Assembly: GCA_017481945.1 (NCBI GenBank)
Contig: JAFUOJ010000006.1
Span: forward strand, 1 to 64,000
DNA: 64,000 bases
Direction: 5' to 3'
DNA from: Parabacteroides sp.
GTDB taxonomy: Bacteria > Bacteroidota > Bacteroidia > Bacteroidales > Tannerellaceae
Position numbers and translations under genes: made by a program. The notes beneath the pieces are model-generated. The model was not told the origin of the DNA, ran no database searches, and worked only from the letters and a program-made list of their open reading frames with translations. This document shows positions 1 to 64,000 of this stretch, in pieces; position 1 is the first letter of the stretch, and every line of letters starts with the position of its first letter.

Positions 1-1047
1 ATTGTAAGTACAATCCGGGAAAAGAGTTTCGCCAATGATATGAAAGTCCTTATCCAAAATAATCACAGAGAAACTTTTCTTTCCATAATCCAACAAATCC
101 ATATAGTCTCTGTCTTTTAAATTATTCGGGACATCGGTTTGTGGGAAAGCGATACGATAATAAACGTTTCGATATGGATCGTACAAAAGGTTTCCATATT
201 CAGCGTGGTCACACAAATCTTTCCATGTAACATTTCCGAAATCGTCTAACGGAATCATTTTATCAATGTATTTACTCTTTATAGGTTTCCGAGTAATGGT
301 TTTATGGTCAATAGAGGCAATATAAATGTCTTCTTCATAAGAAAAAGAATATACAAATTGGGTTCCGTCAAATATACGGCTATACTTATTCTCTACACTG
401 GCTATTTTTGCGGGGTTTATTCTTGTTTGTAATTTAGGGTATTCAAGCGGCAGATGTTCAACTTCTTTGGTATCTAAATCAATCGTAAAACTAACCGGAT
501 TCACTTTTTCTTTTCGGTTACACCTTGAGGTTGCATACAGCTTATTTCCGATCTTATAAATAGGCTGATAATTAAAAGAAGTAGAATAAGAGACCCTCAA
601 TGGGATCTTATCCTTTGTTGTGTCAAAAACAAGTTTTTCCTTTAATATACAAGACGTATCGATAAGTGCTATTTCGGTTAATTCTCTACTTGTTAAGAAT
701 ATACTATCGTTATTAAGAATAAGGTATCCTAATACCGTCCCAACGCCATTATTTCCATCAAGTTCCGGTTTGATTTTAGAGACTAACTTTCGCGTTTCGA
801 AATCATAAAATAAAATCTCATTTGCTATGAAATTGGGATTTAAAAAGGTAAGATACTCTCGGTTCTGTGCTTTATCTTTATAAATAAACAAAGCATGAGA
901 AGAGGATTTCGTATGTTCGTCTAACTCAAAAGCGATCTCTTCACCAGCCTTTTTCAATTGGTAATTGTTTGAAGAAGATTCTTTTCGATTACTACACGAA
1001 AAAAACAAAAAGAAATTGAACAGTAGTATAATAGTTTTTATTTTCAT
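1..1047 (-). CDS. DUF4221-type lipoprotein, partial (C-terminus off the left edge)
   Basis: The 349 codons from an ATG at 1047 stay open to base 1, so the C-terminus lies outside the window. The product begins MKIKTIILLFNFFLFFSCSN, a lipoprotein signal peptide with the Cys at residue 18. The following text (phrases such as EYLTFLNPN, NEILFYDF, GNNGVGTVLGY) resembles DUF4221/six-bladed beta-propeller lipoproteins of Bacteroidetes; that assignment is by recall of the family pattern. A role is not known. It lies directly downstream of a small NVEALA peptide gene and 23 bases after that gene's terminator hairpin, so it is probably expressed by read-through. Such propeller lipoproteins are commonly neighbours of NVEALA peptides. 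Confidence 0.65.
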   Translation of the reverse strand, partial: MKIKTIILLFNFFLFFSCSNRKESSSNNYQLKKAGEEIAFELDEHTKSSSHALFIYKDKAQNREYLTFLNPNFIANEILFYDFETRKLVSKIKPELDGNNGVGTVLGYLILNNDSIFLTSRELTEIALIDTSCILKEKLVFDTTKDKIPLRVSYSTSFNYQPIYKIGNKLYATSRCNRKEKVNPVSFTIDLDTKEVEHLPLEYPKLQTRINPAKIASVENKYSRIFDGTQFVYSFSYEEDIYIASIDHKTITRKPIKSKYIDKMIPLDDFGNVTWKDLCDHAEYGNLLYDPYRNVYYRIAFPQTDVPNNLKDRDYMDLLDYGKKSFSVIILDKDFHIIGETLFPDCTYN

Positions 1048-1054
1048 ATCAAAA

Positions 1055-1105
1055 AAATAATTTCAAAAAAACATATCGAATATATTTAATAATACTCGAT
1101 ATGTT
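1055..1105 (-). terminator. hairpin terminator between the NVEALA gene and DUF4221 gene
   Basis: A perfect 10-bp stem, AACATATCGA (1070-1079) with TCGATATGTT (1096-1105), is followed on the minus strand by a run of seven T (1064-1070 read in reverse). It lies between the NVEALA stop and the DUF4221 start, which fits a leaky terminator that sets peptide expression above lipoprotein expression. Confidence 0.7.
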
Positions 1106-1118
1106 TTTATATTAATAA

Positions 1119-1343
1119 TTAATCACAAGGGGCACAGCCTATCACTCCAACTGTACAACACCAATAATACTCCTCATCTATCCAGCAACTACTACCATAA
1201 CCTGTTTCACAGGCTGCAACAGCTTCAATATTTTCCAGCGCTAAACGATTCAATAAAGGTTTCTCCTTACTTTGGTTCATATTCCAGTATGCACCAAGCG
1301 CAACGGCACATGCAGCAGCCAATGTTACTAACTTTTTCTTCAT
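1119..1343 (-). CDS. NVEALA-family Cys-rich secreted peptide
   Basis: A 74-residue product from the ATG at 1343 (MKKKLVTLAA). The frame is open further upstream to 1421, but that extension would run through a terminator hairpin and precede the signal peptide, so I reject it. The N-terminus is a signal peptide. Next comes LLNRLALENIEAVAAC, which matches the NVEALA motif (N-[VI]-E-A-L/V-A) that names this Bacteroidetes family (PF14055). The 31 or so residues after it hold six cysteines, counting the one ending the motif, in the pattern C-x7-C-x8-CC-x6-C-x2-C. The family has no established function. The gene sits between two hairpin terminators and next to a DUF4221 lipoprotein. Confidence 0.75.
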   Translation of the reverse strand: MKKKLVTLAAACAVALGAYWNMNQSKEKPLLNRLALENIEAVAACETGYGSSCWIDEEYYWCCTVGVIGCAPCD

Positions 1344-1365
1344 AAAATAAACTTTTAAAATTGAA

Positions 1366-1409
1366 CAATAAAAGAAAAGAAGAATGTTATAAAAACAATT
1401 CTTCTTTTC
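1366..1409 (-). terminator. hairpin terminator after the second EEP-family gene
   Basis: A 12-bp perfect stem GAAAAGAAGAAT (1374-1385) / ATTCTTCTTTTC (1398-1409) is followed on the minus strand by TTTTATT. It lies 28 bases after the stop of the gene ending at 1438 and 23 bases before the NVEALA ATG. Confidence 0.65.
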
Positions 1410-1437
1410 TATAATAAACAATGTTATCTATTTCATC

Positions 1438-2310
1438 TTAGAAACTTACCTTAGACATGATAGGGAAGTGATCTGACGGAGTGCGACCATACTGAACAAC
1501 GTTCAATACACCGTATTTCTCTACTGTAACATCTTTTGTTACCCAAATGTAGTCGATACGAACGTCTCTTTCCATCGTTGCGCTCCAACCATTAAATGTA
1601 CCTACTGTACCGAAAGGAGGTTCCTTTGAAATCTTATAAGAGTCTAACAAAAGACCGTCAGAAGCCAAAGTTACGATTGGTTCATCATCTGGAACAGCGT
1701 TGAAGTCACCTGTTGCAAACACTGTCATGTTTTCACCTGCAATCTGACGAATGCGAGACAATAACAGTTTAGAAGATTCGCGACGAGCTACAACACCTTC
1801 GTGGTCGAAGTGAGAGTTGATGAAGACGAATTCCTTACCGGTTTCTTTGTCGCGGAATTTACCCCAAGAGCAGATACGGAAACAGCATTTAGCGTCCCAA
1901 CCTAATCCCGGTACTTCCGGAGTTTCAGAGAACCAGAAATCACCTTTGTCCAACAAATCGAAACGATCTTTTTTGTAGATGATAGCAGCGTGTTCGCCTT
2001 TGTCCTTACCATCTTCACGACCACCGCCGATGTAGGTATAACCTTCCAATTCGCAGATACCGTCAATCTGATGTTTGAAACCTTCCTGTGTACCAAACAT
2101 GTCGAAGTCGTAGAAACGGATCAAGTTTTTCACATACTCCTTACGATGTGGCCAAGCGTTCAAGCTGTCAGCCTTTACGTCACATCTCAAGTTGAAAGAA
2201 GCGACGTTCATCTTACAAGTAGAATCTTTCTTTGTAGCACACTGGTCTGTGCAAGACTGTCCTGCTAATCCCATCAGGATAGCACAACATGCGATAATTA
2301 ATTTTTTCAT
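1438..2310 (-). CDS. endonuclease/exonuclease/phosphatase-family lipoprotein (second copy)
   Basis: A 290-residue product from the ATG at 2310 (MKKLIIACCAIL); a TTG two codons upstream is possible but unnecessary. A signal peptide ends at LAGQSC, a plausible but non-canonical lipobox. The exo_endo_phos fold residues are all visible in order: ASFN, GTQEGF, NSHFDHEG, TGDFNA, RIDYIW and SDH near the C-terminus, so it should be a competent metal-dependent phosphodiesterase or phosphatase. Its substrate cannot be told from sequence; DNA, phospholipid and phosphoinositide enzymes share the fold. It is 18 bases downstream of a paralogue that is about two-thirds identical by eye, so the pair is a tandem duplication and probably one transcript. 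Confidence 0.85.
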   Translation of the reverse strand: MKKLIIACCAILMGLAGQSCTDQCATKKDSTCKMNVASFNLRCDVKADSLNAWPHRKEYVKNLIRFYDFDMFGTQEGFKHQIDGICELEGYTYIGGGREDGKDKGEHAAIIYKKDRFDLLDKGDFWFSETPEVPGLGWDAKCCFRICSWGKFRDKETGKEFVFINSHFDHEGVVARRESSKLLLSRIRQIAGENMTVFATGDFNAVPDDEPIVTLASDGLLLDSYKISKEPPFGTVGTFNGWSATMERDVRIDYIWVTKDVTVEKYGVLNVVQYGRTPSDHFPIMSKVSF

Positions 2311-2328
2311 GAACAATACTTTATATAA

Positions 2329-3207
2329 TTAAAATTCGACATTTGCCATAATTGGATAGTGGTCAGACGGCGTGCGACCGTAGTGTACATCGTTCAAAAC
2401 GCCATATTTTTCAACCTCAACGCCCTTGGTTACCCAGATATAATCAATTCGTTTATGAGTATCGGGATTATTGATGTTCCAACCGTTGAAGGTATTTGTA
2501 GTACCGAAAGGAGCCTCTTTGGTTATCTTATAAGAGTCTCTGAAAAGACCATCGGAAGCAATGGTTGTAATCGGTTCTTCTGTCGGAAGTGCGTTCAAAT
2601 CGCCGGTGAAAAAGACTGTCGCGTTCTCTCCGGCAATCTCACGAATGCGTGACAAAACTAACTTGGAAGATTCACGACGAGCGACAACCCCTTCGTGGTC
2701 ATAATGTGAGTTGAAGAAATAGAACTCTTTACCGCTCTCCTTATCTTGGAACTTACCCCATGAACAAACACGGAAGCAACACTTAGCGTCCCAGCCTAAA
2801 CCCGGAGTTTCCGGAGTCTCAGAAAGCCAGAAAGTGCCTTGGTCTAACAAATTCAAACGAGCTGTTTTATATAGAATAGCTGAATGCTCTCCTTTATCCT
2901 TACCATCCTCACGGCCACCGCCGACATAGGCATATTCTCCATCTGCTACCAAATCATCCAATTGAAATTTAAAGCCTTCCTGTGTACCGAAGATATCAAA
3001 ATCATAGAAGTTGATCATACTTTTCACACCGGCTTTTCGAGGTTCCCAGTAACTCGGATGATGTTCCGGACCCCCACAAGCCAAATTATAACTTGCTACC
3101 GTCAGGCTACATTTATCATTACTCGGACAGGTTGTTCCATTCGTACAAGACTGCATACCTAAGCCCATCAATAGAGCTCCTCCACATACTGCTATTACCT
3201 TTTTCAT
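2329..3207 (-). CDS. endonuclease/exonuclease/phosphatase-family lipoprotein (first copy)
   Basis: A 292-residue product starting MKKVIAVCGGALLMGLGMQS, with the putative lipidated Cys at residue 21. Catalytic elements match those of the next gene: GTQEGF, NSHYDHEG, TGDLNALP, RIDYIW, and a C-terminal PSDHYPIM. The sequences diverge most in the first 30 residues after the signal peptide and around the loop before RIDYIW, which would suit differing substrates. The stop is 18 bases before the start of the paralogue. A -7 element (3251-3258) lies about 45 bases upstream. Export to the cell surface or periplasm is inferred from the signal peptide. Confidence 0.85.
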   Translation of the reverse strand: MKKVIAVCGGALLMGLGMQSCTNGTTCPSNDKCSLTVASYNLACGGPEHHPSYWEPRKAGVKSMINFYDFDIFGTQEGFKFQLDDLVADGEYAYVGGGREDGKDKGEHSAILYKTARLNLLDQGTFWLSETPETPGLGWDAKCCFRVCSWGKFQDKESGKEFYFFNSHYDHEGVVARRESSKLVLSRIREIAGENATVFFTGDLNALPTEEPITTIASDGLFRDSYKITKEAPFGTTNTFNGWNINNPDTHKRIDYIWVTKGVEVEKYGVLNDVHYGRTPSDHYPIMANVEF

Positions 3208-3250
3208 TATTTAATTGTTTAATTATAACTCTCCCGCTTAACATGGTACG

Positions 3251-3258
3251 CAAAGTTA
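3251..3258 (-). promoter_or_regulatory. -7 promoter element for the tandem EEP genes
   Basis: The minus strand reads TAACTTTG, matching the Bacteroidetes -7 consensus TAnnTTTG. I see no convincing -33 TTTG at the expected distance, so this is a moderate call. Confidence 0.45.
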
Positions 3259-3289
3259 CGCTTTATTCTTAATTTTATGCAGATTAATC

Positions 3290-3335
3290 CTAAAAAAAGA
3301 AAAAGGAGTCGCAAACATTTCTGTTTACAACTCCT
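3290..3335 (-). terminator. rho-independent terminator of tRNA-Arg
   Basis: On the minus strand AGGAGTTGTAAAC pairs with GTTTGCGACTCCT (two G-U pairs) across a short loop and is followed by a T-rich run. Plus coordinates of the arms are 3304-3316 and 3323-3335. It lies 5 bases past the tRNA 3' end. Confidence 0.8.
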
Positions 3336-3340
3336 TGTTG

Positions 3341-3414
3341 TGATCAGGCTGGGATTCGAACCCAGGACCCACAGCTTAGAAGGCTGTTGCTCTATCCAGC
3401 TGAGCTACCCGACC
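3341..3414 (-). tRNA. tRNA-Arg (anticodon TCT)
   Basis: The minus strand gives a 74-nt cloverleaf. The acceptor GGTCGGG pairs with CCTGATC (with G-U pairs), followed by discriminator A. The D arm contains AGCTCAGCTGGATAGAGC, the anticodon stem CAGCC...GGCTG holds loop TTCTAAG-type with TCT, and the T arm is TGGGTTCGAATCCCA. CCA is not encoded. A Bacteroidetes-type promoter lies at 3432-3460 and a terminator directly downstream. Confidence 0.95.
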
Positions 3415-3431
3415 ATCCTTTTTTCGTGGTG

Positions 3432-3460
3432 CAAAGGTAGTATTATTTTATAATCTACAA
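3432..3460 (-). promoter_or_regulatory. promoter of tRNA-Arg
   Basis: On the minus strand TTGT (3457-3460) is followed after about 17-18 bases by TACCTTTG (3432-3439), the Bacteroidetes -33/-7 arrangement. The tRNA 5' end is 17 bases downstream of the -7 box. Confidence 0.65.
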
Positions 3461-3512
3461 AAGCTTTGGATTATTTTTTTACTCAGAAGTACAATAAAAA
3501 CCATCAAAACCA

Positions 3513-5858
3513 TCAGAAAGGATAACCGACAGCAAAATGCCATGCGAAATTATCTTTCAGATTCGGATGTAAAATCGCCCACTTCTTCTTACCAGTCTCC
3601 TGCGGATTATAAGCTTTCATTCCCATATCAAAGCGAAGCAGGAAGAAATCAAAGTCAAGACGTAACCCCAACCCGTAAGAGGCGGCAATCTCTTTATAGA
3701 AACGGGAAAAGTCAAAGTTCCCATTCGGACGGCTTTTGTCCTCATGAAAAGTCCAGATATTCCCTGCGTCAAGAAATGCAGCCATCTCAAACTTCCAGAA
3801 AAGCTTCGTCCGATATTCTAAGTTCAAATCCAAACGAATATCCCCCACCTGCTGAGCGAAAGATTTTACGGAATCAGCCGGCATACTTCCCGGACCTAAC
3901 GAACGGACAGACCATCCACGCACGCTATTGGCTCCTCCCGAAAAATAACTACGTTCAAAAGGTAACATCCTTGAATTGCCATAGGGATACCCTACACCGA
4001 CTCCCACATGGAATGCTAATTTGTTTCGGGTATCTAATACGATACTCTTACTAAAATCAATATCTCCCTTCACAAACTGAGCATAATTGATTCCAAACAG
4101 CTCATACAATCCATTCACATCTTTATCTGCTCCCGTTACTTTTGATAGAGCATACAATAGATTTCCTGCCATCTCGAATGAGAAACGAACCGAATGCGTA
4201 TTCCTTAAACGGTTCTGCGGATTGTAGTTATTGAAAGAGTAGGTATAGCCTGTACCCAATATGAACTGGTCAGTAAAATTATATAACAACGTCGTCTCCG
4301 GTAAAGAGTCTCGGAACGACTGACTGATCTCCGGCAAATGCACATAATCAATATCCAGCAGACGGAAGATGTGTCTTGCCTGTGTATTACTTCGTTCCTG
4401 CCAAATATAATTCCAACCGGCCGATACAATAGAGCGTTTGAACTCGGGACGAGTCTGAATGCTATAACTCATCTTCAGCTCTGTTGTCGCACGTATCTTC
4501 CGCCGAAAGTCTTCCCGAAGGAAAGGGAATAGGAAACGAGGAAACAAAATAGAGGCTTCTGTACCAAACTCCCAAAAGTTATTTCCCTCCGAGTGATTAC
4601 CGGAAAGTGCTTCATAAGCCCCACGAACTTTTGCAGAAAAGACTTCTGAACCTTTAAACAAATTACGGTGTTGATAATTCAAACTGGAAGCAAATCCAAA
4701 ATCTCCGGCAGAGTTGGTTCCTTCGACCTCCACTCCAAACCCTTGTAACTTAGCTGGGGAGGTTAAAATCGTACAATTCAGCTTCATCGTATCATTCTCT
4801 TCTACCTCTGAAAAGCGAATATTCACATTACGCAAAGCCTGCAAAGTGGCAAAAGAGGAATAGGTCTGCTCCACAAGACGCTCGTTATAGAGTTGTCCCG
4901 GGATAATGAAATTACTCTTTCGCAACACGCTTGGACGAATACTCCGGCCGTTCTTCCCATAAAGGACACTTACGTTCCCCATTCTTACAGTATCATAAGG
5001 CATTACGGTATCCTCCTCCAACGTCAGAGGATTATAATCCGTCACGATCGAAACATCCTTTATATAATATTGCCGATGTACCGTATCTGCCACGCTTCCG
5101 TCTGCCCTTTGCATTCGGAAAGGCTTTAACAGCATATCCAAATCAACAATGTTCTGATTGAAAGAACTATCCGCTAAATAGAACAGGTAATCCCTATTAA
5201 ATGCGTAATACCCTCGTTGCCGAAGCAGATTGGTAATACGTTGCCGTTCTTTATCCAATATATCTCGGTCGAACAGGGCACTGTCTTTAATTAAAGAGGT
5301 ATAATCATCGGAATAGGTACGGAAAGCTGAAGCCAAAACGGAACGACGAGGAGGTGTCAATCTCGCAATACTATCAATTCGTGTATCGCTTAACTGCATA
5401 TTATAGTCGTGGATACGATAAGGGGCATTCGACTTTATGCGGTATGTGACTGACGCCTTCTTATGCTTAGAGGTATCAATCGTAGCCGAAACTTCTGCAT
5501 TCACAAATCCCTTATTGACATAAAAACGCTCTAATTCTCCAACGGATTGCGTTATTAAAGTGGTATCTAATATAATTGGAGCTTCCCCTATACGACGTAG
5601 CTGTTTGTTAATCCATTTCTTTTCGTTTCGCCCAGACCAACCATACACGTACAATTGCCACTTCATCAATCCAAAAGCTTTAAAGTTCGGCTGCTGGCGT
5701 AAATAGGGTTTTAAATCTCCGCTCTTATAGGTTTCATCATCCGAAACTATAGATACCTGATCCAATAAATACTCCCCATCTTCCACATACTTAATCGAGT
5801 TGCAGGAGACGAGTAGAAATATGAAACAAATAAGATATAGTATTTGGATTCCCTTCAT
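3513..5858 (-). CDS. tamL: TamL: TamA/BamA-type (Omp85) outer-membrane assembly lipoprotein
   Basis: A 781-residue product from the ATG at 5858. The frame runs upstream to 6146 but that extension overlaps the divergent methyltransferase gene and precedes a clear signal peptide, MKGIQILYLICFIFLLVSC, whose lipobox ends in Cys 19. POTRA-like periplasmic repeats fill roughly residues 30-400. A 16-stranded barrel occupies the C-terminal half, with FSGGANSVRGW carrying the VRG(W/F) loop-6 motif of Omp85 proteins and a terminal aromatic Phe (VGYPF). In Bacteroidetes a lipidated TamA form, TamL, works with inner-membrane TamB; lipidation here matches that. tamB is not in the window. The promoter overlaps that of the divergent gene. 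Confidence 0.85.
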   Translation of the reverse strand: MKGIQILYLICFIFLLVSCNSIKYVEDGEYLLDQVSIVSDDETYKSGDLKPYLRQQPNFKAFGLMKWQLYVYGWSGRNEKKWINKQLRRIGEAPIILDTTLITQSVGELERFYVNKGFVNAEVSATIDTSKHKKASVTYRIKSNAPYRIHDYNMQLSDTRIDSIARLTPPRRSVLASAFRTYSDDYTSLIKDSALFDRDILDKERQRITNLLRQRGYYAFNRDYLFYLADSSFNQNIVDLDMLLKPFRMQRADGSVADTVHRQYYIKDVSIVTDYNPLTLEEDTVMPYDTVRMGNVSVLYGKNGRSIRPSVLRKSNFIIPGQLYNERLVEQTYSSFATLQALRNVNIRFSEVEENDTMKLNCTILTSPAKLQGFGVEVEGTNSAGDFGFASSLNYQHRNLFKGSEVFSAKVRGAYEALSGNHSEGNNFWEFGTEASILFPRFLFPFLREDFRRKIRATTELKMSYSIQTRPEFKRSIVSAGWNYIWQERSNTQARHIFRLLDIDYVHLPEISQSFRDSLPETTLLYNFTDQFILGTGYTYSFNNYNPQNRLRNTHSVRFSFEMAGNLLYALSKVTGADKDVNGLYELFGINYAQFVKGDIDFSKSIVLDTRNKLAFHVGVGVGYPYGNSRMLPFERSYFSGGANSVRGWSVRSLGPGSMPADSVKSFAQQVGDIRLDLNLEYRTKLFWKFEMAAFLDAGNIWTFHEDKSRPNGNFDFSRFYKEIAASYGLGLRLDFDFFLLRFDMGMKAYNPQETGKKKWAILHPNLKDNFAWHFAVGYPF

Positions 5859-5877
5859 TATACTTGCTTTACGCACG

Positions 5878-5915
5878 CAAAAGTAATTGAATTTAAAGAA
5901 AATCCCGTACATTTG
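5878..5915. promoter_or_regulatory. overlapping divergent promoters for tamL and the SpoU methyltransferase
   Basis: Minus strand: TACTTTTG (5878-5885) lies 20 bases before the tamL ATG. Plus strand: TACATTTG (5908-5915) lies 20 bases before the methyltransferase ATG, with TTGA at 5887-5890. The two core promoters share about 35 bp, so the genes may compete for polymerase. Confidence 0.5.
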
Positions 5916-5934
5916 CCCTACAAAAAGAATTATA

Positions 5935-6702
5935 ATGCTAAGCAAAGCCAAAGTAAAATACATCCATTCTTTAGAATTAAAGAAATATCGCAACGAACTG
6001 AATGCCTTCGTAGCCGAAGGAAATAAACTTGTTTCAGATATGTTACATGCCTTTGAGTGCGAGTTAATGCTTGCCAAGCCCAATTGGATTGCGGCGCAAG
6101 GAGACCTTTCAGTCAAAGAGCTACTAATAGCAGAAGAGGAGGACATCCGTAAAGCCAGCTTTCTAAAGAATCCTCAAGATGTATTAGCTGTATTCAAACG
6201 TCCGACTTGGTCTCTTAAGGAGGTAAACCCTACAGCTTCTCTTATTTTAGCGTTAGACGGCATACAGGACCCCGGTAACCTCGGTACCATCATCCGTTTA
6301 GCCGATTGGTTTGGAATCGAACACATTGTATGTAGCCTTGATACAGCAGATGTATTCAGCCCCAAGACCGTCCAAGCAACTATGGGTGCACTGGCTCACG
6401 TCAAAGTGCATTATACGAATTTGGAGACCTATCTAAAAGAACAGGTAGCCCAAGGAGTTTCTCTATTCGGTACTTTTTTAGATGGAGAAAATATGTACAC
6501 GAAAGAGCTATCGACTGCTGGTATTATAGTGATGGGTAATGAGGGGAACGGCATACGACCGCAAATAGAACAATTGATTAATCAAAAGCTTTACATTCCC
6601 AGCTTTCCACCGGAACGAGAGACATCAGAGTCGCTTAATGTAGCCATTGCAACGGCTGTTATCTGCGCTGAGTTTCGCAGACGTCAAGGGAAGAGTTACT
6701 AA
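5935..6702 (+). CDS. TrmH/SpoU-family RNA 2'-O-methyltransferase
   Basis: A 255-residue protein from the ATG at 5935; an upstream in-frame ATG at 5887 lies before the predicted promoter and is rejected. The N-terminal 100 residues resemble the SpoU substrate-binding domain. The SPOUT catalytic domain shows all three motifs: LDGIQDPGNLGTIIRLADW (N and R of motif 1), IVMGNEGNGI (motif 2) and LNVAIATAVICAEFRR (motif 3, forming the SAM-binding knot). It should methylate ribose 2'-OH in rRNA or tRNA; the exact target (RlmB-like G2251 or another) cannot be decided here. Its 3' end overlaps a convergent small gene by 78 bp. Confidence 0.88.
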   Translation: MLSKAKVKYIHSLELKKYRNELNAFVAEGNKLVSDMLHAFECELMLAKPNWIAAQGDLSVKELLIAEEEDIRKASFLKNPQDVLAVFKRPTWSLKEVNPTASLILALDGIQDPGNLGTIIRLADWFGIEHIVCSLDTADVFSPKTVQATMGALAHVKVHYTNLETYLKEQVAQGVSLFGTFLDGENMYTKELSTAGIIVMGNEGNGIRPQIEQLINQKLYIPSFPPERETSESLNVAIATAVICAEFRRRQGKSY

Positions 6703-7005
6703 TAATACTTGGGTAGGTAGCCCCTTTTCAGCCGGTTTAGGGAGGTCTAATTTTTGCAAGGCAGCGGTCAGAAATTCGATGCCGAGGGAATTTTTATTCC
6801 CTGCCCAGGAAAATTCAATTCCCTGCCTATCCATTTTTTCTCCTTCTGCAAGAGCCGGAACCAGAATGCCATCGTAAAATTCAGTACCTGCAATTTCCCC
6901 ATTCAAAGGAAATACACCGACTAAATTTTCCTTCTCATCCAGTTCAACATAATGCAGACGTAGCAGTTGTTTCCAATACACATAATGAGAAGCAATCCTA
7001 CGCAT
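6625..7005 (-). CDS. conserved small protein of the lspA cluster, function unknown
   Basis: A 126-residue product starting MRRIASHYVYWKQL, 6 bases after the DUF4296 gene stop, so it is the last gene of the ileS-dksA-lspA run. Text such as HYVELDEKENLVGVFPL and GTEFYDGILVP looks like a real soluble protein conserved in Bacteroidales, but I know no domain or function for it. The last 26 codons are antisense to the end of the methyltransferase gene and look less protein-like (LSADNSRCNGYIKRL), suggesting an ancestral stop was lost and the frame extended into its neighbour. Confidence 0.7.
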   Translation of the reverse strand: MRRIASHYVYWKQLLRLHYVELDEKENLVGVFPLNGEIAGTEFYDGILVPALAEGEKMDRQGIEFSWAGNKNSLGIEFLTAALQKLDLPKPAEKGLPTQVLLVTLPLTSAKLSADNSRCNGYIKRL

Positions 7006-7011
7006 ATCTTT

Positions 7012-7824
7012 CTATTTTTTTACAAGGGGATTTTCTAAAGTAATGGCAGAAGTGTCCTTAGCTGCTTGTTCCAAACGACCGTAATTATACCTCATCAGAT
7101 TCAAGCTATCCAAATAGATTTTATAGTAGGAGCTATCTGCACTACTCATAAAGATACGGCCATACACTCGTTTAACCTGCTTGGTCGAAACGGTCCGTAA
7201 GGTTGTTTCAAAGTGGCCATCCCGTTCAATGGTCTTGTTTACAACTACAGTTGTATCAGCCTGTTCCGCACAAAGTTGAACTTCTGGCTTATACTTCATA
7301 TCTTTTCTAACGCCCCATACGTTCATTCCTAACACAAAAGTACTACCTGAAGGGTAATTCTTCTCCGGTTTGATATTGAATGTCACCCCATTAAACAGGG
7401 CTTTTGGTTCTAAATAGACAAAAGTGCGACGAGGCCAAATATCCACCGAATCCTGTTTCGATGTAGGTGCGGCAGAAGCCTGTACATCACCTAAAGCTCT
7501 CTGACGGCTGTTCAGATCATTTAGTACTCGGTCAAAAACTTTCATGTAGATGTCTAAGTGTTTTCCGTACCAAACCAACGAACTGTCATATTCTGCTTGT
7601 GTTATACCATACTTGCGGAAGATTGATTGAAACAAGGCCTCCTTCTGTGCTTGCTCCGAGAACTCTCTGCTATTTATATCAATCATAGCCTCTGCTATAT
7701 ACATATCCACCTGTATCGCCTGCATTTTCTTCTCAGAAAGGACTCCGTCCGGAGTCTTACTACAAGCGATCATTAGGCAACCCAACAGTGCAGTAATGGA
7801 ATATGTATGCAGCTTACTCCGCAT
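7012..7824 (-). CDS. DUF4296-domain lipoprotein
   Basis: A 270-residue protein with a lipoprotein signal (ALLGCLMIACSK, lipobox Cys 21). Residues about 25-115 match DUF4296: an alpha-helical segment with VDMYIAEAMIDI, FRKYGITQAEYDSSLVWYG and a following coiled helix. The C-terminal half is predicted beta-rich and unassigned. It follows lspA by 3 bases; LspA processes lipoproteins, and this lipoprotein is regularly found next to it in Bacteroidales. Function unknown. Confidence 0.8.
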   Translation of the reverse strand: MRSKLHTYSITALLGCLMIACSKTPDGVLSEKKMQAIQVDMYIAEAMIDINSREFSEQAQKEALFQSIFRKYGITQAEYDSSLVWYGKHLDIYMKVFDRVLNDLNSRQRALGDVQASAAPTSKQDSVDIWPRRTFVYLEPKALFNGVTFNIKPEKNYPSGSTFVLGMNVWGVRKDMKYKPEVQLCAEQADTTVVVNKTIERDGHFETTLRTVSTKQVKRVYGRIFMSSADSSYYKIYLDSLNLMRYNYGRLEQAAKDTSAITLENPLVKK

Positions 7825-7827
7825 TGA

Positions 7828-8448
7828 TTATTTCTTTTTATCTGATGAAAGACTGGCCGAGAATGTTCGGGGGAAAAAGATCAGTACTAAAAATACACCT
7901 ACGCAAATGGCTGAATCTGCGAAATTAAAGATCGGTCGGAAAAAGATAAATTCCTCCCCGCCCCAAATTGGGAACCAATTCGGGAACGTTGTCTGTATCA
8001 ATGGGAAATAGAACATATCGACAACTTTTCCATGCAGCCAATCAGCGTACCCACCGCCTTCCGGTAAGAATGTGGCTACCTGTCCATAGCTGTGATCGAA
8101 GACGACGCCATAAAAAATGGAATCAATGATATTACCTATTGCTCCGGCAAAAATAGATGAAACACAAGCTATAAAACCAAACTTATAATTCTGTTTCACT
8201 AATTGGTATAGGTAATAGCCGATAAAACCGACTGCAATAATGCGGAATATCGACAAAAAGAGTTTCCCGATGACCTCTATACCGAAAGCCATCCCAGGGT
8301 TCTCCGTAAAGTATAAATAAAACCAAGGAGTCACTTCAATACTCTCATGCAACTGCATGTGAGTCTTAATCCATATCTTAATTACTTGGTCAAGAATAAG
8401 GAGCAGCATTACAATTAACACTGCTCCCCAACCTTTTGAATATCTCAT
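7828..8448 (-). CDS. lspA: signal peptidase II (prolipoprotein peptidase)
   Basis: A 206-residue inner-membrane aspartyl protease that cleaves signal peptides from diacylglyceryl-modified prolipoproteins; the window holds many candidate substrates. Four hydrophobic segments are visible. Family motifs are present: LDQVIKIW, NPGMAFG, GAIGNIIDSIFYG (first catalytic Asp) and FNFADSAIC (second catalytic Asp). It is slightly long for the family (about 160-170) because of an insert after VVFDHS that includes GGGYADWLHGKVVDMFYF, seen commonly in Bacteroidetes LspA. The start codon directly abuts the dksA-like stop, so the two are translationally linked. Confidence 0.95.
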   Translation of the reverse strand: MRYSKGWGAVLIVMLLLILDQVIKIWIKTHMQLHESIEVTPWFYLYFTENPGMAFGIEVIGKLFLSIFRIIAVGFIGYYLYQLVKQNYKFGFIACVSSIFAGAIGNIIDSIFYGVVFDHSYGQVATFLPEGGGYADWLHGKVVDMFYFPLIQTTFPNWFPIWGGEEFIFFRPIFNFADSAICVGVFLVLIFFPRTFSASLSSDKKK

Positions 8449-8829
8449 TTACTTTGCACCTCCCTGTTTTGCTTCGATACTCAACGTGGCATGAGGTACT
8501 GCGCGTAATCTTTCTTTTGGGATTAGTTTACCCGTCTCACGACAAACACCATACGTCTTATTCTCGATTCGTATCAATGCAGCCTGTAAATTCTGGATAA
8601 ACTTCATCTGACGTTGTGCTAAACGACCTGCCTCTTCTTTAGACAAAGTTGCAGCTCCTTCTTCCAATACCTTAAATGTAGGTGACGTATCAGATACATC
8701 ATTACCATCGGAATTTGTAACACCAGATCTCAACAAATCAAAATCCTTTTTTGCTTTTTCCAGCTTTTCTAATATTATGGCACGGAACTCCTCTAGTTCG
8801 GCGTCTGAATATCTAGTCTTTTCTGCCAT
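8449..8829 (-). CDS. DksA/TraR-family protein with a degenerate zinc finger
   Basis: A 126-residue protein with an N-terminal coiled-coil (ELEEFRAIILEKLEKAKKDF and following), the acidic/asp-rich tip (NDVSDTSP) and the C-terminal finger region YGVCRETGKLIPKERLRAVP. DksA proteins bind the RNA polymerase secondary channel and modulate transcription with ppGpp. Here only one of the four finger cysteines remains (in VCRET), so zinc is unlikely to be bound in the standard way; this looks like the usual Bacteroidales form. It is transcribed from its own promoter in the ileS-dksA gap and leads straight into lspA. Confidence 0.85.
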   Translation of the reverse strand: MAEKTRYSDAELEEFRAIILEKLEKAKKDFDLLRSGVTNSDGNDVSDTSPTFKVLEEGAATLSKEEAGRLAQRQMKFIQNLQAALIRIENKTYGVCRETGKLIPKERLRAVPHATLSIEAKQGGAK

Positions 8830-8872
8830 GGCTCATTAATTTTAGGTTTTACAAAAATATTATAACAAGCGC

Positions 8873-8919
8873 TCCTTGTCGCAGCCCAAATATACAACAT
8901 TATTTATATGCGACAAGGA
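8873..8919 (-). promoter_or_regulatory. dksA-like gene promoter inside an inverted repeat
   Basis: Minus strand TATATTTG (plus 8887-8894) with a TTG 19 bases upstream (plus 8914-8916) gives a good Bacteroidetes promoter. It is flanked by a perfect 11-bp inverted repeat, TCCTTGTCGCA (8873-8883) and TGCGACAAGGA (8909-8919), whose upstream arm includes the -33 TTG. The repeat may be an operator, or the ileS mRNA 3' hairpin, or both. Confidence 0.55.
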
Positions 8920-8942
8920 ACTCTTTCTTTTTTTATTTAAAA

Positions 8943-11900
8943 TCACACTTTTTCAATTCGTACTGACAACTTGAAATCTTCGAAGTCTAATTCTGTTGCG
9001 TCGCTAATAACATCGGTAACTTCCACTGAAACAGCCTGTACCTGATTAGCAATGTACGTATTAAACTCTGCAATGGTTGCGTCGATTATATCGTTAGACA
9101 GGATGGTCACAGTAATCTTATCTGTTACATCGAATCCGTTACTCTTACGCATGTTCTGCACACGATTTACCAATTCACGTGCCAATCCCTCTTTACGAAG
9201 TTCTTCTGTAACAGTGATGTCCAAAGCAACCGTCAATCGTCCTTCGTTAGCAACTAACCAACCCGGAATGTCTTCCGAAATGATTTCAACATCAGAACGT
9301 TCAATCACAGCAGCCTGTCCATCCACCGTCAATGTGAAAGTACCCGCTTTTTCAAAAGCATTGATATCGTCTTGGCTCATCGTCTGAATTGTTGCCGCCA
9401 ACGCTTTCATAATTTTTCCATAACGCGGGCCTAATTTTTTGAAGTCCGGTTTTACTTTCTTCACTAAAATACCAGCGGCATTATCGACGAACTTCAAGTC
9501 TTTCACGTTCACTTCGTTCAAGACTAAACTCTTCACTGCCTCAATACTTTCTTGCTGATGAACATCAACAACCGGTACCATAATCGTATGTAACGGCTGG
9601 CGAACCTTGATATTTACCTTACGACGCAAAGCCAATACCATTGAAGAAATATCTTGAGCGATTTGCATGCGTTCTTCCAAACCTTTATCAATCATCTCTT
9701 CGTGGCAAACAGGGAAGTCAGACAAATGAACTGATTCCACATTTTCACGACCTGTAGTCGCAATCAAATCGCAGAACAATTGGTCAGCATAGAATGGAGC
9801 AATCGGAGCCATCAATTTAGCAACTGTTTCCAAACAAGTGTACAAAGTCTGATAAGCAGACAACTTATCAGTAGTCATACCACCGCCCCAGAAACGGCGA
9901 CGATTCAAGCGAACGTACCAGTTACTCAAGTTATCGTTTACGAAATCAGAGATTGCACGTCCTGCACGAGTCGGTTCATAGTTCTCCAAGAAACCATCAA
10001 CATCTTTCACCAAAGAGTTCAATAGAGAAAGAATCCATCGGTCAATCTCTGGACGCTCCTTCCAATCAACATCCGGTTCTGAATAGTTAAAGCCATCCAC
10101 ATTTGCATACAAAGCAAAGAATGAATAGGTATTATATAATGTACCGAAGAACTTACGACGAACCTCTTCAATACCATCAATATCAAACTTAATATTATCC
10201 CAAGGAGAGGCATTCGTAATCATATACCAACGCAATGGGTCTGAACCATACTGCTCGATAGTAGCGAATGGATCGATTGCGTTACCCAAGCGTTTAGACA
10301 TCTTGTTTCCATTCTTATCCAATACCAAGCCATTGGAAACAACCGCCTTATAAGAAACGCTATCAAATACCATCGTAGCTATTGCATGTAGAGTAAAGAA
10401 CCAACCACGAGTCTGGTCAACTCCCTCTGCAATAAAGTCTGCCGGATAGACCTTACGGTCATCAAAGATTTCCTTATTCTCAAACGGATAATGAATCTGT
10501 GCGTATGGCATTGCGCCTGAATCAAACCAAACGTCGATCAAGTCTGTTTCACGCTTCATCGGCTTACCATTCGCAGAAACTAAGATAATATCATCTACAT
10601 ACGGACGGTGCAAGTCGATCTTATCATAGTTTTCTTTTGTGTACTCACCCGGATTAAACTGCAACTCCTTATAAGGATTTGCTTCCATAAATCCGGCTTT
10701 CACTGATTTTTCTATTTCATTATATAGCTCTTCTACTGAACCGATACAGATTTCCTCTGAACCATCTTCCGTACGCCAGATAGGTAACGGAGTACCCCAA
10801 TAACGACTACGGCTTAAGTTCCAGTCCTGTAGATTTTCCAACCATTTACCAAAGCGACCAGAACCCGTACTCTGCGGTTTCCAGTTGATTGTATTATTCA
10901 ATTCAATCATCCGTTCACGGCAAGCAGTTGTACGAATAAACCAGCTATCCAACGGATAATATAAAACCGGTTTATCTGTACGCCAGCAATGCGGATAATT
11001 ATGTACATGCTTTTCAATGCGGAAGACACGGTTCTGCGCTTTCAACATCATGCAGATCTCAATATCCAAAGTCTCATCCTTTTCACCCTTAGTCGGGTCA
11101 TACGCATTCTTCACAAATTTACCCTGCCACGGATCGTAATCGGCAGCGTTCATATTGGCTTGTACATACTCTGAATCCAAATCTTCCAATAAGAAGAACT
11201 TACCGGTCATATCCACCATCGGACGGCGATTGCCATCTTTATCCAATAACATCAACGGAGGAATACCACTTGCTTTCGCCACGCGGTCGTCATCAGCACC
11301 AAAAGTCGGAGCGATATGAACAATACCAGTACCATCTTCAACCGTTACATAATCACCCAAGATCACCCGGAAAGCACCTTCTCCCGGATTTACCCAAGGG
11401 ATTAATTGTTCATAATGCATTCCTTCCAACTCTGTACCTTTCCATTCGCCTACGACTTTAAAAGGAATCAACTTATCACCCGGCTTATAATCAGAAAGTT
11501 CTAAATCAGCCGCTTTCGGATTAAAATGCGCATTCAACAGGTCTTTTGCCAAGACGACAGTGACCGGCATTCCTGTATATGAATTATATGTCTGAACTGC
11601 TACATAAGTAATATTCGGACCTACACAAAGAGCAGTATTTGAAGGCAATGTCCAAGGAGTTGTTGTCCAAGCCAAGAAGAAAGGCTCACCAAAAGCAGCC
11701 ATCTCCGGTTCCGGATCCAAAATATGGAACTGTGCAGTACAAGTTGTATCCTTTACATCACGATAACAACCTGGCTGGTTCAATTCGTGCGAACTTAAAC
11801 CGGTTCCAGCAGCAGGAGAATAAGGCTGGATAGTGTACCCTTTATACAAAAGCCCTTTTTTGTATAGCTCCTTCAATAAATACCATAAAGTTTCGATATA

Positions 11901-12368
11901 ACGATTATCGTAAGTGATATAAGGGTTTTCAAGATCCACCCAATATCCCATCTTCTGGGTCAAATCAGTCCACTCTTTTGTGAACTTCATTACGTCCCGA
12001 CGACAAGCAGCGTTATATTCAGCAACAGAGATCTTTTTGCCAATATCTTCTTTTGTAATACCTAAAGCCTTTTCAACCCCTAATTCTACAGGCAATCCGT
12101 GCGTATCCCATCCCGCCTTACGGTTCACAAGATACCCCTTCATCGTCTTATAACGGCAGAAAATATCCTTAATCGAACGAGCAATTACATGATGAATACC
12201 AGGCATACCATTTGCTGAAGGAGGCCCTTCATAAAAAACAAACGAGGGATGTCCTTCCCGGATTTCAAGACTCTTATGGAAGATGTCTCCATCTTGCCAT
12301 TTCTTCAACACCTCTTTATTGACGTTCGACAAGTCAAACTTAGAGTATTCGGCAAATTTCTTACTCAT
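8943..12368 (-). CDS. ileS: isoleucyl-tRNA synthetase
   Basis: A 1141-residue class I synthetase charging tRNA-Ile. The Rossmann-fold signature appears as PPSANGMPGIHHVIARSI (HIGH-type, GIHH) and the KMSKS-type loop as KMSKRLGNAID. The CP1 editing domain (GTGIVHIAPTFGADD) lies between them, then the anticodon-binding domain and a C-terminal extension typical of the long bacterial/eukaryotic-like IleS class, which is often linked with mupirocin insensitivity. The ATG at 12368 is preceded by AAGGAAA at good spacing and by a promoter at 12406-12436. Confidence 0.97.
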   Translation of the reverse strand: MSKKFAEYSKFDLSNVNKEVLKKWQDGDIFHKSLEIREGHPSFVFYEGPPSANGMPGIHHVIARSIKDIFCRYKTMKGYLVNRKAGWDTHGLPVELGVEKALGITKEDIGKKISVAEYNAACRRDVMKFTKEWTDLTQKMGYWVDLENPYITYDNRYIETLWYLLKELYKKGLLYKGYTIQPYSPAAGTGLSSHELNQPGCYRDVKDTTCTAQFHILDPEPEMAAFGEPFFLAWTTTPWTLPSNTALCVGPNITYVAVQTYNSYTGMPVTVVLAKDLLNAHFNPKAADLELSDYKPGDKLIPFKVVGEWKGTELEGMHYEQLIPWVNPGEGAFRVILGDYVTVEDGTGIVHIAPTFGADDDRVAKASGIPPLMLLDKDGNRRPMVDMTGKFFLLEDLDSEYVQANMNAADYDPWQGKFVKNAYDPTKGEKDETLDIEICMMLKAQNRVFRIEKHVHNYPHCWRTDKPVLYYPLDSWFIRTTACRERMIELNNTINWKPQSTGSGRFGKWLENLQDWNLSRSRYWGTPLPIWRTEDGSEEICIGSVEELYNEIEKSVKAGFMEANPYKELQFNPGEYTKENYDKIDLHRPYVDDIILVSANGKPMKRETDLIDVWFDSGAMPYAQIHYPFENKEIFDDRKVYPADFIAEGVDQTRGWFFTLHAIATMVFDSVSYKAVVSNGLVLDKNGNKMSKRLGNAIDPFATIEQYGSDPLRWYMITNASPWDNIKFDIDGIEEVRRKFFGTLYNTYSFFALYANVDGFNYSEPDVDWKERPEIDRWILSLLNSLVKDVDGFLENYEPTRAGRAISDFVNDNLSNWYVRLNRRRFWGGGMTTDKLSAYQTLYTCLETVAKLMAPIAPFYADQLFCDLIATTGRENVESVHLSDFPVCHEEMIDKGLEERMQIAQDISSMVLALRRKVNIKVRQPLHTIMVPVVDVHQQESIEAVKSLVLNEVNVKDLKFVDNAAGILVKKVKPDFKKLGPRYGKIMKALAATIQTMSQDDINAFEKAGTFTLTVDGQAAVIERSDVEIISEDIPGWLVANEGRLTVALDITVTEELRKEGLARELVNRVQNMRKSNGFDVTDKITVTILSNDIIDATIAEFNTYIANQVQAVSVEVTDVISDATELDFEDFKLSVRIEKV

Positions 12369-12405
12369 ATTGCGTTTCCTTTATTTTTCTTCTCAAAAAT
12401 TGCCG

Positions 12406-12436
12406 CAAATGTAATGATTTTATCCTAAATAGACAA
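12406..12436 (-). promoter_or_regulatory. ileS promoter
   Basis: Minus strand TTGT (plus 12433-12436) and TACATTTG (plus 12406-12413), about 19 bases apart, 38 bases before the ATG. I looked for a T-box leader and saw none, consistent with Bacteroidetes. Confidence 0.6.
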
Positions 12437-12549
12437 TAATGAAGAGATTTAGCTATCAGCAGGTAAGATATTCCCACCCTGATTTTATACAATCATAATC
12501 ATTCCTTTGTTTTCTACAACCAACACTAATATCAGAAAGCAGGAGAAAA

Positions 12550-12680
12550 ACTACTTTCTTACAAGCAAAAAGTTACTTACTAAGTAGAGCTTCCTCTACT
12601 TAATAAGCAGCCCTTCTTCTACTTATCGAGTAGACAAGCCTCTACTTATCGAGTAGATTTGACTCTACTTAGTAAGTAGA
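12550..12680. repeat. 23-bp-period array of five palindromes (TCTACTTAnTAAGTAGA-type)
   Basis: This fills the middle of the 329-bp gap between the ileS start and the DUF3810 stop. Five 17-bp imperfect palindromes begin at 12572, 12595, 12618, 12641 and 12664, an exact 23-bp period with 6-bp spacers. The outer half-sites TCTACT/AGTAGA are kept while the centre changes (CTA, ATA, TCG, TCG, GTA-type). A more decayed copy may start near 12550. On the minus strand it follows DUF3810 by 17 bases, so it would be in that mRNA's 3' end as a row of small hairpins. It could instead be a cluster of protein-binding sites. The remaining gap holds only the ileS promoter. Confidence 0.8.
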
Positions 12681-12697
12681 TTTTAAGCCATTTACTT

Positions 12698-13753
12698 CTA
12701 ATCTTGATTCGCTGACAATGCAATCAGCATGCCAACTACTTCAGAGTAGTTTTTACGCCCGGAAGGGATATTATTCTTTTTTAAAAACCAGTTGTAGGAA
12801 ATCTCTTGTAACTCTCCAATCAAAGGACTATATAATTCTTGCCAATAAGTTACCTTATCATTATATAGTGCTTTCACCGCTGGAGAGAGCGTTTCTTTCC
12901 ATGTATCAAACTCTTCTTTCGGCAAAAGGTGGTAAGCATTACTCAAAACATAGGGTAAAAGGGCGAAGTAAGCAGAAAAACGTATCTCCGGAACTTGTGA
13001 ACGACTACATACCAAAAAGCCATAAAGATTGGCTTCGGCTTCATTGGAAATACCGAGTACATGTGCCATCTCATGAGCATAAGTAAAAGGATATTGAACA
13101 GGAAGCAGGTTGGGATTTAGATTGTACTCAATAAAGAAAGGACCTATATACCCCAAAACACCGGTTCCACTCATAAGAGAAGGTATTAACATAGGCTTCG
13201 GACGCAGGTAATCCGCAGGGTGAGGTAAAGCAAAACGAGCCGTAATTTCTCTATATCCTTTCTTCACTTCCCGGGCGATAAGTGTTTCATCGACCTTATC
13301 CACTGAAACAAAAGCGGCATTCAACGAATCGGTATAGTGGGTTAAAAAGGATCGAAAGACTTCAGCAGAATAGTCTGCCCGCGGAATTTCCAATCGAGAA
13401 TAGAAATCTTTCCGAAAATAATTCAAGCCCCAAGCCCCATAGAACCAAACATATACCCACAATAGATATTCAACCATTCGTCTGGCAACTAACCACCAAC
13501 CCTGTTTTTTTATAAAAGCATAAACAGGATAGAGCAACAAGAACAGAATGCTGCCATAAATAAAACAGTCTCCTACTGAAAAGGGAAAAAGAGATGAGAA
13601 ACGGGATAAAAATCCGGACAGATAAGGATACAAAAAATGGGCATACCACTCTCCTGCTTCTGATGATCGCATAATACAACCTACACTCAGCAGCAGGAGA
13701 AGCAAGAATCCCCATCGTATATATCTAAGTTTTACTTTTCCTTGCACATTCAA
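12698..13753 (-). CDS. DUF3810 membrane protein, putative zinc metallopeptidase
   Basis: A 351-residue protein with three hydrophobic segments at about 13-30, 60-80 and 95-112, then a large extracytoplasmic domain. Residues 227-231 are HEMAH, a HExxH zinc-protease motif, and SNEAEAN follows at 236-242, offering a Glu as third ligand as in gluzincins. This pattern is characteristic of DUF3810. The substrate is unknown. It overlaps the metH stop by 4 bp and so is translationally coupled to it; I see no metabolic reason for that pairing. Confidence 0.85.
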
Positions 13754-16700
13754 GAGATATTCTTATTCAGCAACTTTCTTGCCTCATCGTCTGAAAGGTT
13801 TCTGCGAGAAGCATAATCTTTCAACTGCTCTTCTGAAATATTACCAACCATGAAATAGGCAGAATCCGGATGAGCGATATAAAGTCCACTTACCGTTGCT
13901 GTCGGATACATAGCTCCATTTTCGGTTAATTGTACTCCTATCTGCGACATATCCAACAATTGATTCAACGTAAAGTTTAACTTCTGATCCGGAAGAGAGG
14001 GATACCCAATAGCCGGACGAATTCCTTGATATTTGGCTTTATATAAATCCTGTAGAGATAAAGATTCGTTTGGTGCATACCCCCAATAAGTTTTACGAAC
14101 CTTTTCATGTAAATATTCAGAAGTTGCTTCTGCTAAACGATCTGTCAATGTTTGCAATAACATCGCGCTATAGGAATCACCTTCTACCTCAAACTGTTCT
14201 TTTAAAGCTTCAGTTCCTGCACCGGCAGTGACTACAAAAGCACCTACGTAATCTGTTCTTTCTGTCGAAGAAGGCATTACATAATCGGCTAATGATTTAT
14301 ATACATCCTCCTCTTTCTTTGCCTGTTGACGTAACATCGGAAAGACTTGGTCTCCAACTCGGACATTATCGCCCTCACTATTTGCAGGGAAAAATCCATA
14401 GATTGCTCTACAATATTCAACCTTCTCATCAACCCAATGGGCTAACATCTTAGCTGCATCTTTATAAAGACGTATAGCTTCGGTAGCCTTTTCTCGTTCA
14501 TCTTCTGTAAATCCAGATAACCAAGAAGTACGACAAGCGTCACAATCATGTAAGTGAGCAACTTCAGCAAAACGCCCATTCAACTTCCAGGCACTGAAAA
14601 AGAAGGTCCAATTAATATAAGGTACAACCTCTTCTAACGGGATGTAAGGAACAACTTGCACTCCTTGCTGACTCGGAAGAATCGGTGTATAAGCAGACCA
14701 ATCTATCTTTACTCGTTTACTACGGGCTTCTGCAAGAGGAAGAAGTGTCTCTTTTTTCTTTCCTGTAGAAGTACGTAAGACCTCATACTCTCTATTTAAC
14801 TGGGCTATATAGTTATCTCGTGTCTCTGGATTTAATAACTTAGCAGCAATCAATGGGTTTTGTGAAGCGTCTAATACATGAATAACCGGATAATCATAAT
14901 GAGGAGCTATTTTGATAGCAGTATGCAGTTTAGAAGTTGTTGCTCCACCTACCATAATAGGAATTGTCAAAGCAGCTTTCTGCATTTCATCAGCTACATG
15001 TACCATTTCTTCCAATGACGGAGTTATCAATCCGGAAAGACAGACCAAATCAGGTTTCTCCTCTATTGCTTTCTTTACAATAACATCCGCAGGAACCATT
15101 ACTCCTAAATCGATAACCTCATAATTATTACAAGCCAATACGATTGAGACTATATTTTTTCCTATATCATGTACATCCCCTTTTACCGTAGCAAAAAGGA
15201 CTTTTCCAGCCTTTGTGGAATTAGAGGTTGCTTTCTCTGCCTCAATAGCGGGTTGTAATATAGCAACCGCTTTTTTCATGGTACGAGCTGTCTTTACAAC
15301 TTGTGGCAAGAACATCTTTCCAGCCCCAAAGAGATCACCCACCTTGTTCATTCCACTCATTAATGGGCCATCTATAATATTTACTGCCCGTGGATAAACA
15401 CCTAATGCTTCGTGTAAATCACTTTCCAGATGTTCACTTATACCTTTTACTAAAGCATATTCCAAACGTTCTTCTACTGAAGATTCTCTCCAAGCTTCTT
15501 GTTTTTCCTCTTTATTTTCTTGTGTCTTTACCTGTAAGCTTTGTGCATAAACAATTAAATCTTCTGCAGCGTCCGGACGTCGGGCTAAAATCACATCCTC
15601 CAATAGTTCACGGAAAGTAGGCTCTATATCTTCATAAAGTACGGATGAAGAAGGATTCACAATTCCCATATCCATTCCCTTCTTTATAGCATGATATAAA
15701 AAGACAGAGTGCATAGCTTCACGCACATAATTATTTCCTCTGAAAGAGAAAGACAGATTACTAATTCCTCCACTTACTTTGGCTCCCGGCAGATTCTGTT
15801 TAATCCACTCAACAGCACGAATAAAATCCAAGGCATATCTATCATGTTCTTCTATACCAGTTGCTATCGCTAAAACATTTGGGTCAAAGATAATACCATT
15901 GGGATCAAAATCTATTTTCTCTCGAAGAAGTCGATAAGCGCGTCCACACACCTCAATCTTTCTTTCAAAAGTATCAGCCTGTCCTTTTTCATCAAAAGCC
16001 ATTACTACGGTAGCCGCACCTAACTGTTTAATTCGAGCAGCATGTCTCAGAAATATCTCTTCCCCTTCCTTTAAAGAAATTGAATTAACAATACTTTTCC
16101 CTTGGACACACATCAACCCTTTTTCTATCACATCCCATTTAGAAGAATCAATCATTACAGGGACGCGAGCTATATCCGGTTCGGAAGCTATCAAATTCAA
16201 GAATGTGGTTATCTCTTTTTCAGCGTCCAACATTCCGTCATCCATATTTATATCAATAACTTGAGCACCATCCTCAACCTGTTTACGAGCAATAGTTAAA
16301 GCCTCTTCGTAATTTTCCTCCTTTATTAAACGTAAGAATTTACGAGAACCGGCCACATTACAACGTTCACCTACATTAATAAAATTGTTTTCCGGTTTTA
16401 CTTCCAATAGTTCCAGTCCTGATAACCATAGGCAATCAGGTTTAGCGACAGGTATATGCGGTTTCGCTCCTTTTACTAATTCCGGATATTTAGCTATATG
16501 AGCCGGAGTTGTACCACAACAACCTCCCAATATGTTCACCAAACCATCATCTATAAAAGACTTTATGTGAACCGCCATTGTTTCCGGTGTTTCATCATAA
16601 GAGCCAAAGCTATTTGGTAAACCCGCATTGGGATATGCACTAATATAATAAGGAGCATGTTTAGCTAACTCTGCTAAATAGGGCTTCATATCTGCAGCCC

Positions 16701-17442
16701 CAAACGAACAGTTTAAACCAACACTAACAATATTGGCATGTTGTATTGAAGCTAAAAAAGCCAATAAAGTCTGTCCTGAAAAAGTCCGTCCACCTTGTGC
16801 AGATAAGGTTAAAGAAAGCATAATGGGTAAATCTTCTCCTTTTTCTTTCAATACATTTTCTGCAGCTTCTAAACCAGCTTTTACATTCAACGTATCAAAG
16901 GTTGTTTCAAATAAAAGAATATCTACACCACCTTCCACTAATGCTTCAACTTGTTCTTGATAAGCACGATACAAATCCATATAAGTAACAGCACGATAAG
17001 CCGGATCGCTCACATCCGGACTCATAGAAGCGGTCTTATTTGTCGGACCTATAGAACCTGCAACAAAAATCTGGCGTTCAGGATGAACAGCCATAAACTC
17101 ATCTGCGACCTCACGGGCTAATTTTCCCGCAGCTAAATTTATCGTCCGTACTTGATCTTGCATGCCATAATCTGCCATAGAAATGGCATTGGCATTAAAC
17201 GTATTCGTCGCAAAAATATCTGCACCTGCTTCTAAATACTGAAGATGAATGGATTTAATGACATCAGGACGGGTAATACATAATAAATCATTATTTCCCT
17301 TTAGGTCAGTAGGCCAGTTTGTAAATAAATTACCTCGATAATCTTGTTCGGTCAGTTTAAAACTTTGTACCATCGTCCCCATACCACCATCCAATATTAG
17401 GATTCGCTCTTTTAGGAGACTTAAAAAAAGATTTTTCTTCAT
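13750..17442 (-). CDS. metH: cobalamin-dependent methionine synthase
   Basis: A 1230-residue four-module enzyme transferring a methyl group from methyltetrahydrofolate via cobalamin to homocysteine. In order: the homocysteine domain with zinc cysteines in GLNCSFG and GGCCGTTP; the pterin-binding domain beginning near [15 protein letters not shown]; the B12 cap and Rossmann module with the axial-His motif DVHDIGKN; and the C-terminal SAM activation domain ending with [13 protein letters not shown]. Length is normal for full MetH. It lies 13 bases after smpB. No cobalamin riboswitch is visible immediately upstream, as the gene is internal to the run. Confidence 0.97.
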
Positions 17443-17455
17443 ATAGGGTTAATTC

Positions 17456-17917
17456 TTATCGTTTAAAAGCACGATCCATTTCTCGACGGTCATCCCGTTC
17501 TTTGATAGAATCGCGTTTATCATATTCTTTTTTACCTTTTGCTATTGAGATAACAACTTTAGCCAACCCCTTTTCATTGATAAAAAGACGTGTTGGAATA
17601 ATTGTAAAGCCATTATTTCGAGCAGCATTTTCAATCTTCCGCAATTCTTTCTTTGTTAATAACAACTTTCGATCGCGACGAGCTGTATGATTATTATAGG
17701 TACCATAAAAATATTCTGCTATATACATATTTTTTACCCATAACTCACCTTTCTCTACAATACAAAACGTATCCACCAAACTGGCTTTACCCAAACGGAT
17801 CGATTTGATTTCCGTTCCTGTCAATACAATACCAGCAGTAAACATATCAAGCAACTCATAATCAAAGGTTGCTCGTTTATTCTTTATTTGTATATTATTA
17901 CTTATCTTTTCTTTCAT
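17456..17917 (-). CDS. smpB: SsrA-binding protein SmpB
   Basis: A 153-residue tmRNA-binding protein needed for rescue of stalled ribosomes. The OB-fold core shows the family signature ([49 protein letters not shown]) and the basic C-terminal tail that reads the empty mRNA channel. The frame is open to 17980, but the ATG at 17917 is chosen because it gives the usual length and leaves the upstream gene (stop at 17929) intact. Confidence 0.95.
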
Positions 17918-17928
17918 CTTACTTGCTA

Positions 17929-18495
17929 TTAAAAACGTAAGCCGGGCATCAATAGAGAAAGAACAAATTCTATTATCCACGGTGTTAATAAAATTAGACC
18001 TGTTGTATAGCCAACAAACTTCATTCGATTAGCTTCCTCTATCTGCATATAAGGAACTGCTCCCTCCCATACAATATAAAAGGTATACAAAACAAATATG
18101 CGCAAGAAAAAGAACTCCGGAAGTAATGTTAAAACAATATTTAATGTAAACATCAATGACGAAGCATATCCAACAAAACGTTGGCATAACTGCATATCCT
18201 TATCTCGATTAAATACTCCTTGCCAAAGTTCATTCAATAAATAGGAAGCTAAATAAAAACCTCCAAATGTCGCAACTAAAGTTCGAATGGAAGATTTTAA
18301 TGCCAATTCCACATCAAATTCCTTACGAGTGAACAAGATTCCTAAAAAAGCGGTAACCGCAACAATACCTATCAAAGGATATACAAAGCGAGATAAGAAA
18401 TCTTCATTATCTTCTTCCCGTTTGGATAAGCTTTCCCAAGTTTTTCCTGGTTGTGAAATTATGGCTACTACTAATTTAAATATATCGCTATACAT
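17929..18495 (-). CDS. Yip1-like integral membrane protein
   Basis: A 188-residue protein with an N-terminal amphipathic stretch ([20 protein letters not shown]), which is the typical opening of bacterial Yip1/DUF1282-like proteins, followed by about five transmembrane segments. No catalytic residues are evident. It ends 11 bases before smpB. Function unknown. Confidence 0.7.
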
Positions 18496-18524
18496 ACACG
18501 CCTATTTACTATTTGTCTTTTTCT

Positions 18525-19277
18525 TTATTTCTCAGAGAGTTCAATTGTAAATATATCTGAAGATTTCCATACTACAGAAAGAGAATCTTTTCCAAATGCA
18601 GAAGCATAATTAATCCGAAATTTAACTTCCTGAGATGAACTTTCCTTAGCTATTTTATCTACAAAATCATGAATATCAAAGGCACAAGGGATAATCATAG
18701 ATTGTCCATTTTCTGTTTCTACCTCTTCTTTCAAAAAAGCACGTAGATACAAAGTATAAATTTGATCATCATCTATCGCCTGCAACGGACTATATGCTAA
18801 AGCAAAACTATCTTGTTGTTCTACTTGGTGATTCTTTATTTCGGTAAAAAGGAACAAACGACCTTTTATATATGCAGAACGAGACTGAAGTGAAGATATA
18901 AGCAATTCGTTATCCTCAACTGAGACAGTATCTAAAGTATTAAATAAATTCCATTGATTTACTTCTGAAATGGTGTTCTCATAAATGGTTGCAGTTATAT
19001 AACCGTTATTAACTCCTCCATCTACATTTTCTGCAGCTCCATAATCAACGGAGTAATCAAACAATATACACTCACCTTCTTCTACATTTACCTGTTGAAA
19101 ATCCTCAGAAGAAATTACATCTCCTCCTTTTACATAAACAGCCTTACCTGGTCCTACATTTGTAGCAACAACACCTACCTGATTTGCCATTGTCAAGCTT
19201 GTAGCAGGATCACCCAAACAAGAGACAAACACAACCATACAGAAGGTAAGAATTCCATATAATATTGATCTACTCAT
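18525..19277 (-). CDS. putative lipoprotein, paralogue of the gene at 19456-20226
   Basis: A 250-residue product with a lipoprotein signal (CMVVFVSCLGD, Cys 20). The rest is predicted to be mostly beta-strand. Similarity to the neighbour is visible in the lipobox context (SCLxG), in LRAFLKEE...CAFDIHDFVDK and in the C-terminal RINYASAFG...WKSSDIFTIEL. Both recall the NigD-like lipoproteins of Bacteroidales, but I cannot confirm that. It has its own -7 element at 19324-19331 and is separated from its paralogue by a terminator. The next gene (Yip1-like) starts 29 bases downstream. Confidence 0.7.
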   Translation of the reverse strand: MSRSILYGILTFCMVVFVSCLGDPATSLTMANQVGVVATNVGPGKAVYVKGGDVISSEDFQQVNVEEGECILFDYSVDYGAAENVDGGVNNGYITATIYENTISEVNQWNLFNTLDTVSVEDNELLISSLQSRSAYIKGRLFLFTEIKNHQVEQQDSFALAYSPLQAIDDDQIYTLYLRAFLKEEVETENGQSMIIPCAFDIHDFVDKIAKESSSQEVKFRINYASAFGKDSLSVVWKSSDIFTIELSEK

Positions 19278-19323
19278 CTAATTTTCATTTTTAGTATTAT
19301 CCTCTACAGAGAAAGGAAGTGTA

Positions 19324-19331
19324 CAAAAGTA
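19324..19331 (-). promoter_or_regulatory. -7 promoter element
   Basis: Minus strand TACTTTTG, within the palindrome GTACAAAAGTAC-like region, 47 bases before the lipoprotein ATG at 19277. No clear -33 element. Confidence 0.45.
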
Positions 19332-19384
19332 CGTAAAAAAAAGGTTCTTATAACTATAAGCATAGAAAATTCCATTCATAGACA

Positions 19385-19430
19385 TAAAAAATTCCACATT
19401 CTTCTGATTATCTCTTCAAGAATGTGGAAT
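19385..19430 (-). terminator. rho-independent terminator of the sigma/barrel/lipoprotein operon
   Basis: A perfect 13-bp stem ATTCCACATTCTT (19391-19403) / AAGAATGTGGAAT (19418-19430) is followed on the minus strand by a T run. It starts 26 bases after the stop of the gene ending at 19456. Confidence 0.85.
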
Positions 19431-19455
19431 CTTCCTATAAATTCTTTCAAACTTA

Positions 19456-20226
19456 TCAATAATTAGAAGCTTCTGTAGGTATTACAAAAGAATAAGTTTT
19501 AGTAGTTTCCCAATTAAGGACATTATCATTTACTTCCTTAACATAATGAATACGAATATTCACAGAGGTATTTCCCAGAGATTTTTCTACAGAACGTTTC
19601 TCATTTAAAAAATCAATTAAGTCATAAGCACATAAGATAGAAGTATCTGTTGATACTTTAGTACCATCTGATACCTTTACTGCTCTTAAATAAAAATCAT
19701 ACACACGGGTATCACCAAGAATTGTTGGTTCGGCATTATAATCATATGAAAAATAATAATCAGTCTTTATATCAGACGGAACATTCTTATGTGTAGCAGA
19801 CATAAACATATGTTTATTTGCTGTAAATACATAGTTAGCATCATACATATAAACAGTAACACCCTCCACAGCCATTTCATCTGCTACAACAGTTGTTGTA
19901 TCTACTATAGAAACAAAAGTTGGTATTTCCGGATATTTCTCAATTTGGGAAATTGTTGCTTCTATATAATCAGCTGTAGTTTGAGCTTCCCAATCAACAG
20001 ATCCTAAATAATATACATATTCTCCACCTGTCAATTGGGAATCAAATGCGCTAGCTGCTATTACAGAACCAAAATCATCTTTAACAACAATACCTGCTTT
20101 CATATCAAAACTAGCATACCCAAAACCTGCTCCTGTTGTTGTATTTTCTCCTCCATCTAAACAAGAAGTCAACGAAATCACACCTACGACCAAAGCCGTT
20201 ACTCCTAAAGTTTTAATTTTCTTCAT
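19456..20226 (-). CDS. putative lipoprotein of the ECF-sigma operon
   Basis: A 256-residue product, signal peptide MKKIKTLGVTALVVG...SLTSCLDGG with the lipidated Cys at 22. The mature part is beta-rich with no recognised catalytic motif; DFYLRAVKV and CAYDLIDFLNE align by eye with its downstream paralogue. It starts 43 bases after the stop of the beta-barrel gene and is closed by a strong terminator, so it is the third gene of the sigma-factor unit. NigD-like is a possible family name. Location at the outer membrane is inferred. Confidence 0.7.
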   Translation of the reverse strand: MKKIKTLGVTALVVGVISLTSCLDGGENTTTGAGFGYASFDMKAGIVVKDDFGSVIAASAFDSQLTGGEYVYYLGSVDWEAQTTADYIEATISQIEKYPEIPTFVSIVDTTTVVADEMAVEGVTVYMYDANYVFTANKHMFMSATHKNVPSDIKTDYYFSYDYNAEPTILGDTRVYDFYLRAVKVSDGTKVSTDTSILCAYDLIDFLNEKRSVEKSLGNTSVNIRIHYVKEVNDNVLNWETTKTYSFVIPTEASNY

Positions 20227-20269
20227 TTTACTATTCTTTTAATTTTTATTTATTACTTGTTTACTTTAT

Positions 20270-21490
20270 TCAGAAACCAAAGCGAAAACCAGCTTGAAGA
20301 TTAACATTAAAAGGTTTCTCTGAACGAATCGTCTCAATGTCACTTCCATTATCGAAATAATAATTAATTCCAGCTTCTGCATATATATTAATAAAACGAT
20401 GTAACGGATAACTAGCACCAATACGTGTATTTACAGACCATAATAGTTTCTTCATCCGAATATGATTGGTTTCATTTCCAATCACAACATCATCCACTAA
20501 TATGTTAACACGTTGTTTCCCCGCAACATTAATTTCAGCCATCGTTCCTGCAGCTACATAAAATTGTATTTGTCTCCACTCTGTTATTTTATACGACAAA
20601 GATAAGGGTATTCCTATAAAATGCAACTTTTGTTTTGTCTTACCTTTATAAATTGCATTTGTTTCCCACTCAGAAACAAGATAAGTATAATTTAAACCTG
20701 ATAGTAAAGAAAATCGTTCACTTAAATGATAACCAACACCAATACCAAATGTTATAGGAGTTTTATGATGAACGTTTGTTTTCGGTGATTGCTCATTAAA
20801 ATAAGCAGAATTCAATTGTAAAAGTTCTTGATCCGCAACTGATGAACTTTTCAATGCATAAATATTCAAAGCATCAGAAGTTCCAGTTGTAACACTACCA
20901 CCTCCGACTCCAAAACTCCACCGTTTTATTGACTTCTCTTTCTTCCTTTTTTTTAGAAAATCTTGATTTTCTGATAAATTACAGGGCTCTGTTTTTGTAT
21001 AATCACACTGTTTCAACACTTTTTTCTTTGGAATAAAATTATCATCGACTCTTTCTTCTATTCCTCTTGTTTGTAATGGGGAAATATTTATATCTGTAAC
21101 ATCAAGAGTTTGCTTTAAAACAGATTTTGACATGGGTTCTACACAGACTGTTTTCTTTGCTAAAATTATATGCTCTGATTTATCTACAACAGTATGTTCT
21201 ATTGTCTGAACAGAATCATTAAATTCTTTTCGTGCCAAATTCTGATAAGAGAGTATATTTGATACGTTTTGTTCAAGGTGATACACATACAAACCTCCCA
21301 CAGTAATCAATAATAAAAAAATAGCAGCAACACTCCAATACCAAATTCTTTTTCGGAAAGGAACAAATGTTTGGATAGACAACCTGTTTGAAATTCTTTC
21401 CCAGTCATCTTTTTTTACATCCACCTCAAAATCTTGCAACTTTGAGCGAAACAAATCATCAAATATATCTCTTTCTTTATCCTTCATCAT
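20270..21490 (-). CDS. TM-anchored protein with C-terminal outer-membrane-type beta-barrel domain
   Basis: A 406-residue protein. Residues 1-45 form a cytoplasmic-looking segment with the acidic pattern DIFDDLFRSKLQDFEVDVKK and DDWERI, seen in many Bacteroidetes partners of ECF sigma factors. A single TM follows at about 49-70 (WSVAAIFLLLITVGGLYVYH), then about 110 low-complexity residues, then a PorT/OmpA-like beta-barrel domain from about 190 that ends in GFRFGF. It overlaps the sigma factor by 4 bp. An anti-sigma or signal-relay role is inferred from context only. How a TM helix and a barrel share one chain is unclear. Confidence 0.75.
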   Translation of the reverse strand: MMKDKERDIFDDLFRSKLQDFEVDVKKDDWERISNRLSIQTFVPFRKRIWYWSVAAIFLLLITVGGLYVYHLEQNVSNILSYQNLARKEFNDSVQTIEHTVVDKSEHIILAKKTVCVEPMSKSVLKQTLDVTDINISPLQTRGIEERVDDNFIPKKKVLKQCDYTKTEPCNLSENQDFLKKRKKEKSIKRWSFGVGGGSVTTGTSDALNIYALKSSSVADQELLQLNSAYFNEQSPKTNVHHKTPITFGIGVGYHLSERFSLLSGLNYTYLVSEWETNAIYKGKTKQKLHFIGIPLSLSYKITEWRQIQFYVAAGTMAEINVAGKQRVNILVDDVVIGNETNHIRMKKLLWSVNTRIGASYPLHRFINIYAEAGINYYFDNGSDIETIRSEKPFNVNLQAGFRFGF

Positions 21491-22026
21491 CTTTTTATTC
21501 CGTACAATTTGTAAATTCTACGTTGCAATAACTGCTTAGCACGTGTATACTGAGAACGAGATGTACTTTCTGTAATATTCATCATCTCACTAATCTCTTT
21601 ATGTGAATAGCCCTCAATTGCAAATAAATTAAATACAGTTCTAAATCCAATTGGTAATTCCTGTATTAAATTCATTAATTCCATTACTGACAGATCCGAC
21701 ACAACTGAGGTATCAGAATAAAGTAGTTCTATTGTATCATTAAACTCCGTAGTTTCACGTAAAACATCTAATTTTCGCAGATATTCCAATGCACAATTAA
21801 CAAAGATCTTTCGTATCCACCCATCAAAAGAGCCGACTCCTGAATAAGATTTTATATTAGTAAAAACTTTAACAAACCCATCCTGCAACAAATCACGAGC
21901 AGTTTCCTTGTCATTAACATAACGCAAGCAAACTCCCATCATTTTGCGAGAATATGTTTCATACAGCTCTTTTTGAGCTTGTCTTTTCCCTTTCTTACAA
22001 CCTTCTATCAGTTGGTTCTCCATCAT
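21487..22026 (-). CDS. ECF-type RNA polymerase sigma factor
   Basis: A 179-residue sigma-70 family factor of the extracytoplasmic-function class. Region 2 includes YSRKMMGVCLRYVND and ARDLLQDGFVKVF; region 4 is a helix-turn-helix with GYSHKEISEMMNITESTSRS. No receiver or other extra domain. The stop overlaps the start of the TM/barrel protein by 4 bp, the usual layout of a sigma factor with its membrane partner. The first of two adjacent ATGs is used; the second would remove one residue. Confidence 0.92.
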   Translation of the reverse strand: MMENQLIEGCKKGKRQAQKELYETYSRKMMGVCLRYVNDKETARDLLQDGFVKVFTNIKSYSGVGSFDGWIRKIFVNCALEYLRKLDVLRETTEFNDTIELLYSDTSVVSDLSVMELMNLIQELPIGFRTVFNLFAIEGYSHKEISEMMNITESTSRSQYTRAKQLLQRRIYKLYGIKR

Positions 22027-22143
22027 TTAGTACCTGTATTCAATTCCTTTTTCAAGACAATACATTTATAGGATGTATAAATCATCAGAAACGCTGCATT
22101 CTTATGTGAAATATTTTACCAAAAGATGACTTAAACTGAAATT

Positions 22144-23619
22144 TCATTTAGGATATTTAGAAAGGTAATAATACGTTTCTTTTGACAGTTCACTTTCTAT
22201 ATGAAATCGAGAAGAAGAAGAAATAGAGAAAGTGTATCCTCTCTCTTCAGTTGTATCTACAGGTAAATAAATAGAAGTATCCCGAATTCCTGTCATCAAT
22301 ATATTTTGTGCAGAAGCTATATCAATAGAATCTTTCAAAGAATAATAAACTGTATAAGTTACCTCTTTTACGGAATCCGGTTTCTGCCAAAAAAGTCTTA
22401 ACTCATTACCACAACGTTCCACTTTTATTTCCTTTGGAGCTGTAGGAACTGTATTATCTAACCAAGGTAAAGCGGGAAGTTGTGCTGGATATTTATAATA
22501 ATTATATTTTAACTCATCATAAAGCCCTTTTGTATTCTCCAAAACATTTGTACATCTAAAAAACACACATCCTGCCCCATTATTATATCGACTATAATCT
22601 ATTTGATCTGTTATATCAGTAATAGCCCAGTCTGCCTCTTCTTTCAACATACGATAAGCCCCTAATCCTGGAACAACCAAACGGCCATTACTATTCTCTA
22701 CCCAATTATCCACAAATGGGAAAAAATTATCATGTAAATAATACATCATCGGTACAATCATATCTTGTTTTCCCTCTTGCAACCATACTTTGGGATCTTG
22801 ATAAACGCTTTCATAAGCAGTCCACCCTGCGTTAGGAACACGTTTTATACGACTATATTTTCCTAATGGAGAACTACTTACTTGTACCCAAGGCTTTACC
22901 GATTTTATCCAGTCATAAATACAACTCATCATTTCATTAATATTCTTTCGACGCCAATCTGCTATAGGTAACTTTTTCCCATATTTTCGATATTGTATTT
23001 TATCAGGAAACGATTTAGCTTGTTCAGGATAACGAACATAATCAAAATGGATTCCGTCTATATCATATCCATTCACTAATTCTTTTACTAAGGACAATAT
23101 ATAATCCATAGTTCCAGGTACTCCAGGATCTAAATACCATTCTCCATTATGACGTTTACATAATTTGGGATGACGTTTAACTACAGATAATTTACCTTGT
23201 TCTTTCACACTTTTATCTGTTCCTAAAGGAAAAGTCACAAACCAAGCATGACATTCCAACCCACGTTTATGACATTCTTCTATAACAAAAGCCAAAGGAT
23301 CATACCCAGGCAGCAATCCATATTTTCCAGAAAAAGTCTTACTTGCAGGCTCTATTGCTGAACGCCAAATAACATCACCACGCATACGGACTTGTAAAAA
23401 AACAGTATTGAAATTTGCTTCTTGCAAACGATCTAATATTTCACAAACATCCTGTTGCTGTTTTATACGTGTATCTTCGGTTTTGGCAGGTTGGTGTGGC
23501 CAATCTAACCCATAAATAGTAGTTAGCCACACCCCTCTAATTTCTCTTTTAATCGGTTCTACCGCATTAATAATTTGTATTGAATATAAAAAAACTATTA
23601 TCCAATAATATTTTCTCAT
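22144..23619 (-). CDS. DUF187 (GH10-like) glycosyl hydrolase family protein
   Basis: A 491-residue secreted protein (signal MRKYYWIIVFLYSIQIINAV). The TIM-barrel domain opens with EIRGVWLTTIYGLDWP and contains FNTVFLQVRMRGDVIW, CHAWFVTFP and GIHFDYVRYP, the signature of DUF187/GHL10 proteins. E. coli DigH of this family cuts denuded peptidoglycan glycan strands, so a cell-wall role is plausible. The last ~90 residues form a fibronectin-III-like domain. It is the last gene of the ftsK-lolA-trxB run, 8 bases after the phosphodiesterase. No terminator hairpin is evident in the 117 bp that follow. Confidence 0.85.
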   Translation of the reverse strand: MRKYYWIIVFLYSIQIINAVEPIKREIRGVWLTTIYGLDWPHQPAKTEDTRIKQQQDVCEILDRLQEANFNTVFLQVRMRGDVIWRSAIEPASKTFSGKYGLLPGYDPLAFVIEECHKRGLECHAWFVTFPLGTDKSVKEQGKLSVVKRHPKLCKRHNGEWYLDPGVPGTMDYILSLVKELVNGYDIDGIHFDYVRYPEQAKSFPDKIQYRKYGKKLPIADWRRKNINEMMSCIYDWIKSVKPWVQVSSSPLGKYSRIKRVPNAGWTAYESVYQDPKVWLQEGKQDMIVPMMYYLHDNFFPFVDNWVENSNGRLVVPGLGAYRMLKEEADWAITDITDQIDYSRYNNGAGCVFFRCTNVLENTKGLYDELKYNYYKYPAQLPALPWLDNTVPTAPKEIKVERCGNELRLFWQKPDSVKEVTYTVYYSLKDSIDIASAQNILMTGIRDTSIYLPVDTTEERGYTFSISSSSRFHIESELSKETYYYLSKYPK

Positions 23620-23627
23620 TTCAATAT

Positions 23628-24410
23628 TTATTTATGATACTCACGAATTACTTGTTGTAATAATTCAGGTTCATCTGTTGTAATAAAATCAGCTCCAGCT
23701 TCTATCATTTCTTTCATTCTTTCTGGTTTATTTACAGTCCAAACATTAATCTTTAGACCTAAATCTTTAGCCTCTTTAAACCAGTTTGGATTTTTACTCA
23801 TTACATTATAAGAATAATCTAAACCTGTAAAACCTAATTCTTTTAATTCTTTGGGAGATAAATCTCCATTCAAATAATACACAGGTGTTTCAGGTGATAA
23901 ACGATGTAATTCTTTTGCAGCCTCTAGACTAAATGCAATATACTCTGTTTGTTTTGTTAAACCTTTTTCATTAATCATTTCTACAGAACGTTTTGCTGCT
24001 TCAAGTTCACGAGCAGGATCATCATGGGACTTCAACTCAAAAATAAGTTTTGAATTCTTCAAACTTTTTGCACGATCTAAATACTGTTCCAAAGTCGGTA
24101 TTTTTTCTCCATTCTTTAAAGCAATATCTTTTAACTCAGCATATGGAGTTTTTTGAAGATGTAAAGAATCAATTTTTTTATCGTGAAAAACAATTAAGAC
24201 ATCATCAGAAGTTAAATGTACATCAAACTCAGAACCAAACGCATTAATTTCATTCGCAAGCTCTAAAGAACGAATAGAATTCTGCGCAGAACCTTCTGTT
24301 TTCCAATAACCACGATGTGCAATTACTTTTGGTCCAGATTCTGTCTCTGAACAACTCAACAATGTTGAAATAAATAAAAAACAAATTAGAAATAAATTAG
24401 ACTGTTTCAT
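23628..24410 (-). CDS. glycerophosphodiester phosphodiesterase lipoprotein
   Basis: A 260-residue protein with a lipoprotein signal (FISTLLSCSE, Cys 20). GDPD catalytic residues are visible: AHRGYW (His-Arg), FGSEFDVHLTSDDVLIVFHD (metal Glu/Asp and second His), FELKSH and the C-terminal VWTVNKPERM and TTDEP. It hydrolyses glycerophosphodiesters to glycerol-3-phosphate and an alcohol, here presumably in the periplasm. The internal region is compact, close to the family norm. It begins 17 bases after trxB. Confidence 0.9.
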   Translation of the reverse strand: MKQSNLFLICFLFISTLLSCSETESGPKVIAHRGYWKTEGSAQNSIRSLELANEINAFGSEFDVHLTSDDVLIVFHDKKIDSLHLQKTPYAELKDIALKNGEKIPTLEQYLDRAKSLKNSKLIFELKSHDDPARELEAAKRSVEMINEKGLTKQTEYIAFSLEAAKELHRLSPETPVYYLNGDLSPKELKELGFTGLDYSYNVMSKNPNWFKEAKDLGLKINVWTVNKPERMKEMIEAGADFITTDEPELLQQVIREYHK

Positions 24411-24427
24411 AACTATAAAATTTAAAA

Positions 24428-25381
24428 TTACTTACCTATTTCTGACAAATAGCGTTCAACTTCTATCGCAGCAGCACACCCACTTCCTGCTGCCGTAATT
24501 GCTTGACGATAATGAGGATCTGCGACATCTCCTGCGGCAAAAACTCCCGGAACTTTTGTTTTTGGAGTTCCGGGTATCGTTTTTATATATCCGATCTCAT
24601 CCGTATCAATCCAAGGTCTAAACACATCTGAATTTGGTTTATGACCTATTGCTAAAAAGAAGCCATCAATCGCTATATCTACATTTTCCTCATCAGGCTC
24701 ACCTATACGTTTTACTAAATGAGCACCCTCTACTCCGTTCTCGCCAAATAAACCAACAGTATTATGTTCAAACAAAACTACAATCTTAGGATTATTCAGC
24801 ACTCGCTCTTGCATAACTTTTGAAGCACGCAAATAAGGTTTACGTACAATCAAATAAACTTTTGAAGCTAAACTCGACAAATAAAGAGCTTCCTCACAAG
24901 CAGTATCACCACCTCCAACAACAGCAACAACTTTCTTCCGATAAAAGAAGCCATCACAAGTTGCACAAGCAGAAACTCCCATACCCGCATACTTTTGTTC
25001 ATCAGCTAAACCTAAATATTTAGCAGTAGCTCCTGTGGCTATAATTATAGCTTCGGCTTCTATTATTTTTTCTCCATCAATTGTAACTTTATAAGGAGCT
25101 TCAGACAAATCTGTTTGTGTTACAATACCTACACGAATATCAGTTCCAAAACGTTCAGCTTGCTTTCGTAAATCTTCCATTAAAACAGGTCCCGTAACTC
25201 CCTCTGGGTATCCTGGAAAATTTTCGACTTCTGTTGTTGTAGTCAACTGTCCTCCTGGTTGAATACCTTCATATAACACTGGAGATAAATTTGCCCGTGA
25301 AGCATAAATAGCTGCTGTATAACCTGCAGGTCCAGAACCAATAATTAAACAGCGAACCTTTTCATTTTGATTTGTATTCAT
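24428..25381 (-). CDS. trxB: thioredoxin-disulfide reductase
   Basis: A 317-residue flavoprotein that reduces thioredoxin with NADPH. The FAD-binding GSGPAGYTAAIYASRA is at 15-30, the redox-active CATC at 139-142, the NADPH-binding GGGDTACEEAL follows, and the C-terminal FAD motif is GVFAAGDVADPHYRQ. Length is standard. It is 17 bases after the lolA-like gene in the ftsK run. Confidence 0.97.
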   Translation of the reverse strand: MNTNQNEKVRCLIIGSGPAGYTAAIYASRANLSPVLYEGIQPGGQLTTTTEVENFPGYPEGVTGPVLMEDLRKQAERFGTDIRVGIVTQTDLSEAPYKVTIDGEKIIEAEAIIIATGATAKYLGLADEQKYAGMGVSACATCDGFFYRKKVVAVVGGGDTACEEALYLSSLASKVYLIVRKPYLRASKVMQERVLNNPKIVVLFEHNTVGLFGENGVEGAHLVKRIGEPDEENVDIAIDGFFLAIGHKPNSDVFRPWIDTDEIGYIKTIPGTPKTKVPGVFAAGDVADPHYRQAITAAGSGCAAAIEVERYLSEIGK

Positions 25382-25398
25382 AACTCTATACTTTTCTA

Positions 25399-26061
25399 TT
25401 ATCTTAAATCTATTATTTCTACATCTGGATAATCTTTATCATTGAAAATAAAAAAAGAATCTGGTTGATCCACGTCCATTTTTGTTTGACTAACACGAAT
25501 GGCATTTCGCATACCATTCTTTGTTACAACTGTAATCGAGGCTAATAGCCCTGAATATTTTTCAATTTGTAACTCAACAGATTCTATATCATTTTTCTTT
25601 TTAGGAATCAACTCAATATCATAAGTAGTCTTACCATTCAAAGCTGTACTTTCCCCTCTATATTTCACATTAAATTCTTTTTTATAAGAACGTAAAAGGA
25701 ATATAGGATTTGTCACTTGTATTTCATCTTTTGTAGGAGTAGATATACTCACTTCCCCATTACGTTCAGTATATCCCCACTGCGTAACACCATCAAACCA
25801 AGTAATCATATCTGGTGTTTTAAGTAAAAATTTATCACCCTTAATATCAATTGAACCCTCAAAACTTTCAGAAAGTTGCTGAACATCAGAACGTACTTGC
25901 ATTACAAATTGAGCTGTCAATCCATTTGATTTTTCATAGATAGCAACAGTCTTATCCAATATAGAAACTGCATTCTGAGCTATACCATAAGTTATTTCAC
26001 ATAAAAAAAGAAATAACATATAAATCAAATACTTTATTTTTAATAGGCCTATCACTTTCAT
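25399..26061 (-). CDS. lolA: LolA-family outer-membrane lipoprotein carrier
   Basis: A 220-residue periplasmic protein with a signal peptide ending near ITYGIAQ. The LolA-like open beta-barrel sequence includes LTAQFVMQVRSD, FEGSIDIKGDKFLLKTPDMITWFDG and a C-terminal QTKMDVDQPDSFFIFND. LolA ferries lipoproteins from LolCDE to the outer membrane. Its ATG overlaps the ftsK stop by 4 bp, giving the ftsK-lolA pairing that is also known from E. coli. Confidence 0.88.
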   Translation of the reverse strand: MKVIGLLKIKYLIYMLFLFLCEITYGIAQNAVSILDKTVAIYEKSNGLTAQFVMQVRSDVQQLSESFEGSIDIKGDKFLLKTPDMITWFDGVTQWGYTERNGEVSISTPTKDEIQVTNPIFLLRSYKKEFNVKYRGESTALNGKTTYDIELIPKKKNDIESVELQIEKYSGLLASITVVTKNGMRNAIRVSQTKMDVDQPDSFFIFNDKDYPDVEIIDLR

Positions 26062-28490
26062 TTCAAAGAATTTAATAATTGCTCCAAACTATATTCATCA
26101 GGAATCAAAACCTGACGAGCTTTACTTCCTTCAAACGGACCCACAATACCCGCTGCTTCCAATTGATCCATTAAGCGCCCTGCCCGATTATACCCAATTG
26201 CAAATTTACGTTGAATAAGCGATGTTGAACCCTGTTGCTGAATCACTATCAATCGAGCAGCTTCATCAAACAGAGGATCACGATCCGACAAATCGATAGA
26301 TTTAACAGATGATGACTCATTATTTTCTCCGATATATTCAGGTAACAAATAAGCTGTTGGATAAGCGACTTGTGTACCAATATAATCTACAATATCCTCC
26401 ACTTCTGGAGTATCAACAAATGCACACTGCACTCGAGTAGGTTCACTACTTCCCGTAATTAAGATTAATAAATCGCCTTTACCAATTAAACGATTTGCCC
26501 CCGGTGCGTCCAAAATTGTACGTGAATCAACTTGTGACATTACCTTAAAAGCGATACGACTTGGGAAATTACTTTTTATAGTACCTGTAATTACTTTTGT
26601 ATCGGGACGTTGAGTTGCCAAAATCATATGGATACCTACAGCACGAGCCTTTGCTGCAATACGCGAAATCGGCATTTCTATTTCACGACCACTTGTTGCA
26701 ATCAAATCAGCAAACTCATCCACAATAGCAACAATATATGGCAAGAACCGATGTCCTTTTTCCGGATTCAAACGACGGGAAATAAACTTCTCATTATATT
26801 CTTTTATATTACGTGCATTTGCATTCACTAACAATTCATATCGATTTTCCATTTCAACCACCAATGAATTCAAAGTAGCGACAGCATCTTCCGGTTCTGT
26901 AACAATAGGTTTATCAATATTAGGTAATTTAGCTAAATAATGACGTTCAATCTTTGAGTAAATACTAAACTCCACGCGTTTAGGATCAATCATCACAAAC
27001 TTTAATTCAGCCGGATGTTTACGATATAGCAAAGATGTAATTATTGCATTTAAGCCTACTGATTTTCCTTGTCCTGTTGCACCTGCAACCAACAAATGTG
27101 GGGTTTTACAAAGATCAAACATAAAGACCTCATTCACAATTGTCTTACCAATAGCGACTGGTAAATCATACGGACATTCCTGAAATTTACGAGAAGCTAC
27201 GACCGATTGCATTGATACCGTCTGTGGTTTTTTATTAGGGACCTCAATACCAATAGTACCTTTTCCTGGCATAGGTGCAATAATTCGTATTTGTAAAGCC
27301 GAAAGACTCAAAGCTATATCATCCTCTAAATTTTTAATTTTTGAAATACGTACACCCGCTTCTGGCACTATCTCATACAATGTAACAGTAGGTCCAATTG
27401 TTGCTTTAATTGAAGCGATACGAATCCCGAAATCCTCCAATGTTTGTTTAATCATTTGCTGATTCGCTGCTAGCTCTTCATGGTTGATTTCAACGTTTCC
27501 TGTATCATAATGCTTCAATAAATCAAGCGTAGGAAAGACATAACGAGATAAATCCAGACGAGGATCGTATTTACATTGTTCCTCTGAGCCAGAAATTTCT
27601 TCCTCTTTTTGAGGAACTTCCACTATAACATCTTCCTCTTTTAAAATTTCCTCTTCTTTTTCTTCATCTTCGTTCTCAATTTCTAGTTCCTCTGGGCTTT
27701 TCAAATCATACTCCATAGTAGGAATAGGTTCCTCATTCGAAATGCCTTTTTCTATACTAATTTCTTCGGTTTGTATAACTGGAGGTTCCGAGGTTACTAC
27801 AAAGTCATTTTCCTCTATTTGATCCTGTTTTTTCTTCTTTTCAAATTTTATTGGATTCTTAAACCAACTAAAAGAAAATACCTTTTGTAAAAATGGGATT
27901 GTCTTCCGACTCGTAAATATTGCAATAATCAACAAAGAGCCTACCAATAACAAGATAGTTCCTGGTATACCTACATTATTCATCATAATATCAGATAAAT
28001 AATAACCATGTTGTCCTCCTAAATAGATAAAAGAATCCTCATAGCCCTTGATAAACACAAATGCAAAAAAGACAGATCCCCATATCAACATCGCAGAGCA
28101 AAATAAAAAACGTTTTAACAAAGACACCTTTTTTATATTCATCAATTTAGCTCCTACAGATCCCAAGAAAAAAAAAATCAGAAAAGAAGAAATTCCAAAC
28201 CAATGATTCATCAACAAATCAGCCAAATATGCACCTCGTACTCCTGTCCAATTTTCTACAGTACCTCGATTAATCACCAAATCAGCTAAAGGGACATTCT
28301 CAATCTTACTTTGATCCGCAGCTCCTGTAAAGAAGAACGATATAAGGGCTAAACCGACGTAAATAGTAACGATAGATATGATCAACCCTGTAATAAAACT
28401 AGTCCGTTCATTCGTAAAAAAGTAGCCAATTCTCTTTAATTTACATTCTTCGTCTGTTGTATTTCGCTTTATCGTATTTTTTTTAGCCAT
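26058..28490 (-). CDS. ftsK: DNA translocase FtsK
   Basis: An 810-residue protein from the ATG at 28490. The frame extends to 28544, but the promoter's -7 box (28514-28521) lies inside that stretch, so the extension cannot be translated from this promoter. Four TM segments occupy about the first 200 residues, followed by an acidic linker rich in Glu (about 215-300). The motor domain has Walker A GATGQGKSVGLNA and Walker B IVAIVDEFADL. The C-terminal winged-helix gamma domain ends in FEGSKARQVLI. It couples septation with chromosome dimer resolution. It is the first gene of a five-gene run. Confidence 0.96.
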   Translation of the reverse strand: MAKKNTIKRNTTDEECKLKRIGYFFTNERTSFITGLIISIVTIYVGLALISFFFTGAADQSKIENVPLADLVINRGTVENWTGVRGAYLADLLMNHWFGISSFLIFFFLGSVGAKLMNIKKVSLLKRFLFCSAMLIWGSVFFAFVFIKGYEDSFIYLGGQHGYYLSDIMMNNVGIPGTILLLVGSLLIIAIFTSRKTIPFLQKVFSFSWFKNPIKFEKKKKQDQIEENDFVVTSEPPVIQTEEISIEKGISNEEPIPTMEYDLKSPEELEIENEDEEKEEEILKEEDVIVEVPQKEEEISGSEEQCKYDPRLDLSRYVFPTLDLLKHYDTGNVEINHEELAANQQMIKQTLEDFGIRIASIKATIGPTVTLYEIVPEAGVRISKIKNLEDDIALSLSALQIRIIAPMPGKGTIGIEVPNKKPQTVSMQSVVASRKFQECPYDLPVAIGKTIVNEVFMFDLCKTPHLLVAGATGQGKSVGLNAIITSLLYRKHPAELKFVMIDPKRVEFSIYSKIERHYLAKLPNIDKPIVTEPEDAVATLNSLVVEMENRYELLVNANARNIKEYNEKFISRRLNPEKGHRFLPYIVAIVDEFADLIATSGREIEMPISRIAAKARAVGIHMILATQRPDTKVITGTIKSNFPSRIAFKVMSQVDSRTILDAPGANRLIGKGDLLILITGSSEPTRVQCAFVDTPEVEDIVDYIGTQVAYPTAYLLPEYIGENNESSSVKSIDLSDRDPLFDEAARLIVIQQQGSTSLIQRKFAIGYNRAGRLMDQLEAAGIVGPFEGSKARQVLIPDEYSLEQLLNSLK

Positions 28491-28513
28491 TCCTTCATCA
28501 TTTATATAATTCG

Positions 28514-28544
28514 CAAATGTACACAGATTTTTAAGAACCCCCAA
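28514..28544 (-). promoter_or_regulatory. promoter of the ftsK-lolA-trxB run
   Basis: Minus strand TTGG (plus 28541-28544) and TACATTTG (plus 28514-28521), 19 bases apart. The implied transcript starts about 15-20 bases before the chosen ftsK ATG. Confidence 0.65.
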
Positions 28545-28650
28545 TTAGCGTCAAAGTATTTTTTATTAATTCAAGGACTTAATTACTCCGTGGGTTAATA
28601 ATTTGAAGTCAGTTAGGTAATAAATAAGTAAGCTTTTTTAGAAATTAAAA

Positions 28651-28666
28651 TATATTTGTACTTTTG
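28651..28666 (+). promoter_or_regulatory. promoter of the DUF5063 operon
   Basis: Two overlapping matches to TAnnTTTG: TATATTTG (28651-28658) and TACTTTTG (28659-28666), 40 bases before the ATG. No clear -33 element. Confidence 0.5.
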
Positions 28667-28705
28667 CAAAACTAACAAAAGAGCAAAAGATTACTATATA
28701 AAATC

Positions 28706-29257
28706 ATGATAGAAGAGAATAATCCAATATACGAGCGCAATACACTGGAATTTGTAACAGTTGCATTAGAATTCTGTACATTTGTTGAAAATGCCAGTCA
28801 AAGTTCTCTTTTAGAATTTGTAGATAAGGCAGTAAAGATATTACCCTTACTTTATTTAAAAGCAACACTTTTACCTAATGTAGAAGAGAATGAAGACATT
28901 GAACCAGAACAGACTGTTACTGAAGAGATGTATGAATCTGTTCGTTTTCAAATAGCAAATTTATTGGGCAGTAAAGATTCTTTTTTAGAAACATTCCATG
29001 CTGACATGCAATATAGTGACACACCTATTATTAGTTTCATTTCTGAAAACATAGCAGATGTCTATCAAGATATCGGTAATTTCATTTCATTGTTTAGACA
29101 AGGTAATGAGGATGTTATGCTGGAATCTATTGTTATATGCCATAACAATTTTCATCAATTTTGGGGACAACAATTATTAAATGCATTAAAGGCTCTTCAC
29201 GCTATCCGATATAATGACGAAGAATTGTCAAATATTAATGATGAGATAAAAGAATGA
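28706..29257 (+). CDS. DUF5063 family protein
   Basis: A 183-residue soluble, helix-rich, acidic protein without a signal peptide. It matches DUF5063 by its overall pattern: NTLEFVTVALEFCTFVENA, KAVKILPLLYLKATLLP, and the C-terminal CHNNFHQFWGQQLLNALKALH. Function unknown. It overlaps the next gene, a 3'-5' exonuclease, by 4 bp, a pairing conserved in Bacteroidales, so an accessory role in nucleic-acid processing is possible but unproven. Confidence 0.8.
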   Translation: MIEENNPIYERNTLEFVTVALEFCTFVENASQSSLLEFVDKAVKILPLLYLKATLLPNVEENEDIEPEQTVTEEMYESVRFQIANLLGSKDSFLETFHADMQYSDTPIISFISENIADVYQDIGNFISLFRQGNEDVMLESIVICHNNFHQFWGQQLLNALKALHAIRYNDEELSNINDEIKE

Positions 29258-29844
29258 TACAACAATATACACATTCTATAACGAAAGATGTAATATCTCA
29301 ACTTCCTATAGAAGAATTTATAGGACGAATCATTGTAATTGACACATTGCAAGATGCAGAAAAAGCAATTCGTTATCTATCTGAATTTCAAAAGGTAGGG
29401 TTTGACACAGAGACAAGGCCAAGTTTCAAGAAAGGACAGCACTACAAAATATCACTTATGCAAATATCAACAGACGAAGTCTGTTTTTTATTTCGATTAA
29501 ATAGAATAGATATTCCTGAGATCTTAGAAGATTTTTTAGCGAATAAAAATATTTTAAAAATAGGTCTTTCTTTACGTGATGACTTTGGAGCAATGCGAAA
29601 ACGCAAGAATATACAACCTGCCAATTTCTTAGATTTACAAACTTTTGTAGGTCAGTTTGGTATTGAAGATGCTAGTTTACAAAAAATATACGCTATTTTA
29701 TTTAACAAGAAAATATCAAAAGGGCAACGACTTAGTAATTGGGAAGCAGATATCCTTAGTGAGGCTCAAAAAAAATATGCAGCTCTCGATGCTTGGGCTT
29801 GTCTTAAAATATACAATAAATTGAACTATAATGAAGGAGTGTAA
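29254..29844 (+). CDS. 3'-5' exonuclease domain protein (RNase D/WRN-type DEDD)
   Basis: A 196-residue single-domain DnaQ-fold nuclease. DEDD motifs: GFDTETRPSF (Exo I, Asp and Glu), KIGLSLRDDFGAMRKR (Exo II, Asp), and KYAALDAWACLKIY (Exo III, Tyr...Asp, the DEDDy form). No HRDC or helicase part is present. It overlaps both neighbours (4 and 14 bp), making a tight three-gene operon with DUF5063 and an rRNA methyltransferase, which suggests RNA processing. Confidence 0.9.
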   Translation: MIQQYTHSITKDVISQLPIEEFIGRIIVIDTLQDAEKAIRYLSEFQKVGFDTETRPSFKKGQHYKISLMQISTDEVCFLFRLNRIDIPEILEDFLANKNILKIGLSLRDDFGAMRKRKNIQPANFLDLQTFVGQFGIEDASLQKIYAILFNKKISKGQRLSNWEADILSEAQKKYAALDAWACLKIYNKLNYNEGV

Positions 29845-31015
29845 AATATTTCTTAAACCGAGAAAAGAAGAATCCCTTTTACGATTTCATCCATGGGTTT
29901 TTTCTGGGGCAATTCAGTCTATTGAAGGAAAACCTGAAGAAGGAGATATAGTAGAAGTTTATGGAGCAAACCAACGTTTTTTAGGTATCGGACATTATCA
30001 AATAGGAAGCATTGCTGTACGCATTTTATCTTTTCAAAGCAAAGCAATTGATGTTTCTTTTTGGGAAGAACGAATTCGTATTGCTTATACCTTACGTCAA
30101 ACTTTAGGCTTAGCAGGAGTAAAGGACAACAATACATACCGATTAATTCATGGAGAAGGTGATAATCTTCCCGGATTAGTAATTGATATGTACTCTCACA
30201 CTGCTGTTATGCAAGCACATTCTGTAGGTATGCATTATGCTCGCCACCAGATTGCAGAGGCTTTAAAAACTGTTATAGGAAATTCTCTACAAAATATTTA
30301 TTATAAATCAGAAACAACTTTACCTTATAAGGCAAACTTAGGAAGTGAAGATGGTTATTTATACGGAGGAGAAGTAGAGGATATTGCATTAGAAAACGGT
30401 TTAAAATTTTGTGTCGATTGGCAAAAAGGACAAAAAACGGGTTTCTTCGTCGATCAAAGAGAGAACCGTTCTTTATTAGAACATTATGCAAAAGATCGCT
30501 CCGTCCTAAATATGTTTTGTTACACAGGAGGATTTTCATTTTATGCAATGCGTGGAGGAGCAAAAATTGTACATTCTGTAGATAGTTCTGCCAAAGCCAT
30601 TTCTCTGACAAACAAAAACGTAGAACTTAATTTTCCAGGAGATCCACGTCACGAAGCTTATGCTGAAGACGCATTTAAATATTTAGAAAGAATGGGGAGT
30701 AATTATGATTTAATAATTCTTGACCCACCAGCCTTTGCAAAACACAAAAACGTTTTGCGTAATGCCTTACAAGGATATCGAAAATTAAATGCAATCGCTT
30801 TTGAAAAGATCAAACCAGGTGGTATTTTATTTACTTTTTCTTGCTCTCAGGTTGTTAGTAAAGAGAACTTTCGTTTAGCTGTATTTAGTGCTGCTGCTCA
30901 ATCTGGGCGTAGCGTTCGTATTTTACATCAACTAACGCAACCAGCAGATCATCCTATAAACATTTATCATCCGGAAGGAGAATATTTAAAAGGTTTGGTT
31001 CTTTACGTTGAATAA
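29831..31015 (+). CDS. rlmI: RlmI-like 23S rRNA cytosine-C5 methyltransferase
   Basis: A 394-residue class I SAM methyltransferase. The N-terminal PUA-type RNA-binding domain covers residues 1-75 (RFHPWVFSGAIQSIEGKPEE). The EEHEE/RNase-H-like middle is followed by the Rossmann domain with GQKTGFFVDQRENR, SVLNMFCYTGGFSFYAM (SAM motif I) and DLIILDPPAFAKHK (motif IV), ending with the catalytic-Cys-containing FSCSQVV. E. coli RlmI methylates C1962. The start overlaps the exonuclease gene by 14 bp. Confidence 0.9.
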   Translation: MKECKIFLKPRKEESLLRFHPWVFSGAIQSIEGKPEEGDIVEVYGANQRFLGIGHYQIGSIAVRILSFQSKAIDVSFWEERIRIAYTLRQTLGLAGVKDNNTYRLIHGEGDNLPGLVIDMYSHTAVMQAHSVGMHYARHQIAEALKTVIGNSLQNIYYKSETTLPYKANLGSEDGYLYGGEVEDIALENGLKFCVDWQKGQKTGFFVDQRENRSLLEHYAKDRSVLNMFCYTGGFSFYAMRGGAKIVHSVDSSAKAISLTNKNVELNFPGDPRHEAYAEDAFKYLERMGSNYDLIILDPPAFAKHKNVLRNALQGYRKLNAIAFEKIKPGGILFTFSCSQVVSKENFRLAVFSAAAQSGRSVRILHQLTQPADHPINIYHPEGEYLKGLVLYVE

Positions 31016-31070
31016 AACATCTGCTTTAGCGATATTTAATAAAGGTAGGAAGAATTTATATACGGAAATA

Positions 31071-31101
31071 TTTCTTTATTTCACAATAGGTTGTACCTTT
31101 G
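31071..31101 (+). promoter_or_regulatory. mdh promoter
   Basis: TTTC (31071-31074), a 19-base spacer, then TACCTTTG (31094-31101). The mdh ATG is 56 bases downstream. Confidence 0.6.
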
Positions 31102-31156
31102 TATCGAAATTTAAAGAAACAATTATTATAAGTAAAACAATAAAACTTATTTGTTT

Positions 31157-32098
31157 ATGTCTAAAGTAACAGTAGTTGGCGCCGGTAATGTAGGTGCTAC
31201 TTGCGCAAACGTTCTTGCCTTCAATGAAGTGGCAGACGAAGTTGTAATGCTTGACGTTAAGGAAGGTGTTTCCGAAGGTAAAGCAATGGATATGATGCAG
31301 ACTGCACAATTGCTTGGTTTCGATAGCACAATTGTAGGTTGCACAAACGACTACGAAAAAACAGCAAATTCAGATGTTGTTGTTATCACTTCTGGTATTC
31401 CTCGTAAACCGGGTATGACTCGTGAAGAGTTGATTGGTGTTAACGCTGGTATCGTAAAAAGCGTAGCTCAGAATATTCTTAAGTATTCTCCAAACGCTAT
31501 TTTAGTAGTTATTTCCAATCCAATGGATACAATGACCTATTTGGCATTGAAGTCTTTAGGATTACCAAAAAACCGAATTATCGGTATGGGTGGTGCTTTG
31601 GATAGCTCTCGTTTCAAATATTTCTTATCTCAGGCTTTAGGTTGCAATGCCAACGAAGTTGAAGGTATGGTAATTGGTGGACATGGTGATACTACAATGA
31701 TTCCATTGGCTCGTTTAGCTACATATAAAGGTCAGCCTGTTAGCACATTATTAAGCGCAGATAAGTTACAAGAAATCGTTGCTTCTACAATGGTTGGAGG
31801 TGCAACATTAACTAAATTATTAGGAACTTCAGCTTGGTATGCACCAGGTGCAGCAGGAGCATACGTTGTAGAATCTATTATTCACAACCAGAAAAAGATG
31901 ATTCCTTGCTCTGTATACTTGGAAGGTGAATATGGCCAATCAGATCTTTGCATTGGAGTTCCTGTTATCTTAGGAAAGAATGGTATCGAAAAGATCGTTG
32001 AATTAGATTTAACAGCAGAAGAAAAAGAACTTTTTGCTAAGAGTGCAGAAGCTGTACATAAAACTAATGCAGCATTGAAAGAAGTAGGAGCTTTATAA
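31157..32098 (+). CDS. mdh: malate dehydrogenase (LDH-like type)
   Basis: A 313-residue NAD-dependent enzyme interconverting malate and oxaloacetate; in Bacteroidales it serves the reductive fumarate/succinate branch. The ATG at 31157 is chosen over a TTG two codons upstream. The nucleotide fold is VGAGNVGATCAN (7-18). Substrate-binding Arg residues sit in SGIPRKPGMTRE (R83, R89) and R152; the catalytic pair is D149 and H176 (GGHGDTT). Arg at the specificity loop argues for malate over lactate. A perfect 18-bp-stem terminator follows. Confidence 0.95.
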   Translation: MSKVTVVGAGNVGATCANVLAFNEVADEVVMLDVKEGVSEGKAMDMMQTAQLLGFDSTIVGCTNDYEKTANSDVVVITSGIPRKPGMTREELIGVNAGIVKSVAQNILKYSPNAILVVISNPMDTMTYLALKSLGLPKNRIIGMGGALDSSRFKYFLSQALGCNANEVEGMVIGGHGDTTMIPLARLATYKGQPVSTLLSADKLQEIVASTMVGGATLTKLLGTSAWYAPGAAGAYVVESIIHNQKKMIPCSVYLEGEYGQSDLCIGVPVILGKNGIEKIVELDLTAEEKELFAKSAEAVHKTNAALKEVGAL

Positions 32099-32110
32099 TC
32101 AAAAGTTTTT

Positions 32111-32158
32111 ATAAAAACAAAAGAGAGCCGTTAAATAACAGCTCTCTTTTGTTTTTAT
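32111..32158 (+). terminator. mdh terminator
   Basis: A perfect 18-bp stem, ATAAAAACAAAAGAGAGC (32111-32128) with its complement (32141-32158), ending in a T-rich arm; starts 12 bases after the mdh stop. Confidence 0.9.
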
Positions 32159-32246
32159 AAAGATTCACATTAAAAATCGACACAAATTTGTTTTTCCAGT
32201 AAAATATCCTAACTTTACGGCATATATAATCATAAATATATTTTAT

Positions 32247-32885
32247 ATGGAACCAAAGTTTATGATATCAGAGGTTTTCCAAACCTCATGGAAACACACT
32301 AAATCTCAAATTTGGGTATTAGCAGGATTACTAATTGGGTTCTGCATTCTATCTTTAATACTCGAGTTACTCGGCATGCCCGCTCAAGGATCAACAGCTG
32401 GTAAAATTATTGTTAGTCTAATCAGTATTCTCATTTCATCTATTTTTGCATTGGGATATACAAAGAATATGTTTCAGACATTAGATGGTGAAGAGCCTCA
32501 ATTCTCAGCATATGGACAACAATCTCGTAAGGCCATTACTTATTTTGTTGCTAATTTTATCTACGCAATACTTGTTTTATTAGGTTTAGCCTTATTAATT
32601 ATACCTGGTATTTATATTGGTATCCGTCTCCAATTTTATTCAGCGTTTATCGTTGAAGAAAATTGTGGAATCATTGATTCCCTGCAAAAAAGTTGGAAAC
32701 TGACACAAGGTCAAGCCATGCCTCTATTTTTATTAGCATTAACAATGTTAGGTATTAGCATTATAGGCATAATACTTTTCTTTATAGGAATATTTATAGC
32801 CATTCCATTAGTTAGTATGATGCAATGCTACGTATTCAGAAAATTAAATACCGTATCGATAGAGACAGTACAAATAGAATTGTAA
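32247..32885 (+). CDS. integral membrane protein, function unknown
   Basis: A 212-residue protein with about five TM segments and a soluble-looking opening EVFQTSWKHTKSQIW. Glycine- and isoleucine-rich helices with PGIYIGIRLQFYSAFIVEEN and DSLQKSWKLTQGQ recall the DUF975/glycerophosphodiesterase-membrane-domain-like families, which share this repeated xSWKxT pattern (once near each half). I cannot assign a function. It is monocistronic, between two strong terminators. Confidence 0.75.
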   Translation: MEPKFMISEVFQTSWKHTKSQIWVLAGLLIGFCILSLILELLGMPAQGSTAGKIIVSLISILISSIFALGYTKNMFQTLDGEEPQFSAYGQQSRKAITYFVANFIYAILVLLGLALLIIPGIYIGIRLQFYSAFIVEENCGIIDSLQKSWKLTQGQAMPLFLLALTMLGISIIGIILFFIGIFIAIPLVSMMQCYVFRKLNTVSIETVQIEL

Positions 32886-32892
32886 TATAAAA

Positions 32893-32936
32893 AGCTCCAT
32901 GCTCATCTATTTTTCCTAGAGCATGGAGTTTTTTTT
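32893..32936 (+). terminator. terminator of the membrane-protein gene
   Basis: CTCCATGCTC (32895-32904) pairs with GAGCATGGAG (32919-32928), followed by eight T. It lies 10 bases after the stop. Confidence 0.9.
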
Positions 32937-33113
32937 CATGCCTAAGGAGGAAAAAATCTTACGGCAATAATATATTAGAAAACATAAAAAATTATTTTTC
33001 TCATTTTTTCTTTTCGTTTGACAAATAAAACCTCTATTTTTGAATTCGTATATGCTACTTAGTACGCATTATTTACAATAAAGAAATATCACAATTTTAA
33101 ATAATAAAAAAAC

Positions 33114-33926
33114 ATGGCTAATTTATTTTGCGTTAAAGACAAAGTTGTCATTATTACCGGCGGAGCCGGAATCCTTGGTAAAGGAATTGCAGGTCATTTG
33201 GCTGAAGAAGGAGCTAAAGTAGTTATCCTAGACCGTGCAGCTGAGATTGGAGAACAAGTTGTAGCTGATATCAAAGCTAAAGGTGGAGAAGCGAGTTTCT
33301 TCTTAACAGATGTTTTGAATAAAGACGTTTTAGAACAAAATAAAAAAGATATTCTTGAAAAGTACGGTCGTATCGACGCACTATTAAATGCAGCCGGTGG
33401 TAACATGGCTGGAGCAACAATCGGTCCTGATAGTACAATCTTTGATTTAAATATTGATGCTTTCCGAAAAGTAGTTGATTTAAATTTATTTGGAACAGTT
33501 CTTCCGACAATGGTATTTGCAGACGTAATGGCTCAACAAAAAGAAGGTGCTATTGTTAACTTTTCTTCTGAATCTGCATTACGTCCATTGACTCGTGTCG
33601 TTGGTTACGGCGCAGCAAAAGCTGCTATATCTAACTTGACAAAATACTTGGCTGGAGAATTAGCTATTAAATTTGGAGAAGGCTTACGTGTAAACGCAAT
33701 TGCTCCTGGTTTCTTTTTAACTGAGCAAAACCGTACATTAATGACTAATCCTGATGGTTCTTACACACCACGTGCAGAATCAGTCATTGCTCACACTCCA
33801 TTTAGACGTTTAGGATCTCCTGAAGAATTATTCGGAACAATTCAATATCTAATTAGTGACGCTTCTAAGTTTGTAACAGGAACAATCGCTATTGTAGATG
33901 GTGGTTTTGACGCATTTTCAATCTAA
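33114..33926 (+). CDS. SDR-family D-mannonate oxidoreductase (fructuronate reductase)
   Basis: A 270-residue short-chain dehydrogenase. The cofactor motif is TGGAGILGKG (15-24), followed by an NxAG-like motif (LLNAAGGNM), catalytic Ser in NFSSESA and YGAAK (Tyr-x3-Lys). The acidic residue after beta-2 (ILDRA) suggests NAD preference. The substrate is deduced from the next gene, mannonate dehydratase, 18 bases downstream: this enzyme would reduce fructuronate to mannonate. It replaces the unrelated long-chain UxuB of enterobacteria. No hexuronate isomerase or KDG kinase is in the window. Confidence 0.85.
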   Translation: MANLFCVKDKVVIITGGAGILGKGIAGHLAEEGAKVVILDRAAEIGEQVVADIKAKGGEASFFLTDVLNKDVLEQNKKDILEKYGRIDALLNAAGGNMAGATIGPDSTIFDLNIDAFRKVVDLNLFGTVLPTMVFADVMAQQKEGAIVNFSSESALRPLTRVVGYGAAKAAISNLTKYLAGELAIKFGEGLRVNAIAPGFFLTEQNRTLMTNPDGSYTPRAESVIAHTPFRRLGSPEELFGTIQYLISDASKFVTGTIAIVDGGFDAFSI

Positions 33927-33944
33927 TTAAAACAAGATTTTATT

Positions 33945-35120
33945 ATGTATTTATGTGAACAAACTTGGCGCTGGTATGGTCCAAATGATCCAGTTAGTCT
34001 ATCTGATATTTGCCAAGCAGGTGCAACCGGAATTGTAAATGCCTTACATCATATTCCTAATGGTGAAGTATGGACTATTGAAGAAATCCAGAAAAGAAAA
34101 GACATGATCGAAGCTGCCGGTTTACGCTGGAGTGTAGTAGAAAGTGTCCCTGTACACGAGCACATTAAAACTCAAACAGGTGATTTTCAAAAATACATTG
34201 AAAACTACAAGCAAAGTATCCGTAATTTAGCAGCATGTGATATTAAAGTTATCACATATAACTTCATGCCTGTATTAGACTGGACACGAACAAATTTAGC
34301 TTATACTATGCCTGATGGTTCAAAAGCTTTACGCTTTGAACGTGCTGCATTTATGGCTTTCGATCTTTACATCTTAAAACGTCCTGCTGCCGAGCAAGAT
34401 TATACAGAAGAAGAAAAAGCAATTGCAAAAGCTCGTTTCGAAGAAATGAGTGAAGATGATAAAGCTTTACTCGTTCGGAATATGATTGCAGGTCTACCTG
34501 GTTCAGAAGAAAGTTTCACTTTGGAACAGTTCCAAGCTGAATTAGATCGTTACAAAGATATTGACGCTGAAAAGCTTCGTGCAAATCTAATCTATTTCTT
34601 AAAAGAAATTACTCCTGTTGCAGATGAAGTTGGAGCACGAATGGTTATTCATCCTGATGATCCTCCTTATCCAATTCTTGGTTTACCTCGTATTTTAAGT
34701 ACAGAAGAAGATTTCTTAAAACTAATTGAAGCTGTACCTAACAAGAGTAATGGTCTATGCCTCTGCACAGGTTCATTTGGTGTACGTGCTGATAATGATT
34801 TAGCAGGAATGATGAGACGTTTTGCAGATCGTATCGACTTCGTTCATATCCGTAGCACAAAACGTGATGAGGCTGGAAACTTCTATGAAGCTAATTTATT
34901 AGAAGGAGATGTCAACGTATACGAAGTAATGAAGGCTTTCTTGGAAATTCAACAACAACGTGGTTGCTCTATTGCTATGCGTCCAGATCATGGTCATCAG
35001 ATGATTGATGATTTACACAAGAAAACTAATCCGGGTTATTCTTGTATCGGTCGTTTACGTAGTTTAGCAGAATTACGTGGATTAGAATTAGGTATAGCTC
35101 GTTCTTTATTTCAAGACTAA
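33945..35120 (+). CDS. uxuA: D-mannonate dehydratase
   Basis: A 391-residue TIM-barrel enzyme removing water from D-mannonate to give 2-keto-3-deoxygluconate in the glucuronate pathway. Family signatures: [15 protein letters not shown] at the N-terminus, [41 protein letters not shown], and metal ligands in [19 protein letters not shown] and [12 protein letters not shown]. Length is normal. It is cotranscribed with the SDR gene and closed by a strong terminator. Confidence 0.97.
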
Positions 35121-35144
35121 TAAAGAATAACAAAATGTTTAAAT

Positions 35145-35183
35145 AGAGAGGTCTTCACAACAAATTGAAGACCTCTCTTTCTT
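35145..35183 (+). terminator. uxuA terminator
   Basis: A perfect 13-bp stem AGAGAGGTCTTCA (35145-35157) / TGAAGACCTCTCT (35166-35178) followed by TTCTT. Confidence 0.9.
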
Positions 35184-35267
35184 AAAATCCATAAGAAAAC
35201 AATTCTAAAAGAATCAGAATGATACAAAAACTATAAAAAAGAAGAGACAGATTTAAACGTTTTTCCA

Positions 35268-35275
35268 TACCTTTG
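35268..35275 (+). promoter_or_regulatory. -7 element of the M23 peptidase gene
   Basis: TACCTTTG, 17 bases before the chosen ATG at 35293; this also rules out the GTG at 35278 as the start. Confidence 0.55.
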
Positions 35276-35292
35276 CAGTGCAAATAATTTAC

Positions 35293-36153
35293 ATGATGTC
35301 AAAGTTCCAATATAGTTTAATATTTATTCTTTCAATATTTATTTTCTCGGCTTGTCATTCTTTATGGACAACGCAAGCGCAACATAATATTCCCAGACAG
35401 GAATCCATTATAACATTACCTACAACAGAAGTACCTCTCCCTGCTGTAGATTTTTCTTTTATATTTCCTCAAAAACCGGAATTAAGCAATCCGATTTCAC
35501 CTCGTAAAAATATTACAACCAATTTTTCAGCACGAGAAAAGAATGAAGTTGCAGCTATTGACCCATTATTAATGGCCGAAGGGAATACTATATTAATCGA
35601 TTTAAGTCAAATACAAAAAGAGGATTACTCATTTCCTTTACCCGGAGCAAAATTAATATCTCCCTATGCTGGACGTAGAAAACATCACTCTGGAGTAGAC
35701 TTAAAGACACATGCACATGACACAATTGTATCTGCATTTGACGGCATAGTTCGTTTATCTAAACCCTACTATGCTTATGGTAATGTTATTGTAGTTCGCC
35801 ATTATAACGGATTAGAAACCGTATACAGTCATAATTTTAAAAACTTTGTAAAGCCGGGAGACGAAGTAAAAGCAGGTCAACCCATTGCTTTAACAGGACG
35901 TACAGGACGTGCTACAACAGAACATTTACATTTCGAAGTTCGAGTGAATGGGCAACATTTTAATCCTAATATATTCTTCAATTTTGAAGAGCGAACATTA
36001 AACAATGATTGTTTAGTATTTACAAAAAGCGGGAATAAATTAGCAGTTGAATCAATAAAGCCCATGCCTCATCAATTAGCTGGCGAATATTCTCCGGTCT
36101 CCACATCTCAAAATAAGAATAATTCAGTGGAAGAAAAGAAGTCTAATGGATAA
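35293..36153 (+). CDS. M23-family (LytM) peptidoglycan endopeptidase, lipoprotein
   Basis: A 286-residue protein from the ATG at 35293 (the next codon is also ATG). A lipoprotein signal ends at FIFSACHS. After about 110 linker residues comes the LytM domain: PLPGAKLISPYAGRRKHHSGVDL supplies the first His and Asp zinc ligands, and EHLHFEV supplies the HxH pair, so the active site looks complete. It should cleave peptidoglycan cross-bridges in the periplasm. An additional ~45-residue tail after the domain is Ser/Asn-rich. No LysM domain is seen. Confidence 0.88.
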   Translation: MMSKFQYSLIFILSIFIFSACHSLWTTQAQHNIPRQESIITLPTTEVPLPAVDFSFIFPQKPELSNPISPRKNITTNFSAREKNEVAAIDPLLMAEGNTILIDLSQIQKEDYSFPLPGAKLISPYAGRRKHHSGVDLKTHAHDTIVSAFDGIVRLSKPYYAYGNVIVVRHYNGLETVYSHNFKNFVKPGDEVKAGQPIALTGRTGRATTEHLHFEVRVNGQHFNPNIFFNFEERTLNNDCLVFTKSGNKLAVESIKPMPHQLAGEYSPVSTSQNKNNSVEEKKSNG

Positions 36154-36233
36154 ACTTACAATAACCATAGACTTTTTATATAGCTCATTATCAATCTAAC
36201 ACAAAAAATATTGAAAAATATATTCGTTTTCTG

Positions 36234-36264
36234 TTGCATATTTCAAATAAAGCATGTACTTTTG
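36234..36264 (+). promoter_or_regulatory. promoter of the tRNA-Asp pair
   Basis: TTG (36234-36236), a 20-base spacer and TACTTTTG (36257-36264), 41 bases before the first tRNA. The rest of the 525-bp gap between 36154 and 36678 holds only the two tRNAs, their terminator and the hisH promoter. Confidence 0.65.
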
Positions 36265-36305
36265 CAACGCAATTCAGAGGAATAGCAGTTTAAACAAGAA
36301 ATTTT

Positions 36306-36379
36306 GGTCCGGTAGTTCAGCTGGTTAGAATACATGCCTGTCACGCATGGGGTCGCGGGTTCGAGTCCCGTCCGGACCG
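36306..36379 (+). tRNA. tRNA-Asp (GTC), first copy
   Basis: A 74-nt cloverleaf: acceptor GGTCCGG/CCGGACC with discriminator G, D arm GTTCAGCTGGTTAGAATAC, anticodon stem CATGC/GCATG with loop CTGTCAC (anticodon GTC), T arm CGGGTTCGAGTCCCG. CCA is not encoded. Confidence 0.96.
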
Positions 36380-36391
36380 CACAATATAATT

Positions 36392-36465
36392 GGTGCGTTA
36401 GTTCAGCTGGTTAGAATACATGCCTGTCACGCATGGGGTCACGGGTTCGAGTCCCGTACGCACCG
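36392..36465 (+). tRNA. tRNA-Asp (GTC), second copy
   Basis: A 74-nt tRNA 12 bases after the first. D arm, anticodon arm and most of the T arm are identical to copy one, but the acceptor is GGTGCGT/ACGCACC. The compensated acceptor difference indicates both are functional, with the stem diverged in a paired fashion. Confidence 0.96.
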
Positions 36466-36470
36466 CAAAA

Positions 36471-36507
36471 AAGTCCTAAAGTTTTTCGCTTTAGGACTTT
36501 TTCTTTT
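36471..36507 (+). terminator. terminator of the tRNA-Asp pair
   Basis: AAGTCCTAAAG (36471-36481) pairs with CTTTAGGACTT (36489-36499), followed by a T-rich run; starts 5 bases after the second tRNA. Confidence 0.9.
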
Positions 36508-36644
36508 TATCAAACAATAAACAAAGCCCTATTTATTAGAAAAGTATTCATACGAACTTATTTCAAACCTATCCAGATTATCACAAATCCAATCTATTCT
36601 ACAACTTTTCATAAAGCAGACATTCATATGTCATGATATTTTGT

Positions 36645-36652
36645 TAGTTTTG
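36645..36652 (+). promoter_or_regulatory. -7 element of the his operon
   Basis: TAGTTTTG, 27 bases before the hisH ATG. No leader-peptide attenuator of the enterobacterial type is visible: the gap has no short His-rich frame or paired hairpins. Confidence 0.5.
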
Positions 36653-36678
36653 CAACTCATTATAAAAACGAAGAATAA

Positions 36679-37269
36679 ATGGATGTTGCCATTGTCAAAT
36701 ATAACGCAGGAAATATCTACTCTGTAAATTACGCACTGAAAAGATTAGGAATCGAAGCAACTATTACAGCCGATCCAGAATTACTAAACAAGGCTGACAA
36801 AGTTATCTTTCCAGGCGTTGGAGAAGCAGAGACAACAATGAACTATTTAAAAGAACAAAAACTGGATGTTATCATCAAAAATTTGAAACAACCGGTTTTA
36901 GGAATCTGTTTAGGTATGCAATTAATGTGTCGTTATTCTGAAGAAGGAGATGTCAATTGTTTAGGAATATTCGATACTGATGTAAAACGCTTCATTCCTC
37001 AAAAGCACGAAGATAAAGTTCCCCATATGGGTTGGAATACCATCACTCAAGTTAAAGATGGTTTGTTCAACGCTGAATTAGAGAACCAATTTGTATATTT
37101 TGTTCACAGCTACTATGTTCCTGTCAATGAATTTACGGCTGCGACAACAGAATACATCCATCCGTTCAGCGCTTCTTTGCATAAAGATAATTTCTACGCT
37201 ACTCAATTCCACCCTGAAAAGAGTGGTTCTGTAGGTGAAATCATACTCAATAACTTCTTAAAACTATAA
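36679..37269 (+). CDS. hisH: imidazole glycerol phosphate synthase, glutaminase subunit
   Basis: A 196-residue class I glutamine amidotransferase that feeds ammonia to HisF. The nucleophile elbow is GICLGMQ (Cys), and the His-Glu of the triad lies in TQFHPEKSG. The N-terminus [14 protein letters not shown] is typical. Length is normal. First gene of hisH-hisA-hisF-hisIE; 8 bases separate it from hisA. Confidence 0.97.
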
Positions 37270-37277
37270 AATCAAAT

Positions 37278-38000
37278 ATGATAGAGTTGATTCCAGCAAT
37301 AGATTTAATCGAGGGGAAATGCGTACGTCTGACTCAAGGGGATTACGATACCAAAAAGATTTATAACGAGGATCCATTAGAAGTAGCTAAAATGTTCGAG
37401 GATTATGGTATTCGCCGACTACATGTAGTCGATTTGGACGGTGCTCGTCAAGGTCGAATCATCAATTATCGCACTTTAGAACGATTAGCAACTCGTACCT
37501 CTTTGATTATAGATTTCGGAGGAGGATTGAAACAAGATGGAGATTTAGAAATAGCATTTGAAAGCGGAGCCCAAATGGTTACCGGAGGAAGTATAGCAGT
37601 TAAGAATCCAGAGATATTTACCTCCTGGATATCTAAGTTCGGCTCCAATAAAATCATTTTAGGTGCAGACGCAAAAAATAAGAAGATTGCTATTAGCGGA
37701 TGGGATGAGACAACCAACCAAGAGCTTATTCCATTCATTCAATCTTACAAAGAGAAAGGGATCACTAAAACAATCTGTACCGACATCAGTCGAGACGGCA
37801 TGTTACAAGGTCCAGCTATCGAGCTATACAAAGAGATTCAGGAACAAATACCTCAACTTTACGTTATTGCCAGTGGAGGTGTTAGTTCTCTACAAGATAT
37901 TGAGAAATTAGCAGAAGCGGGAATCCCTGCCGTCATTTTTGGTAAAGCCATTTATGAAGGGAAGATACAGTTAAAGGATTTAATCCGTTTCAACGAATAA
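37278..38000 (+). CDS. hisA: phosphoribosylformimino-5-aminoimidazole carboxamide ribotide isomerase
   Basis: A 240-residue TIM barrel catalysing the Amadori rearrangement of ProFAR to PRFAR. The opening [19 protein letters not shown] includes the catalytic Asp, VVDLDGAR follows, and the second-half Asp is in [13 protein letters not shown]. The two phosphate-binding loops (DFGGGLK and ASGGVSS) show the half-barrel symmetry. Between hisH and hisF. Confidence 0.97.
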
Positions 38001-38015
38001 AAGAGTCATTAAGAT

Positions 38016-38771
38016 ATGCTTGCAAAAAGAATCGTTCCTTGCTTAGATATAAAAGATGGTAAAACGGTTAAAGGAATCAATTTCGTAAACTTCCGTGACG
38101 CAGGTGACCCTGTTGAATTAGGGGCACAGTACAGTCGTGAGGGGGCAGATGAATTGGTTTATTTAGATATTACCGCTTCCCATGAAGGTCGTAAAACATT
38201 TACTGAGTTAGTCAAAAAAGTGGCAGCCAATATTAGTATTCCTTTCACAGTAGGTGGAGGAATCAATGAACTAAAGGATGTTGATCGTCTACTCAGTGCT
38301 GGAGCAGATAAGGTTTCTATCAATTCTGCTGCCCTTCGCAATCCGAAACTCATTGAAGATATTGCCAAAAATTTCGGTAGTCAAGTATGTGTAGTTGCTA
38401 TTGACGCTAATTACGAAAACAATGATTGGATCTGTTATCTTAATGGCGGACGAATTCCAACCGAAAAGCACCTTTTCCAATGGGCTGCTGAGGCTGAAAG
38501 CTTAGGAGCAGGAGAAATATTGTTTACCAGTATGACTCATGATGGCGTAAAGGACGGTTATGCCAATGAAGCTCTTGCCACTTTAGCAGAAAATTTGCAC
38601 ATTCCCATCATTGCTTCCGGCGGAGCAGGAAAAATGGAGCATTTTCGTGATACATTCACACTTGGAAAGGCAGACGCAGCATTAGCTGCAAGTGTTTTCC
38701 ATTTCGGAGAAATAGGAATCAGGGATTTAAAACATTATCTTCGTGAAGAGGGTATCAACGTACGTCTCTAA
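38016..38771 (+). CDS. hisF: imidazole glycerol phosphate synthase, cyclase subunit
   Basis: A 251-residue TIM barrel converting PRFAR plus ammonia to IGP and AICAR. The catalytic Asp residues are in [16 protein letters not shown] and in [12 protein letters not shown]. The phosphate loops VGGGI and ASGGAG are present. It pairs with HisH from the same operon; 15 bases separate it from hisA. Confidence 0.97.
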
Positions 38772-38820
38772 TCTCTTTTTCTCAAACAAATTCAAGAATA
38801 ACCATTATAACAACATAAAG

Positions 38821-39417
38821 ATGAAATTAGATTTTGAAAAAATGGGCGGTCTAATCCCCGCTATTGTCCAGGACAACAACACCAACAAGGTTTTAATGTT
38901 GGGGTTCATGAATGAAGAAGCTTACGAAGAGACTATTGCGACAGGTAAAGTAACCTTCTTTAGCCGTACTAAGAATCGTATTTGGATGAAAGGTGAAACC
39001 AGCGGTAACGTTTTACAGGTTGTAAGCATTGCTGCTGACTGTGATAATGATACTTTATTGATCAAAGTAATTCCTGCTGGTCCCGTATGCCATACAGGAG
39101 CAGACACTTGCTTTGGTGAAAAAAACGAAGAAGATGTCATGTTTTTCAAATATCTTCAGAACTTCATCGAACAACGCCGTCAGGAAATGCCAGAAGGTTC
39201 TTATACAACCTCCCTATTCCAAAAAGGAATTAATCGCATGGCACAGAAAGTCGGAGAAGAAGCTGTTGAAACTGTAATCGAAGCTACTAACGGAACTGAC
39301 GATCGATTGGTGTACGAATCAGCAGATATGCTTTATCACCTAATCGTTTTATTAACAAGCAAAGGACTTCGTATCGAAGATCTTGCTCGCGAATTAAAAA
39401 GTAGACATAAAGGATAA
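38821..39417 (+). CDS. hisIE: bifunctional phosphoribosyl-AMP cyclohydrolase / phosphoribosyl-ATP pyrophosphatase
   Basis: A 198-residue fusion from the ATG at 38821; the frame is open from 38743 inside hisF, but the later ATG gives the standard N-terminus. HisI part: zinc Cys and metal ligands in DCDNDT, and GPVCHTGADTCF, with FFSRTKNRIWMKGETSGN. HisE part from about residue 110: all-alpha MazG-like, with RMAQKVGEEAVETVIEA and ESADMLYHLIVLL. It catalyses steps 2 and 3 of histidine synthesis. Confidence 0.96.
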   Translation: MKLDFEKMGGLIPAIVQDNNTNKVLMLGFMNEEAYEETIATGKVTFFSRTKNRIWMKGETSGNVLQVVSIAADCDNDTLLIKVIPAGPVCHTGADTCFGEKNEEDVMFFKYLQNFIEQRRQEMPEGSYTTSLFQKGINRMAQKVGEEAVETVIEATNGTDDRLVYESADMLYHLIVLLTSKGLRIEDLARELKSRHKG

Positions 39418-39423
39418 AAAATA

Positions 39424-40101
39424 ATGGAAGAAACAACGTTGCTCAAACTGGAACATGTAGAAATCTGTCGTGAAGAAAATGTCATACTTCGTGACGCCTC
39501 TCTTACACTCCATCATGGAGAATTTGTGTACGTAATCGGAAAAGTTGGTTCCGGCAAGAGCAGCTTGTTGAAATCATTATATTGCGAAATTCCTATTCAA
39601 CAAGGGGAAGCACAACTTTTAGATTATAACCTTTGTAAGATAAAACGTAAAGACATACCTTACCTTCGCAGGAAATTAGGAATTGTCTTTCAAGATTTCC
39701 AACTACTTACCGACCGCACAGCTTATAAGAATCTCGAGTTCGTTTTACGTGCTACCGGATGGAAAAAACGAAGCGAAATAAACAGACGAATAGAAGAGGT
39801 ACTCTTTCAGGTCGGTATGCAGGACAAAGGATACAAAATGCCCCATGAACTCTCCGGAGGTGAACAACAACGTATTGTCATCGCTCGTGCTTTATTGAAT
39901 GAGCCAGCATTAATTCTTGCAGATGAACCTACAGGAAACTTGGATCCAGAGACCAGTGGTCAAATCGTACAGCTTTTGCACGACATTTGCCAGCAAGGAA
40001 CTGCAGTCATCATGACTACGCACAACTACACACTGGTTCATAATTATCCTGCACGTATCGTAAAATGCGAGAATGCCAGTCTTTGTAATATCGGAGAATA
40101 A
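39424..40101 (+). CDS. ftsE: FtsE-like ABC transporter ATP-binding protein
   Basis: A 225-residue ATPase. Walker A is GKVGSGKSS (39-47), Q loop FQDFQLL, signature LSGGEQQR, Walker [13 protein letters not shown] and switch His in TTHN. The RR(K)[11 protein letters not shown] pattern is typical of FtsE, the cell-division ATPase that works with FtsX to control periplasmic amidases. No ftsX is adjacent; the gene sits 6 bases after hisIE, an arrangement seen in other Bacteroidales. LolD is an alternative reading. Confidence 0.8.
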
Positions 40102-40110
40102 AATTTTATG

Positions 40111-40118
40111 TAATTTTG
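40111..40118 (+). promoter_or_regulatory. -7 element of lysC
   Basis: TAATTTTG, 48 bases before the lysC ATG, starting 9 bases after the ftsE stop. No good -33 element. No lysine riboswitch is visible in this short gap. Confidence 0.5.
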
Positions 40119-40165
40119 CAGTCGCACTTAAGGCAAAGAATAACAACTTAATAGAATAAAGAAAA

Positions 40166-41482
40166 ATGAAAGTTTTAAAGTTTGGCGGAACATCTGTGGG
40201 CTCAGCACAGAGAATGAAAAACGTTGCAAAACTAATTACGGGAGAACGTAACATTGTTGTATTGTCTGCTATGTCTGGTACAACAAACTCTTTAGTTGAA
40301 ATTTCGGACTATCTCTATAAGAAAAACCCGGAAGGAGCAAATGAAATCATCAACAAATTATCTCAAAAGTACTATGGACATATTGAAGAGCTCTACAGTA
40401 CCGATGAATATAAACAAAAAGCCAAAGAACTCATAAATTATCATTTTGACTATATCCGTTCTTTCACAAAAGATCTGTTCACTTTGTTTGAAGAAAAGGT
40501 AGTATTAGCTCAAGGAGAGCTCATGTCTACCGGCATGATGAATTTATACCTCAACGAATGCGGTGTAAAATCAGTTTTACTTCCTGCTTTAAACTACATG
40601 CGTACAAATAAGAACGCTGAACCGGATCCGACCTATATCAAAGAAAAACTTTTAAAATTATTAGAAGAAAATAAAGACGCTGATCTATATATTACACAAG
40701 GTTTTATCTGTCGAAATGCTTACGGAGAGATAGACAACCTATTGCGTGGAGGTAGTGATTACAGCGCGTCCCTCATCGGAGCTGCTATCAAAGCTGAAGA
40801 AATTCAAATCTGGACGGACATTGATGGTATGCACAACAATGACCCACGAATCGTGGACAACACCACTCCGGTACGTCATCTACACTTTGAAGAGGCGGCC
40901 GAACTGGCTTACTTCGGTGCAAAAATCCTTCATCCGACCTGTATTTTACCTGCTAAGTTGAACAACATCCCTGTTCGCTTGCTAAACACAATGCAGCCGG
41001 AGGCTCCAGGTACTATGATTTCCAACAAAATGGAAAAGGGCTACATCAAAGCAGTTGCTGCCAAGGACAATATCACTGCTATCAAGATCCAAAGCGGTCG
41101 TATGCTGTTGGCAACCGGTTTCTTGCGTAAGGTATTTGAAATCTTTGAGAATTACCAGACTCCAATCGACATGGTAACCACTTCTGAGGTCGGTGTTTCA
41201 GTGACAATCGACAACCACAAACGTTTGGACGAGATCGTAAACGACTTGAAGAAGTTCGGAACCGTATCAGTCGACAAAGATATGGTAATCGTCTGCGTAG
41301 TCGGTGATTTGGAATGGGACAACATCGGTTTTGAAGCCCGTGTCGTTCACGCGATGAAAGACGTTCCAGTTCGTATGATCTCATACGGAGGTAGCGACTA
41401 CAACGTCTCTTTGTTGATCAAGGCAGAAGACAAGAAGAAGGCGCTGCAAGCTCTAAGCGACCATCTATTTAATAATAAGTAA
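40166..41482 (+). CDS. lysC: aspartate kinase (monofunctional)
   Basis: A 438-residue enzyme phosphorylating aspartate, the first step towards lysine/DAP, threonine and methionine. The kinase opens MKVLKFGGTSVGSAQRMKNV, with LRGGSDYSASLIGAA and IWTDIDGMHNNDPRIV. Two ACT domains from about residue 300 (ITAIKIQSG and MVIVCVVGDLEWDN) should bind feedback amino acids. There is no homoserine dehydrogenase fusion. Note the base composition shift: the last third uses more GC-rich codons than the first. Confidence 0.95.
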   Translation: MKVLKFGGTSVGSAQRMKNVAKLITGERNIVVLSAMSGTTNSLVEISDYLYKKNPEGANEIINKLSQKYYGHIEELYSTDEYKQKAKELINYHFDYIRSFTKDLFTLFEEKVVLAQGELMSTGMMNLYLNECGVKSVLLPALNYMRTNKNAEPDPTYIKEKLLKLLEENKDADLYITQGFICRNAYGEIDNLLRGGSDYSASLIGAAIKAEEIQIWTDIDGMHNNDPRIVDNTTPVRHLHFEEAAELAYFGAKILHPTCILPAKLNNIPVRLLNTMQPEAPGTMISNKMEKGYIKAVAAKDNITAIKIQSGRMLLATGFLRKVFEIFENYQTPIDMVTTSEVGVSVTIDNHKRLDEIVNDLKKFGTVSVDKDMVIVCVVGDLEWDNIGFEARVVHAMKDVPVRMISYGGSDYNVSLLIKAEDKKKALQALSDHLFNNK

Positions 41483-41489
41483 TTCACAG

Positions 41490-41540
41490 ATGACAGTTGA
41501 TGGTTCTCAAAAGTTCCTCAACTGTCATTTTTATTTTATA
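41490..41540 (+). terminator. hairpin terminator/attenuator between lysC and lysA
   Basis: A perfect 11-bp stem ATGACAGTTGA (41490-41500) / TCAACTGTCAT (41518-41528) followed by TTTTATTTTAT. It ends only a few bases before the lysA ATG at 41545, leaving no room for a separate promoter. Confidence 0.75.
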
Positions 41541-41544
41541 CATT

Positions 41545-42702
41545 ATGCTCAAAGGAACATTCCCCATAGACAAATTCAAGTCTCTAACAACTCCTTTCTA
41601 CTATTACGACATCGAACTATTGAAGGAGACACTTCGTACGGTGAAATCTGAAGCCGGGAAGTATGGCTATCACGTTCACTACGCAATCAAAGCCAATGCC
41701 AACCCTCGCATACTCTCTATTATTGCTGAAAACGGGTTCGGTGCGGATTGCGTAAGCGGTGGTGAAGTTCAGGCTGCCTTAGACGCCGGTTTCCCAGCCC
41801 ATAAAATTGTTTATGCCGGTGTCGGGAAGGCAGATTGGGAGATTAATTTAGGGCTTGACCATGATATTTTCTGTTTCAATGTTGAATCTGCTGCCGAATT
41901 AGAGGTTTTGAACGAATTGGCTGCGGCTAAAAACAAAGTCGCTTCTATCGCCCTTCGTATCAATCCGGAAGTAGACGCTCATACACATGCTAAGATCACA
42001 ACCGGAATGAAAGAAAACAAGTTCGGTATCAATTTGAGCCAGCTTGGACAGGTTTTGGATTTGGTAAAAACGCTTCCGAACATCAAACTGATTGGTATTC
42101 ATTGCCACATCGGTTCACAGATTACCGACATGGCGGCTTTTCGTGGCTTAGTCATTCGTGTCAATGAAATTCAAGAGGAATTAGAAGCACGCGGATTGGT
42201 CGTTGACAACTTGAACTTCGGTGGTGGCCTCGGAATCGACTATTATCATCCGAACCATCTGCCTATTCCTGCGTTCGACAACTATTTTGCCGTATTCAAT
42301 AAACTTTTACAACGTCGTCCGGGACAACAGATCCATTTTGAACCGGGTCGTTCTATCGTTGCCCAATGTGGCACATTAATTTCAAAAATTCTTTATGTAA
42401 AGATTGGAGAAACAAAAAAGTTCTGTATCTTAGACGCCGGTTTCACAGAGCTAATTCGTCCGGCTATGTACGACGCTTATCATCGGATAGAGAATATCTC
42501 AAGTGACGAAGCAGTTGAAGTCTACGACGTAGTAGGTCCGATCTGTGAATCATCGGATGTCTTTGGCAAAGATGTGGAATTAAATGGGGCTCATCGCAAT
42601 GATTATGTTGCTTTACGCTCTGCTGGTGCTTACGGTGAGGTTATGGCTTCTCAATACAACTGCCGGAAACTGCCGAAAGCCTATTACTCTGATTGTTTAT
42701 AG
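41545..42702 (+). CDS. lysA: diaminopimelate decarboxylase
   Basis: A 385-residue fold-III PLP enzyme making L-lysine from meso-DAP. The frame is open from 41497, but that would translate the terminator stem, so the ATG at 41545 (MLKGTFPIDKF) is used. PLP Lys is in HYAIKANANPRIL; HCHIGSQ, NFGGGLGIDY and EPGRSIVAQCG follow; the catalytic Cys from the partner subunit is in GPICESSDVFGKD. Length is slightly short but normal for Bacteroidales. Confidence 0.96.
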   Translation: MLKGTFPIDKFKSLTTPFYYYDIELLKETLRTVKSEAGKYGYHVHYAIKANANPRILSIIAENGFGADCVSGGEVQAALDAGFPAHKIVYAGVGKADWEINLGLDHDIFCFNVESAAELEVLNELAAAKNKVASIALRINPEVDAHTHAKITTGMKENKFGINLSQLGQVLDLVKTLPNIKLIGIHCHIGSQITDMAAFRGLVIRVNEIQEELEARGLVVDNLNFGGGLGIDYYHPNHLPIPAFDNYFAVFNKLLQRRPGQQIHFEPGRSIVAQCGTLISKILYVKIGETKKFCILDAGFTELIRPAMYDAYHRIENISSDEAVEVYDVVGPICESSDVFGKDVELNGAHRNDYVALRSAGAYGEVMASQYNCRKLPKAYYSDCL

Positions 42703-42726
42703 CGAAATTCCTCTACGGCTATTTTC

Positions 42727-42767
42727 AAAACAGCGAGAACAAGCTTTTTTGTTCCCGCTGTTTTTTT
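42727..42767. terminator. shared terminator of convergent lysA and DUF6261 genes
   Basis: AACAGCGAGAACAA pairs with TTGTTCCCGCTGTT (one mismatch), then seven T on the plus strand. It lies between the two convergent stops (42702 and 42770). Confidence 0.8.
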
Positions 42768-42769
42768 AC

Positions 42770-43576
42770 TTATAACTCATCCGGCATTTCGTCGTCGTCA
42801 GAAGAGCTATTACCTCCCGTATCTGTACTCGGTTGATTGCTCGAACCGTTGTCTGTCTGTCCGCCCTCTCCTTTTCCGTAGCGTAAAGATATTATGACAC
42901 GATATTCATCAATCATGGCATTCCACCAAGCGAATAAATTCAGATACTTTCCATCTCCGTTCAATAAAGCATTCGCATTCAACGCCGAAACAAGCTTATC
43001 GTAAGCAGTACAAAAGGCTGGACGTGTCTGTTCAATCTTGAGTAAAGAATTACGTTCCCCTTTCTCATCTCGTCTGGCATTCGTTAATTCATCACATTTG
43101 AGGTTCGCACTTTTTAATTCCGTCATCCACTCGGTTAGCCCCAACAATGCAAAATCATTCTTGTAGGTATCTGACTCCGCAAGCTGTATCAGATTAGAAA
43201 CAATCCCCGTTTGATCGTCATAACTCAACTGCGAAGTGTTTTTAAACCGATTCGCTATCGGCAGTAAGCGCAAAGCAGCCGCTTTGGACTCCTCTTTAAA
43301 ATGTTTTGTGAATAAACGAATCTGTGCAAGTACGCACGTCTGCAGATCTGTTCGCACTTTATCTGCATTTCTCATCTCCGTTGTTATTGCACTTTTCCGA
43401 ATCTTTATAAGACTACTGTCGTAAGCCTCTAACGCCTCCTGAAAAGCTACAAAAAAGTTATTTACTCCGAGCTCTGAAGCTCCAATCTCTAAAATTTTGT
43501 TTTCCACTGATCGTCCGAATGACAACAATTCGTTGTTTTTCAGTTTCGATTTTGGTGATGTCTGAATTTCTGACAT
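42770..43576 (-). CDS. DUF6261-like family protein
   Basis: A 268-residue soluble, helix-rich protein with no signal peptide or TM. Visible features: long amphipathic helices (about residues 10-215) with ESKAAALRLLPIANRFKNTSQLSYD and AWWNAMIDEYRVIISLRYGKG, then a 35-residue Gly/Ser/Asn/Asp-rich acidic tail ending DDDEMPDEL. The pattern matches a Bacteroidetes-specific family that I recall as DUF6261, function unknown. An AAAGGA ribosome-binding site sits 8 bases before the ATG. A nine-copy 42-bp repeat begins about 85 bases upstream. Confidence 0.65.
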   Translation of the reverse strand: MSEIQTSPKSKLKNNELLSFGRSVENKILEIGASELGVNNFFVAFQEALEAYDSSLIKIRKSAITTEMRNADKVRTDLQTCVLAQIRLFTKHFKEESKAAALRLLPIANRFKNTSQLSYDDQTGIVSNLIQLAESDTYKNDFALLGLTEWMTELKSANLKCDELTNARRDEKGERNSLLKIEQTRPAFCTAYDKLVSALNANALLNGDGKYLNLFAWWNAMIDEYRVIISLRYGKGEGGQTDNGSSNQPSTDTGGNSSSDDDEMPDEL

Positions 43577-43659
43577 AAAAAATCCTTTCTTTTAAAAGTA
43601 AAACAAAAAAAAATAAACTCTGATCACTTTAGATTGTAGAATTTAGGTATCGCCAACGT

Positions 43660-44030
43660 AGGATTTTGGTTCTAAGTGGTTAAAAATAACTTCGACCTCC
43701 TCCGATTTTATTTCCAAGCGGTTGAAACTAACTTCCACCCCCTCCGATTCTATTTCCAAGCGGTTGAAACTAACTTCCACCGCCTCCGATTTTATTTCCA
43801 AGCGGTTGAAAATACTTTCCACCGCCTCCGATTTTATTTCCAAGTGGTTGAAACTAATTTCCACCGCCTCCGATTCTATTTCCAAGCGGTTGAAACTAAT
43901 TTCCACCGCCTCCGATTCTATTTCCAAGTGGTTGAAACTAATTTCCACCGCCTCCGATTCTATTTCTAAGTGGTTGAAACTAATTTCCACTGCCTCCGAA
44001 AGTCTTTTTAAGTGGTTAAAACTAAAAAAG
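43660..44030. repeat. 42-bp tandem repeat array (nine phased anchors)
   Basis: The anchor AAGYGGTTRAAA recurs at 43674, 43716, 43758, 43800, 43842, 43884, 43926, 43968 and 44010: an exact 42-bp period. The unit reads roughly CCTCCGATTYTATTTCCAAG plus YGGTTGAAACTAAYTTCCAC plus CG. Because 42 is a multiple of 3, long frames stay open on both strands (43643-43990 minus; 43676-43969 and 43722-44120 plus), but none keeps a consistent synonymous bias, has a clear start, or looks like a folded protein. It fills most of the 617-bp gap between the DUF6261 start and the glycosyltransferase; the rest holds only the promoter of the latter. Confidence 0.9.
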
Positions 44031-44161
44031 CTATTGGCGATGTGGTTTTTAATGGTTAGTTCTACACTCTACCTGATTTTATATTACCAACACAAAGGTA
44101 TAAAAAATCTTCGTAAATAAAAATAGAATCGTCATTCTTTCCTTCCGTAACAAAATATCTC

Positions 44162-44169
44162 TATATTTG
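44162..44169 (+). promoter_or_regulatory. -7 element of the glycosyltransferase gene
   Basis: TATATTTG, 25 bases before the ATG at 44194. It overlaps the alternative TTG start at 44167 and so rules that start out. Confidence 0.6.
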
Positions 44170-44193
44170 CGCCACCTAAAACAAAGAATATCA

Positions 44194-45360
44194 ATGATCG
44201 GAAATATACTTACGTTTTCTTCCCTTGAGATAGCCTTAATAGGCATTTTATGTGGATTGTTTCTCATTCAACTTTTCTACTACTTAGTCATTTACGGGCG
44301 TCCGCTGCGTGCTTCTCAAAAAGAGGCCGGTGGAAAGGAATATCCGTTGGAACCGGTCTCCGTCATCGTTTATACCTTAGGGGATTCGGAGTATTTGCGT
44401 CAGAACCTACCGGTTTTATTACAGCAGGATTATCCGGAATATGAGGTCATCGTGGTCAATGACGGGTCGGACGCGGAAAGTGAGGATGTGCTCAAACTTT
44501 TATCGCAGGAATATAAACATCTTTATTATACCTACGTGCCTATCAACACGCAGTATCTGAGTCATAAAAAGCTGGCACTGACTATGGGGATAAAGGCGGC
44601 AAAACATGAGTTGCTTCTCTTTACGGAAGCGGAATGTAAACCGACTAACCGTCAGTGGATTCGTTCGATGGTGGCGAATTATACGCCTACGACTGAGATT
44701 GTACTTGGTTTTTGCAGCTATCCTTACCATTCCAGTATGAACGACCGCTTCATCGGGTACAAAAATCTCCTTCGTGGTCTACAGATTCTATCGCAGGGTC
44801 TACAGCAGAAGCGATACATCGGGGACGGACGTAATTTATCCTACCGTAAAGCGATTTTCTATGCGCACAAAGGATATGCACAGTCTTTAAACCTGCATGA
44901 AGGTGCGGATGATCTCTTTATCAATCAGGTAGAAACGCCTACGAATGTACGGGTACAGTACACTCCGGATTCCATTCTGACTATGAATCGCTTCGAGGAG
45001 TTCAACCGTTGGCAGGAGATGGAAATTGCTCGTGCAACGACCCAACAGTTCTTGAAGGGAGGGGCTTCCAGCCTTTTCCAATTGGGACATATCTGTAGTT
45101 TTTGCTTCGTGGTACTCTCTTTGAGTCTGATTGTGATGGGGATTATGGGACATTGGCTGCTTTCGATCTTCTCCGGACTGCTTCTGATTGCCCGGTATGC
45201 CACTAAAATGGTGATTTTCCAACGTTCTGCCCTGCTCCTACAGCAAAAACCGCTGACTGTTTGGATTCCGTTCTTAGAGATTCAAGCGTCCATCCACAGT
45301 TTATGTATTCGCTTCTACCGGTTGTTCAGAAGAAAGAAGGATTTTACGACAAAGTTGTAA
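44194..45360 (+). CDS. membrane-anchored family 2 glycosyltransferase
   Basis: A 388-residue protein. One TM at about 10-33, then the GT-A domain: VSVIVYTLGDSEYLRQNLPV, EVIVVNDGSDAESEDVL (sugar-nucleotide Asp), FTEAECKPTNRQW in the DxD position (Glu-Ala-Glu, unusual), and GADDLFINQV for the acceptor Asp. Two further hydrophobic segments near 305-355 anchor the C-terminus, and a basic tail ends the chain. The donor and acceptor are unknown. It converges on the next gene with a 20-base gap; codon use is more GC-rich than in flanking genes. Confidence 0.85.
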   Translation: MIGNILTFSSLEIALIGILCGLFLIQLFYYLVIYGRPLRASQKEAGGKEYPLEPVSVIVYTLGDSEYLRQNLPVLLQQDYPEYEVIVVNDGSDAESEDVLKLLSQEYKHLYYTYVPINTQYLSHKKLALTMGIKAAKHELLLFTEAECKPTNRQWIRSMVANYTPTTEIVLGFCSYPYHSSMNDRFIGYKNLLRGLQILSQGLQQKRYIGDGRNLSYRKAIFYAHKGYAQSLNLHEGADDLFINQVETPTNVRVQYTPDSILTMNRFEEFNRWQEMEIARATTQQFLKGGASSLFQLGHICSFCFVVLSLSLIVMGIMGHWLLSIFSGLLLIARYATKMVIFQRSALLLQQKPLTVWIPFLEIQASIHSLCIRFYRLFRRKKDFTTKL

Positions 45361-45380
45361 CGGGTCGTTGAATCTATCAA

Positions 45381-46625
45381 CTATTCAAAGCGGATACTCT
45401 TCGCCGGATCTATACGGGTAATCAAATAGGACGGTCCCAAGAGCATAAGCATAGAAGCGACCAGCGTACCGATGTTCAGCAAGAACAAAGAGGAGATGTT
45501 CAGGTCGATGGGAACAGCGTCCAAGTAGTAGACTGAAGGATCCAGCTTGACGATGTGGAAGTAGGACTGCAAACCACAGAGCACAAGTCCGATCGCGTTG
45601 CCTAACAGCATGCCTTTCCCTATCAAAAAGAGGGCGATATAAAGGAAAATCTTGCGGATACTGGTATTGTTCTCCCCCAAAGCTTTCAGGATACCAATCA
45701 TATTGGTTCGTTCCAAGATGATTATCAGCAACCCGGAGATCATCGTGAAGCCGGCAACCGCCAGAATGAGGATAAGGATGACCACAACGTTAATATCCAG
45801 CACGTTCAGCCAGTCGAAGATCATGGGATTCAGCTCTTTTATGGAGCGAGTGTAATAGGTATTTCCTTTTCTGTCCTGTTTCTCTGCCGTATCGAAATAG
45901 AGGTTCTCTGCAATCAAATCCAGCTTATCGTAATCGCTTACTTGCAGCTCCAGACCGCTTACCTCATCCGTTTCCCAGCCATTCAAACGTCTGATTTGAC
46001 GAATATCGGCCAGCACAAAGATTTTATCATAGTCAATAAAGCCGGTCTCATAGATTCCGGTGATGTGATACTTGCGGGCACGTACATCCTCCTGCACAAA
46101 ATAGGTCAAAAAAGAATCTCCTACCTTCAATCCCAAGAGATCCGAAAGGTAGCGGGAGATTAGGACATCCGTAGAGGATTTCTTTTGAGTGAAGTCGGGC
46201 AATGCTCCCTCTTTCAGATTCTTCCGGAAGAAGGTCCAATCGTAATTTTCATCGACTCCCTTCAGAACAATCCCTTGAAAGTCGGAATCGGTCTTCAAAA
46301 TACCGGGTTTGGTAGCGAAGGGCTCGACATGTACAATCCCCGGAAAGTTTTTCAGATAAGTCAGGAAGGTATCACTTATGGCAATCGGAGTCGATTCGTA
46401 GGAGGTGTTGTTGTCAAAGTTCGTAATCTGGATATGAGAGCCGAAGCCGATGACCTTATTCCGAATCTCCTTCTTGAAACCGATAACAATGGCTACGGAA
46501 AGGATCATCACGGCCAATCCCAAGGTAATCCCCACCATGGCTATACGAACAACAGGAGGAGTTGCTTGTCGCTCCCCCTCCTTGCTGAAATATACCTTCT
46601 TTGCTATAAATAACTCGAGACTCAA
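45381..46625 (-). CDS. LolC/LolE-like FtsX-family ABC transporter permease
   Basis: A 414-residue inner-membrane protein with the four-TM FtsX/MacB layout: TM1 near 25-48 (GITLGLAVMILSVAIVIGF), a large periplasmic domain to about 265, then three TMs, with the FtsX motif MISGLLIIILERTNMIGILKALG. The C-terminus ends RIDPAKSIRFE. It likely forms part of lipoprotein release (LolCDE) or a related exporter; the ATPase partner is not adjacent, although the FtsE/LolD-like ATPase at 39424 is in the window. It begins 9 bases after the aminotransferase gene. Confidence 0.85.
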   Translation of the reverse strand: MSLELFIAKKVYFSKEGERQATPPVVRIAMVGITLGLAVMILSVAIVIGFKKEIRNKVIGFGSHIQITNFDNNTSYESTPIAISDTFLTYLKNFPGIVHVEPFATKPGILKTDSDFQGIVLKGVDENYDWTFFRKNLKEGALPDFTQKKSSTDVLISRYLSDLLGLKVGDSFLTYFVQEDVRARKYHITGIYETGFIDYDKIFVLADIRQIRRLNGWETDEVSGLELQVSDYDKLDLIAENLYFDTAEKQDRKGNTYYTRSIKELNPMIFDWLNVLDINVVVILILILAVAGFTMISGLLIIILERTNMIGILKALGENNTSIRKIFLYIALFLIGKGMLLGNAIGLVLCGLQSYFHIVKLDPSVYYLDAVPIDLNISSLFLLNIGTLVASMLMLLGPSYLITRIDPAKSIRFE

Positions 46626-46634
46626 AATGCTTTC

Positions 46635-47834
46635 TTACTCAGTTCTTCCCGGATAAGCCTCCAATGCCTTTTCTAAAACCTTGAGGGCTTTCACTAAATC
46701 TTCCTTTTTCAAGACGTATGCGATACGCACTTCGTTCTTTCCTAACCCCGGAGTGGTATAAAAACCGGAAGCAGGAGCCATCATAACGGTCTGCCCTTCA
46801 TATTCGAAGTCGCTCAAACACCATGCACAGAATTTATCAGCGTCATCTACCGGTAATTTGGCTACCGTATAGAATGCACCCATCGGAATCGGAGAATAAA
46901 CGCCTGGGATACGGTTCAACCCGTCAATCAAGCACTTTCTTCGTTCTACATACTCGTCATACGTATCACGTGCGTACTCATCCGGTTCATCCAAGGAGGC
47001 TTCAGCCGCAATCTGGCCAATCAAAGGAGGACTCAAGCGGGCTTGACAGAATTTCATCACGGCATTTCGTACCTCTTTATTCTTAGTAATCAAAGCACCG
47101 ATACGGATTCCACATTCGGAGTATCTTTTAGAGACAGAATCTATCAACACAACGTTCTGCTCGATACCTTCCAAATGGCAAGCCGAGATATAAGGAGAAC
47201 CGGTGTAGATATATTCACGATATACCTCATCCGAAAAGAGGTATAGGTCATATTTCTTGACCATATCGCGGATTTGATTCATCTCACGACGGGTGTACAG
47301 ATAACCGGTCGGGTTGTTTGGATTACAAATGAGGATTGCTTTCGTACGTTCGTTAATCAGTTCCTCAAATTTCTCCACCTTCGGCAAAGAAAATCCCTCC
47401 TCAATAGTGGTTGTCACCGTACGAATCACAGCTCCTGCGGAAATAGCAAATGCCATGTAGTTGGCATAAGCTGGTTCGGGAACAATGATTTCATCCCCCG
47501 GATTCAAACAACTTAAAAAGGCAAAAAGGACAGCTTCGGACCCACCGGTAGTAACAATAATATCGTCTGCTGTTAGATTGATATCGTATTTCTTATAATA
47601 TCCGACCAATTTTTCACGGTAGCTCTGGTAGCCCTGACTGGGGCTGTACTCCAATACCGTTCGGTCTATATTGCGAATCGCATCGAGGGCTGCTCGTGGG
47701 GTTGGAAGGTCAGGCTGACCAATATTCAAGTGATAGACATGAACACCTCTTTGCTTCGCAGCATCAGCCAACGGCGCCAATTTACGTATCGGCGAAGCCG
47801 GCATTTCGTTTCCTCGTTGTGAAATATTTGGCAT
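46635..47834 (-). CDS. PLP-dependent class I/II aminotransferase (aspartate aminotransferase-like)
   Basis: A 399-residue fold-type I enzyme. PLP contacts: NPNNPTGYLYTRREM, LFSDEVYREY (Asp), and the Schiff-base Lys in DSVSKRYSECGIRIG; the carboxylate Arg is in KNEVRIAYVLK. The opening RGNEMPASPIRKLAPLADAA and NIGQPDLPTP fit the aspartate aminotransferase Ib-like group. Substrate is not certain; aspartate, aromatic or alanine are all possible. It is followed after 9 bases by the LolC/E-like gene and has a good promoter at 47868-47897. Confidence 0.9.
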   Translation of the reverse strand: MPNISQRGNEMPASPIRKLAPLADAAKQRGVHVYHLNIGQPDLPTPRAALDAIRNIDRTVLEYSPSQGYQSYREKLVGYYKKYDINLTADDIIVTTGGSEAVLFAFLSCLNPGDEIIVPEPAYANYMAFAISAGAVIRTVTTTIEEGFSLPKVEKFEELINERTKAILICNPNNPTGYLYTRREMNQIRDMVKKYDLYLFSDEVYREYIYTGSPYISACHLEGIEQNVVLIDSVSKRYSECGIRIGALITKNKEVRNAVMKFCQARLSPPLIGQIAAEASLDEPDEYARDTYDEYVERRKCLIDGLNRIPGVYSPIPMGAFYTVAKLPVDDADKFCAWCLSDFEYEGQTVMMAPASGFYTTPGLGKNEVRIAYVLKKEDLVKALKVLEKALEAYPGRTE

Positions 47835-47867
47835 TACGTTTTACTATTTATTTTTATAATTGAAAGG

Positions 47868-47897
47868 CAAAGATAGACATTAATTGACAATGAGCAA
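47868..47897 (-). promoter_or_regulatory. promoter of the aminotransferase gene
   Basis: Minus strand TTG (plus 47895-47897), 19-base spacer, TATCTTTG (plus 47868-47875), 34 bases before the ATG. Confidence 0.65.
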
Positions 47898-47921
47898 TTG
47901 AGTCTATCTAATTATTTACAG

Positions 47922-48821
47922 CTAAATCCCCGGGCGAGGCGAGTCTTTACTGGCGTGCATAGTAGAGACAAAGGCTTCGGGGTCGATTTCTTTCACTTTA
48001 TCTTTCAAGCGAGGCAAATCCTTACGCTCCGCCAAAGTAAAAATAATCTCTCGCTCTTCTCCCTTGTACATACCACGACCGTGCAAGAAGGTTCCTCCCA
48101 AGTGCAACTTATTCAGAATAAGATCCTTCAACTCATCGGTCTTTCTGGAGACAATAAATACAGCTCTGCTGGGGTTTTCCGTCTGAAACATCTCGACAAT
48201 CTTCCCATACACAAAGATGGTAAACCAAGAATACAAGGGGACAGCCCAATCCTGGAACACGATTAATCCTAACATCACGATGATAGAGTCTAATAGGATA
48301 ATCATATTGCTCACTTTCAGATTGGATTGATTAGCAATCACTCGGGCTAAGACATCTGTGCCTGCGCTGGTACTTTGAGCTTTAAAAACACAGGTCACAC
48401 CTATTCCGAGAATCGCTCCACCATAAAATCCTGCAATAAAATGGTCATTTTTAACCAACGGGTCATATCCAACAACGTAGGACAGAAGATCCGTAAAGAT
48501 GGATATCAATAAAAAGGTAACAACCGTCTTCGGACCTGAGGCCAAGCCGATTTTCTTCATCGCCAATACCATCAGAGGGATATTGAAGCATAAAGCAGTC
48601 ATACCCATCGGTAATCCTTCCGGCATAAAGGAGAATACACCTTCGGTCACGTAGTGTAGAACAATGGAAATACCATATACACCCCCCGGAACGATCTTAT
48701 AAGGTGCTAAGAATAGCACATAACTAAGAGCCTGTAAAAAGGCTCCAACCACAATCAGCGTATAATCCCCAACTGTCCTTTTCCATGAGGCATTAGATGT
48801 CTGATTAAAAAGTTTTTCCAT
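47922..48821 (-). CDS. YitT-family membrane protein (DUF161/DUF2179)
   Basis: A 299-residue protein with five or six TM segments over residues about 20-210 in the YitT pattern (APYKIVPGGVYGISIVLHY, SAGTDVLARVIANQSN) and a cytoplasmic C-terminal DUF2179 domain (VFIVSRKTDELKDLI, FTLAERKDLPRLKDKVKEID). Transport function is suspected for the family but not established. It is monocistronic, with a -7 element at 48865-48872. Confidence 0.9.
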   Translation of the reverse strand: MEKLFNQTSNASWKRTVGDYTLIVVGAFLQALSYVLFLAPYKIVPGGVYGISIVLHYVTEGVFSFMPEGLPMGMTALCFNIPLMVLAMKKIGLASGPKTVVTFLLISIFTDLLSYVVGYDPLVKNDHFIAGFYGGAILGIGVTCVFKAQSTSAGTDVLARVIANQSNLKVSNMIILLDSIIVMLGLIVFQDWAVPLYSWFTIFVYGKIVEMFQTENPSRAVFIVSRKTDELKDLILNKLHLGGTFLHGRGMYKGEEREIIFTLAERKDLPRLKDKVKEIDPEAFVSTMHASKDSPRPGI

Positions 48822-48864
48822 ATCTGTTGATTTCTTTTATTTACTTCTGCCTATTATAGCGCAG

Positions 48865-48872
48865 CAAACTTA
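48865..48872 (-). promoter_or_regulatory. -7 element of the yitT-like gene
   Basis: Minus strand TAAGTTTG, 44 bases before the ATG at 48821; no clear -33. Confidence 0.45.
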
Positions 48873-48935
48873 CGGAAAAAAATCCACGATTTTTAAATAG
48901 ACTAAACAAAAATCAAAAACTTTTTAGGGCGAACT

Positions 48936-50114
48936 TTATCGGTCTATCAATTTATTTCGTTCATAAGAGGATTTCACCCAAAAAACATACACCAAAAGAG
49001 AGAAAAAGCAGCAAATAGCCCCTACCCCGTAAGCCATTGCCAGACTCCAGTGAGAAGCAATAAATCCGGCAAGCAACATACCAATTCCGACTCCCATATC
49101 AAAGGAGGTTAAAAAGGTGGAAGTTGCTGTCCCGCGCATATTATGAGGAGCCACATTCACAAAAAGACATTGAAATGCAGGGACACCGACTCCAAACCCA
49201 ATACCAATAAGCAAGGCACAGGTGAAAAAGACAAAAGAGTGATGTACCAACGCAAATAGTACAAATGTAATCAATAGACTGATCAACGAACAGAGAGATA
49301 CTTGGTGTATCTTTCCTCTGTCAACCAACCGCCCTGATATCAAGCGGGAGGTTCCTACTCCTATTGCCATATAGATAAAGAAATAACCGGGATCTGCTAC
49401 TTGAATCTCTTTTCCATAGAGAACCACAAAGGAGGTTATCATTCCATACGGAATAGCAACAAGAATATAAGCACATGCAGCTGGCAATCCTTTAATAAGG
49501 ATAAAACGATCTAATGAAAAATGGGGACGCGGAACCCGTTCTCTTCTGGGATAACGTATCAGACAAACTGATCCTACCCCTACGAAGGCAGCAATAAGTC
49601 CAATCCATACCACCGAATGGAATCCCCAACGACTATATATGGCTACAGCCACCAATGGAGCCAAAGACATACCTAAATTAATCGTCAGACCATAAAAGCC
49701 CATGCCTTCCCCGCGACGGCTGGAGGGTATTACATCAATGGCAATCGTATTTCCTGAGACAGAAGTCAATCCCATGAAACCTCCTTGTATGAAACGCACT
49801 AACATAATCGTCAGGATAGTGGTAGCAAACAGGTAACCGACAAACATTATCGCAAATATAAAAAAGGCAAACAGGTATAGAGGCTTTCTTGAAAAGCAAT
49901 CCACCAAAAAACCGGAAAGAGGACGAACACAGAGGAGGCCAATTGTATAACTGGACAAAACAATCCCTACATTCGCTGTGTCAATTCCTAAAACTTCTAC
50001 TAAATAAACCGGTATGGTCGGCATTAGCATGTAAAAAGAGAAGTTCATTAAGAAATAGGAAATGCAACACTGTACAAAATTCCGATTCCACAAAACAGGT
50101 TTCTCTGTACTCAT
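48936..50114 (-). CDS. MFS transporter
   Basis: A 392-residue, 12-TM major facilitator. The inter-helix 2-3 motif appears as GFLVDCFSRKPLYLFA (Gly-x3-Asp-x3-Arg-Lys), and the second-half equivalent as GRLVDRGKIHQ. The family resembles drug or sugar-efflux MFS proteins (SetA/YfcJ-like) but the substrate is not evident. It starts 14 bases after the ABC-F gene stop and is probably cotranscribed with it. Confidence 0.88.
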   Translation of the reverse strand: MSTEKPVLWNRNFVQCCISYFLMNFSFYMLMPTIPVYLVEVLGIDTANVGIVLSSYTIGLLCVRPLSGFLVDCFSRKPLYLFAFFIFAIMFVGYLFATTILTIMLVRFIQGGFMGLTSVSGNTIAIDVIPSSRRGEGMGFYGLTINLGMSLAPLVAVAIYSRWGFHSVVWIGLIAAFVGVGSVCLIRYPRRERVPRPHFSLDRFILIKGLPAACAYILVAIPYGMITSFVVLYGKEIQVADPGYFFIYMAIGVGTSRLISGRLVDRGKIHQVSLCSLISLLITFVLFALVHHSFVFFTCALLIGIGFGVGVPAFQCLFVNVAPHNMRGTATSTFLTSFDMGVGIGMLLAGFIASHWSLAMAYGVGAICCFFSLLVYVFWVKSSYERNKLIDR

Positions 50115-50128
50115 AAAATATTTTGGAT

Positions 50129-52012
50129 TTACGCCAGTTCACTCAACTCTAACCAGCGCATTGTTTTCTCATCGATTTCTTCCATGACCTTCGCAATGCG
50201 TTCGGACTTGGCTAATAATTCATCATTGCTTAATGTACCACTACTCATTGCCGTTTCTAACTCTGCTTTCTCCGCTTCCAATTGAGGAATTTCAATTTCT
50301 AATGCTTCAAACTCTTTACGTTCCTTGAAAGAGAGTTTTTTCTTCTGTTCTTTTTCCGGACGAGAAGCTTTCACAGTCGTAGCCGCTTGTTTTGCCTGGC
50401 GGGCAGCCTCTTCTTCCTTCTCCAATTGTTCTTGAATCTCTTTCCATTCACGATATTGTGTATAATTACCGGGGAAATCCTTCATATCAGCATTTCCTCG
50501 GAACACCAATAGATGGTCTACCACCTTATCCATGAAATAGCGGTCGTGCGAAACAACAATTACACACCCTTTAAAGTTCCGCAAATACTCTTCTAAAACA
50601 TTCAGAGTCACAATATCCAAATCATTGGTAGGTTCATCTAAAACCAAGAAGTTCGGACTGCGCATTAATACCGTACATAGATATAACCGACGTTTTTCTC
50701 CTCCACTCAACTTATACACATAACTATGTTGCTTCTCTGGAGCAAAAAGGAAATAGTTCAAGAATTGAGAGACTCCCATTTTCTTTCCATCGCCCAAATC
50801 CACATACTCTGCAATGTTCTGAACAACATCAATAACCTTCATCTGTTCATCAAATTGCAATCCTTCCTGGCTATAATATCCGAAACGGACCGTTTCACCC
50901 ACATCAAAATGCCCGCTATCGGGTTCAATCTCACCCATAAGCATTTTAATGAAGGTTGATTTACCGGTACCGTTATTACCTACAATACCCAACTTTTCAT
51001 AACGAGCAAATATGTAATTAAAATCCTCTACAATCTTCAAATCTCCAAAACGTTTGCAAACATGTTCTGCTTCAAATATTTTAGATCCAATATAAGAGGC
51101 TTTTACATCCAAATTCATCTGCCCAGCTTCGCGTTGTAACTTGGCTTTCTTCTCTAATTCATAGAATGCATCAATTCTGTACTTGGCTTTTGTTCCTCGT
51201 GCCTGAGGTTGACGACGCATCCAATCTAATTCTTTACGAAGCAAATTATTCGCTCGATCAACTTCCGTATTCAAAGCGTCAATACGCTCTTGTCGCTTCT
51301 CTAAATAGTAACTATAATTTCCTTTATATTGATAAATTTGTTTTCGGTCGATTTCAATAATCTCACTACATACCCGATCTAAGAAATAACGATCGTGGGT
51401 AACCATTAAAATACTAATGTTTGCACGAGATAAATAACCTTCCAACCATTCTGTCATCTCTAAATCCAGATGGTTCGTAGGTTCATCCAGTATAATAAGC
51501 TCCGGATCTGTAATTAACACATTCGCTAACGCTACTCGTTTCAACTGTCCTCCGGAAAGCGTTTCTACTTTCTGGTCATAGTTATGAATTTTCAACTGTC
51601 CTAAGATCTGTTTGGCTCGCTGTTCATAATCCCAAGCTTTGAGATTATCCATACGAAGCAAAATATCCTCTAAGTTAGTATGATCGCCACTTGCCATCGC
51701 CTGCTCATATTCAGCAATCAAACGGACCGTTTCATTAGAAGAATAAAAACATGCTTGTAAAACGGTCAAGCCTTCCGGATAGAAAGGAGTTTGCTCTAAA
51801 TAACCTACGCGAAGATCATTACGAAAAACAACCACTCCGCTATCATAATCTTCTTTTCCTGCAATTATATTCAATAAAGTCGTCTTCCCGGTTCCATTCT
51901 TTGCAATCAATCCGACCTTTTGTCCTTGGGCTATACCAAAAGTTATATCTTCAAAAAGGACTAATTCTCCAAAACTTTTGGTTAGTTTATCTACTTGCAA
52001 ATAGCTTATCAT
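50129..52012 (-). CDS. ABC-F family ATPase (Uup-like)
   Basis: A 627-residue soluble protein with two ABC cassettes and no TM. Cassette 1: Walker A LIAKNGTGKTTLL, signature LSGGQLKRVALA, Walker B IILDEPTNHLDLE. Linker (P-site tRNA interaction motif region) at about 235-310 with RKELDWMRRQPQARGTKAK. Cassette 2: VGNNGTGKST, LSGGEKRRLYL, VLDEPTNDLDI. The C-terminal coiled-coil domain (about 545-627, Lys/Glu-rich) is characteristic of Uup. ABC-F proteins act on ribosomes or translation quality control. A consensus promoter sits at 52041-52071. Confidence 0.93.
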   Translation of the reverse strand: MISYLQVDKLTKSFGELVLFEDITFGIAQGQKVGLIAKNGTGKTTLLNIIAGKEDYDSGVVVFRNDLRVGYLEQTPFYPEGLTVLQACFYSSNETVRLIAEYEQAMASGDHTNLEDILLRMDNLKAWDYEQRAKQILGQLKIHNYDQKVETLSGGQLKRVALANVLITDPELIILDEPTNHLDLEMTEWLEGYLSRANISILMVTHDRYFLDRVCSEIIEIDRKQIYQYKGNYSYYLEKRQERIDALNTEVDRANNLLRKELDWMRRQPQARGTKAKYRIDAFYELEKKAKLQREAGQMNLDVKASYIGSKIFEAEHVCKRFGDLKIVEDFNYIFARYEKLGIVGNNGTGKSTFIKMLMGEIEPDSGHFDVGETVRFGYYSQEGLQFDEQMKVIDVVQNIAEYVDLGDGKKMGVSQFLNYFLFAPEKQHSYVYKLSGGEKRRLYLCTVLMRSPNFLVLDEPTNDLDIVTLNVLEEYLRNFKGCVIVVSHDRYFMDKVVDHLLVFRGNADMKDFPGNYTQYREWKEIQEQLEKEEEAARQAKQAATTVKASRPEKEQKKKLSFKERKEFEALEIEIPQLEAEKAELETAMSSGTLSNDELLAKSERIAKVMEEIDEKTMRWLELSELA

Positions 52013-52040
52013 AACTTTTTCTTTCGTTTAATTTGCCGGA

Positions 52041-52071
52041 CAAAGATACATTAAAGTTATGCCTCTTCAAA
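52041..52071 (-). promoter_or_regulatory. promoter of the ABC-F/MFS operon
   Basis: A textbook match on the minus strand: TTTG (plus 52068-52071), 19-base spacer, TATCTTTG (plus 52041-52048). It overlaps the 3' end of the hxlR-type gene. Confidence 0.75.
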
Positions 52072-52425
52072 CCTTTTCCGGTGCTTCATAATGGATTTCA
52101 TATTTGTTTTAGCCCACTCTGTCAACATATAAATAATGGGAACCAATGTCTTTCCGGTCTCTGTCAACTCATATTCTACCCGAATCGGCACTTCTGGAAA
52201 CACAGTGCGTTTCACTAAATCATCAGCTTCTAATATTCGTAACGTATTCGCTAAAACTTTCGTCGAAATATCGGGTATTTCTTTCTTCAATTGATTAAAC
52301 CGAATCCTTCCGGTTTCATCTAACACCCAAATAATCAACAAAGCCCACTTGTTTCCAAAACGAGCAACTACATTTCTTATTGGACATATTTCCACTATTG
52401 AATTTTTTTCATCTTTTTTCTGCAT
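52057..52425 (-). CDS. HxlR-family transcriptional regulator
   Basis: A 122-residue winged-helix protein. The family opening includes ICPIRNVVARFGNKWALLII, with Cys14 in the position used for thiol sensing by several HxlR-type regulators. The HTH is ISTKVLANTLRILEADDLV and the wing VPIRVEYELTETGKTL. It is divergent from a cupin gene across a 154-bp gap with two overlapping palindromes, so it probably controls that gene and itself. The inducer may be an electrophile or oxidant (inference). Confidence 0.9.
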   Translation of the reverse strand: MQKKDEKNSIVEICPIRNVVARFGNKWALLIIWVLDETGRIRFNQLKKEIPDISTKVLANTLRILEADDLVKRTVFPEVPIRVEYELTETGKTLVPIIYMLTEWAKTNMKSIMKHRKRFEEA

Positions 52426-52450
52426 ACTAAACGCTTGCTATTCATTAAAA

Positions 52451-52485
52451 GTGAGTTTTTTGTTACTTACTCACGTTTTAGTAAC
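52451..52485. promoter_or_regulatory. two offset palindromes in the hxlR/cupin divergent gap
   Basis: GTGAGT (52451-52456) with ACTCAC (52469-52474), and GTTACT (52462-52467) with AGTAAC (52480-52485). Each has a 12-base centre and the two are offset by 11 bp, about one helical turn. Plausible HxlR operator. Confidence 0.45.
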
Positions 52486-52579
52486 TTCTTGTTTATAATC
52501 TATTTAATACACACATTTGTGGTATCTAAAAGAAACCATAAGACAACACAAAAGTATAACTTAATTAAAAAAGAAAAAT

Positions 52580-53029
52580 ATGAAACAGATCGAAAAAATT
52601 GCAACAGCTAAAAATTTTAGTGCTATTAACTTAGGTTCATTAAATGAATTAAGTCTATATCTATTAAAGCTTAACCCTGAGGTTAAAATACCGGGGAAAG
52701 TATTTGGTGGAACAAGTCTCCAAACGACCGGTTGTGAATTTTCTTTTCAACTCTTTCAACCTGGTACAGAAACGGGATTCTTACATACACATAAAAATCA
52801 CGAGGAACTTTATTTCTTTTTAGGTGGGGAAGGAAATTTTCAAGTGGATGGACAAGTTTTTCCGGTAACAGAAGGTAGTGTTGTAAAAGTAAATCCGGCA
52901 GGAGAACGAAGTGTACAAAACAATGGGGACAAACCACTCATCATGCTTTGTATACAGTACAAAGAAAATACTTTCACAGCGGAAGACGCTACAGATGGAA
53001 TTATCCTAAATAAACCTGTTCAGTGGTAA
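52580..53029 (+). CDS. cupin-domain protein
   Basis: A 149-residue protein with one conserved cupin beta-barrel: motif 1 GFLHTHKNHEELYFFLGGEG (two His, one Glu) and motif 2 PVTEGSVVKVNPAGERSVQN, in which the usual His is replaced near the end by Arg-Ser. The substrate is unknown. It is divergently transcribed from an HxlR regulator, which is its likely controller; quinone- or aldehyde-related detoxification is one possibility from that pairing. Confidence 0.85.
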   Translation: MKQIEKIATAKNFSAINLGSLNELSLYLLKLNPEVKIPGKVFGGTSLQTTGCEFSFQLFQPGTETGFLHTHKNHEELYFFLGGEGNFQVDGQVFPVTEGSVVKVNPAGERSVQNNGDKPLIMLCIQYKENTFTAEDATDGIILNKPVQW

Positions 53030-53082
53030 ATAAAATTCAAAACACCTATAGACTTCATTCGTAGTAATTAAAAGATAATTAC

Positions 53083-53090
53083 TACATTTG
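53083..53090 (+). promoter_or_regulatory. -7 element of the 53119 gene
   Basis: TACATTTG, 29 bases before the ATG; the -33 region is weak. Confidence 0.5.
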
Positions 53091-53118
53091 TCCTCTGATA
53101 ATAAAATCTATAACAACA

Positions 53119-53754
53119 ATGAATTTCATTTCTAAACTATTTAAGAAGAAAGAGGAGGAAACTGAAGTCGTATCAAAGGGTTCTGTAGAGGAATTTGTTA
53201 CGCTGATTCGTGTATATTACCAAGCTGTCATGGCAGTACAATTAGGTGTTACGAATCTTAATATACTAAACGATATGGCATTGTTTAAACGTATGTTGAA
53301 GATTCCGACACAGAATAACAAATTAGGTGTTGCTGAAAAATCACGTGCCCGTAAAGTCTTAATGCAAGAATATGGTTTAAATGAAAACTTCTTTAAAGAA
53401 ATAGACGCTTCTATCAAGAAGAATTGTAAAAACCAGAATGATATTAAGTCTTATTTCATCATGTATCAAGGATTCAATAATGACTTATTCTCATTATTGG
53501 ATAACTTAATGCAATGGAAGTTCCGTTTCTCCATGTTAGTTAAGAAACTATTATATGCACAAACGCAGAAAACAATTCATGAAATTGTAACTCGTTCAGA
53601 ATGGAAAGATATTAACGTGCAAAAAGTTGCTTGGAGAATTCGTAAATATAAAGAGACTTTAGGGTATTCAGAACAATGGATGGTAGACTTTGTCTATAAT
53701 GTTGTACTGATGGCAAGAGAAGACGCAAAAAAGAAAAAGAAAGACGATAAGTAA
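53119..53754 (+). CDS. conserved hypothetical protein, helix-rich and basic
   Basis: A 211-residue soluble protein without signal peptide or TM. It opens MNFISKLFKKKEEETEVV, holds several long helices (VEEFVTLIRVYYQAVMAVQLG, RKVLMQEYGLNENFFKEID) and ends in a strongly basic tail, DAKKKKKDDK. I recognise it only as a type of protein conserved in Bacteroidales; no domain can be named. Its stop codon overlaps by 1 base with the start of the next gene, a uracil-DNA-glycosylase-fold protein, so the two are translationally coupled. Confidence 0.75.
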   Translation: MNFISKLFKKKEEETEVVSKGSVEEFVTLIRVYYQAVMAVQLGVTNLNILNDMALFKRMLKIPTQNNKLGVAEKSRARKVLMQEYGLNENFFKEIDASIKKNCKNQNDIKSYFIMYQGFNNDLFSLLDNLMQWKFRFSMLVKKLLYAQTQKTIHEIVTRSEWKDINVQKVAWRIRKYKETLGYSEQWMVDFVYNVVLMAREDAKKKKKDDK

Positions 53755-54332
53755 TGACAACCGAACAACATCCTTTGGGGTTCTTTCTCCCAGAAAATAC
53801 TCAATTGTTGATGTTGGGGAGTTTTCCACCTCCTCGCGTTCGTTGGTCTATGAACTTTTATTACCCGAATATCCAAAACGATATGTGGAGGATACTCGGG
53901 TATCTCTTTTACAAGGATCGAAATTTCTTCTTAGAAACGAAGAAAAACTTCAGTGAAGAAAAAGCAAAAACATTCTGCCGAGAGATTGGAATCGGAATTG
54001 GAGATACGGCTGTTGAGGTTGTACGATTAAAAAACAATGCGTCTGACAATTTCCTACAAGTCATAAAAGCATTAGATCCTGTCGAAGTTTTATCCCAAAT
54101 CCCCCATTGTAGAGCATTGGTTGTTACCGGACAAAAAGCGATGGACACACTTCTTTCTGTATTACCTCCTATTGAGGAACCTGTAATAGGTTCATATTCA
54201 AACTTTACTCTATTAGAACGATCTTTTAGACTTTATCGAATGCCTTCTTCTTCTCGTGCCTATCCTAAACCATTAGAAGAAAAAGCAGCTATTTATCATA
54301 AAATGTTCAAGGAACTAGATTTACTCAAATAG
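53754..54332 (+). CDS. uracil-DNA-glycosylase superfamily protein
   Basis: A 192-residue protein with the UDG-like fold: LLMLGSFPPPRVRWSMNFYYPN takes the place of motif 1 (GxxPG..) and the C-terminal LYRMPSSSRAYPKP the place of the HPS/NPS motif 2; LVVTGQKAM is the central strand. Neither motif has the canonical catalytic Asp/His of family 1, so the activity is uncertain (family-6-like or nucleotide-recognition). It is coupled to the preceding hypothetical gene by a 1-base overlap. Confidence 0.8.
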   Translation: MTTEQHPLGFFLPENTQLLMLGSFPPPRVRWSMNFYYPNIQNDMWRILGYLFYKDRNFFLETKKNFSEEKAKTFCREIGIGIGDTAVEVVRLKNNASDNFLQVIKALDPVEVLSQIPHCRALVVTGQKAMDTLLSVLPPIEEPVIGSYSNFTLLERSFRLYRMPSSSRAYPKPLEEKAAIYHKMFKELDLLK

Positions 54333-54355
54333 TTATTCTTTTCTCCAATTCAACC

Positions 54356-54934
54356 TTAAAGTTCAATATCCTCTCCAGAGACAAGACCATTCATAATTGC
54401 ATAAAAAGTAAGACCAGATACAGTCTTAATACCCAATTTAGCAGTTATATTCTTTCGATGGGTCAGCACCGTATTTAAGCTTATACATAATTTATCTGCT
54501 ATTTCTTTATTAGTTCCTCCTTTAACTATTAACTGAAGAACTTCAACTTCACGCACTGACAACTCTTTATTACTGTCATTAGATAAGATCGTATTGTCTC
54601 CTGAAAAATATTGTTTTAATTGTTCAATAATCACCTCTTGGGAAGCCTGGACATAGACATAATTAATGGATGTATTTTTTCTTACCTCGATACTATCAGC
54701 TGTTAAAACAATTGTTTTACTACGACGAGGTAAAAAGAAATCAACATTTAAGACAAATAGAGTTGCATTGGTAAAGAAATAATCAAATATATCACAGTGG
54801 GAATTGACTAAAGCTTCAAATGTATAGAAATAGGAAATCTCTACTGGAGGGAAATAATTAACCAATAAACTTTGTAACCCCAAACATTGCAATGTATCAG
54901 GCAATAAAATTGCGATATGTTTAATTGACTGCAT
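54356..54934 (-). CDS. LuxR-type regulator with a degenerate receiver-like N-terminus
   Basis: A 192-residue protein. The C-terminal LuxR HTH (about 125-190) is clear: LSVREVEVLQLIVKGGTNKE, IADKLCISLNTVLTHRKNI, TAKLGIKTVSGL. The N-terminal 110 residues are receiver-sized and alternate helix/strand but lack the usual phosphoacceptor Asp environment (FVLNVDFFLPRRS in its place) and the Lys pattern, so it is unlikely to be phosphorylated. It is the last gene of a five-gene run, 13 bases after the ScdA/YtfE-like protein, which is the likely partner in sensing. Confidence 0.85.
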   Translation of the reverse strand: MQSIKHIAILLPDTLQCLGLQSLLVNYFPPVEISYFYTFEALVNSHCDIFDYFFTNATLFVLNVDFFLPRRSKTIVLTADSIEVRKNTSINYVYVQASQEVIIEQLKQYFSGDNTILSNDSNKELSVREVEVLQLIVKGGTNKEIADKLCISLNTVLTHRKNITAKLGIKTVSGLTFYAIMNGLVSGEDIEL

Positions 54935-54947
54935 TCAAAGAAAAAAA

Positions 54948-55664
54948 TTAAGAACAAAGTTTCTCCATGGCAGCAACCATTGGGGTCAAAATTCGAAAAC
55001 GAATACGATTATGTTGTTTTATATCTTTCTCTAAACTACTAATCGCAAAGATAACGGCATAACATAAATTCTCATTATAATTACCAGAGAGATGTTTAAT
55101 CATAATACTCTTCAAATCTGCTAATAAAGCTTCAATCGTATCTTCTACTTGATTCCCTAAATCCAATAAAAGGTCAGGATTAGAATCCCCTTGTACTTGA
55201 TTCATCCCTAATCTTTCACTTAAAGAAAGACAATAAGGGAACCACTCTTTCTCATCCTTCAAGATTCTATTCATCAATTCTTCTTTGAAAGATTGGAAAA
55301 ATTTACCTATCAAACAAAGTGTACTGTTCGTTGGACCACTACTCTGTGCGATAAATGAACCTAAATGACGTTCTATATTAGGAATCTGATATCGTAAATA
55401 GGATTCATTGATCTTAATTAAATAATCGATAATCTGTGACATATGAAATGTTTGTAATTTCTTCTCAGGAAAATATTCTTCATTTAAAAAGGTATTTATT
55501 ACCGTCAAAAGAAAATCACAATCCAATTCATATTCTACACATATTTCTTGAACCGATTTATCTCCTAATCCTAAACGGATTCCAAACCGATTAATAACAG
55601 GAATGAGTGAGAGGTGTTCTTCCACCACCTCACTCATTTGCATATTAGAATATACTAAAGGCAT
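54948..55664 (-). CDS. ScdA/YtfE-like (hemerythrin-fold) protein with lost metal ligands
   Basis: A 238-residue protein. Residues 1-60 resemble the ScdA N-terminal domain (DUF542: VINRFGIRLGLGDKSVQEIC), which usually also holds a CC motif that is absent here. Residues 70-238 follow the hemerythrin-like helices of RIC/YtfE proteins, yet the His-x3-His positions are INESYLRYQ (83-92), the next is MNRILKDEKEWFPY (131-144, Glu kept, His lost), and the last keeps only H218 in KQHNR. A normal di-iron centre is therefore unlikely. It lies 4 bases after the isomerase and 13 before the LuxR regulator. Role in redox/NO sensing is inference. Confidence 0.7.
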   Translation of the reverse strand: MPLVYSNMQMSEVVEEHLSLIPVINRFGIRLGLGDKSVQEICVEYELDCDFLLTVINTFLNEEYFPEKKLQTFHMSQIIDYLIKINESYLRYQIPNIERHLGSFIAQSSGPTNSTLCLIGKFFQSFKEELMNRILKDEKEWFPYCLSLSERLGMNQVQGDSNPDLLLDLGNQVEDTIEALLADLKSIMIKHLSGNYNENLCYAVIFAISSLEKDIKQHNRIRFRILTPMVAAMEKLCS

Positions 55665-55668
55665 ACTT

Positions 55669-56607
55669 TTATGCTTCTTCCCATTGTTTACGAATAAGTT
55701 CTACTGCAGCAGGGACTAACACACTTTTATCTCCTTTACAACCACATTCAAAACTTACGTATTTATTATACCCAAGCATTTTAAGTCCCTTGAAACCATT
55801 TACATAGTTGTCTGCTTCTCCGTCTTCACCAGGCATACTACGGCGTTTACGACTTGCAATATGTACATGTTGTAAATACTCTCCAGCTGACAAAAAAGCA
55901 CCCATATCAGAAGTTTCCTCCCAAGTCATGTGCCAAAAATCACCCATACAACGTACGCCTAGATTATTGATATCACGACAAATCGATGCAGCGTCTGCAA
56001 CTTGACGAAGATAAAAAGCTTCTTTTCTGTTCAAAGGCTCAAAAATAACAGTTGTACCATGCTCTTTTGCAAAATTCCCCATTTCATTAAATTGCTCACA
56101 CAAGAAATCACGAGTTTCTTGCGTATGAGGCATTACTGGTTTTTGAGAATTGAAAGCCGGAACAATAATCACACCTGTTGATTCCAATTCACCAGCAGCC
56201 GCCATAATCTCTTTCATCGTATCCATACACTGTTTACGAATAGCTGGATCTGTTGAAAGAATAAATCCCTGGAAACCAGCGCAAATAGCACTTACCTTAA
56301 TAGTACGACCATTTAAAGCCTCTTTAATTTCCTTTACACGATCTTTTAGATTACGACCACCTGGTTCAAATCCTACAACCCCTAATTTCTCCATATAGTC
56401 GAATTTCTCATTCAGAGTTTCTCCTATTGGAGTTCCTTCTTGAAAAGAAATCTTTAGTTCTGCATTATTTTTACAACAAGCTTTCTTTTCGGCAGGACAT
56501 TCTTCTTTAGCAGGAGTAGCTCCCCCACAAGCTACAAGTGTTGAGCTACCAGCAACAGCTGCACTCGCTAAAGTTGTTCTTAAAAAGTCTCTTCTATTAA
56601 ATGCCAT
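55669..56607 (-). CDS. Tat-exported sugar phosphate isomerase/epimerase (AP-endonuclease-2 fold)
   Basis: A 312-residue protein with a twin-arginine signal NRRDFLRTTLASAAV and a lipobox-like LVACGG (Cys27), so it is probably an extracytoplasmic lipoprotein. After a Cys-rich linker (ECPAEKKACCKN) the TIM barrel carries metal ligands in IFEPLNRKE, CMGDFWHM, HVHIASRKRR and VSFECGC. The substrate is unknown; in related gut loci these enzymes work with Gfo/Idh/MocA oxidoreductases on keto-sugars. It is 3 bases downstream of such an oxidoreductase and 4 bases upstream of the hemerythrin-like gene. Confidence 0.85.
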   Translation of the reverse strand: MAFNRRDFLRTTLASAAVAGSSTLVACGGATPAKEECPAEKKACCKNNAELKISFQEGTPIGETLNEKFDYMEKLGVVGFEPGGRNLKDRVKEIKEALNGRTIKVSAICAGFQGFILSTDPAIRKQCMDTMKEIMAAAGELESTGVIIVPAFNSQKPVMPHTQETRDFLCEQFNEMGNFAKEHGTTVIFEPLNRKEAFYLRQVADAASICRDINNLGVRCMGDFWHMTWEETSDMGAFLSAGEYLQHVHIASRKRRSMPGEDGEADNYVNGFKGLKMLGYNKYVSFECGCKGDKSVLVPAAVELIRKQWEEA

Positions 56608-56610
56608 AAC

Positions 56611-57993
56611 TTATTTTTTCTTTTCATCACGAGGTTTACCAGGAACTGGTACTGTAAATCCACTCATATCCATCTTACCCAGATTCAAATCCTTTGGAGT
56701 ATAATCCAATGGAGAAGCGGTCATTGCATCCCATGTTGTTTCTGCACCCGTATAAGCAGCTTCACGTCCCATAATAGCAGCCATATTAGAAACAGCTGTT
56801 TCTGAAGCTTGTTCTATCGGTTTATTAGCACGAATACAATTTATCCAGTTTACATGTTCCAATGTATAAGGATTTGTCTGTTTATAAGTAGCCTTTTCAG
56901 CTTCATGATCATATTGCCAGATTACATTTCCTGCCAAGTCTTTAATTACCTGACCTGAACTATTCCAAGAGCCTTTTGTACCTTGAATAAATTCACTCAC
57001 ATTATTTGCACAACCATCAATTTGGCGACACATACTATGTAAATGGATACCATTTTCCATCGTAAAATCAACACTGAAGTTATCATACTGATCACCAGTG
57101 ATACGACGTTGACGAGAACCGAAAGCAACTGCCTTAACAGGTTTCAAACCACTAAACCATGTAAATACATCAATATTATGAACGTGCTGTTCTACAATAT
57201 GATCACCAGATAACCACTTCCAGTTAACCCAGTCTTTAATCATATATTCACAGTCATTCCAATCTTTTTGACGTTCACGGAACCACAACATATTCTGATT
57301 CCAATATACTGTACCACCTGTAATTTCACCAATAGCACCTTCCATTATCTTTTGGTAAGCTGCCACATAACTACGTTGATGGTGACGTTGTGTACCAGTT
57401 ACAACACACAAATTCTTAGCTTGTGCCTGTTTTGCTGTAGCCATAATTGTACGATAACCCACTGGATCTACACAGATCGGCTTTTCCAAGAATGAATGTT
57501 TACCTTTTTCAGTAGCATATTGGAAATGTACAGGACGGAATACAGGAGGAGTAGCAATAATAACCACATCTACACCACTATCAATCACCTGTTTGTAAGC
57601 GTCTAATCCCACGAATCTTTTTTCAGCAGGGATTTCAACTCCTTTTTCTTTTAGCTTATCAGCCAAAGCGTCAACTCTTTCTTTAAATGTATCACCCAAA
57701 GCAACAATTGTAACGCCATTTGCAGCTTCCAAAAAGTTCAAAGCAGCACCAGAACCACGTCCACCACAACCAATAACACCGGCTTTTAATTCTTTTCCAT
57801 CATTTGCTTTATCTGGCAATTCCGGAATGTAATAAGTTCCTGGCTCTTTTAACGGTTTATTGGCAGCACTTTCAGCACCTCCAGCACATGAGGTTAATAC
57901 GCTTGCACTACCTGTTCCGATTGCACCTAGTGCACCGGCCATAGCTGAACTCTTTAAAAAAGATCTTCTGCTAATACTGTTTTCTTTCTTCAT
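56611..57993 (-). CDS. Tat-exported Gfo/Idh/MocA-family oxidoreductase
   Basis: A 460-residue protein. Twin-arginine signal SRRSFLKSSAMAGALG (8-23), then SVLTSCAGG, a lipobox-like site at Cys36. The Rossmann domain has GVIGCGGRGSG (72-82) and the EKP-type catalytic Lys in FLEKPICVDPVG. The C-terminal domain includes HIVEQHVHNIDVFTWFSG with the conserved His residues. Exported members of this family carry tightly held NAD(P) and swap hydride between sugars or feed electrons to a partner. The start is 33 bases after the tetraheme-SUMF1 gene, pointing to that cytochrome as electron partner (inference). Confidence 0.88.
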   Translation of the reverse strand: MKKENSISRRSFLKSSAMAGALGAIGTGSASVLTSCAGGAESAANKPLKEPGTYYIPELPDKANDGKELKAGVIGCGGRGSGAALNFLEAANGVTIVALGDTFKERVDALADKLKEKGVEIPAEKRFVGLDAYKQVIDSGVDVVIIATPPVFRPVHFQYATEKGKHSFLEKPICVDPVGYRTIMATAKQAQAKNLCVVTGTQRHHQRSYVAAYQKIMEGAIGEITGGTVYWNQNMLWFRERQKDWNDCEYMIKDWVNWKWLSGDHIVEQHVHNIDVFTWFSGLKPVKAVAFGSRQRRITGDQYDNFSVDFTMENGIHLHSMCRQIDGCANNVSEFIQGTKGSWNSSGQVIKDLAGNVIWQYDHEAEKATYKQTNPYTLEHVNWINCIRANKPIEQASETAVSNMAAIMGREAAYTGAETTWDAMTASPLDYTPKDLNLGKMDMSGFTVPVPGKPRDEKKK

Positions 57994-58026
57994 AATATGG
58001 ATATTTTTAGATTCTTATAATCATTA

Positions 58027-59610
58027 TTATTTTGCTCCAATAGTTGGATCTGGTTCACATACCACACGGAATCCGATCCCACGAATATCTGAATACCACC
58101 AAATACTCTTTGGATTTTGAGGGTCTGTTTTAAGCCACGCGTCATGTTTTGTATAATCACGTGAGGCCGAACGAACATCCGCGGCATCTGATGTATAATT
58201 ACCTCCACGAACAACCCATTCTTCACCATCGGTTACTAACGGATTTGTCACACTCTCCCCACCTTTACTATAAGCTTTAGGATCATATTTATCCGCACAA
58301 TACTCCATCACATTACCCAACATATTTTTCAAACCAAATGGATTTGCCTTTACCTCTTTAGGTTCTTGAGTTCTATTTTTACTATTCTTTGCATAAATAA
58401 CAAAAGAACTAATACTGTCTGTTTTCGCTTCAAAGAACTTACGCCAAAAACCTTGATCAGAAAAATCAGAAGGATCACCTACAAAGAAATAGGGTGTCTC
58501 CGAACCTCCACGAGCTGCATATTCCCATTCAGCCTCAGTCGGTAAACGATATTTTTTTCCTGTCTTTTTAGACAACCACTGACAAAATGTTTCTGCGGCA
58601 TAATGAGTCATTGTAATAGCTGGACGTTCTCCACCTCCCCATCCTTGATCAGGGAATCCAAATGGAGGTGTAGGACCCGAAATCGCGTCAACCTCAGGGT
58701 CACTACTATTATTTGCATAAACTGTTTCTGGAGGAGTACGTCCTTCGCTCATTGTCTGTCCATAAAACGCCCAATACTGATCCCAAGTAACTTCGACCTC
58801 TGCCATAAAGAATGGGCTTACTGTTACATTTCTAACTGGAGATTCATCCTCTTTATGGAAAGGTTCTTTATCTGTACTTCCCATTTTGAAAGAACCACCA
58901 GGGATAGCCACCATCTTAAATGAAACAGCAGTTCCAGGAATCTGTTCCGTATAATCAATGAAAGAAGTAACAGTAGTCGCTTCTTTAAAATAAAGACTTG
59001 TATCAACAGAAGTTGCAGCTGTTGGGATTCCAGTTAGCTTACCATGACTATAATCTGGATTATAGTGTCCAGCGTCAAGATGGCAACTGATACATTGTAA
59101 ATCTAATTTCTTTTCATTTTCATCATAATAAAGATGAGCGGTAATACCATCTTGGGTAATTCCTTCAGGGAATAAATTTTGATGACACTCCTTACATGAT
59201 TCATTTGGAATATACTTAACTGCATGTTCTAATTCAGACTTCATATTCCAATCGAAATCTGCACTATCTTTCGTCAAATAAGACCAAACATCTTTTAATC
59301 CCAATTTTGCTTTTGCTGAATAATAATCCCAAGTATTATTTTGTGGCGGGAGGTGACAAGCTACACAATGCGTTTTAACTCCACTACCATTGTTCACATG
59401 TTTAGAAAGTTTCCAGCTATCCTGTACATGTGGATGAACATGACATACCATACAAGATTCATCTGATGAAAAATACACAGAAGTATTATAAATGGCAATC
59501 ATAATACCTGCACCTAAAAGCAATCCTATAAAAAGAATAAAAGACTTACTTTTAAACAGGTTCTTCTTTTCTTTAGAAGAATAAATGTTTGAGTTCTTAT
59601 TTGCTGTCAT
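58027..59610 (-). CDS. membrane tetraheme cytochrome c fused to a SUMF1/FGE-like domain
   Basis: A 527-residue fusion. TM helix at about 23-44. Four haem-binding CxxCH motifs, CMVCH (53-57), CVACH (82-86), CKECH (139-143) and CISCH (173-177), in the NapC/NirT/NrfH layout that oxidises menaquinol. From about 228 a SUMF1 domain follows: MVAIPGGSFKMGS, RLPTEAEWEYAARGG, NPFGLKNMLGNVMEYCADKY, and WVVRGGNY then RSASRDY, ending GIGFRVV. The two copper/active cysteines that FGE has after the RGG motif are replaced here by Ser and Val, so formylglycine synthesis is unlikely. First gene of the tight run down to 54356. Confidence 0.9.
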   Translation of the reverse strand: MTANKNSNIYSSKEKKNLFKSKSFILFIGLLLGAGIMIAIYNTSVYFSSDESCMVCHVHPHVQDSWKLSKHVNNGSGVKTHCVACHLPPQNNTWDYYSAKAKLGLKDVWSYLTKDSADFDWNMKSELEHAVKYIPNESCKECHQNLFPEGITQDGITAHLYYDENEKKLDLQCISCHLDAGHYNPDYSHGKLTGIPTAATSVDTSLYFKEATTVTSFIDYTEQIPGTAVSFKMVAIPGGSFKMGSTDKEPFHKEDESPVRNVTVSPFFMAEVEVTWDQYWAFYGQTMSEGRTPPETVYANNSSDPEVDAISGPTPPFGFPDQGWGGGERPAITMTHYAAETFCQWLSKKTGKKYRLPTEAEWEYAARGGSETPYFFVGDPSDFSDQGFWRKFFEAKTDSISSFVIYAKNSKNRTQEPKEVKANPFGLKNMLGNVMEYCADKYDPKAYSKGGESVTNPLVTDGEEWVVRGGNYTSDAADVRSASRDYTKHDAWLKTDPQNPKSIWWYSDIRGIGFRVVCEPDPTIGAK

Positions 59611-59750
59611 TTTTGTTTATGGAATTCAATTTATTGTTAATCTTAGTTAGAAAACTCGGCATAAAAGTAATATTTTTTCATAAAATATAAAAGGTTCAAT
59701 TTGTTATTTAACGTAATATGTATCCACATTATGGTTTTTTACCAGATATA

Positions 59751-59800
59751 AAATAAGAGCCGTTTGTTTTTACATATATAAAGACAAACGGCTCTTATTT
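59751..59800 (-). terminator. terminator of the beta-galactosidase gene
   Basis: A perfect 17-bp stem (59751-59767 with 59784-59800; core AAGAGCCGTTTGT) starts 6 bases after the stop. It separates the galactosidase unit from the cytochrome-led run, so the latter must have its own promoter in the 140 bp between 59611 and 59750; I see no good TAnnTTTG match there. Confidence 0.85.
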
Positions 59801-59805
59801 ATAAA

Positions 59806-62916
<3,111 letters not shown>

Positions 62917-62929
62917 TCATTAATTGTTT

Positions 62930-64000
62930 TTATTCAATCCATTTTTGCCATTTCATTTCATTATTGTACCCAGAAGCAACCATAGTCTCTATAAATTGCA
63001 TACCTCGTACTCCATCATAAACCGTAGGGAAATCCAAATACTTTTCATTAGGAGTCTCTCCTTTCTTCTGAGCTCTCACTGTCAATGAAAAATTACGATA
63101 AATATTGGCAAATGCCTCTATAAACCCTTCTGGATGCCCTGCCGGAGTACGTGTATTCCATAAAGACAGTTCACTTAAATATCCATTATTACCGATATTT
63201 AAAATTTCAGTTGGGCGATTTCCCCATTTCAAAAGGAGAGTATTAGGTTCCATTTGTCGCCATTCTAAACCTCCCTTATCCCCATAAACACGAATACGAA
63301 TATTATTAGCTTCTCCTGTACAAACTTGAGTAGCCATTAAAACACCCGTAACGTCGTTTTCATATCTCAAAAAAGCGGCCCCGTCATCATCAATAGGTCG
63401 CCCAGGAACAAACGATTTCAAATCCGCACAAAGCTCTTGTACCTTTAAACCCGTAATATACTCACTCAAATGCCAAGCATGCGTTCCAATATCACCTACA
63501 CAGCCTGCTTTTCCCGATCGTTTAGGGTCACAACGCCATCCCGCATTATTTCCACCCAACAACTCAATTCGTTCAGAAAGCCAACCTTGGGTATACTCTA
63601 CATATACACGACGCAATTTTCCTAATTCACCTTTTGCTATACGAGCCTTTGCCTCCTTCACTGCCGGATAAGCAGAATATACATGAGTAAGCGCTAATAC
63701 AAGTCCTGTTTCTTCTACTTTCTGTTGAAGTTGTTTTGCCTCTTCCAACGAAAAAGTCATGGGTTTATCAATTACAACATGAAAACCTCTTTCCAAAGCC
63801 ATCATCGCTGGTTCAAAATGCCATCGATTAGGAGTAACAATCGTCACAAAATCCATACGTTCTCCTTCCGGTAATGTCATCTCATGCTCAAACATTTCTT
63901 GATATGTATTATAAATACGATCTTCGGGTAAAAAATAAGAACGTCCTGAAGATTTTGAGATAGCAGGATCTACACTAAAACAGCCACAAACCAATTCTAT
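62930..64000 (-). CDS. Gfo/Idh/MocA-family oxidoreductase, partial (N-terminus off the right edge)
   Basis: About 356 codons are visible to the edge; the codons at 63995-64000 read on in frame (Ile-Glu before the TTG at 63994), so that TTG is not the start and the cofactor GxGxxG motif lies outside the window. Visible: FVTIVTPNRWHFEPAMMALE, the catalytic-Lys motif VIDKPMTFSLEEA, GDIGTHAWHLSEYITG with conserved His, and a C-terminal ends near WQKWIE. It shares the fold of the Tat-exported protein at 56611 but differs in sequence and is probably cytoplasmic; whether it has a signal peptide cannot be seen. It is cotranscribed with the beta-galactosidase. Confidence 0.9.
   Translation of the reverse strand: MELVCGCFSVDPAISKSSGRSYFLPEDRIYNTYQEMFEHEMTLPEGERMDFVTIVTPNRWHFEPAMMALERGFHVVIDKPMTFSLEEAKQLQQKVEETGLVLALTHVYSAYPAVKEAKARIAKGELGKLRRVYVEYTQGWLSERIELLGGNNAGWRCDPKRSGKAGCVGDIGTHAWHLSEYITGLKVQELCADLKSFVPGRPIDDDGAAFLRYENDVTGVLMATQVCTGEANNIRIRVYGDKGGLEWRQMEPNTLLLKWGNRPTEILNIGNNGYLSELSLWNTRTPAGHPEGFIEAFANIYRNFSLTVRAQKKGETPNEKYLDFPTVYDGVRGMQFIETMVASGYNNEMKWQKWIE

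Follow-up and report, generated by a model that had tools for sequence, protein, structure and literature searches.

A tetraheme cytochrome fused to a SUMF1-like domain as candidate electron acceptor of a Tat-exported Gfo/Idh/MocA oxidoreductase in Parabacteroides

Exported sugar dehydrogenases that look NAD-dependent are recurrent in Bacteroidota and Planctomycetota, and since NAD has no free turnover outside the cytoplasm, the electron acceptor of these enzymes is a puzzle. A five-gene run in a contig of Parabacteroides sp. (GenBank JAFUOJ010000006.1; the stretch of 64,000 nucleotides analyzed is called the window) raises the question of whether such an acceptor is encoded beside the dehydrogenase. 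We consider it about as probable as not (roughly 0.5) that the run encodes a periplasmic sugar dehydrogenase module coupled to the quinone pool, in which electrons would pass from sugar to NAD in a Gfo/Idh/MocA oxidoreductase (Gfo), to FMN on a SUMF1-like domain, to hemes, and to menaquinone.

RESULTS

Layout of the operon and gene order in relatives

The five open reading frames lie on the minus strand, and the coordinates and intergenic gaps of 33, 3, 4, and 13 bases given in the initial annotation were reproduced exactly. The features are as follows.

59747 to 59803, minus strand: hairpin directly 3' of the upstream beta-galactosidase gene, a likely terminator at the operon border
58027 to 59610, minus strand: gene 1, NrfH/NapC-like tetraheme cytochrome fused to a SUMF1-like domain, 527 aa (Pfam PF03264 and PF03781)
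59440 to 59454, minus strand: heme motif 1, C53-x-x-C-H57, followed by conserved His59 (residue comparison, 44 rows)
59353 to 59367, minus strand: heme motif 2, residues 82 to 86
59182 to 59196, minus strand: heme motif 3, residues 139 to 143
59080 to 59094, minus strand: heme motif 4, residues 173 to 177
58669 to 58689, minus strand: candidate ApbE flavinylation site D308-A-I-S-G-P-T314 in the SUMF1-like domain (alignment of 107 members)
56611 to 57993, minus strand: gene 2, predicted Tat-exported, lipobox-bearing Gfo/Idh/MocA oxidoreductase, 460 aa (GFO_IDH_MocA and TAT_signal matches)
55669 to 56607, minus strand: gene 3, Tat-type, lipobox-bearing xylose-isomerase-like protein, 312 aa (AP_endonuc_2, 92.7 bits)
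54948 to 55664, minus strand: ScdA/YtfE-like protein, 238 aa, with most presumed diiron ligand positions lost (TIGR03652, alignment)
54356 to 54934, minus strand: LuxR-type regulator, 192 aa (LuxR/GerE, 60 bits)

The hairpin, which sits between the operon and the beta-galactosidase gene, had a folding energy of -26.6 kcal/mol (z score -9.5) and was not among the results of a simple terminator scan. The next gene downstream of the operon (53754 to 54332) is convergent. The Bacteroides-type promoter pattern with at most two mismatches matched 217 times in the window against 168 expected, and because the matches upstream of the operon all had two mismatches, no promoter is claimed there.

Among the loci examined, the complete five-gene order was confined to the family of the window (L033, L034, L035, and the window itself). 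In a scan of named genomes, of which the best 80 of at least 549 relatives were kept, it was found in L108, L109, and L112, and L110 carried four of the five genes up to the contig end. L112 duplicates L033; it was excluded from the neighbor count, the tree, and the apbE test and retained in the SUMF1-Gfo distance and motif counts. At the outset, conserved separation of the genes among relatives had been named as evidence against a joint pathway; such separation was seen in most of the loci examined for the ScdA-LuxR genes but not for the cytochrome and Gfo genes. Genes 1 and 2 are the core of the operon.

Cytochrome and oxidoreductase

Like the NapC/NirT/NrfH tetraheme quinol dehydrogenases, gene 1 encodes an N-terminal hydrophobic stretch, four CXXCH motifs (residues 53, 82, 139, and 173), and a PF03264 match (Cytochrom_NNT, 83.3 bits; cutoff, 24.1), and it thereby falls within the NapC/NrfH tetraheme family. 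In contrast to them, it carries the SUMF1-like fusion (FGE-sulfatase, 140 bits), adjoins a Gfo gene and not NrfA, and stays below the cutoffs of the NapC/NirT model and of the NrfH equivalog TIGR03153 (62.5 bits against 134.2, which a real NrfH from genome G205 passes with 157.1). At heme 1, a true NrfH (L248) has CXXCHxM, whereas the gene 1 family has CXXCHxH, with His59 conserved in at least 95% of 44 rows and in 15 of 15 in a second set. The missed cutoffs and the exchange of Met for His suggest that the redox role of this cytochrome may differ from that of NrfH and NapC.

Gene 2 showed the Rossmann and C-terminal domains of the Gfo/Idh/MocA family, a GxGGRG motif, and an intact EKP (E170-K171-P172); in the set of paired Gfo proteins K171, H272, D275, and D101 were conserved at 95% or more, and RRxF was present in 81 of 81 (52 fused and 29 unfused, with L112, the repeat of L033, included). 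Tat motifs had initially been assigned to both sugar enzymes; the assignment held for Gfo (TAT_signal, 26.8 bits; cutoff, 22.7), and the isomerase-like protein reached only 17.6 bits, below the cutoff. Membership of gene 2 in the BT_2158 glycoside 3-dehydrogenase family was rejected on a score far under the cutoff of NF058561 (29.3 bits versus 750). A flavin site on Gfo was also considered and rejected, the scarce TGAT matches being an unconserved Rossmann loop.

A same-strand Gfo gene lay directly downstream of the cytochrome-SUMF1 gene in 39 of 44 Bacteroidales loci, each time with a Tat motif, and was not the same-strand neighbor in the other 5. This order is not due to chance, since it recurs in so many loci across the Bacteroidales. 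Among 295 Bacteroidales genomes, the cytochrome was found in 39, Gfo in 39, and both in 38, and TatC was present in 37 of the 39 cytochrome-bearing genomes versus 246 of 295 order-wide. The conserved gene order, the co-occurrence, and the Tat signals give strong support to the initial proposal that a quinone-type cytochrome works with a sugar oxidoreductase in the periplasm. In some genomes Gfo relatives outnumber cytochromes (at least five versus one in G038, with five candidates scored per genome), so that Gfo may also work without a cytochrome of its own.

SUMF1-like domain and candidate flavin site

Outside the Bacteroidales, the same SUMF1 subfamily is usually unfused and is still found near Gfo. 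Among the matches listed, the unfused members came from Bacteroidota, Planctomycetota, Verrucomicrobiota, Acidobacteriota, Rhodothermota, and Balneolota, and a Gfo gene lay at most three genes away in 33 of 49 loci, being the next gene downstream, on either strand, in 29; L075, counted here as unfused, is a piece of a tetraheme gene at a contig end. In four loci, a domain of the subfamily is fused to a different, unrelated cytochrome, PSCyt1, and the two kinds of fusion together indicate that the domain met heme proteins at least twice. In the pairing with Gfo, the SUMF1 domain thus predates the tetraheme part, a relation that the initial annotation had missed, together with the frequent proximity of apbE and the flavinylation-like motif described below.

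Among the members listed, Asp at position 308 and Thr or Ser at 314 were present in 107 of 107 aligned sequences, giving a conserved D-x-x-[S/T]-x-x-[T/S], in a loop that is partly absent from PvdO. The ApbE motif is defined in passages of PMC12052999 as D-x-x-[S/T]-G-A-[S/T]. The DAISGPT of the window is one residue off, with Pro for Ala; D-A-I-S-G-A-T occurs in some members, and R-P-[T/S] prevails among the unfused ones. The canonical form was found in 14 of 106 listed members, all 14 at the D308 column, against 2 of 1,307 other ORFs and 0 of 24 other SUMF1 matches; a relaxed form was found in 102 of 106, and also in 5 of 24 and 19 of 1,307, respectively. The G-P-T of the window recurs in L129, where SUMF1, apbE, and Gfo are consecutive.

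The gene apbE (PF02424, FMN transferase) was located within three genes of 17 of 51 unfused SUMF1 loci among the matches listed (the 49 above plus L169 and L174, added by hand), on the same strand in 13. Counted per ORF, apbE made up 17 of 277 near and 2 of 482 far from SUMF1 (Fisher P = 2e-6); on the tree the 16 apbE-positive rows need only six changes, that is, they are clustered by descent. None of 14 loci encoding other SUMF1 proteins and none of 57 tetraheme genes had apbE beside them. Some solo SUMF1 genes had apbE and no Gfo nearby (L101, L127, L141, L148, and L168). Anywhere in the genome, apbE was present in 38 of 39 cytochrome-bearing genomes searched (38 of the Bacteroidales, without G154, plus G637), the miss being G011, which is 61% complete; the genome of the window has two copies.

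Isomerase-like gene and keto-sugar context

The best PDB match of gene 3 was 3kws (518 bits), followed by 6wn6, a 3-keto-D-glucoside 4-epimerase (84 bits), and its product is a putative keto-sugar isomerase, epimerase, or lyase. Isomerases, ThuA, and 3-keto-disaccharide hydrolases neighbor many copies of the module, in agreement with the keto-glycoside context first suggested; because the queries came from genes already noticed around the operon, the neighbor count describes this context and does not test it. It is the neighbor genes only that would point to the sugar substrate and the direction of the reaction.

ScdA-like protein and LuxR-type regulator

The ScdA-like protein had no Pfam match and a sub-threshold TIGR03652 match over residues 12 to 171 (46.9 bits; cutoff, 204.7); no receiver domain was found by Pfam in the LuxR-type regulator. 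The pair had been described as one-off, a view contradicted by a LuxR-type gene adjoining the ScdA-like gene in 30 of 30 best ScdA-like loci and by four single-chain fusions of the two. The genes are a sensor-regulator unit. With ligand positions presumed from the conserved His and Glu of relatives, five of six diiron ligands are replaced in the window protein (N86, R133, D137, E174, and Arg for the last Glu) and only H218 is kept. The first four of these positions are replaced in 17 of 17 members of its clade, position 218 being His in 12 and Asn in 5, and all four His are kept in 13 of 13 members of the sister clade. Given this loss, the NO or O2 response first proposed is not supported as sensing by a diiron site, which was rejected for the window copy. 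The weak TIGR03652 match recalls the ScdA/YtfE (RIC) iron-sulfur repair proteins, from which the window clade differs in the replaced ligands and in its coupling or fusion to LuxR. No paper uniting even three of the four themes ScdA, Bacteroides, LuxR, and hemerythrin was found in open-licence PMC literature.

DISCUSSION

The proposed module would work as follows. Gfo would acquire NAD while folding in the cytoplasm, leave through Tat, and become lipid-anchored; it would oxidize a sugar or glycoside, probably by 3-dehydrogenation, and keep the resulting NADH bound. Through its SUMF1-like domain, the cytochrome may dock to Gfo and accept the hydride, for which the carrier would be an FMN attached covalently to Thr314 by ApbE. 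From there, single electrons would pass through the four c-type hemes to menaquinone and onward to respiration, in the Bacteroidales probably to fumarate. The keto-sugar would be processed by the Tat-type isomerase-like protein, and in the Tannerellaceae the ScdA-like protein and LuxR may control the operon in response to a signal that the former would sense. On its motif, the SUMF1-like domain would supply the missing two-to-one-electron step. To our knowledge, flavin attachment to a SUMF1 fold has not been described. At somewhat less than even odds, this fold was recruited as an ApbE-flavinylated carrier, a widespread adaptor that would discharge NAD-bound, Tat-exported Gfo dehydrogenases and that in the Bacteroidales would be welded to a tetraheme quinone reductase as a single-chain flavocytochrome.

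The Pfam assignment PF03781 and the formylglycine-generating enzyme (FGE) chains among the PDB matches would suit a role in sulfatase maturation. This is very improbable: the operon has no sulfatase by Pfam, the catalytic Cys pair after RGGSY in FGE is absent from the listed subfamily segments, and the window has Ser aligned with the cysteine of RGGSY-x-C. FGE identity was rejected on the missing cysteine. Rather unlikely, too, is a SUMF1-like domain that docks or binds glycan and carries no flavin, with apbE serving another protein and the electrons moving directly or through another carrier. SUMF1 folds do occur, by model names and PorK chains in the PDB matches, in GldK, GldJ, and PorK, which are structural parts of the T9SS, and the lack of apbE beside tetraheme genes and the non-canonical motif of most members fit this reading; against it stand the invariance of D308 and T/S314 despite their position in a loop that is incomplete in PvdO, the presence of apbE near members of this subfamily but near none of the 14 other SUMF1 loci, and the awkward chemistry of hydride transfer to heme without flavin.

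The same complex could also run in reverse, with menaquinol reducing the NrfH-like cytochrome and Gfo reducing a periplasmic keto-sugar that serves as respiratory electron sink. NapC and NrfH relatives usually oxidize quinol and supply periplasmic reductases, and the neighbor genes handle keto-sugars; the sub-cutoff NrfH and NapC/NirT scores and the His at heme 1, together with the description of the related exported BT2158 as a catabolic glycoside 3-dehydrogenase in passages of PMC11300592, make this direction unlikely. It is still less probable that Gfo runs a closed cycle like Zymomonas glucose-fructose oxidoreductase or the redox-neutral glycosidases, the cytochrome rescuing NADH-stuck enzyme or serving elsewhere: the NAD motif and EKP are intact and several Gfo copies may be matched by a single cytochrome, but the cytochrome-Gfo pairing persists across the Bacteroidales and the SUMF1-Gfo pairing across phyla.

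Among known systems, the LacABC-type lactose/glucoside 3-dehydrogenase also feeds periplasmic sugar oxidation into a c-type cytochrome, its own cytochrome c subunit. That cytochrome is unrelated to that of gene 1, and the dehydrogenase fold is presumably unrelated as well. A downstream hydrolase family is common to LacABC, as presented in parts of PMC9007349, and some loci here. The 3-keto-glycoside pathway BT2157-BT2158 of Bacteroides thetaiotaomicron, in passages of PMC11300592 and PMC9007349, shares with the module an exported oxidoreductase, Gfo-type in BT2158 by NCBIfam match, and the keto-sugar genes found near many copies here; the window Gfo differs in its distance from the BT_2158 model (29.3 bits) and in the adjacent gene for an electron partner. 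ApbE-flavinylated extracytosolic carriers described in sections of PMC8238504 and PMC11334425 include FMN-bind, DUF2271, DUF3570, NqrB/RnfD, Flavodoxin_4, and FMN_red, nominated there by apbE proximity and a site like D-x-x-[S/T]-G-A-[S/T]. In the SUMF1 subfamily, apbE is near 17 of 51 unfused loci and 0 of 57 tetraheme loci, and the canonical site is present in 14 of 106 listed members, the window having DAISGPT. The SUMF1 fold is not named among the carriers in those sections, and Gfo, sulfatase, and formylglycine occur zero times in the two main texts. In open-licence PMC literature, Gfo combined with cytochrome c, periplasm, and Tat signal was not found, and the matches listed there included none joining flavinylation or ApbE to SUMF1, FGE, or Gfo, and none joining NrfH, NapC, or tetraheme to Gfo or SUMF1.

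With its hemes and likely flavin-attachment site, the conserved partner is a concrete and testable candidate for the acceptor, and its apparent pairing with Gfo in Parabacteroides and many relatives would explain how extracytoplasmic sugar oxidation is wired to respiration. If the proposed module is correct, one more protein fold would join the known ApbE substrates, proteins that family models name after sulfatase-modifying factor would gain a function, and the keto-sugar chemistry of gut bacteria would be tied directly to respiration.

Operon structure and relation to NrfH

The five minus-strand ORFs described in the initial annotation were reproduced exactly by an ORF listing of the sequence, in coordinates and in gaps of 33, 3, 4, and 13 bases. 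Pfam searches assigned NapC/NirT cytochrome and FGE-sulfatase (SUMF1-like) domains to gene 1, Gfo/Idh/MocA with a Tat signal to gene 2 (Gfo), a xylose-isomerase-like TIM barrel with a Tat signal weaker than that of Gfo to gene 3, and a LuxR helix-turn-helix to gene 5; the same search returned no domain for the ScdA-like protein. The genome assembly comprises 45 contigs and is 83% complete. Among the named records listed, the nearest are from Parabacteroides, making a host of this genus very probable. The operon is bordered downstream by a convergent gene and upstream by a strong hairpin 3' of a beta-galactosidase gene. This hairpin parts it from the first two of the following features, which occur upstream in the same order in loci L033/L112 (one record) and L036:

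59806-62904, minus strand, beta-galactosidase gene
62930-64000, minus strand, second Gfo gene
43670-44025, tandem array elsewhere in the window, 8.5 copies of a 42-base unit with 91% matches, open on both strands

The window cytochrome was ruled out as NrfH and is only related to it, scoring 62.5 bits against a model cut-off of 134.2, which the true NrfH of genome G205 passes. The first haem motif is CXXCHxM in the true NrfH of L248, whereas in the cytochromes studied here a His takes the place of the Met; this His, H59, was present in at least 95% of 44 aligned rows and in 15/15 of a second comparison. Within the incomplete genome of the window, the operon cytochrome alone matched the NrfH model.

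The cytochrome and Gfo form the core of the system

Among 295 Bacteroidales genomes, the cytochrome was found in 39 and Gfo in 39, with 38 common to both sets; the two genomes outside the overlap were G160 and G154, the latter represented by a contig-end fragment. All 46 cytochrome matches were viewed with their flanking genes, and 44 had a usable cytochrome gene (L076 and L077 had fragments only). The next same-strand gene was Gfo in 39 of these 44 loci, the exceptions being L041, L042, L045, L046, and L051, and a Tat motif was present in all 39 adjoining Gfo proteins. An isomerase of the window's type occurred at 12 of the Bacteroidales cytochrome loci and ScdA-like plus LuxR genes at four, all from the window's family; thus, the regulators and isomerase are additions to a cytochrome-Gfo core. 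This pairing is very likely a functional unit, in which electrons likely flow between sugar and quinone. The partners can be swapped, as seen in L039, whose cytochrome is 69% identical to that of the window and its Gfo only 46%, and in genomes with surplus Gfo, G038 and G270, in each of which a single cytochrome is accompanied by five or more Gfo relatives (five candidates scored per genome). At L072:4698-6799, a pair of neighboring genes, each with four CXXCH motifs and together nrfHA-like by eye, lies divergently near the cytochrome-Gfo genes.

Neighboring genes point to keto-sugars

In sequence comparison, features retained across the paired Gfo proteins are the nucleotide loop, D101, the EKP lysine, and the conserved H272 and D275. 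Judged from sequence, the Asp D101 after the second strand suggests NAD as the cofactor. The second-best solved relative of the isomerase in the PDB is a 3-keto-D-glucoside 4-epimerase, and 3-keto-disaccharide hydrolases are present in L037 and L154. With queries picked from such neighbors, isomerase, ThuA, or hydrolase genes were located within four genes in 39/57 tetraheme loci (43/416 ORFs near versus 4/303 far) and in 16/49 loci of unfused SUMF1-like genes. The neighbor genes therefore point to keto-sugars. PMC11300592 describes BT2158 of B. thetaiotaomicron as a periplasmic glycoside 3-dehydrogenase. Since the window Gfo is ruled out as a member of that family (29 bits against a cut-off of 750), C3 oxidation is a suggestion only.

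Origin of the tetraheme fusion

Across 395 genomes of the phylum, a full-length cytochrome-SUMF1 protein was found outside the order once, in G637; eight other outside-order matches covered the SUMF1-like part only. In a scan of named genomes, the best 80 of at least 549 relatives included SUMF1-only members from Flavobacteria, Sphingobacteria, Chitinophagia, Planctomycetota, Verrucomicrobiota, Acidobacteriota, and others. Over both scans, Gfo was within three genes in 33/49 unfused loci and the next gene downstream in 29; because unfused genes mostly lie near Gfo, the SUMF1-Gfo partnership probably predates the tetraheme fusion. In a tree of 107 subfamily members, the tetraheme proteins clustered together with the exception of a single contig-end piece. 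Four SUMF1 fusions from Verrucomicrobiota carry one or two PSCyt1 domains:

L126:9503-10906, SUMF1-PSCyt1 fusion
L137:3173-5203, SUMF1-PSCyt1 fusion
L140:7867-9747, SUMF1-PSCyt1 fusion
L148:9242-10966, SUMF1-PSCyt1 fusion

Three of them were placed among Verrucomicrobiota and the fourth beside two Planctomycetota. Together with the tetraheme group, they imply that the SUMF1-like domain was joined to unrelated haem proteins at least twice. A second recurrent context was observed in L099, L101, L133, and L141, where a subfamily SUMF1 gene lacking Gfo is followed by a small gene of ~180 aa and a large two-CXXCH protein, with apbE also in the L101 and L141 clusters.

The ScdA-like and LuxR regulators

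ScdA-like relatives were found in 198/295 Bacteroidales genomes. A LuxR-type gene adjoined the ScdA-like gene in all 30 best loci, and Gfo or isomerase genes lay beside the pair in only four of them. Both parts, ScdA-like and LuxR-type DNA-binding domain, are joined in single chains, which suggests that the two proteins work as one unit:

L114:8880-9824, ScdA-LuxR fusion
L257:4213-5094, ScdA-LuxR fusion
L258:4286-5179, ScdA-LuxR fusion
L259:4046-4942, ScdA-LuxR fusion

The L114 fusion keeps ligand-like His residues (by eye) and lies divergently beside a cytochrome-Gfo-isomerase cluster, a second arrangement tying such a regulator to the cytochrome-Gfo pathway. In four further genomes (L260-L263), the pair is flanked, as judged by eye, by seemingly housekeeping genes on one side and the gene for a large secreted protein on the other. 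The presumed diiron ligands are lost in 17/17 ScdA-like members of the window's clade, and four His are kept in 13/13 of the sister group; the pair in the window may respond to a different signal or work via protein contact. A second ScdA-like gene in the window's own genome (L265:3552-5538), with LuxR-type genes on both sides, keeps ligand-like His by eye.

A candidate flavin site in the SUMF1-like domain

The FMN transferase gene apbE lay within three genes in 17 of the 51 unfused loci listed, on the same strand in 13, for example with the order SUMF1-Gfo-apbE-isomerase in L100, L124, and L157 and SUMF1-apbE-Gfo in L129. Per ORF, this is 17/277 near versus 2/482 far (p = 2e-6). No apbE was found near other SUMF1 proteins in the same scan (0/14 loci). 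None lay next to tetraheme genes either (0/57), which counts against a flavin, although ApbE is encoded somewhere in 38/39 tetraheme-bearing genomes searched, as would be expected of genomes having Nqr or Rnf.

According to PMC12052999, ApbE links FMN to the final Thr or Ser of the motif D-x-x-[S/T]-G-A-[S/T]. One aligned site of the subfamily has Asp in 107/107 members and Thr/Ser six residues later in 107/107, Thr in all 58 tetraheme members aligned. The canonical motif occurred in 14/106 subfamily members, forming two separate groups (Bacteroidales and Flavobacteriia), versus 2/1307 other ORFs and 0/24 other SUMF1 matches; a relaxed form occurred in 102/106, 19/1307, and 5/24, respectively. 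The window motif, DAISGPT, counts against flavin attachment by having Pro in place of the canonical Ala. In the portion of PMC12052999 consulted, changing this Ala to Val about halved flavinylation, and Pro at that position is not mentioned. The words Gfo, sulfatase, and formylglycine are absent from the main text of two ApbE-substrate surveys (PMC8238504 and PMC11334425). The odds that the SUMF1-like domain carries a covalent flavin are roughly even, and such a flavin is the most informative hypothesis.
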